Shown one piece after another: positions 1-21,548 of a DNA stretch of 21,548 nt. The stretch covers positions 1-21,548 of the IMG/VR virus record IMGVR_UViG_3300042860_001113. One strand, given 5' to 3'. The stretch's first letter is position 1. Each line of letters begins with the position of its first letter. The stretch is from a virus. Under the pieces are notes generated by a model, which saw nothing but the letters and a program-made list of their open reading frames with translations, was not told where the DNA came from and searched no databases. Both the position numbers and the translations under genes were made by a program.

Positions 1-294
1 CGGGGTCGAGGTCGAGGTCGAGGTCGGGGGCGGGGTCGAGGTCGGGGTCGGGATCGGGGTCGTGGTCGTGGTCGTGGTCGAGGTCGGGGCCGTGGTCGGG
101 GCCGTGGCCGTGGTCGGGGTCGGGGTCGAGGTCGAGGTCGAGGTCGGGGTCGGGATCGGGGTCGTGGTCGTGGTCGTGGTCGAGGTCGGGGCCGTGGTCG
201 GGGTCGGGGTCGTGGTCGGGGTCGGGGTCGCGGTCGTGGTCGTGGTCGGGGTCGGGGTCGCGGTCGTGGTCGTGGTCGTGGTCGAGGTCGAGGT
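1..294 (+). repeat. GGTCGN hexamer tandem repeat encoding (Arg-Gly)49 in frame 1
   Basis: The first 294 bases are 49 copies of a CGN-GGN hexamer with no other sequence between them. Read from base 1, every odd codon is Arg (CGG, CGA, CGT and CGC all occur). Every even codon is Gly (mostly GGT, with a few GGC and one GGG), except two GAT codons near 52 and 154. Variation therefore falls almost only on codon third positions, as expected if this frame is translated. A higher-order duplication is visible: 51-101 is identical to 153-203, and 1-29 recurs at 121. The frame has no stop and runs directly into the gene starting at 316. The repeat continues off the left edge, so its full length and any start codon are unseen. 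A contig-end assembly artefact is possible. Confidence 0.9.
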
Positions 295-315
295 CTAAAC
301 GAAGGAGTACATGAG

Positions 316-1089
316 ATGACTAATATCGATTGGACAAAGCCGGTGGAAACCACCGAAGACCCGCCGCGCCCTGTGCAGGTGCTGTTTGATGCTGACGGAA
401 GGCCGAAAGCTGCCCATATTGACGACAATCCCGCACATTCGTCGTTTAACCTGTTCACCATTGAGCGTGGCGCTAACGCTACGCGTGGCATGTATTCGAT
501 CCCCCTCCGCAATGTCGAGCCGCCCAAGCCCGAGCCGGTGCTGCGTGAGGCGTGGATCAATTTGTATCCGCGTGGTCTGGATGGGACTTTCGGATCGAAG
601 GCTTTCGCTGACGAACAGGCTGATGACAGAACCCGCATCGAATGCCGCCGCATCGCCTGGATGTCCGATGGCTCCCTGGTGCCGGGCGGTGACGATCAAA
701 ACACGATCAAAACTTTGACCGCCGAACGGGATAACGCCCTGGTCGAGGTGAGCCGCATCACCAAGGACTTCAACGATTTGGCCGAGGGGACTCAGCAGAT
801 CGTGGAGAAGTTGGAGGCCGAGCGCGACATCCTCCGTGCCGAGATCGCCCGTATGCACCCCGTGGTGGAAGCGGCGGTGACGGGTGTTGACATCTTCAGC
901 CGGCGGGGGTTGCTGCGCTTAATCCAAGCCGTCCGCATCTACCAGCAGTCCACCAAGAAATCAGCGGAACAGGCTGTCGAGAAGCACTGCGGTAATTGCC
1001 TCCATACCCAGCCCGGCGCTTGTGCTAAAAACGGCCCGAGTGGCTTTGACTATGACGACAACTGTGCTGATTGGGATGCGAAGAAATGA
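316..1089 (+). CDS. Phage accessory protein with DWTKP N-terminus and Cys4 C-terminal tail
   Basis: A 257-aa protein of unproven function. The N-terminus (IDWTKPVETTEDPPRP) and a central segment at residues 78-115 (AWINLYPRGLDG, then a Cys-containing strand) resemble small proteins common in early regions of phages of alphaproteobacteria. Residues 128-175 are a probable coiled coil. Residues 225-250 carry Cys225, Cys228, Cys236 and Cys250 (CGNCLH...C...C-ADW), a pattern that could bind zinc. The ATG at 316 follows AAGGAG by 8 bases, which supports this start. However, the reading frame is open upstream through the Arg-Gly repeat, so a longer protein with an RG tail at its N-terminus cannot be excluded. 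The stop overlaps the next start as ATGA. The family resemblance is from memory of motifs, not from a search. Confidence 0.7.
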   Translation: MTNIDWTKPVETTEDPPRPVQVLFDADGRPKAAHIDDNPAHSSFNLFTIERGANATRGMYSIPLRNVEPPKPEPVLREAWINLYPRGLDGTFGSKAFADEQADDRTRIECRRIAWMSDGSLVPGGDDQNTIKTLTAERDNALVEVSRITKDFNDLAEGTQQIVEKLEAERDILRAEIARMHPVVEAAVTGVDIFSRRGLLRLIQAVRIYQQSTKKSAEQAVEKHCGNCLHTQPGACAKNGPSGFDYDDNCADWDAKK

Positions 1090-1394
1090 CTGACGATCTG
1101 ATTAAGCGGCTGCGGTCATTCGGGGAGCAGGGATACCCGATTGCATACCAATCCGCCGACGCCTTGGAGGCCCAGGCCAAGCGCATCGCGGAGTTGGAAG
1201 CGGAATGTGCCCGCGACCAGCGCAATGCTGCTGTTAGCCAGCAGGAAAGTGTGATGCTGTTGGATCGCTGTAACTCGGCACTGTTCGATTTAAAGTACGC
1301 ACGAATGATGGTGGAAAGACTGACGCGCCGCGCCGAGAAGGCCGAAGCCGACCTTGCTGCCGGACCCTGCGGTGCTGCACATTGTGGAGGATGA
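1086..1394 (+). CDS. Small coiled-coil phage protein (Ea22-like N-terminus)
   Basis: A 102-aa protein beginning MTDDLIKRLRSFGEQ, an opening typical of small Ea22/Ead-associated phage proteins (DLIKRLR...AADRIEELEA). Nearly all of residues 25-95 is predicted helical, with heptad-like Glu, Ala and Leu spacing (ALEAQAKRIAELEAE, and later TRRAEKAEADLAA), so it is probably a coiled coil. The C-terminus has two cysteines and a His (CGAAHCGG). I chose the ATG at 1086 because it overlaps the previous stop as ATGA; a TTG 15 bases upstream keeps the frame but is less likely. Its function is unknown. It lies 3 bases ahead of the next gene and is probably co-transcribed with both neighbours. Confidence 0.7.
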   Translation: MTDDLIKRLRSFGEQGYPIAYQSADALEAQAKRIAELEAECARDQRNAAVSQQESVMLLDRCNSALFDLKYARMMVERLTRRAEKAEADLAAGPCGAAHCGG

Positions 1395-1397
1395 CAG

Positions 1398-1724
1398 ATG
1401 ACCAACAATGAACTGCGCAAGCTTGCCGAGGCTGCTACGCCGGGTGAATGGTATTATCTGCGTGAGCCTCGTGGTTTCTACAGCACTGCCATGATTAAAT
1501 GTGGGGACGGATATATCGCTGGTGACGGGATACCTCTGTCATCCGAACGAGACGCCGCATTCATGGCTGCAGCCAGCCCCGCCACCGTCCTAGCCCTTCT
1601 CGACCGCATCGCGGAAATGGAAGACAGACTTCGACGCATCGCCAAGCCACACAAGAACATCGCCTACTGCGCCGATGGACATGAAGAAAGTGTGCTTATC
1701 GCCAGGGCCGGATCACTACGCTAA
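1398..1724 (+). CDS. Ead/Ea22-like phage protein
   Basis: A 108-aa protein with the two hallmarks of the Ead/Ea22-like family as I know it. The N-terminal motif is ELRKLAEAATPGEWYY. A middle segment (DAAFMAAASPATVLALLDRI) leads into a short coiled coil, AEMEDRLRRIAK. These proteins are encoded in early or accessory regions of many temperate and lytic phages, and their biochemical role is not established. The start has a GGAGGA site about 7 bases upstream. The gene ends at 1724, running 9 bases into the 3' end of the convergent minus-strand membrane protein gene, so the two operons meet with no spacer. Confidence 0.8.
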   Translation: MTNNELRKLAEAATPGEWYYLREPRGFYSTAMIKCGDGYIAGDGIPLSSERDAAFMAAASPATVLALLDRIAEMEDRLRRIAKPHKNIAYCADGHEESVLIARAGSLR

Positions 1725-2102
1725 CCACAACGCCCCAAGCGGAACACCGACAAGGAAGCCGATGGCGATGCGTGCCACGGCTTCCGGCCCGTCGATCAAC
1801 CCGTAATCATCCACCCACTCGGCAGGCCACCACGCAAACGCGGCGCGGTACACCAGACCGACCGGGCCATAGCGGTAGATCAGCTTGTGCCAATGGTCCC
1901 ACTGGTGCCCCAGCGACCAGTACAGGCCCAAGAAGGCCCATAGGACCAGCCAGAACTGCCAGCCCATCGCGTGGTATCCTGGCAGGGAGATGATGCCTAG
2001 CAAGGCCATCAGCGCCGACCGACGCAGCAGGACGCAGCGGCCCAGCTCAAAACGCCACGCGGCCATGAGGAAGGGCCAGAGAATGGCGAGGGCAACGGTC
2101 AT
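1716..2102 (-). CDS. Small multi-pass membrane protein at the end of the lysis cassette
   Basis: A 128-aa Trp-rich hydrophobic protein with about three or four membrane segments: residues 1-15 (ALAILWPFLMAAW), 28-45, 47-64 (WQFWLVLWAFLGLYWSLG) and 108-127 (RIAIGFLVGVPLGALW). Between them lies a His/Trp-rich stretch (GHQWDHWHKLIYRYG). The start overlaps the holin stop as ATGA, so translation is probably coupled to it. It is the last gene of the late operon. Its position suggests a lysis role such as a second holin or antiholin, but I recognise no family. A host-membrane or superinfection-exclusion function is equally possible. The gene is convergent with the Ea22-like gene. Confidence 0.65.
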   Translation of the reverse strand: MTVALAILWPFLMAAWRFELGRCVLLRRSALMALLGIISLPGYHAMGWQFWLVLWAFLGLYWSLGHQWDHWHKLIYRYGPVGLVYRAAFAWWPAEWVDDYGLIDGPEAVARIAIGFLVGVPLGALWLA

Positions 2103-2497
2103 TTCTTCAACGCCGCAGCAATGACCGGGGCAACCTTCTCAACTGTACGACCGCCGACATAGCCGCCGAGACCAATCTGGATCAAGGTCATAAGCTCAAT
2201 CTCGATGGCCTCGCTGACGCCAGGGGCGGTGAAGCCCAGCCACTTCGCCACTACCAGCCCGACGAAGGTCATCATGGTCAGTGGTCGCCAGTTCCGCTGT
2301 AACCAGCTTTCGCCCTTGGCCTCGTCGCTAATGATGGACGCCGCAGCCTGATCCAGAGCCGCGCTCTGCTGCATCATGGCTAGCTGCAGCTGGTTTTCCA
2401 GTTCGATGCGCTTGATCTCGTCGGCAGGATCAGGGAACAGGTTTTTCGTTACCTGTCCAAAGATTCCGCCGAGAATGGGGAGAAGGGCTGCGAGCAT
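2099..2497 (-). CDS. Holin, 3-TM gene-transfer-agent type
   Basis: A 132-aa protein resembling the holin family described for gene transfer agents (GTA_holin_3TM). It has an N-terminal hydrophobic helix (LAALLPILGGIFGQ) and a charged amphipathic helix at 25-60. The family's RNWRP motif is at residues 68-72 and is followed at once by two membrane segments, TFVGLVVAKWLGF and LMTLIQIGLGGYVGG. The C-terminus is Lys-Lys. Such proteins are thought to permeabilise the inner membrane so that the endolysin can reach peptidoglycan. I chose the ATG at 2497 because AGGGG lies 8 bases upstream; an in-frame TTG at 2524 would overlap the endolysin gene. The gene follows the endolysin gene with an 11-bp gap and is coupled to the next membrane protein. 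Confidence 0.82.
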   Translation of the reverse strand: MLAALLPILGGIFGQVTKNLFPDPADEIKRIELENQLQLAMMQQSAALDQAAASIISDEAKGESWLQRNWRPLTMMTFVGLVVAKWLGFTAPGVSEAIEIELMTLIQIGLGGYVGGRTVEKVAPVIAAALKK

Positions 2498-2508
2498 TGT
2501 ATTAACCC

Positions 2509-2904
2509 CTAAACGTAGTCCCAAATCATCGGACGAGGCGCCTCGGGGCGGCTGTCCATCATGTCCAAGTGCAAGAAGGTGGTCGGGCCGGTCAGCTTGA
2601 CGCCGATCCCCTGGACACCGGCCGCGAGCGCGACCTTCAGCAATCTATAGGCCGCAGGACCACCGACAAACCCGACATCCACCGCCTTACCTGAGTTGTG
2701 CGACCCAGGCTTAGCCTTCTTGGCCTCCACCGGATGATCCGCACAACGATATCCGCTTGTGATCACCACATTTAGACCCAGAGACGTGCGAACAAACTGG
2801 AGCCAGTCCAAAAATATCGGGTCCATCCGGGTTTCACCGCACCCACATCGACAGGTAAATTCAGCCGGCTGGAAATTAGGCCAGCGTTTCGCGTCCCATT
2901 CCAT
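2509..2904 (-). CDS. Endolysin, peptidase M15A-like (D-Ala-D-Ala carboxypeptidase fold)
   Basis: A 131-aa zinc peptidase of the M15A type (Peptidase_M15_3), about the usual length for this single-domain family. Zinc-ligand motifs are present: GSHNSGKAVDV contains the His-x6-Asp pair, and FLHLDM near residue 112 supplies the second His. The SGYRC motif that precedes the active site is also present. The N-terminus, with FTCRCGCG, is characteristic of these phage lysins. It is expected to cut peptide crosslinks of the host cell wall at the end of infection. Two consecutive ATGs exist (2907 and 2904). I prefer 2904 because GGAGG lies 6 bases before it but only 3 before the first. It sits beside the holin gene, which supports the lysis role. 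Confidence 0.88.
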   Translation of the reverse strand: MEWDAKRWPNFQPAEFTCRCGCGETRMDPIFLDWLQFVRTSLGLNVVITSGYRCADHPVEAKKAKPGSHNSGKAVDVGFVGGPAAYRLLKVALAAGVQGIGVKLTGPTTFLHLDMMDSRPEAPRPMIWDYV

Positions 2905-2939
2905 CATTTGCCTCCACCAATGCCGCCGAAGCCGCCCAT
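2904..2939 (-). CDS. 11-codon Gly-rich micro-ORF coupled to the endolysin gene
   Basis: This short reading frame encodes MGGFGGIGGGK. It starts one base after the stop of the preceding 63-aa gene. A strong site, GGAGGG, lies about 7 bases before its ATG, inside the last codons of that gene. Its TGA overlaps the endolysin start (ATGA with the first ATG, TGATG with the second), and its own codons contain the GGAGG that serves the endolysin. It could be a translated micropeptide or a leader that feeds ribosomes to the endolysin start. The peptide resembles the tail of the preceding protein (PGFGGK), so a small duplication is also possible. Only the sequence context supports it. Confidence 0.4.
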   Translation of the reverse strand: MGGFGGIGGGK

Positions 2940-2940
2940 T

Positions 2941-3132
2941 TCACTTCCCTCCGAATCCAGGATTGTTGTTAGTGCGCCGGATTAGCTCCTCAATAACTTC
3001 AGCTGCCCCACGTAGGCGCAGTTCAACGTATGGAATGCTGTGGCTCTGACCAAAAATTCGCAGCCACCCGGCATCATCCAGAGCGAGAGAGCAAAGGTCG
3101 TTATCAGACAAGTTGTGAATATCAGTCATCAT
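2941..3132 (-). CDS. Small hypothetical phage protein (63 aa)
   Basis: A 62- or 63-aa soluble protein, beginning MMTDIHNLSDNDLCSLAL and ending NNNPGFGGK. Residues about 38-55 (ELRLRGAAEVIEELIRR) form a probable amphipathic helix. The ATG at 3132 overlaps the stop of the upstream membrane protein gene as ATGA; a second ATG follows directly at 3129. The longer in-frame extension upstream (to 3204) lies inside the neighbouring gene and has a Cys/Arg-rich composition unlike a real N-terminus, so I rejected it. No Shine-Dalgarno is obvious, so expression probably depends on coupling to the upstream gene. I do not recognise the family. Its place just before the endolysin hints at a lysis-cassette gene but proves nothing. 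Confidence 0.5.
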   Translation of the reverse strand: MMTDIHNLSDNDLCSLALDDAGWLRIFGQSHSIPYVELRLRGAAEVIEELIRRTNNNPGFGGK

Positions 3133-3527
3133 ACACCGTGAAAGAAATAGAACACCATCCCAACAACGACGACGTTTGCGATCGAAACAGAAACAGAAAT
3201 CCATGTAGATACTGAGATGCGCTTTTCGTGCATCTCAAGAATATCCCCTATGGCGGAGATGGTGTTATGTTGAGCCTTATCAAGCACTTGTAACTCACGA
3301 ATCTGATACACCATACGAGACGCCATGCTATCCAACAACTGCTCTTCGCGTTCCATATGCTTCGTTAAGATTCGGCTTATGGCGTCAATCCCCGTCGCGG
3401 CAGCGAAAAGTTGCTTCCCGTGATCGATAATCGCATCGCGGACTTTTCCGATATCATGTGTAAACATCTCGACGTGTGGGGCGAGCTGACATGGCGTCGG
3501 GAACGCGCAGTCTAAGTCATGCTTCAT
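3129..3527 (-). CDS. Coiled-coil protein with C-terminal membrane anchor (accessory lysis candidate)
   Basis: A 132-aa protein. Residues 1-105 are mostly helical and charged (FTHDIGKVRDAIIDHGKQ; later MEREEQLLDSMASRM and an Ile/Leu heptad region). A single membrane segment lies near the C-terminus (residues 108-129, STWISVSVSIANVVVVGMVF) and is followed by only three residues. This is the shape of a tail-anchored coiled coil. I chose the ATG at 3527 because it overlaps the end of the upstream gene by 11 bases and has AGAGGG 8 bases before it; the longer frame to 3704 is a shadow of that gene. It pairs with the adjacent N-anchored coiled-coil protein in the lysis cassette, so a spanin-like or holin-accessory role is plausible. 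No lipobox is present. Confidence 0.6.
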   Translation of the reverse strand: MKHDLDCAFPTPCQLAPHVEMFTHDIGKVRDAIIDHGKQLFAAATGIDAISRILTKHMEREEQLLDSMASRMVYQIRELQVLDKAQHNTISAIGDILEMHEKRISVSTWISVSVSIANVVVVGMVFYFFHGV

Positions 3528-4011
3528 GGCTGTAGCCCTCTCCCCAGACATGCTGAGCCTCCGTGTACTTACGGCGAAGTTTCGCGAGCTGCTGACGCAG
3601 ATCATCGTTCTCAGCCTTAATGACGTCATGTTCGGACTTGAATGTGTCGTACAGGTCCTGAAGCCGGACCAATAAATCCCTAGCGGCATTGCGCTCGCCT
3701 TCAAGCGTGGCGATTCGCTCGCGGGCAGACGCCAGATCGCTTTCGAGATGCTTAACCTCTGCTTTTAACTCAGCCACCTGCACGAGGTAGCCATTACGCT
3801 CTTGCGCGAATGTGTCGCACCTAGCGGTCAGTTCCTTGAGTTCAGCCCGGAGATCGTCAGCGATGCTGTCTATCTTGGAGAACGCGCTATCGTGCTGCCC
3901 CTCGATAGCAGTCTCTCGGCGCCGGTCGTGGATGTATTTCCAGCCAGCAGCCAGGGCGGCCAGTCCACCGCCACCAAGAAGCCAGCCGATGATGGTGTTG
4001 TCTTCATTCAT
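3517..4011 (-). CDS. N-anchored coiled-coil protein (Rz/i-spanin-like candidate)
   Basis: A 164-aa protein starting MNEDNTIIGWLLGGGG. One membrane segment (residues 7-28, IIGWLLGGGGLAALAAGWKYI) is followed by a basic patch (HDRRRE) and then a long coiled coil through residue ~150 (for example VAELKAEVKHLESDLASARE and NDDLRQQLAKLRRKY). A single N-terminal anchor followed by a helical rod is the general shape of inner-membrane spanins, and the gene lies upstream of the endolysin and holin. However, the basic residues after the anchor could instead place the coil in the cytoplasm, and no outer-membrane lipoprotein partner is visible, so this is a candidate only. I chose the ATG at 4011, which has GGTGG upstream and overlaps the previous stop by 8 bases. 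Confidence 0.6.
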   Translation of the reverse strand: MNEDNTIIGWLLGGGGLAALAAGWKYIHDRRRETAIEGQHDSAFSKIDSIADDLRAELKELTARCDTFAQERNGYLVQVAELKAEVKHLESDLASARERIATLEGERNAARDLLVRLQDLYDTFKSEHDVIKAENDDLRQQLAKLRRKYTEAQHVWGEGYSHEA

Positions 4012-4495
4012 CGGGAGCCACCACGAAATCGGGCCAGTCCAGAGTGAGCGCCGCGAGTTCATCCACCGTGGTGCATGCCATGATCGCAGTCTCGTGCGCG
4101 TTGCTCGCAGCCCGAACCGCTGCGCGGTAGGCGGCGGTGTCGGTATCGACATCAGGACCGCCCTCAGCCGCCCGAATCACTTTCCAGTCCGTATCGGATA
4201 GCATGACGCCAGCGTGTGATTTGACAGACGCGAGCATCTGCATCTTCAGCGCATCGATCTGACGAGGAGTGGTAGCATACCGGATTACCGCGACACCATT
4301 CTCGACGGACACCGGATTCTCACTGACTACGTAGAACCGCTCGTCTGGCCTGACGTGTGCCAGTACAGGCAAGAACCCGAGAGCATCACGCTCTTCTTGA
4401 GTGGATAACACCATCCAGTTGAGGGGGTACTGGTAGCCGCACAACGTGAACGCCTGCCCTGGATGGACAATTCCTAGTTCTACATGATACCACAT
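4004..4495 (-). CDS. Tail-fibre assembly chaperone-like protein
   Basis: A 163-aa protein starting MWYHVELGIVHPGQAF. The N-terminal part has a conserved-looking segment, YPLNWMVLSTQEERDALGF, typical of small proteins next to phage tail fibres. Residues ~115-130 (LSDTDWKVIRAAEGG) match the TDW-x-V/A pattern of the Phage_tail_APC/Tfa-type chaperone domain. A helical AYRAAVRAAS segment follows it, as in that family. It probably helps fold or trimerise the fibre proteins encoded just upstream. I chose the ATG at 4495 because AAGGA lies about 7 bases before it, just after the upstream stop; the 24 extra residues of the longer frame overlap the upstream gene. The 3' end overlaps the next gene by 8 bases. 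Confidence 0.65.
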   Translation of the reverse strand: MWYHVELGIVHPGQAFTLCGYQYPLNWMVLSTQEERDALGFLPVLAHVRPDERFYVVSENPVSVENGVAVIRYATTPRQIDALKMQMLASVKSHAGVMLSDTDWKVIRAAEGGPDVDTDTAAYRAAVRAASNAHETAIMACTTVDELAALTLDWPDFVVAPDE

Positions 4496-4506
4496 AACGT
4501 CATCCT

Positions 4507-5169
4507 TTATGCGGGGGCGAAGGCGGCGAGCGCCATAGCGTTGTTTGTTCCACCGGATTGCGTGCACGTCACACTAAGCGGGGCCTGTGCAGCGGTAAAG
4601 AGCGAGGATGCACCCGAGTGACTGTTCGACGATGCAATCACTGCATCATAATTTTCCGTCAAGCCAGACCAAGAAAAAGTACTCGATCCACCAGTATTAT
4701 GCATGATACATCCGACGGCGAACCCACCAGCAGGGACAGAAATGGTAGTAGATGGGGCGTTGCCTGATGCACCAGCTGTCGCTGAAGGAGACGACGAGGC
4801 CCCGTAGATTGCCCAAACACCGATCCCAGGCCGCTCGGTGGTTCCCGCAAACGCGATAGAAATGGTGGCTGTGGTTCCTGTCGCCACCACAGCAGACCAC
4901 AGTTCAGCGTTCGCGGAGGTCCCGTCACGCTGCCGTTTCACCAGTGACGCGGAAACGCCTCCGATAGAAACGCTGGATACTGTCTGTGAATCATTGACAA
5001 TCCCGACGATCACCACTCGACCCGCCGCAGCAGTGCCGATAGCCTGTGACGTGAAATCGAAGGACGTCCCCGACGATGTGTTGGTGGCCGTCGAGACATA
5101 CCCGCCTGTGATCGGAACCACAGAAGTCCCGAAAAACCCCACCAATGCGTTAGCGAGAAACCCACTCAT
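4507..5169 (-). CDS. Beta-rich tail-fibre or receptor-binding-like protein
   Basis: A 220-aa Ser/Thr/Gly/Ala-rich protein with alternating hydrophobic strands and very few charges, as in phage surface proteins. Residues 60-80 (SQTVSSVSIGGVSASLVKRQ) and 100-125 (GTTATISIAFAGT, then RPGIGVWAIYGA) resemble a beta-sandwich domain found in phage and secreted proteins with the pattern 'V-x-V-G-G-V-x-A-x-x-V'. I know of no defined function for that domain. It starts by TAATG overlap with the tail fibre gene and is followed by a chaperone-like gene, so a second fibre subunit or a tip protein is the simplest reading. The N-terminus has a hydrophobic stretch (LANALVGFFGTSVV) that is not a clear signal peptide. 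Confidence 0.6.
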   Translation of the reverse strand: MSGFLANALVGFFGTSVVPITGGYVSTATNTSSGTSFDFTSQAIGTAAAGRVVIVGIVNDSQTVSSVSIGGVSASLVKRQRDGTSANAELWSAVVATGTTATISIAFAGTTERPGIGVWAIYGASSSPSATAGASGNAPSTTISVPAGGFAVGCIMHNTGGSSTFSWSGLTENYDAVIASSNSHSGASSLFTAAQAPLSVTCTQSGGTNNAMALAAFAPA

Positions 5170-6041
5170 TACGCAACGGCCTTTGCGCCAGCCCCGACGA
5201 CAACCGAACCGGAAGCGCGGATGTAATAGGGGAAGGTGTCCACCGCATTAGCGGCGGTTGACAGTACGGGTGCAGTCCCGCCAGCGAACTCGAAATCCGT
5301 TGACCACGATCCAGTGCGACTACCCGTAGCGTCCTGGGTGATGGTGATGAATCCGGATTGCTCCGCCGTCATATTGCTGGCAGTGAAAGACACGTTCCCG
5401 GTCAGCGTGATTTTGTAATTTTGCGCCAACGAGAAGTCGATATTCGTGGTGGCGCTGTACGTCAGTGTCTCGATGTCGGCGCGCTGGGGGGCGGTCCAAG
5501 CCTGGATGACGTCAGTCTTGGCGGTGTCAGCATCATAGGCCTGAACATTGGTCCCGATGGCTAGGCCGAGGTTGGTCCTGGCGGTTGCGGCATTTGCGAC
5601 GTCAGACAGGTTGTTTGATGGGAGTAAGGCGCTAATCGGCGTCCCGGTGGGGGACAGCCACCCGACCGATACGGTCAGCGCCTCATTCGACAGGACCCCG
5701 CTATCCCATGTCACCGTTACTGTAGTGTTCGGCGAGCTATAACTCGACGACGCGACCTTACCGTAAATCGTCCCCGTTCCGGTCCCGACTGCGCGAAGGC
5801 GCCGGCTGGCGACGTAAACAGACGTCACATTGCCAGCAACGGTGAAACTGGTCCCGCTGGCATAGGTGCAAGTATGCCCCCACGCGACAAACCCGCCGCT
5901 TTCATAAAATGAGCGGGTGTCTGCCATTTCTTGACGAATGGCATTGTTGATAGAACTCGGCGGGCAGCCCTCGCTAATATCAATCGAATTGATGGACGTA
6001 TTGTTAGCCGGAGTAAGGCTGTAGTCCTGAATTCCAGACAT
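5169..6041 (-). CDS. Tail fibre protein, particle-attaching N-terminus
   Basis: A 290-aa protein. The N-terminus (MSGIQDYSLTPANNTSI, then ISEGCPPSSINNAIRQEMAD) is the typical start of tail fibres in many phages of alphaproteobacteria: an anchoring segment followed by the conserved 'EGCPPSxINNAIRxxMAD' helix. The remainder is beta-rich and Thr/Gly/Ser-rich. It includes a linker at ~150-180 (LPSNNLSDVANAATARTNLG), a repeat-like motif common in fibre shafts that I have seen next to chaperone-dependent tips. I chose the ATG at 6041 because GAGGA lies 7 bases upstream; a TTG at 6059 is weaker. A promoter-like pair lies just upstream, and the stop overlaps the next start as TAATG. Confidence 0.8.
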   Translation of the reverse strand: MSGIQDYSLTPANNTSINSIDISEGCPPSSINNAIRQEMADTRSFYESGGFVAWGHTCTYASGTSFTVAGNVTSVYVASRRLRAVGTGTGTIYGKVASSSYSSPNTTVTVTWDSGVLSNEALTVSVGWLSPTGTPISALLPSNNLSDVANAATARTNLGLAIGTNVQAYDADTAKTDVIQAWTAPQRADIETLTYSATTNIDFSLAQNYKITLTGNVSFTASNMTAEQSGFITITQDATGSRTGSWSTDFEFAGGTAPVLSTAANAVDTFPYYIRASGSVVVGAGAKAVA

Positions 6042-6069
6042 GTCTTCGTCCTCGATCAAACGATGTGCG

Positions 6070-6097
6070 ATTGTAACCCAACAGCATACGCAGTTAA
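6070..6097 (-). promoter_or_regulatory. Possible sigma70-type promoter before the tail fibre gene
   Basis: On the minus strand, TTAACT (plus 6092-6097, four of six matches to TTGACA) is followed after 16 bases by TACAAT (plus 6070-6075, five of six matches to TATAAT). The pair lies in a 59-base gap between the 700-aa ejection protein gene and the tail fibre start, one of the two widest gaps in the late operon. It could drive the fibre and lysis genes separately from the head genes. The match is moderate, and chance occurrence in AT-richer spacer is possible. Confidence 0.35.
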
Positions 6098-6100
6098 AGC

Positions 6101-8203
6101 CTAGTCATTTTCTTTCGCCAAGGTGCCTAGGTAGGTGGCTGCGGCGACAAAATTCTTTGTTCCTGGCGTCGTCGTCGAAAGCTGGACAAGAGCCTTCCGC
6201 CCCTGCGGTGTGAGCAAGGCTTCCGAAGCCTTGCGCGGCGCAACCATAGCCGCAGCCCCGCTCGCCATAGCCACAGGGTTAACAGAGAACATCCCCTTGA
6301 TGGCATCGAATGCCTGCATCAGAGGGGCGGTCGGGCTGCCTTCCGTTCCCGCCCTTTCGGCCAGTCGTTCCATCGAGCGAAAGACGGTGGCCATCTGGAA
6401 CTGCTCGGCGGTGTTAAGCGTAGACCACACAGGCGATTCCTTGATAGCGGTCAGGAACTTGGCCGGGCTAAATACGTCGCTGCCAAGGGTCCGCCGCTGA
6501 GGCGCCATGCTGTCCGGCATGGCTGTGCCAGCCTTGCGCATCGCGTCTTCGATCAAGTACCGCTTTACCGTCTGCGCAGTCTCAGGGCTTGATTTGTCTA
6601 GCAAAGAAAACGCATTCTTGATTTCTGTCGGCCGCATTGAAACAAACTGCTCCGCAACGCGCTCTGGAGATTTCTTAAACTCCCCGCCGAATATTCTGCC
6701 GAGAACGCTTTCCTCCATATCGTTGATGATCTTGCTGTTCGCCTTCCAGTTCGACCTGGCGCGGAGCAACGCTTCAGCAGTATCTCCGGCGACAGTGCCT
6801 TCCGCCGCAGCGGACATATCATCGACAAGCGCATTCATCACATCGCGGGCGATCTTGCGCTGCATGGCGGAATCAAGGTCAGACCAGATTTTGCCAGTGC
6901 CCGCAGCGGCTCCGCCGTAAATTCCAAGCAGCCGCTGCATTTCATCGCCAGTCAGCAGGCGCTTCTTCCCTGGGATAGTCTGATACACCATTTTCCCGGT
7001 GACTGCATCAAAGATACCAGTGTCGACTTGCTGCGCCGCTTTATCTGCAAAATCACTGCGGAGTGACTTTAAGCGGTTAACAACAGACGCTGCTTCGTCG
7101 CCTCCTCCCGCGACATCATACTTCTTTATCAATTCATTGATCACATTGCGGGCATTGACAGGCTCGAAAACCCCCTTGCCATTGGAAAGGGCATCGACGG
7201 CTTCAAAATCCATACGCCCCTGCGCGGATCTCGCACGCAAAGCTTTCTGCATCACGTCATCAAATGCACGATTTACGCTGCCACCAGCAATGACAGGGCC
7301 AACGCCACCGGGGCGAATCGACTCAAGCGTTTTGTTCAAATAGTCCATGGTTTGACCAAGCTGGACCCGATCCGCCTCTTGCCATTTCTCGGCAGAGAAC
7401 GGGTTGCGGCGCAGCATACCCTCGACAGTCAGAAGCGACTTAGATTGCGTGCGCTGCCCCGGCGTCAGAGACAACCCTACCGCGCGCTCGATAACGTCAG
7501 CCTCGGCGGCGGCGGGGTTGCGTTCCGCCTTGATCACCATATCCCGGAAGATGTTCTTAGGGCGCATGACGTCAAAGCCACCAGCAACAGCCTTCCCATT
7601 CGGGAGGGTCTTGGCCGCTCCCGAGAATGTTCCGCCCAGAAGCTTGTTGATGCCAGCCTGCGAGCCGGCTGCAATGGCGGTGTCAATGGCCGCGCTCTGC
7701 ACCCGCTCTTTGGCGGTCATAGCATCCTCTCCGGGAATAAGACCGCTAATGCCCTGACGAGCCACATTCCCCAGCAACCCAGCGGCACCAACCGTAACAG
7801 GGTTGGTCCCTGCGACGACGGTAGGAACGGCTTGTAGCACGTCACCGCCAATATCAGCGATGTCGGCGGCAGTGAATGCGGGACGATCAACCGGATAAAC
7901 CTTTCCCTTGTCACGAACAAACTGCTCGCCGCTGGGATCGGAGTAAACGTCATACCCCATCGACTTAAACAAACCCTGCCGCCCCTGCGGGGTCATCTTA
8001 AGCGATGCGATCAAGCGCGGAAACGCATCCATTTCCTTGGACGGATCAAAAGCGGCCACGTTCCCGCGAGGCGCGGAGATTTCCTGACCACTGCCAGCCA
8101 TGGCGCGAGCGCGGGAGATAATGTCCGCATCACTGGCGTTCGTCGGGGCCATAACGGTAATGACGCCAGACGGGCCTTGAACCTGATATTCAACATCGGC
8201 CAT
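6101..8203 (-). CDS. Large probable DNA-ejection/internal virion protein (700 aa)
   Basis: The largest protein in the window. The N-terminus (MADVEYQVQGPSGVITVMAP, then TNASDADIISRARAMAG) is a short beta-hairpin plus helix often found at the start of phage structural and ejection proteins ('V-x-A-P-x-x-A-x-D-x-x-I'). Residues ~115-165 are Gly/Ala-rich and hydrophobic and could cross a membrane (VPTVVAGTNPVTVGAAGLLG). The rest is mostly helical, with another Ala/Gly stretch near 655-670. No enzymatic motif is evident. Its length, helical nature and position at the end of the ejection block match the last ejection protein of P22-like phages (gp16, 609 aa), but I see no clear sequence match. I chose the ATG at 8203 for the AAAGGTG site six bases upstream. 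Confidence 0.6.
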   Translation of the reverse strand: MADVEYQVQGPSGVITVMAPTNASDADIISRARAMAGSGQEISAPRGNVAAFDPSKEMDAFPRLIASLKMTPQGRQGLFKSMGYDVYSDPSGEQFVRDKGKVYPVDRPAFTAADIADIGGDVLQAVPTVVAGTNPVTVGAAGLLGNVARQGISGLIPGEDAMTAKERVQSAAIDTAIAAGSQAGINKLLGGTFSGAAKTLPNGKAVAGGFDVMRPKNIFRDMVIKAERNPAAAEADVIERAVGLSLTPGQRTQSKSLLTVEGMLRRNPFSAEKWQEADRVQLGQTMDYLNKTLESIRPGGVGPVIAGGSVNRAFDDVMQKALRARSAQGRMDFEAVDALSNGKGVFEPVNARNVINELIKKYDVAGGGDEAASVVNRLKSLRSDFADKAAQQVDTGIFDAVTGKMVYQTIPGKKRLLTGDEMQRLLGIYGGAAAGTGKIWSDLDSAMQRKIARDVMNALVDDMSAAAEGTVAGDTAEALLRARSNWKANSKIINDMEESVLGRIFGGEFKKSPERVAEQFVSMRPTEIKNAFSLLDKSSPETAQTVKRYLIEDAMRKAGTAMPDSMAPQRRTLGSDVFSPAKFLTAIKESPVWSTLNTAEQFQMATVFRSMERLAERAGTEGSPTAPLMQAFDAIKGMFSVNPVAMASGAAAMVAPRKASEALLTPQGRKALVQLSTTTPGTKNFVAAATYLGTLAKEND

Positions 8204-8218
8204 CTTTGGCACCTTTCG

Positions 8219-9463
8219 TTATCGGAGAACGCGATATCCACCGGCCTGCGCGTATTTTGAGTTAAGAGCCCGAAGAGACGAAAGGGCGGCTCGGCGCATT
8301 TCAACGGGGATGGTCGGATCTGCCACTTGACCGGCCGCCTCGCGATAAAGCTGGACGTCACGGTCAGATTGCGGCCCTTCCATGCGCGGCATGGCGGAGA
8401 CAAGCATAGCCTCATACGGTTTGAGCTGCGCAATTGCCTGCGCCCCAGGGGTGACAACGCCAACCTGACGAGCGCCCCAATCGACCATAGAGCCGACGCC
8501 AGACCCTGTTGACCGCTCCAATAGCGACTTTCCAGGAATCGGCTTCCCGGTTTCGTCAAGAGGTTCGATTTCATCGATGATAGACAGGACGTTGCGCCCG
8601 GCGGCGCCCTTCTTTGCCTCTGCCTCGGCTTGGCTAGCAGATACCGTCCGCCCATCGACATTAACGGGGGTGGTTCCGGCAATGGTCTTTCCGAACTCAG
8701 CCAAAAACGGACGAGCTGCGCCGGCTGGCATTACGCTCCCGCCAATGTTGACCGAGCCGAGAAGACCCTTCGTTTCGCCCATAGCCCTCCGCTCGGCAAT
8801 CGCGGCTGCGTATGCGGCTTCTACCGCCTGGCGCTGCTGGGCTTCGGAACCAGCGCGAGAGGAAAGAATCGGGTTAAGCCCCGCTTCTGTCCTCATGCGA
8901 TTTTTGTACTCGATTTCACCTTCTCCCGCCTTCCTCGCCAGAAGCGGGGCATTTTTCGCCTGCTCAATGGCCCCGGCCTTGAGCGGTTCGTATTCCACAT
9001 CCATCGTCCGTTTGGCACGCTCCGCATTCATTTCCTGCACATATTTGGAGAACGTGTCCGGGTCCATAGTGCGGGCAATTTCAGGGGTCAGGCCGGGGAT
9101 TTTCGGCAGCATGGCTTGCCCATCCTGGGCCGCTTGTACGGTCGGGCCAGCTTCTCCAGTCAGGGGGATCGTCTGATTTACATAGGCATCATATGCCGCC
9201 TGCTTCCGCCGCTGAGCCTCTGCGGCCTGTTTCATCTGTTCCATTTTGTAAGCATTCACGGCGGCAGCCTGATTTTCCTGCAGCGCGCCACGATACCCTT
9301 GCCCGAACGCGCCGAGTCCCTGCGTCAGAGCGCCGGCCATGCCAGCGCCAGGAGTGGAAGACGGACCGCCGCCCGCAGCCATAGCGGCGCCAGCGTTCAA
9401 AAGACCTTGATAGAACGCATTCATGCGTGCGTTTTCTGGATCGTAATCGAGAATGCCAGCCAT
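8219..9463 (-). CDS. Probable ejection/internal virion protein (414 aa)
   Basis: A 414-aa protein starting MAGILDYDPENARMNAFYQG. Residues 20-60 are Gly/Ala-rich (LLNAGAAMAAGGGPSSTPGA). Residues 60-95 are a Gln/Ala-rich coiled coil (AVNAYKMEQMKQAAEAQRRK). The C-terminal half is mixed helical and ends in a compact helical segment (MRRAALSSLRALNSKYAQA) and GGYRVLR. Such helical, Ala/Gln-rich proteins between tail-hub and fibre genes of short-tailed phages are usually DNA-ejection (pilot) proteins. I recognise no named family, so the role is inferred from composition and position. AGGGA lies about 7 bases before the ATG, and the previous gene ends 14 bases upstream. Confidence 0.6.
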   Translation of the reverse strand: MAGILDYDPENARMNAFYQGLLNAGAAMAAGGGPSSTPGAGMAGALTQGLGAFGQGYRGALQENQAAAVNAYKMEQMKQAAEAQRRKQAAYDAYVNQTIPLTGEAGPTVQAAQDGQAMLPKIPGLTPEIARTMDPDTFSKYVQEMNAERAKRTMDVEYEPLKAGAIEQAKNAPLLARKAGEGEIEYKNRMRTEAGLNPILSSRAGSEAQQRQAVEAAYAAAIAERRAMGETKGLLGSVNIGGSVMPAGAARPFLAEFGKTIAGTTPVNVDGRTVSASQAEAEAKKGAAGRNVLSIIDEIEPLDETGKPIPGKSLLERSTGSGVGSMVDWGARQVGVVTPGAQAIAQLKPYEAMLVSAMPRMEGPQSDRDVQLYREAAGQVADPTIPVEMRRAALSSLRALNSKYAQAGGYRVLR

Positions 9464-9477
9464 GATTTGTATCCCTA

Positions 9478-10284
9478 TTATTTCCAGACGCCAGAGCCGC
9501 CAGGGAAGATGCCCCCCTGCCCGAACAGCGAACCAGCCGCGCCAATGGCGCCAAGCCCCAACCCGCCATAAGTCTGGAGCGGATTGCTGTAGACAGGCTG
9601 GTTAGTGGTTTGAGATCCGCCAAATTGGCCGCCAGCAACCAAAGACGCATAGCGGGCGAGCTTATCTTGCTGCTGCTGATTTTCAGCGTTCCATCGGGCG
9701 ATCTGGTCCTGGATTTCGGCGCCTGCCTGCGCTTCCCTGGCCTGACCGACAGCTGCAAGCTGTCCGATATCGGCATAGTCCTGCATCGCCATTTGAGGCG
9801 CCATGGCGGTAGCGCCCTGCTGCGCCTGCCTTTCGGCTGCATAGTTCTGATACGCAAGTTGCCCGAGCGCGTCAGTCATCCCCAACGAGGCCGCACGCTG
9901 GGCAGACGGAGATCCATACCGACCGGAGGCAGAGAACTGCGCGCTGACCTTGGGGAGGACGCCTTCGGCCACCCGTTCAGTCATGGCCGAAAAGTACGGG
10001 TTCCCCGCCGACAGGTAGTCTCCCGCCATTGTAGACGCTACCTGTTGCTGCGCTTGCCGAGTGAGCGGGCTTCCGGCCATCGCCCTAGTTTCCTGCTGCG
10101 CCAAAGCTGCTTCCGTCTGACCGGAAAGAGGGACTACAGTAGAGGCCGGGAAATACGAAGGCTGCTGCGCTTGGTATTGCTGCTGCGCCTGCGTGAACAC
10201 GTCCTTCAGGTATTCCTGCTGCCCGCTCCAGGGGTCATTAGACTGGGTGACAGTAGTGGTCCCGCTGGGTTTGCTAGTAGACAT
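9478..10284 (-). CDS. Gln/Ala-rich phage tail or ejection protein (268 aa)
   Basis: A 268-aa protein. The N-terminus is Ser/Thr/Gln-rich (TTTVTQSNDPWSGQQEYLKD) and is followed by QAQQQYQAQQPSYFP. The centre carries a conserved-looking segment, SGRYGSPSAQRAASLGMTD, then LAYQNYAAERQAQ. I know the 'SGRYGS...A' motif with a following Tyr/Gln helix from many phage proteins near tail-hub or ejection genes, where they are labelled tail or virion proteins without a proven role. The C-terminus is Gly-rich with a hydrophobic turn (GGLGLGAIGAAGSLFGQGG). The start lies 11 bases inside the 3' end of the GNAT-like gene; AAAGG is about 10 bases upstream. Confidence 0.65.
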   Translation of the reverse strand: MSTSKPSGTTTVTQSNDPWSGQQEYLKDVFTQAQQQYQAQQPSYFPASTVVPLSGQTEAALAQQETRAMAGSPLTRQAQQQVASTMAGDYLSAGNPYFSAMTERVAEGVLPKVSAQFSASGRYGSPSAQRAASLGMTDALGQLAYQNYAAERQAQQGATAMAPQMAMQDYADIGQLAAVGQAREAQAGAEIQDQIARWNAENQQQQDKLARYASLVAGGQFGGSQTTNQPVYSNPLQTYGGLGLGAIGAAGSLFGQGGIFPGGSGVWK

Positions 10285-10684
10285 CTTGGGCCAGCCTTTT
10301 TTCGAGGACTACATGAGTCCGGTGATAATCCTTCAAAACACGTTCCCACCCTGGCCGGCATATGGCCTTGATATTAACGCATCCCTTGGACTTGGCCCAC
10401 TCTTCAATAACTGACAGGTTGCCAACCCAGTTTGACATTCCGACCCCGGTGCAAATGATGATACAGCATTCGCGCCCATTCGGGTAATCGTCCAGTGCGG
10501 TTATAGTCACCGATGTTATCTCAGTATCGGCGCTAACCCACAATTGCCACTCGCCTAGCTCAAGCCGTTCTTTTACAAACGAAGCATCCATAAGGCTAGA
10601 TCGATCAACAGCATCTCTAATTAACCTCTCGACACAAGGCCAAGCTTGCGTGATTTGATCGCGTTTGACGCCAGAGAATACCAT
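10274..10684 (-). CDS. GNAT-like small phage protein
   Basis: A 136-aa protein. The C-terminal half has the layout of a reduced acyltransferase (GNAT) fold: beta-strands (WQLWVSADTEITSVTITAL, then ECCIIICTGVG), a helix (LSVIEEWAKSKGC) and a last strand plus helix ending RPGWERVLKDY and HTHV-like residues before VVLEKRL. Proteins ending 'RPGWERxLKDYxRxxVVLEKxL' are common in short-tailed phages next to virion genes; they may be related to the T7 gp13/DUF2833 group, but I am not sure. The classical acetyl-CoA loop (Q/RxxGxG/A) is not clear, so catalysis is doubtful. The ATG at 10684 has TAAGGC 7 bases before it. The gene starts 64 bases inside the upstream gene, an unusually long overlap here. 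Confidence 0.6.
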   Translation of the reverse strand: MVFSGVKRDQITQAWPCVERLIRDAVDRSSLMDASFVKERLELGEWQLWVSADTEITSVTITALDDYPNGRECCIIICTGVGMSNWVGNLSVIEEWAKSKGCVNIKAICRPGWERVLKDYHRTHVVLEKRLAQDVY

Positions 10685-11844
10685 TTGTTTGCCTTATACA
10701 CCAGACGAGAGAACGGGATGCACACGGCTAGAATAGCTGCTCCGATATTCGACCCTTGGTCTCGATCTCCGATACGGAACGCCATTTCCTTTGCCCATTC
10801 GCCCCCCAGCCTTTCCAGCTTGCGGACAATGGTCTTATTCTTGGCGATGCGCGCTCCCCAAAGGAGGTAGCCTTGATACACCTCATGGTCCAGTGCTTGC
10901 CCGTATTTACGGGAAGAAACCCATAGTTTTTTATCAAGCCTTCCATCGACATATAGAGCTGTGCAAATTACAGAACCTCCCGCCCCACCAGCCCCAGACC
11001 CGCCGCCGGATTCGCCGATTCCGACAGACCCGGTCGAGCTTGATGCGCCTTCCCCCTTTTCTCCGCCAGACCCGAAACCAGATACATTCCCGCCGGCAGT
11101 CAACCCACTATCCGGCGCCTCGCTGTTGCTCGCCGCCATATCTGACAATGCTGCCGATGCAAAGTCAGCCGGGGCATCGAAGCTAAATCCCATATCCGCC
11201 GTTCCTAGATCGCCGTACCCGCCCATATCGTTGCCGAGATCGAACCCGCCAAAATCGGCGCCAATAGCATCAGCAACGCCCTGTGCTACAGCAGGCTCAT
11301 ATCCATATTGCGCTGCGATTTGACCGGCCATCTGTCCTTGCGGGGTAAGATCGTAGCCGAACATTCCGGGCAGCCCCATCGTCATGGAATTGAACGCGGA
11401 CAATGCCGGATTCGCCTGGATTCCTGCAAATCCCAAGGCGTTAGCTGCCTCATTCATATTTGCAGCTCCAATTGCCGCACCTATCCCGCTGCCAAGCGTT
11501 CCGAGCCCTGGAACGCCAGAAGCAAGAGAAGCTACAGACCCAATAACACCTCCTACACGCCCACCGGCAATGCCAGGGCCTGGACCGGCATTAGCGGGCC
11601 CAGATATCGATCCGCTAGACGGGCCTGCTACAGACGGCGCGCCACCGAACCCGCCGCCGATTTCCCCGCCTCCAGTCCCGCTATTGGTGGCTCTGTTAGG
11701 GAACAGCAGTCCGCCCTGAAAAACAGGGCCAGACCCAACTTCGGCCACCGCAGGCGTGTGCGGGCGCAGTAGAGATGGCTGTTCAGGAAGAACAGGGAGG
11801 ATAAACTTATTACCCTGCCAGGAACCTTGCGCGAGTAGGGCCAT
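10621..11844 (-). CDS. Gly-rich virion protein with conserved C-terminal domain (407 aa)
   Basis: Residues 1-35 form a short N-terminal segment (MALLAQGSWQGNKFILPV). From about 50 to 300 the protein is low-complexity, rich in Gly, Ser, Ala and Pro, with hydrophobic Gly-zipper-like runs (GSVASLASGVPGLGTLGSG). The last ~110 residues are a distinct helical domain starting VICTALYVDGRLDKKLW and continuing to HEVYQGYLLWGARIA. I have seen this 'ICTxLYxxGxLD...GYxxWA' domain at the C-terminus of many phage virion proteins; its function is unknown to me. It probably belongs to the tail or ejection apparatus. I chose the ATG at 11844 (GGAT 7 bases upstream) over a TTG at 11856. The C-terminal 21 codons overlap the GNAT-like gene. 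Confidence 0.6.
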   Translation of the reverse strand: MALLAQGSWQGNKFILPVLPEQPSLLRPHTPAVAEVGSGPVFQGGLLFPNRATNSGTGGGEIGGGFGGAPSVAGPSSGSISGPANAGPGPGIAGGRVGGVIGSVASLASGVPGLGTLGSGIGAAIGAANMNEAANALGFAGIQANPALSAFNSMTMGLPGMFGYDLTPQGQMAGQIAAQYGYEPAVAQGVADAIGADFGGFDLGNDMGGYGDLGTADMGFSFDAPADFASAALSDMAASNSEAPDSGLTAGGNVSGFGSGGEKGEGASSSTGSVGIGESGGGSGAGGAGGSVICTALYVDGRLDKKLWVSSRKYGQALDHEVYQGYLLWGARIAKNKTIVRKLERLGGEWAKEMAFRIGDRDQGSNIGAAILAVCIPFSRLVYKANKWYSLASNAIKSRKLGLVSRG

Positions 11845-11848
11845 GATC

Positions 11849-12166
11849 TTATCCAATCACCAAAACGCGATAATTGTGGTGGTTCGTACCATAGTTCTGG
11901 TGGGTTACTATGGCGGACCCATTAAAGCGGTTTCCTGACGCAATGTAAACCTTCCCTCCGCTTAGTTCATGCGCCGCCTCACTCGTCAAAGGGTCAAGTA
12001 TCAGTGCAGAAGTAGGCGTAATCCTCGGGTCATAAATTGTCGTTGATGTCGAAGACTGGGAAAGCGATATGTCAAACGTGGCGTTGAACTTCCCCTTGTT
12101 CACCCGGTCCAGTACCGTGGCGATTTGCTCCGTTGACGCGCCTTTAGATACAGTCGGAAAGCCCAT
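11849..12166 (-). CDS. Small virion-associated protein (105 aa)
   Basis: A 105-aa protein starting MGFPTVSKGASTEQIATVLD. After this helix comes KGKFNATFDISLSQSSTSTTI, then YDPRITPTSALILDPLTSEAA and a C-terminal strand pair ending HNYRVLVIG. The pattern 'NGK-x-N-x-T-G...T-x-V-x-D-x-R-I...S-x-V-x-L-x-P-x-T...A...F-R-Y-V-V-x-G' is one I know from small proteins next to tail-hub genes of short-tailed phages, probably virion components. Function is unproven. I chose the ATG at 12166, 2 bases after the upstream stop; the extra upstream residues belong to another frame of the gp10-like gene. The gene ends 5 bases before the next chosen start. Confidence 0.65.
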   Translation of the reverse strand: MGFPTVSKGASTEQIATVLDRVNKGKFNATFDISLSQSSTSTTIYDPRITPTSALILDPLTSEAAHELSGGKVYIASGNRFNGSAIVTHQNYGTNHHNYRVLVIG

Positions 12167-12167
12167 T

Positions 12168-13658
12168 TCATCGCATCCCGGCAGCCACAATGACAGGATC
12201 AATGCCTTGGGCGTGGCTCCAAGAGCCACCCGCGTCTATGGTCATCCTTGCCCGCAGAAACCGCCCGGAAACTCGCTGCGGGCAATTACCATCCGCCGCT
12301 GGCACCGTGGCAGTGCTGTACGTGACGGTTCCGCCAGGCGTCTCACGGCTGCCGATAGACATGGATACAGCCCCGCCATCGACAAGAGGACGAACTCCGG
12401 AGCAAAACATCCTCTGTCCGTTCCCGTCTATCTCTGCCGTTGTTAGCGTGGCGGCTTGGTTTGACCCGGACAGGAACGACAGTTTGTGCTCGGTCGTGAA
12501 CCCGCCAAGGACAACGCGCCCCCCAGTCCATACGCGAGAATCTAGGGAAAACGGCAGATCGTCTAGCGTCGATGATACAGCGTCCAGACCTTCAAGCGTG
12601 TACCCTAGGGACCGCGCCCGGAACAGCAGCTCGCACGATAAATCGGCCTGCGCCCATCGGTCATACTGCCAATTCCAGATGATAAGCCGGTTGGGCGTCT
12701 CCCCCTGCGAGCCATCAGGATAAGACCAGATCACCAGCTTGTTTATCGGATCTGCCGTGGCGGTTATCTTGTGATAATAGGACTGATTCAACTGACTGAA
12801 AAAATACTTATCAACCTTCCCGCCGCCGATAGGCTTTGAGCCCATTCCATCACAAAGATAGAACCCATCGTCAGACAGATACGCGGCGAAGGGTCCGACG
12901 TTGACGACAGCCGCAGGCGCGGGGGTTCCCCGCAATCGCTCGATTTCATCAAAGCGGAAGATCGTCGGCGGTCCTTCATACGTCATCCGATAGATAGACG
13001 TTTCAGTGAACACCAGACCATCAGCCCCGCCGACAGCCCCGAGAATAGCCTGCACCCATCCACCAGTAGGGAGCGTTTGATAGTCTGACTGGACCTGCGC
13101 CGCCGTAGAACTGCCAGGGGTGGGCCATGATGTCGGGTCATCAATCCCCGACCACCACACTCGATTGGGCTGGTACCCGTCAGATGTATCTAGGGTGTTG
13201 CCGACGACAACGAAATCCCTAATCACTGCGATATGCCGGGCCTTCGGCGCATCAGCAGAAAGGGTTGCGAAAGCAGCCGGAAGCGTCCCGAGGTCATAGC
13301 TTTCCGTAGGCTCGTCCATCGCCACGGTAATGACCCTGTCACCATACTGGACAAATTCTCGCCGTTCTTCTGCGCCAATTGCATAAGTTGCACTGCTGAC
13401 GTCAGTCCAAGATGTACTGTTCAAGCGGTAGATTTTATCCGCCGTCGCCGCGAACGTGTATATAGTGCCATCCTCGCCACGCCGACCGGAGAACGATGCG
13501 ATGGCGGCAGAATCTAGCGCATCCGAAAGCGGCGATAGAGACGCCACAGGCCCATAGCTAGTCGCCGTGCGAGGGTAGACGCCATTAACCTGCGTTGAGC
13601 CAGGGTTGCTAAGGTCGGCTTGATCCGGCAGCCATTCGCCGAAAGGGAGGATTGCCAT
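12168..13658 (-). CDS. P22 gp10-like tail hub / packaged-DNA stabilisation protein
   Basis: A 496-aa beta-rich protein, close to the length of P22 gp10 (472 aa). The N-terminus (MAILPFGEWLPDQADLSNPG) and the following Gly/Tyr turns are typical of the Phage_stabilise family. Further conserved-looking segments are EFVQYGDRVITVAMDEP, NRVWWSGIDDPTSWP and, later, LIIWNWQYDRWAQADL. The repeated beta-strand pattern and the family suggest a propeller-like fold. In P22 such proteins form the hub below the portal and adaptor and keep packaged DNA inside the head. It follows the adaptor gene, the same order as in P22. GGTGA lies about 6 bases before the ATG, and the gap to the previous gene is 6 bases. 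Confidence 0.82.
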   Translation of the reverse strand: MAILPFGEWLPDQADLSNPGSTQVNGVYPRTATSYGPVASLSPLSDALDSAAIASFSGRRGEDGTIYTFAATADKIYRLNSTSWTDVSSATYAIGAEERREFVQYGDRVITVAMDEPTESYDLGTLPAAFATLSADAPKARHIAVIRDFVVVGNTLDTSDGYQPNRVWWSGIDDPTSWPTPGSSTAAQVQSDYQTLPTGGWVQAILGAVGGADGLVFTETSIYRMTYEGPPTIFRFDEIERLRGTPAPAAVVNVGPFAAYLSDDGFYLCDGMGSKPIGGGKVDKYFFSQLNQSYYHKITATADPINKLVIWSYPDGSQGETPNRLIIWNWQYDRWAQADLSCELLFRARSLGYTLEGLDAVSSTLDDLPFSLDSRVWTGGRVVLGGFTTEHKLSFLSGSNQAATLTTAEIDGNGQRMFCSGVRPLVDGGAVSMSIGSRETPGGTVTYSTATVPAADGNCPQRVSGRFLRARMTIDAGGSWSHAQGIDPVIVAAGMR

Positions 13659-13664
13659 GATATA

Positions 13665-14312
13665 TCACCACACAACGCTGGTGCCGACGCGACCGCCGAC
13701 TTGGACGTTCACGCGCTGGGTCAGAGGGGCGCCATTCCACCGCGCACGCTCGTCTGCCTGTTGCAGCCCAGCAATGGCGCGATCATAGAACCCCATCCAC
13801 ACTTGGATCCGCTCATCGTTCATAATGAACGGCGACGCCTCGATCAACGTCCCGTACAGATATAAATCGGGGTAGTTCGACAGGACCCAGTTCGTAGTAT
13901 TGCTCGCCGAAAGTGCCGGAATCTTCGCATAATAGACAAGCGTTCCGGTATAGGTCGAATCAGGCGACGGGCCAAACTTGAAGCTATCTCCGATGACGGT
14001 GTAGTGCCGAGGTTTGCCGGTTCCGCTCGTGTACGTCGTCTCAAGATCAGACGCTGAAAGATACTCAAGAACTACATTCGGTGCGCCTTGGACAATGAAA
14101 GTCCTAGCCTCAAGGAAATCGGTCGGCAACGCCTCGGTTGCCGAGTTGATCGTGAACGAAGAGTTCGTCGTCTCTTGATGACGAGTGCGAAGGGCCTTGT
14201 TCAGCCTTGATTCATTCAGAGTGATGAAATCAGGGATTTGGGCTGTAAGATCAGGCCGAGCCAGATAGTCGGCGACGGCAGCCTGCAAAGTTGAATAAGT
14301 ATTCAACGCCAT
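13665..14312 (-). CDS. P22 gp4-like head-tail adaptor protein
   Basis: A 215-aa protein, longer than P22 gp4 (166 aa). The N-terminal half is helical with the characteristic 'YLARPDLTAQIPDFITLNE' segment leading into SRLNKALRTRHQE. The middle is beta-rich: LPTDFLEARTFIV, LEYLSASDLE and GKPRHYTVIGDSFKFGP. A helical C-terminal part (YPDLYLYGTLIEASPFIMND) follows. This arrangement is what I know from adaptor proteins that form the ring under the portal in short-tailed phages. P22 gp4 is also described as a peptidoglycan hydrolase; I see no obvious catalytic motif here. AAGGGG lies 8 bases before the ATG. Its position, just before the hub gene, supports the call. Confidence 0.78.
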   Translation of the reverse strand: MALNTYSTLQAAVADYLARPDLTAQIPDFITLNESRLNKALRTRHQETTNSSFTINSATEALPTDFLEARTFIVQGAPNVVLEYLSASDLETTYTSGTGKPRHYTVIGDSFKFGPSPDSTYTGTLVYYAKIPALSASNTTNWVLSNYPDLYLYGTLIEASPFIMNDERIQVWMGFYDRAIAGLQQADERARWNGAPLTQRVNVQVGGRVGTSVVW

Positions 14313-14330
14313 TCTTACAGCCCCTTCACA

Positions 14331-15002
14331 TCATCCCGCCGCTGATCGCATCCTGGCCGCTTCTCTCTCGGCAATCGCGTCAGCCTGCGTATAGATATAT
14401 TCGCCGATATGGCCGATGTGCTGCGAAAGCTCTTGGTCGCAAAAAATAGGAATCCCAGCGGCCTTTACTTTCTCACAGAAATATACATCTTCGCCCCTAA
14501 AACCGATACCGTTTTCCATCACCTCAAACATGAAGTACGGCAACTCAATGGCATCATATACGCGCAGGTCAACCAGCTTAACACCGCCGCCGAGATGCTT
14601 TACTTCCACCAGCCCGGCGTCCCCTGGCTCAGTGTAAAGCATTCCGCCATTTTCATTTCCGAGGTGGGCAGTAGGAATGACAGGGCTTTGCCGGCGGGGA
14701 TAATTCACACCAACAATTGGCATGTTGTGCCGCAGCAGGCATTGCAGCGTGTCCCTGGGAAACGTCATGTCCGCATCGAGCCACAATGCATGGGTGGCGT
14801 CCATCTTGAATGCTTCGGCCACAAGACGGTGGCGAACGTCCGGCAGAATAGATCCGTTTACATTTACGACCTCGATTGATTTCTGCCCGCCTTCATATTT
14901 CGCATTGCAGAAATTGGCGATCATGTTGGACAAGGCATATCCGAACCCGGCTTTCCATTCGCCATGAGACGGGACTAGAACTGCGATCTTGATATCGCTC
15001 AT
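14331..15002 (-). CDS. GT-A family glycosyltransferase within the structural operon
   Basis: A 223-aa protein. It begins with the strand and P-loop-like turn of family 2 glycosyltransferases (KIAVLVPSHGEWKAGF) and carries a DxD motif at Asp76-Asp78 within HALWLDADMTFPRDTL. GVNYPRR follows near residue 100, then LGGGVKLVDLRVYDAI and a possible catalytic segment, GFRGEDVYFCEKVKAAGI. It should transfer a sugar from a nucleotide sugar, using a metal bound by the DxD. The acceptor is unknown: the phage DNA, a virion protein or a host surface glycan are all possible. It sits between the adaptor gene and the 106-aa gene and starts by ATGA overlap, so it is expressed with the virion genes. A second such gene lies at the right edge. 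Confidence 0.8.
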   Translation of the reverse strand: MSDIKIAVLVPSHGEWKAGFGYALSNMIANFCNAKYEGGQKSIEVVNVNGSILPDVRHRLVAEAFKMDATHALWLDADMTFPRDTLQCLLRHNMPIVGVNYPRRQSPVIPTAHLGNENGGMLYTEPGDAGLVEVKHLGGGVKLVDLRVYDAIELPYFMFEVMENGIGFRGEDVYFCEKVKAAGIPIFCDQELSQHIGHIGEYIYTQADAIAEREAARMRSAAG

Positions 15003-15319
15003 AGACTGTTGATCCTACCGTTGTGCTGCACTCGAAAAATACTGTTGCTCGGGTCATTGGCCCATCGTTTCCACGCGGCTTGGTCCCGATACCAGCCCTC
15101 TCGGAATGATCGGTTCAGGGCGTCGAGGGGGATCATCGCTTCGAGGCGCATCCCATCGGCCTTTTGACCGCCGACAAGTTCCGATGCAGCTTTCGCCAGA
15201 TTCGCAGTCGGCTCAACATCGTGCTGTTCCTCAATGTATATGCTTCCGTCAGAATCGAAGTGCATATATTCGGCAGTGGTGCCATAGGCATCCAGAAGAC
15301 GTTTGCGCGATCCTTCCAT
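14999..15319 (-). CDS. Conserved phage protein downstream of the capsid gene (106 aa)
   Basis: A 106-aa soluble protein starting MEGSRKRLLDAYGTTAEYMH, with an acidic middle (IYIEEQHDVEPTANLAKAAS). The C-terminal half has PLDALNRSFREGWYRDQAAW followed by KRWANDPSNSIFRV. Small proteins with a 'IP...LNxxxxEGWxxD...W..WLNDPDNRxFRV' pattern occur in head-gene regions of many short-tailed phages. I know no established role; a minor head or head-completion function is inferred from position. The ATG overlaps the stop of the 56-aa gene as TAATG and has AAAGGTG about 7 bases upstream. It is followed by the glycosyltransferase gene with an ATGA overlap. Confidence 0.65.
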   Translation of the reverse strand: MEGSRKRLLDAYGTTAEYMHFDSDGSIYIEEQHDVEPTANLAKAASELVGGQKADGMRLEAMIPLDALNRSFREGWYRDQAAWKRWANDPSNSIFRVQHNGRINSL

Positions 15320-15489
15320 TACTTCACCTTTTCTGCCAGGCCGTTAAAGATTAAATGCTCGGCTGTCGCACGGTCAACCGTGATCAGCGTCCCTGTCGGC
15401 CTGGGCATATCACCCAGCCACGGCATCCCACAAAGAATGCGGACTGTCACACAGTCATCAGAATCTGTAACTTTGAACGGTCTTGCCAT
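15319..15489 (-). CDS. Small phage head-region protein (56 aa)
   Basis: A 56-aa reading frame starting MARPFKVTDSDDCVTVRILC. Its last third, TLITVDRATAEHLIFNGLAE followed by KVK, fits a family of very small phage proteins with 'V-x-V-L...G-x-x-L-x-V-D-x-A-T-A-x-x-L-I-x-x-G-x-A-x' found near head genes (DUF7302-like). The stop overlaps the start of the 106-aa gene as TAATG. What is odd is its upstream region: the ATG lies directly after the T-run of the capsid gene's terminator, and the bases before it are pyrimidine-rich with no Shine-Dalgarno. Translation may therefore depend on coupling, an internal start such as the GTG 13 codons in, or a leaderless message. Confidence 0.6.
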   Translation of the reverse strand: MARPFKVTDSDDCVTVRILCGMPWLGDMPRPTGTLITVDRATAEHLIFNGLAEKVK

Positions 15490-15521
15490 GAAAGAAAAAG
15501 GGGGAGAGTTTCCCCTCCCCC
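15490..15521 (-). terminator. Intrinsic terminator after the major capsid gene
   Basis: On the minus strand a 7-bp stem of GGGGGAG (plus 15515-15521) and CTCCCCC (plus 15500-15506) encloses an 8-base loop and is followed at once by a T-rich run, TTTTTCTTTC (plus 15490-15499). This lies 15 bases after the capsid stop. Position and shape match the partial terminator that follows the capsid gene in T7, which lets capsid message outnumber the downstream messages. Because the rest of the operon continues on the same strand, it is probably leaky. Confidence 0.75.
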
Positions 15522-15535
15522 AATCTCCGCTAATG

Positions 15536-16486
15536 TTAGGTGGTAGTCAGGTCCGCGCAGACGCCGTGAGCGGCTTCGTTACGCATTTCCAGAGTAGCCT
15601 CGACCACCAGAGCCCGCCGGTCAGCATCGCCAGTCTTCGCCAGTTCAAACTGGGTGAACGGGCGATAATAAGCGACGGCCGCCATATCGGGCTGAAGGAC
15701 GAACGCCGACCGCTCGCGCTGGAAGCGGTTCGGGATAACCTTCAGGTCGCCAAAGTCGGAGGCATACAGGGACGCGGCGCCCTGGATGCGATCCATAGCG
15801 ATATTCTGCCGGCTGTTAGCCCGGCCGGTGAAATCGCTAACGCGCTGCTTGTTGACCGGGCCGACCATCAGGATTTCAGGCTCGCCACCAGCGGTGTAAA
15901 CCGACTGGATAACGGACTTGAGGATGGTTTCGGTAAAAGCCCGCATCGAGCCGGCGGTGGCATCGGTAGCCGCCGCAGTGGCAGCAGTAGCCGAAGCGCC
16001 ACCAGTGCCGCGCGAGGCATTGGTGGTCAGCCACGATTCCAGCGAACGCAGGGTGCGGGCGGTAGTGCTGTCGCCAGCGGTATAGCCCTGGTTGCCGGTG
16101 ATGGTGGCTTCCAGATCGCGCTTGATTTCCTTGCTGCGCTTCGCCATCTGGTAGGCCATTTCATTGGCCCGGCCGGCGGCATTAGCGGCGATCTGCGAGC
16201 CAGTGACCACCACATCCTTGCGCAGAATCTGGCAGTAGTTACCGACGCGGGACGTCGGCGCACTGGTCGAGCCGGCGATGATATCGCCTTCGAGCTGGGC
16301 ATTGCTGGTCGAGGCAGAGGCCAGGGAATCAGTCTGCCACTCGTGGAAAACGGCGGACGCCTTGGTCTTAGCCACGGCGGAGATAAAGGGCGTGTCGGCC
16401 GGGCTGATGTTGTAAATGACATCAGTCAGGTCTTCGCGGTTGCCCTTGGCGGTGTAGGTGGTGAAACCACCAGTAACGAGAGCCAT
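15536..16486 (-). CDS. Major capsid protein, SU10/DUF5309 type
   Basis: A 316-aa protein. The N-terminal segment NREDLTDVIYNISPADTPF, followed by ISAVAKTKASAVFHEWQTD, is the signature of the SU10-like major capsid family (DUF5309). Other family features follow: an Asn/Gly/Arg central segment (RVGNYCQILRKDVVVTGSQ), a helical spine stretch (MAYQMAKRSKEIKRDLEATI) and near 230 VGPVNKQRVSDFTG, with a C-terminal strand, ERSAFVLQPDMAAVAYYRPF. It forms the icosahedral shell with an HK97-like fold, assembled on the scaffold encoded just upstream. AAGGAAA lies 7-8 bases before the ATG. A terminator directly follows, as expected for the most abundant virion protein. Confidence 0.88.
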   Translation of the reverse strand: MALVTGGFTTYTAKGNREDLTDVIYNISPADTPFISAVAKTKASAVFHEWQTDSLASASTSNAQLEGDIIAGSTSAPTSRVGNYCQILRKDVVVTGSQIAANAAGRANEMAYQMAKRSKEIKRDLEATITGNQGYTAGDSTTARTLRSLESWLTTNASRGTGGASATAATAAATDATAGSMRAFTETILKSVIQSVYTAGGEPEILMVGPVNKQRVSDFTGRANSRQNIAMDRIQGAASLYASDFGDLKVIPNRFQRERSAFVLQPDMAAVAYYRPFTQFELAKTGDADRRALVVEATLEMRNEAAHGVCADLTTT

Positions 16487-16501
16487 GCTTCAGTTTCCTT
16501 T

Positions 16502-17503
16502 TCAGAGAAGGTCGCGGAATACAGCGGCGGCGTCTTCAACCCGGCCGCTACCCCGCAGGCGATTAAACTTTGCCTCGAAACGCTGCTGGCCCTGCGTCTT
16601 TACGGTCTTAGTGGTTCCCGGCTTCTGAAACTTAGGGGCATCGGCGACTTTCTTCTCGATTCCAGCCTTCTTTTGCATCAGGCTGTCATAGAGAAAAGCC
16701 TTGCGGGCAATCACCAAAGCGCGGTGATCAACAAGGCTGCCAACCTCTTCCTGAGAGTATTTCCCTGAGTTGATAAGATACTCGGCGATAGCTTTCTTTT
16801 CAGAATTGGCTTTCGCCTCGTCCTTCCATTCGGGGATGGCATCAATAGCCAAGCCATACTGTTCCTTCACCATGCTCTGGAACTTCTGGCTATTTTCCTC
16901 TCCCGCCTTCTTGGCAAGATTCGATTGTTCGGCCCTGGCGGCCTGCAATCGAGTCATATGGTCCTCAAAGGCGCGCTGCTGCTTCAGATACTCTACCGGA
17001 TCTTGCTCCAGCAAATCCGCCCCAGGCGGCTTAGGAGCCGTAGACTGCAAAAACGCCGTGATTTGGTTCACGCCATCAGCATATCGCTGCCGTTCTGCGG
17101 CGACTTCGGCCTTGTACGCCTCGATAGCTTTGCGCTCCTCGGCGACGGCCTGGGTCTTCCGCGTGTAATCCGCCTCTCTCTGATAGCCCTTGATTAGCTC
17201 GGATTCGTCAACCTCTACCGACTTGCCGTCAATCTTGACGGTGTACTTACGGGTTTGGGCGGGCTCATCTTCACTATCGTCGTTTTCGGCGGGCTGGTCA
17301 TCTTCGATGGGCTCATCGTCGCCATCTATAGCCGTTTCGACCTCTTCGGCCTCTGCCTCAATTTCACTATTGGGCAGGTCTTCATTGGTTTCCTCTGGCT
17401 GTTCTGCGTTGTCCGCTCCAGAGAGAATTCCGAGCATAGCAGAGGCGGCCACCTCTACAGTTCCGGCGTTGTCAGTGGCGGGAGCCGTGCTGACTTCTGA
17501 CAT
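16502..17503 (-). CDS. Capsid scaffolding protein
   Basis: A 333-aa protein, near the length of P22 gp8 (303 aa). Residues 36-85 are extremely acidic and disordered (for example EAEAEEVETAIDGDDEPIED). Residues 86-105 form a short ordered segment (RKYTVKIDGKSVEVDESELI) that often opens phage scaffolds. Residues ~110-215 are a long coiled coil (QAVAEERKAIEAYKAEVAAE), and the C-terminus is basic (KTVKTQGQQRFEAKFNRLRG), as expected for the capsid-binding end. It guides procapsid assembly and is then lost. It precedes the capsid gene by 15 bases. A strong GGAGG site lies 8 bases before the ATG, inside an AT-rich gap that may hold regulatory sequence. Confidence 0.82.
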   Translation of the reverse strand: MSEVSTAPATDNAGTVEVAASAMLGILSGADNAEQPEETNEDLPNSEIEAEAEEVETAIDGDDEPIEDDQPAENDDSEDEPAQTRKYTVKIDGKSVEVDESELIKGYQREADYTRKTQAVAEERKAIEAYKAEVAAERQRYADGVNQITAFLQSTAPKPPGADLLEQDPVEYLKQQRAFEDHMTRLQAARAEQSNLAKKAGEENSQKFQSMVKEQYGLAIDAIPEWKDEAKANSEKKAIAEYLINSGKYSQEEVGSLVDHRALVIARKAFLYDSLMQKKAGIEKKVADAPKFQKPGTTKTVKTQGQQRFEAKFNRLRGSGRVEDAAAVFRDLL

Positions 17504-17570
17504 TAATGTGGCCTCCGATATCTATGCAATATGTTATGCTACTATAACTAACAACATGGAGGCAAGAAGT
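17504..17570 (-). promoter_or_regulatory. AT-rich gap with an inverted repeat before the scaffold gene
   Basis: This 67-base spacer is the largest gap in the head region and is clearly AT-richer than the genes around it. It contains an inverted repeat, GTTAT (plus 17533-17537) and ATAAC (plus 17544-17548), around a 6-base loop, and TGTTA/TAACA arms just outside. It also holds the scaffold gene's GGAGG site. Promoter-like hexamers occur (TTGTTA, TTATAG, CATATT), but no pair has good match and spacing together. It could be a late promoter or an operator for scaffold and capsid expression. Confidence 0.3.
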
Positions 17571-17843
17571 CTAAAAGAAGCGCCTGCGCCCCCTCAATTC
17601 TTCTTGCTGCTTTTTCGACATTTTACCTGTGTACACGACAGTCTCAAGATGGGCGCGGACCTTAGCCAAGCTTTGCAAGTGCGCCCAAATCCTTTCGCGG
17701 CCTTCTACGTCTCGAGCCGGGGCGCCTTCCCACGCTGCGATATATTCTGATCGAATTAGGTCGAATGCTTCCGCGATCAGCGGGTTGCGCAGAAGCCTTT
17801 CGGCGTTGTCGCCACGATTGATTTCGTCCAGCGGGTCACTCAT
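17571..17843 (-). CDS. Conserved small phage protein near portal/scaffold (90 aa)
   Basis: A 90-aa helical protein starting MSDPLDEINRGDNAERLLRN. The middle segment NPLIAEAFDLIRSEYIAAWE, followed by APARDVEGRERIWAHLQSL and KVRAHLETVVYTGKM, fits a family of small proteins ('L-x-N-P-x-x-x-x-A-F-x-x-x-x-x-x...W-x-x-T-x-x-x-D-x-x-x-R-E-x-x-x...L-x-x-H-L-E-x') that I know from between portal and scaffold genes of short-tailed phages. Its role is not established. I chose the ATG at 17843, which lies inside the end of the upstream 50-aa gene (8-base overlap) and has GGAGGG about 10 bases before it; the longer frame is a shadow of that gene. The C-terminus is very basic (RGRRRFF). Confidence 0.7.
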   Translation of the reverse strand: MSDPLDEINRGDNAERLLRNPLIAEAFDLIRSEYIAAWEGAPARDVEGRERIWAHLQSLAKVRAHLETVVYTGKMSKKQQEELRGRRRFF

Positions 17844-17988
17844 TAGAACAATTCCCTCCACCGAACGGCAGCCGCCAAGGCTGGTCATCCTCGGCGATGA
17901 CCAGGACGCCACGCTCTTGCCAGCCATCCCGCTTGACCTGCTCAGGATCGCGGCGGGGGCCACCGTAACCGGGAGTGTGCCAGTTCAT
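17836..17988 (-). CDS. Small phage protein between resolvase and 90-aa gene (50 aa)
   Basis: A 50-aa frame starting MNWHTPGYGGPRRDPEQVKR, with the core DGWQERGVLVIAEDD followed by QPWRLPF. An ideal Shine-Dalgarno, AAGGAGGT, lies 5 bases before its ATG, the ATG overlaps the resolvase stop as ATGA, and its own stop overlaps the next gene by 8 bases. These three facts make it very likely to be translated. The 'DPEQVKRDGWxExGVLVV...DD' pattern recalls small phage proteins with a C-terminal DNA-binding-like helix, but that helix is absent here, so I assign no function. Confidence 0.7.
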   Translation of the reverse strand: MNWHTPGYGGPRRDPEQVKRDGWQERGVLVIAEDDQPWRLPFGGGNCSNE

Positions 17989-18635
17989 CGCACACCTCCT
18001 TCGGTGTCGATGGCCCAGGTCAGGATGGCCAGAGCGTCGGCCTCGTTGTCGTCTTCAGGGTTGAAGCCTTTGGCCCGCATGGCGGCGATAACCGCGTCCT
18101 TGCCAGCATTACCCTTGCCAGTGGCGTGACGCTTGATGGTGCCGACTGGCAGGCCCTGATAGGGGATGTGGTTCAGTTCACACCAAGCCGAGAGATGAGC
18201 CAGGAAGCCGCCATAGATGTGGGCGGCATCGGTTCCGGCGTGGCGGCGGACTTCCTCGAAATATACCGCGCTGATGCCCTTGGCGCCGCCCAGCAGGTGG
18301 TCGAGCCAGGAACGGAAGCGCAGGTAGCGCATGCCGCCGCCTTCGAAGCGACCGGGGCGGAACTTCATGGTGCCGGAGACAGTGGCGCCGTCGGCAAGGC
18401 GCATGGCCCAGCCGGTGGTGGTGCCCAGGTCGAGGGCCAGCAGGCCGCGCCCACCTCGGCAAAGGGCGTGACCAGCGTCCGACGCCATGGTGTAAGGAAG
18501 ATTGGCGACGGGGACGCGATAGCCGCCAATGGTCATGAGGCGGGGGGTTGTCTCCAACAACTCGGCACCGTCCTTATGGTGCTTGCTCTCGATGGCCGCG
18601 CCTTCGGCCTGTAGGGCGGCGTGGTCTGTAATCAT
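17985..18635 (-). CDS. RuvC-like Holliday junction resolvase with N-terminal extension
   Basis: A 216-aa protein. Residues 64-210 form an RNase H-fold resolvase of the phage RuvC kind. The first catalytic Asp (D69) is in LLALDLGTTTGWA, the Glu pair is in AVYFEEVRR (E127/E128), and the last acidic residues are in EDDNEADALAIL (D196, E198, D200). The segment VGTIKRHATGKGNAGKDAVI is highly typical. It should cut four-way DNA junctions, probably to trim branched phage DNA before packaging. The first ~63 residues are extra relative to the usual phage RuvC; they include TIGGYRVPVANLPYTMASD, which I do not recognise as a known domain. The ATG at 18635 overlaps the micro-ORF stop as ATGA. An internal Met50 start is possible but has no clear ribosome site. 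Confidence 0.82.
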   Translation of the reverse strand: MITDHAALQAEGAAIESKHHKDGAELLETTPRLMTIGGYRVPVANLPYTMASDAGHALCRGGRGLLALDLGTTTGWAMRLADGATVSGTMKFRPGRFEGGGMRYLRFRSWLDHLLGGAKGISAVYFEEVRRHAGTDAAHIYGGFLAHLSAWCELNHIPYQGLPVGTIKRHATGKGNAGKDAVIAAMRAKGFNPEDDNEADALAILTWAIDTEGGVR

Positions 18636-18673
18636 TTGCGCTTCCCGCCCTTCTTTTTGCTGCTACAGCCCAT
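18632..18673 (-). CDS. 13-codon basic micro-ORF between portal and resolvase
   Basis: This frame encodes MGCSSKKKGGKRK. It starts 14 bases after the portal stop, with AAGGGG about 10 bases before the ATG, and ends with TGA overlapping the resolvase start as ATGA. The Gly-Cys start and Lys-rich tail are unusual. It may be a real micropeptide, or a leader that couples portal translation to the resolvase. I recall similar tiny Lys/Cys peptides near portal genes in other short-tailed phages, but cannot confirm that here. Confidence 0.4.
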   Translation of the reverse strand: MGCSSKKKGGKRK

Positions 18674-18687
18674 GATATCGCATCCCC

Positions 18688-20745
18688 TTATCCGATCTGC
18701 CCACCCATGCGGATATCGCCAACGCCAGCCCCGGAAGCCAGCCCGGATGCTTTAAGCTGGGCTTCCATCATCATTTGCTCACGCTTCAATGCCATTTCGG
18801 CCATCATCCGCTCATGAGCCAGCGTCATTTCAGCCTGCATTTTCTCGCGACCCAGGGCTATATCGCGGTCAATCCGCGCTCGCTCTACCTGCGCATCGAG
18901 TTGAATCTTTGCTTGATCGGCAGCCGCCTTGCGCTGAACATCAGCCATCAAAGGATCAGGGGGCGGCGGCTTTTGCTGCTGCCCCTGGATGCCATCAACC
19001 GCCCCAGGGTCCTTGAAATACAGCGACGGGTCGCCGAGGCCAGCGTTAGTAATCATCGCCTTGAGCGTGTTGTGATATTCGCCCATGCCAACTAACGGGT
19101 TGTCAGGCCCGGCAATCTGGAGGATAGCCTCTTGCTTGGCCGCCACCGCCATAAGATGCCCCAGCTGGGAATCCTTGTTCCCAGTCCCGAGGCCGACATT
19201 GATTTTCACGTCCATGTCAGCCGACCAGCCGCGAGGATCGATAGGCACCCATTCGTTGCGCAGCCGAATGACGGTTTCCTTGTCCTGATACTGCGTGATG
19301 AATTTCAAGATCAGACGGAACAGTCTCTTATACCCCACCTCGGCGAAAATGCGGGCGATCAGTTCGACGCGCTGCTTTGCCATATCAGTCTGGCCTGCAA
19401 ACGCAGTAGCAGACACGTTCTGCAAAGCATTTGCATCAGGCCCCATTCCCTGCGGAGACGCCCCTGACCGCTCCTGGCGCACGGCGTCGATGTATTGGAT
19501 CATGGGGAAAGCCTGGGCACCAACCCATGCTGTCTGAATTTCCCGCATCATGCCGGGGGCCTTGACGCGGACCACGCCACCGGGGCGGTGCGTCAGCAGG
19601 TCATCGAGGTTCACTTGGCCGTCTACAATCTCGGTGCGCGGATTGTTCGACAGATACAGCCCGTCGAGCATCTGACGCAGGATCACTGACTTAATGCGCT
19701 GAATGTCCATCACTAGATCAGCGACGGAGCGGCCCCAGAAGGTATGCGGCATGAGGATGGGCGATAACGAGGCAAACGGAACACAATCAAGCGGCCATTC
19801 CTCATTGTCCAGGATCTCGCCTGAAGCATCGTCTCCGCCACTCAGGACCTTGCGCCATTCGGCCACGCCGTCGCCATCATAATCGACCTTGAGATAGCAT
19901 TCGCAGACGGACACCTGTTGCATGATCGGGTCAAGGCTGTCATTGGTCGAGGCATCGCCCCGGAACCGCGCCAGCTTCTCGCCGCTATAGTCATTCGCGC
20001 TGTAGGTCGGCAGGCTATAGACGATATCCTCGTCATATCCCTGCTCAATCAGTTCATTGCGGGTAACAATCTTGCGATGGCCGACGAACGTAGCGTCATC
20101 CAGAGACTTGGCGCGGGCCGACAAGATGAACTCTTCCGGCGGAACGCCTTGGATGCAAACCTCGCCTTCAGTCTCTTCCCATTTGGCCTTGATCGAGTGC
20201 AGCGGAATGCTAGTGCCGTCCGGCAGTTCCATCTTTTCGACAGAATGGCCGATGATCTTGGCGTCTTCCGGCAGGCTGGAAATATAGAGCGCAAATTCAT
20301 CGTCAGTTAAGCCGGAACGCTCGTCAACCTCGACTTTTGTTTCTTTCTCCCACCACACCTTGATAACGCCAACACGCTGCAAAAGCGCATCTTTCTGCCA
20401 GTTATATTGCAGCAAGAACGAGTTGTTCTTCTCAATGATGTAGTTGGCGTAATCGGTAGCCTGCTCAGCAACCTTCTCGTCTTCAGGGCCGGTAGGAAGG
20501 AACTCAACCACCTTATCGCCAGACGCGAAGATGCGCATAAGCGCGGGCAAAATCCACTCGATGGTGTCCGCAACGTCCCGGCTGACAACCTGGGACCGGC
20601 CCTCGATCTCGTCGCCGTATGGCTCTCCCATGTAGTAGCGAAGCGCCTCTTCACGGTCCTGCGATTGCCATTCATCGCAATACGCTGCTGCCTGAGCAAC
20701 CTCATGCTGGACGATAGACTTCAGCTCGTTGTCAGACAGTTTCAT
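18688..20745 (-). CDS. Portal protein, P22-like
   Basis: A 685-aa protein, close to P22 gp1 (725 aa). The N-terminal part has SQDREEALRYYMGEPYGDE and a Gly-Arg-Ser segment (EGRSQVVSRDVADTIEWILP), both typical of P22-type portals. The central part includes VGVIKVWWEKETKVE, PPEEFILSARAKSLDD, PHTFWGRSVADLVMDIQRI and RQMLDGLYLSNNPRTEI. The Gln/Pro linker at ~607-622 (QGQQQKPPPPDP) is followed by a C-terminal helical barrel-like coil of ~60 residues, unusually rich in Met (EKMQAEMTLAHERMMAEMAL). It forms the dodecameric ring at one vertex through which DNA enters and leaves. GGGGAA lies about 9 bases before the ATG. Confidence 0.9.
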   Translation of the reverse strand: MKLSDNELKSIVQHEVAQAAAYCDEWQSQDREEALRYYMGEPYGDEIEGRSQVVSRDVADTIEWILPALMRIFASGDKVVEFLPTGPEDEKVAEQATDYANYIIEKNNSFLLQYNWQKDALLQRVGVIKVWWEKETKVEVDERSGLTDDEFALYISSLPEDAKIIGHSVEKMELPDGTSIPLHSIKAKWEETEGEVCIQGVPPEEFILSARAKSLDDATFVGHRKIVTRNELIEQGYDEDIVYSLPTYSANDYSGEKLARFRGDASTNDSLDPIMQQVSVCECYLKVDYDGDGVAEWRKVLSGGDDASGEILDNEEWPLDCVPFASLSPILMPHTFWGRSVADLVMDIQRIKSVILRQMLDGLYLSNNPRTEIVDGQVNLDDLLTHRPGGVVRVKAPGMMREIQTAWVGAQAFPMIQYIDAVRQERSGASPQGMGPDANALQNVSATAFAGQTDMAKQRVELIARIFAEVGYKRLFRLILKFITQYQDKETVIRLRNEWVPIDPRGWSADMDVKINVGLGTGNKDSQLGHLMAVAAKQEAILQIAGPDNPLVGMGEYHNTLKAMITNAGLGDPSLYFKDPGAVDGIQGQQQKPPPPDPLMADVQRKAAADQAKIQLDAQVERARIDRDIALGREKMQAEMTLAHERMMAEMALKREQMMMEAQLKASGLASGAGVGDIRMGGQIG

Positions 20746-20781
20746 GACGCGCGTTCCCCATCGAAAGGCAGCAGAACAATA

Positions 20782-21548
20782 TCACGAAAGGCCGTTAACT
20801 ACATACGTAGATTTTTCCATGGCCTTGATGTATCCGGCATCAGGATCGCCGGCAGCCGTACTGTACATTTCCTGCCAGTGATCGGCCATGCTTTCGCGCC
20901 ATTCGTCCTTTTCCGACATTCCTGCGATGATGCCTGACCGATCAGGCATTTCTCTCCCATATAGATGCTCATGAATTCTACGAGCCTCTTCGACCCGCAG
21001 GCACCTCGTCTTGTGGAAGACGGAATACCAATGCCGCAGCTCGCGCATTCTTGGCGTCCCGGTCCCTTTGTCTCCGGTTAGCTTTAGCCCGGTCAAGCAG
21101 GCGATGGGGTGTCCGGTGGCGATCTCTACTACCTCGGCAAGCCAGAAGTCATCAAACCAAAATGGGAACCGCCCGGCCGTAAACACCCCGCCAGCCGCTT
21201 CCACCCATTCCCGCGTGAGGATAGGATAAGCCGGGTCTTCGCTGCGATGCGTCCAGCAATAGACCGGCTGATTGTGGATGGCATGAGCCGACTTAAGCAG
21301 GCTATCCCACCCCCTGAGCTCAGGGTAGACATCGTCTGCCAGGACGCAGTAAAGGCCTGCGTCAACCATTGTTGACAGCGCATTGTGGCTATCGCCGAGG
21401 GCATCCGGGCGCTGCCCGACATTCACCACCACCCTTCCGCCCATAAAGCCCCTCACGACATCTATGCTTGGCGTCACGTCGTCGTCGTCGATCCATACTG
21501 CGGCCGTGATGTCTTCCGGGCTGTCAGCCGTGTCAAACAGGCGCTGCA
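20782..21548 (-). CDS. Glycosyltransferase-like protein, 5' end cut by window edge
   Basis: The reading frame is open to the right edge; 254 residues are visible and the start is beyond the window. A GTG at 21477 exists but lies directly after VWIDDDD, a segment that looks like the DxD metal site of GT-A glycosyltransferases, so the real protein starts upstream. The visible order is DDDD, GRVVVNVGQRPDALGDSHNA, YCVLADDVYPELRGWDSLL, then RFPFWFDDFWLAEVVEIATG. The C-terminal 80 residues are helical and charged. It probably transfers a sugar to an unknown acceptor. It lies just upstream of the portal gene, where terminase genes usually are, so the terminase should be beyond the edge. GT family membership is from motifs only. 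Confidence 0.65.
   Translation of the reverse strand, partial: QRLFDTADSPEDITAAVWIDDDDVTPSIDVVRGFMGGRVVVNVGQRPDALGDSHNALSTMVDAGLYCVLADDVYPELRGWDSLLKSAHAIHNQPVYCWTHRSEDPAYPILTREWVEAAGGVFTAGRFPFWFDDFWLAEVVEIATGHPIACLTGLKLTGDKGTGTPRMRELRHWYSVFHKTRCLRVEEARRIHEHLYGREMPDRSGIIAGMSEKDEWRESMADHWQEMYSTAAGDPDAGYIKAMEKSTYVVNGLS

Follow-up and report, generated by a model that had tools for sequence, protein, structure and literature searches.

A glycosyltransferase gene in the head operon of an SU10-type podovirus and its relatives: a candidate for virion glycosylation

Introduction

Phage-encoded glycosyltransferases (GTs) and glycosylated phage virions are already known. In tailed phages, virion glycosylation with an effect on immune recognition has been reported for mycobacteriophages, according to parts of two articles (PMC11256854, PMC12619734). 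Che8 and Rita carry glycans on their major capsid proteins and encode GTs of their own (Freeman 2023, as cited in PMC11256854 and PMC12619734), and in Maravista, a related F1 phage, the GTs lie near the 3' end of the genome, as stated in part of PMC11256854. For STIV, part of PMC10551542 describes A197 as a GT that the virus cannot do without; the capsid protein of this virus is glycosylated, and the acceptor of A197 is unproven.

Here, we analyzed a contig of an uncultured bacterial virus, an SU10-type podovirus, which carries two GT-like genes. The contig is the whole IMG/VR record IMGVR_UViG_3300042860_001113 with a length of 21548 bases and is referred to as the window.

Results

The late operon on the minus strand of the window has the order GT2, portal, RuvC-like resolvase, a small ORF, scaffold, major capsid protein (MCP), 106-aa ORF, GT1, adaptor and further virion genes (Table 1). 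A sequence-only reading of this DNA had placed two GT-like genes on the late strand among head genes, one between a capsid-associated gene and the adaptor and the other ahead of the portal. Both ORFs are found at the coordinates given there, and the neighbours are the SU10 portal, MCP, scaffold and adaptor. The tight packing described in the same reading was confirmed as well: besides the overlap given in Table 1, only 18 nt separate the end of GT1 from the adaptor and 36 nt the end of GT2 from the portal. As contig L002 repeats the stretch from portal to adaptor with 99.98% identity over 6123 nt, misassembly is an unlikely cause of the gene order around GT1.

Table 1. Features of the late operon discussed in the text (window positions)
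Feature	Position	Strand	Basis
GT1, GT-A glycosyltransferase (predicted), 223 aa, ATG start	14331..15002	minus	ORF, phrog_1574, conserved residues, AF2 model, VIA-align
GT1 residue codons	D76 14777-14775; D78 14771-14769; E171/D172 14492-14487; H198 14411-14409	minus	
GT2, probable GT-A-type glycosyltransferase, C-terminal 254 of about 274 aa	20782..21546	minus	open at contig edge; phrog_14945, alignment, weak model
Small conserved ORF, 106 aa	14999..15319	minus	phrog_3982; stop overlaps GT1 start by 4 nt
Major capsid protein (MCP)	15536..16486	minus	SU10_MCP E 6e-96
Head-tail adaptor	13665..14312	minus	SU10_adaptor E 1.3e-37
Portal	18688..20745	minus	SU10_portal E 6e-214
Scaffold protein	16502..17503	minus	phrog_3927 E 4e-61
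Terminator-like hairpin and T-run, between MCP and the small ORF, GT1 and adaptor genes	15500..15521	minus	consensus match

The hairpin downstream of the MCP gene has the most pairs among the ten terminator-like sites of the window, but since 7.8 such sites (sd 2.6) are expected from shuffled sequences, we regard it as a consensus match only. The RuvC-like resolvase between portal and scaffold (17985-18635) resembles phrog_4771 (DHH phosphoesterase) in residues 4-61 and the RuvC-like phrog_159 in residues 66-213. A 136-aa ORF (10274-10684, phrog_25629) lies between a glycine-rich late protein and a relative of DNA-ejection proteins, and the contig end (1-295) is a tandem repeat of the hexamer CGGGGT in 49 copies, which can be read as repeated Arg-Gly in the frame of the ORF that comes next. 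No DNA near-match of the window was detected among named phages, Rfam (gathering scores) and tRNA scans of the window found nothing, and NCBIfam gave nothing above a cut-off.

GT1 matches phrog_1574 with an E-value of 4.3e-13. Its score against Pfam Anp1 (PF03452) is 17.3 bits (E 0.0033) and under the cut-off of 28.8, while the relative in contig L098 reaches 39.1 bits and exceeds it. Conservation was analyzed in 118 partly duplicate GT1 rows (71 from the slot between MCP and adaptor, 14 from L004-L015 and 33 from L098-L123, with some contigs repeated) and in a hand-picked, less redundant subset of 29 rows (alignment A4). In the subset, R57, D76, D78, P82, E171, D172, F175 and H198 are invariant. 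In the complete set, R57, D76, D78, D172 and H198 are present in every row with a letter at the position, and E171 in 114 of 115. The DxD motif, the acidic catalytic pair and the C-terminal metal histidine presumably have the same roles as in other GT-A enzymes.

The AlphaFold (AF2) model of GT1 has a pLDDT of 95.1 and a pTM of 0.91, and the structure comparison yielded a GT-A fold. The best VIA-align match is STIV A197 (PDB 2c0n; Z 19.4, 170 residues, rmsd 2.3, 18% identity), followed by LH3 (Z 18.3; residues 293-519, which we take to be an accessory GT-like domain and not the catalytic one), Mnn9 (17.2), mimivirus R699 (16.7) and COLGALT1 (15.9); SpsA reaches a Z of 13.5. Profile searches recovered Mnn9 as best match in the PDB (E 3e-6) and STIV A197 with an E-value of 1.6e-5. 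A viral structure library returned 175 matches at E ≤ 0.001, and the first 50, counted by name, comprise 25 glycosyltransferase-type, 14 uncharacterised, seven unnamed and four other proteins. GT1 shows no membrane-like segment (the hydropathy mean over 19 residues peaks at 0.79). The dS values of three GT1 pairs were above 1.9 or not computable. Taken together, the predicted fold and the conserved residues support well the classification of GT1 as a GT-A glycosyltransferase with the residues of a metal site.

GT2 is cut by the contig edge. The window fragment matches phrog_14945 with an E-value of 2.5e-4, the full-length relative in L016 with 5.6e-7, and nine of the ten aligned members do so at E ≤ 0.1. 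The missing N-terminus, about 20 residues beyond position 21548, is present in L016-L019, and the large-terminase gene immediately precedes GT2 there (Terminase_6N was found in both of the two contigs scanned); GT2 lies between large terminase and portal in these relatives. The full-length proteins begin with an IASRGRP motif, which we assume to be typical of GT-A enzymes. D39, D41, D42, D90, D151, D152 and an FPFWFDD block are invariant in the ten-row alignment, but in the would-be DxD the residue after D90 is not conserved and is R or K in L098, L138 and L142.

The AF2 model of the L016 relative is weak (pLDDT 61). Its top five VIA rows are all GT-A enzymes (Z 8.5-10.6, N-terminal half only) with AvpGT in first place (Z 10.6, 104 residues), and other Rossmann-like folds reach a Z of 8.4 in one case and 7.6 or less in the rest. 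With the same model, Foldseek found nothing at E ≤ 0.001 and ranked other Rossmann-like folds first. GT2 profiles searched against PDB sequences gave nothing at E ≤ 1 with five rows, and with ten rows the best match was a glucosyltransferase over 40 residues (E 0.19). The L016 protein shows no membrane-like segment (highest 19-residue hydropathy mean 1.19). A dN/dS of 0.10/1.09 against L017 indicates purifying selection on GT2; in the other two pairs dS was above 1.9 or not computable. GT2 is probably a GT-A glycosyltransferase too, judged from its alignment and model. The identity proposed for the two genes in the sequence-only reading consequently stands for GT1 and is moderate for GT2, where about 100 residues of a weak model match GT-A enzymes and the residue after D90 varies. 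GT2 is also rare: besides L016-L019 it was found only in L098, one of 29 records searched, and tblastn detected none in named phages. A common descent of GT1 and GT2 was considered, but an hhalign probability of 32.5% (E 0.0005 in a single comparison, 59 columns) is insufficient to show it.

To describe the position of GT1 in SU10-type relatives, we used the best 80 of at least 550 confirmed capsid loci, ranked by nearness to the window MCP. In 69 of these 80 loci, GT1 follows the MCP gene and has the adaptor or the end of the contig after it; in the other 11, the slot lacks GT1. Most of the 69 belong to one crowded cluster. At 80% capsid identity, GT1 is carried by five of nine clusters and missing from four; including L003, which was itself found through GT1, the count is six of ten. 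In six of the 11 loci lacking GT1, BLAST identified a relative of the 106-aa ORF beside the adaptor, three more have an ORF of similar size but without BLAST match beside it, and none is listed for L088 and L089. The 106-aa ORF of L020 had no Pfam match. GT1 therefore looks like a unit that can be inserted or lost at this junction.

Where present, GT1 diverges together with its neighbours. Across 11 carriers (L019, in which GT1 is cut, was left out), the Mantel r was 0.95 for GT1 and MCP, with none of 5000 permutations as high, 0.94 for GT1 and adaptor and 0.92 for MCP and adaptor. This is the pattern that long joint inheritance of GT1 and the head genes would produce.

Twelve named phage regions were opened, and GT1 is present in ctyzp037, Mel-JY34 and ctkAd229, the last two having been opened because GT1 matched them. 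In Microcystis phage Mel-JY34 (PP438425), GT1 is located directly after the capsid gene. The other nine (phiM5, MJing1, ppBeUSDA76-2, HTVC106P, Venkman, RHph_I1_23, DB virus 2, PaP3 and the metagenomic ctXG6705) have neither an annotated GT in the slot nor a GT1 tblastn match. Its absence from 11 of the 80 nearest loci and from nine of 12 named phage regions indicates that the head can do without GT1. Inspection by eye of a 28-row capsid alignment of carriers and non-carriers revealed no carrier-specific insertion or Ser/Thr-rich loop.

Some loci have additional genes in this region. In Sinorhizobium phage phiM5 (L124 6346-7656), a GDSL/SGNH hydrolase that is annotated as detected in particles fills the slot between MCP and adaptor. 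L024 (8655-11648) has extra ORFs between GT1 and adaptor, encoding a 187-aa protein, a 475-aa Ser/Thr-rich protein and a 331-aa Gly-rich protein, and L025 has the same layout, judged from equal spacing. The 187-aa ORF, which follows GT1, had no Pfam, PHROG or PDB match; by eye the protein resembles GT42 sialyltransferases, a likeness that these searches did not support. The extra ORFs of L024 could possibly represent a further glycan enzyme together with acceptors.

Outside the SU10 set, 30 GT1 loci were collected, 29 of them through GT1 and L098 through GT2, including some near-duplicates. A recognised head or packaging gene lies within 5 kb in 19 of the 30 loci and on both sides in 15, while the queries used recognised no head gene nearby in 11. 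Without a background rate, these neighbour counts carry little weight by themselves; the recurrence of exactly the same slots weighs more. In L098, which has an epsilon15-like head (MCP GP7 E 2e-126; portal phrog_332 E 1.7e-151), the order is portal, GT2, GT1, protease/scaffold and MCP, with GT2 and GT1 side by side. In MW202691, P22_CoatProtein (E 1.5e-31) is located upstream of a GT1 relative (tblastn E 5e-8, 24.8% identity), which abuts P22_Tail-4, a tail accessory factor gene (E 1e-9), on its downstream side. A group of HK97-type contigs has the order TerL, GT1, portal, protease and MCP. The head modules that contain GT1 span four families of capsid protein (SU10, epsilon15-like, P22-like and HK97-like).

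According to phmmer, a Methyltransf_24/TylF-like domain accompanies GT1 in 17 of the 30 non-SU10 loci, fused to it in 12 and adjacent in five, and Pfam recovered Methyltransf_24 in all eight of these 17 loci that were scanned. L010 and L014 have a methyltransferase of another class beside GT1, and L122 a second glycosyltransferase domain and no methyltransferase. The neighbour-ORF alignment (A6) lists 67 of 147 ORFs. In the window, no methyltransferase lies beside GT1. An O-methylated sugar would be the natural reading of the pairing in the relatives.

Relatives of GT2 also occur in five bacterial contigs (L138-L142), none of which matched a glycosyltransferase Pfam family in the GT2 relative. 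In L138 (3087-6870), a contig of an alphaproteobacterial MAG, a TPR-Glyco_transf_41 protein (717 aa, E 1e-92) is followed by a 212-aa ORF and, about 750 nt downstream of the first gene, by the GT2 relative (29% identity). The Glyco_transf_41 family contains protein O-glycosyltransferases, and the stretch is possibly a protein-glycosylation locus. In L141, an epimerase gene (Epimerase E 6e-44) is located near the GT2 relative.

Discussion

We consider late cytoplasmic glycosylation of a virion protein by GT1, together with GT2 where present, to be the best reading of this locus, with a probability of about 0.6. The particles of these viruses may carry a sugar coat of their own, which could serve in shielding of the particle or in adhesion. 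GT1 would be a soluble cytoplasmic GT-A enzyme made from the late head operon, probably translated together with the small upstream ORF through the 4-nt stop/start overlap. During head assembly it would move a sugar from a host nucleotide-sugar, via a metal held by D76, D78 and H198, onto a virion protein. GT2 may prime or extend the same glycan, and in related phages the sugar would be capped by the methyltransferase that occurs in fusion with GT1 or beside it. The hairpin after the MCP gene may lower the expression of GT1 relative to the capsid, which would suit an enzyme acting on abundant structural proteins. A place in the late operon falls short of proof of action on virions, and a shared fold shows no function. 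The proposal of the sequence-only reading that late expression suits sugar addition to virion proteins has gained from the kept place beside the capsid gene and from the four capsid families, but it is still an inference as to acceptor and sugar.

The same genes might act on other targets. One alternative is that they alter the surface glycans of the host, or the precursors of these, late in infection, for instance so that superinfection is blocked or progeny do not re-adsorb. TarP, TarS and RmlT, which are wall teichoic acid enzymes, are among the lower structural matches of GT1 (Z 13-14), RmlT is also among those of GT2, and the bacterial relative of GT2 in L141 lies near an epimerase gene of sugar-nucleotide type. 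On the other hand, neither GT1 nor GT2 has a membrane-like segment, no flippase or lipid-carrier enzyme was recognised among the ten window ORFs scanned, which represent part of the genome only, and the place of GT1 beside the capsid gene is conserved, so that we regard a host-surface target as unlikely. The soluble nature of the enzyme and the neighbourhood of the bacterial relative in L138 are hints in favour of a virion protein. Even less probable is a moron scenario, in which the late operon carries GT1 and GT2 as genes of differing function with no shared target, GT2 being an occasional insertion at the junction of terminase and portal. The presence of GT2 in few relatives would fit, as would the fact that the slot between MCP and adaptor takes other genes too, such as the phiM5 hydrolase, but GT1 co-diverges with MCP, and GT2 and GT1 are adjacent in L098.

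Glycosylation of the phage DNA as a shield against host nucleases is very improbable in our view. Hypermodification of DNA by phage GTs has been described (Pyle 2024, as cited in part of PMC12619734), but the genes of this virus are placed in the head operon, and the thymidylate synthase/dCMP-hydroxymethylase family PF00303 was found in none of 33 records (including 28 GT1 carriers and several records of 38-50 kb), while the control was positive in nine of 14 genomes. A search for TET/JBP (PF12851) was negative in all 33 records, but as its control was silent too, it carries no weight.

Extending virion glycosylation to the relatives, we propose more tentatively, at slightly less than even odds, that GT1 belongs to a widespread decoration cassette of tailed-phage virions: an A197-like GT, often with a sugar methyltransferase and sometimes with a second transferase, which is located in the head operon and inherited with the capsid gene across capsid families. 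If this is true, sugar-coated and partly methylated phage particles would be common in nature and not a rarity. The earlier remark that glycosylated capsids or fibres are known in a few phages only may hold as far as experiments have proved them, but among the uncultured relatives covered here it is common to find GT1 inside the head region. If a GT accompanies the capsid gene in several capsid families, gene order would suffice to predict the trait. This would have a bearing on phage adhesion to surfaces, persistence and recognition by the immune system, and Microcystis phage Mel-JY34 offers a test case with a named host. In the literature searched, we found no paper on a GT in the slot between capsid and adaptor or on a GT with an FkbM methyltransferase in a phage capsid context, which does not prove absence from print. 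Nor did these searches yield a description of a GT family that occurs in the head operons of several capsid families, is inherited with the capsid gene and is paired with a methyltransferase.

Compared with known systems, GT1 and GT2 differ from the gtr-type O-antigen sets, which contain a membrane-anchored GT, in their low hydropathy maxima (0.79 and 1.19 over 19 residues), and no gtr-type partner (flippase, bactoprenol glucosyltransferase) was recognised among the window ORFs scanned, which cover part of the genome. The PHROG families matched by GT1 (phrog_1574, unknown function) and GT2 (phrog_14945, glycosyltransferase) are annotation clusters, whose name is not a tested function. Mnn9/Anp1, LH3, COLGALT1 and mimivirus R699 are the structural matches of GT1 next after A197 (Z 15.9-18.3), but they are eukaryotic or giant-virus enzymes, and the window protein stays under the Anp1 cut-off. 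With the mycobacteriophages Che8 and Rita, this virus shares the phage-encoded GTs; unlike here, those of Maravista are found near the 3' end of the genome, and no mycobacteriophage is among the nine records matched by GT1 in tblastn. STIV A197 originates from an archaeal virus of another kind, has 18% identity and may differ from GT1 in donor and acceptor, but it is the best fold match and, like GT1, a small single-domain viral GT.
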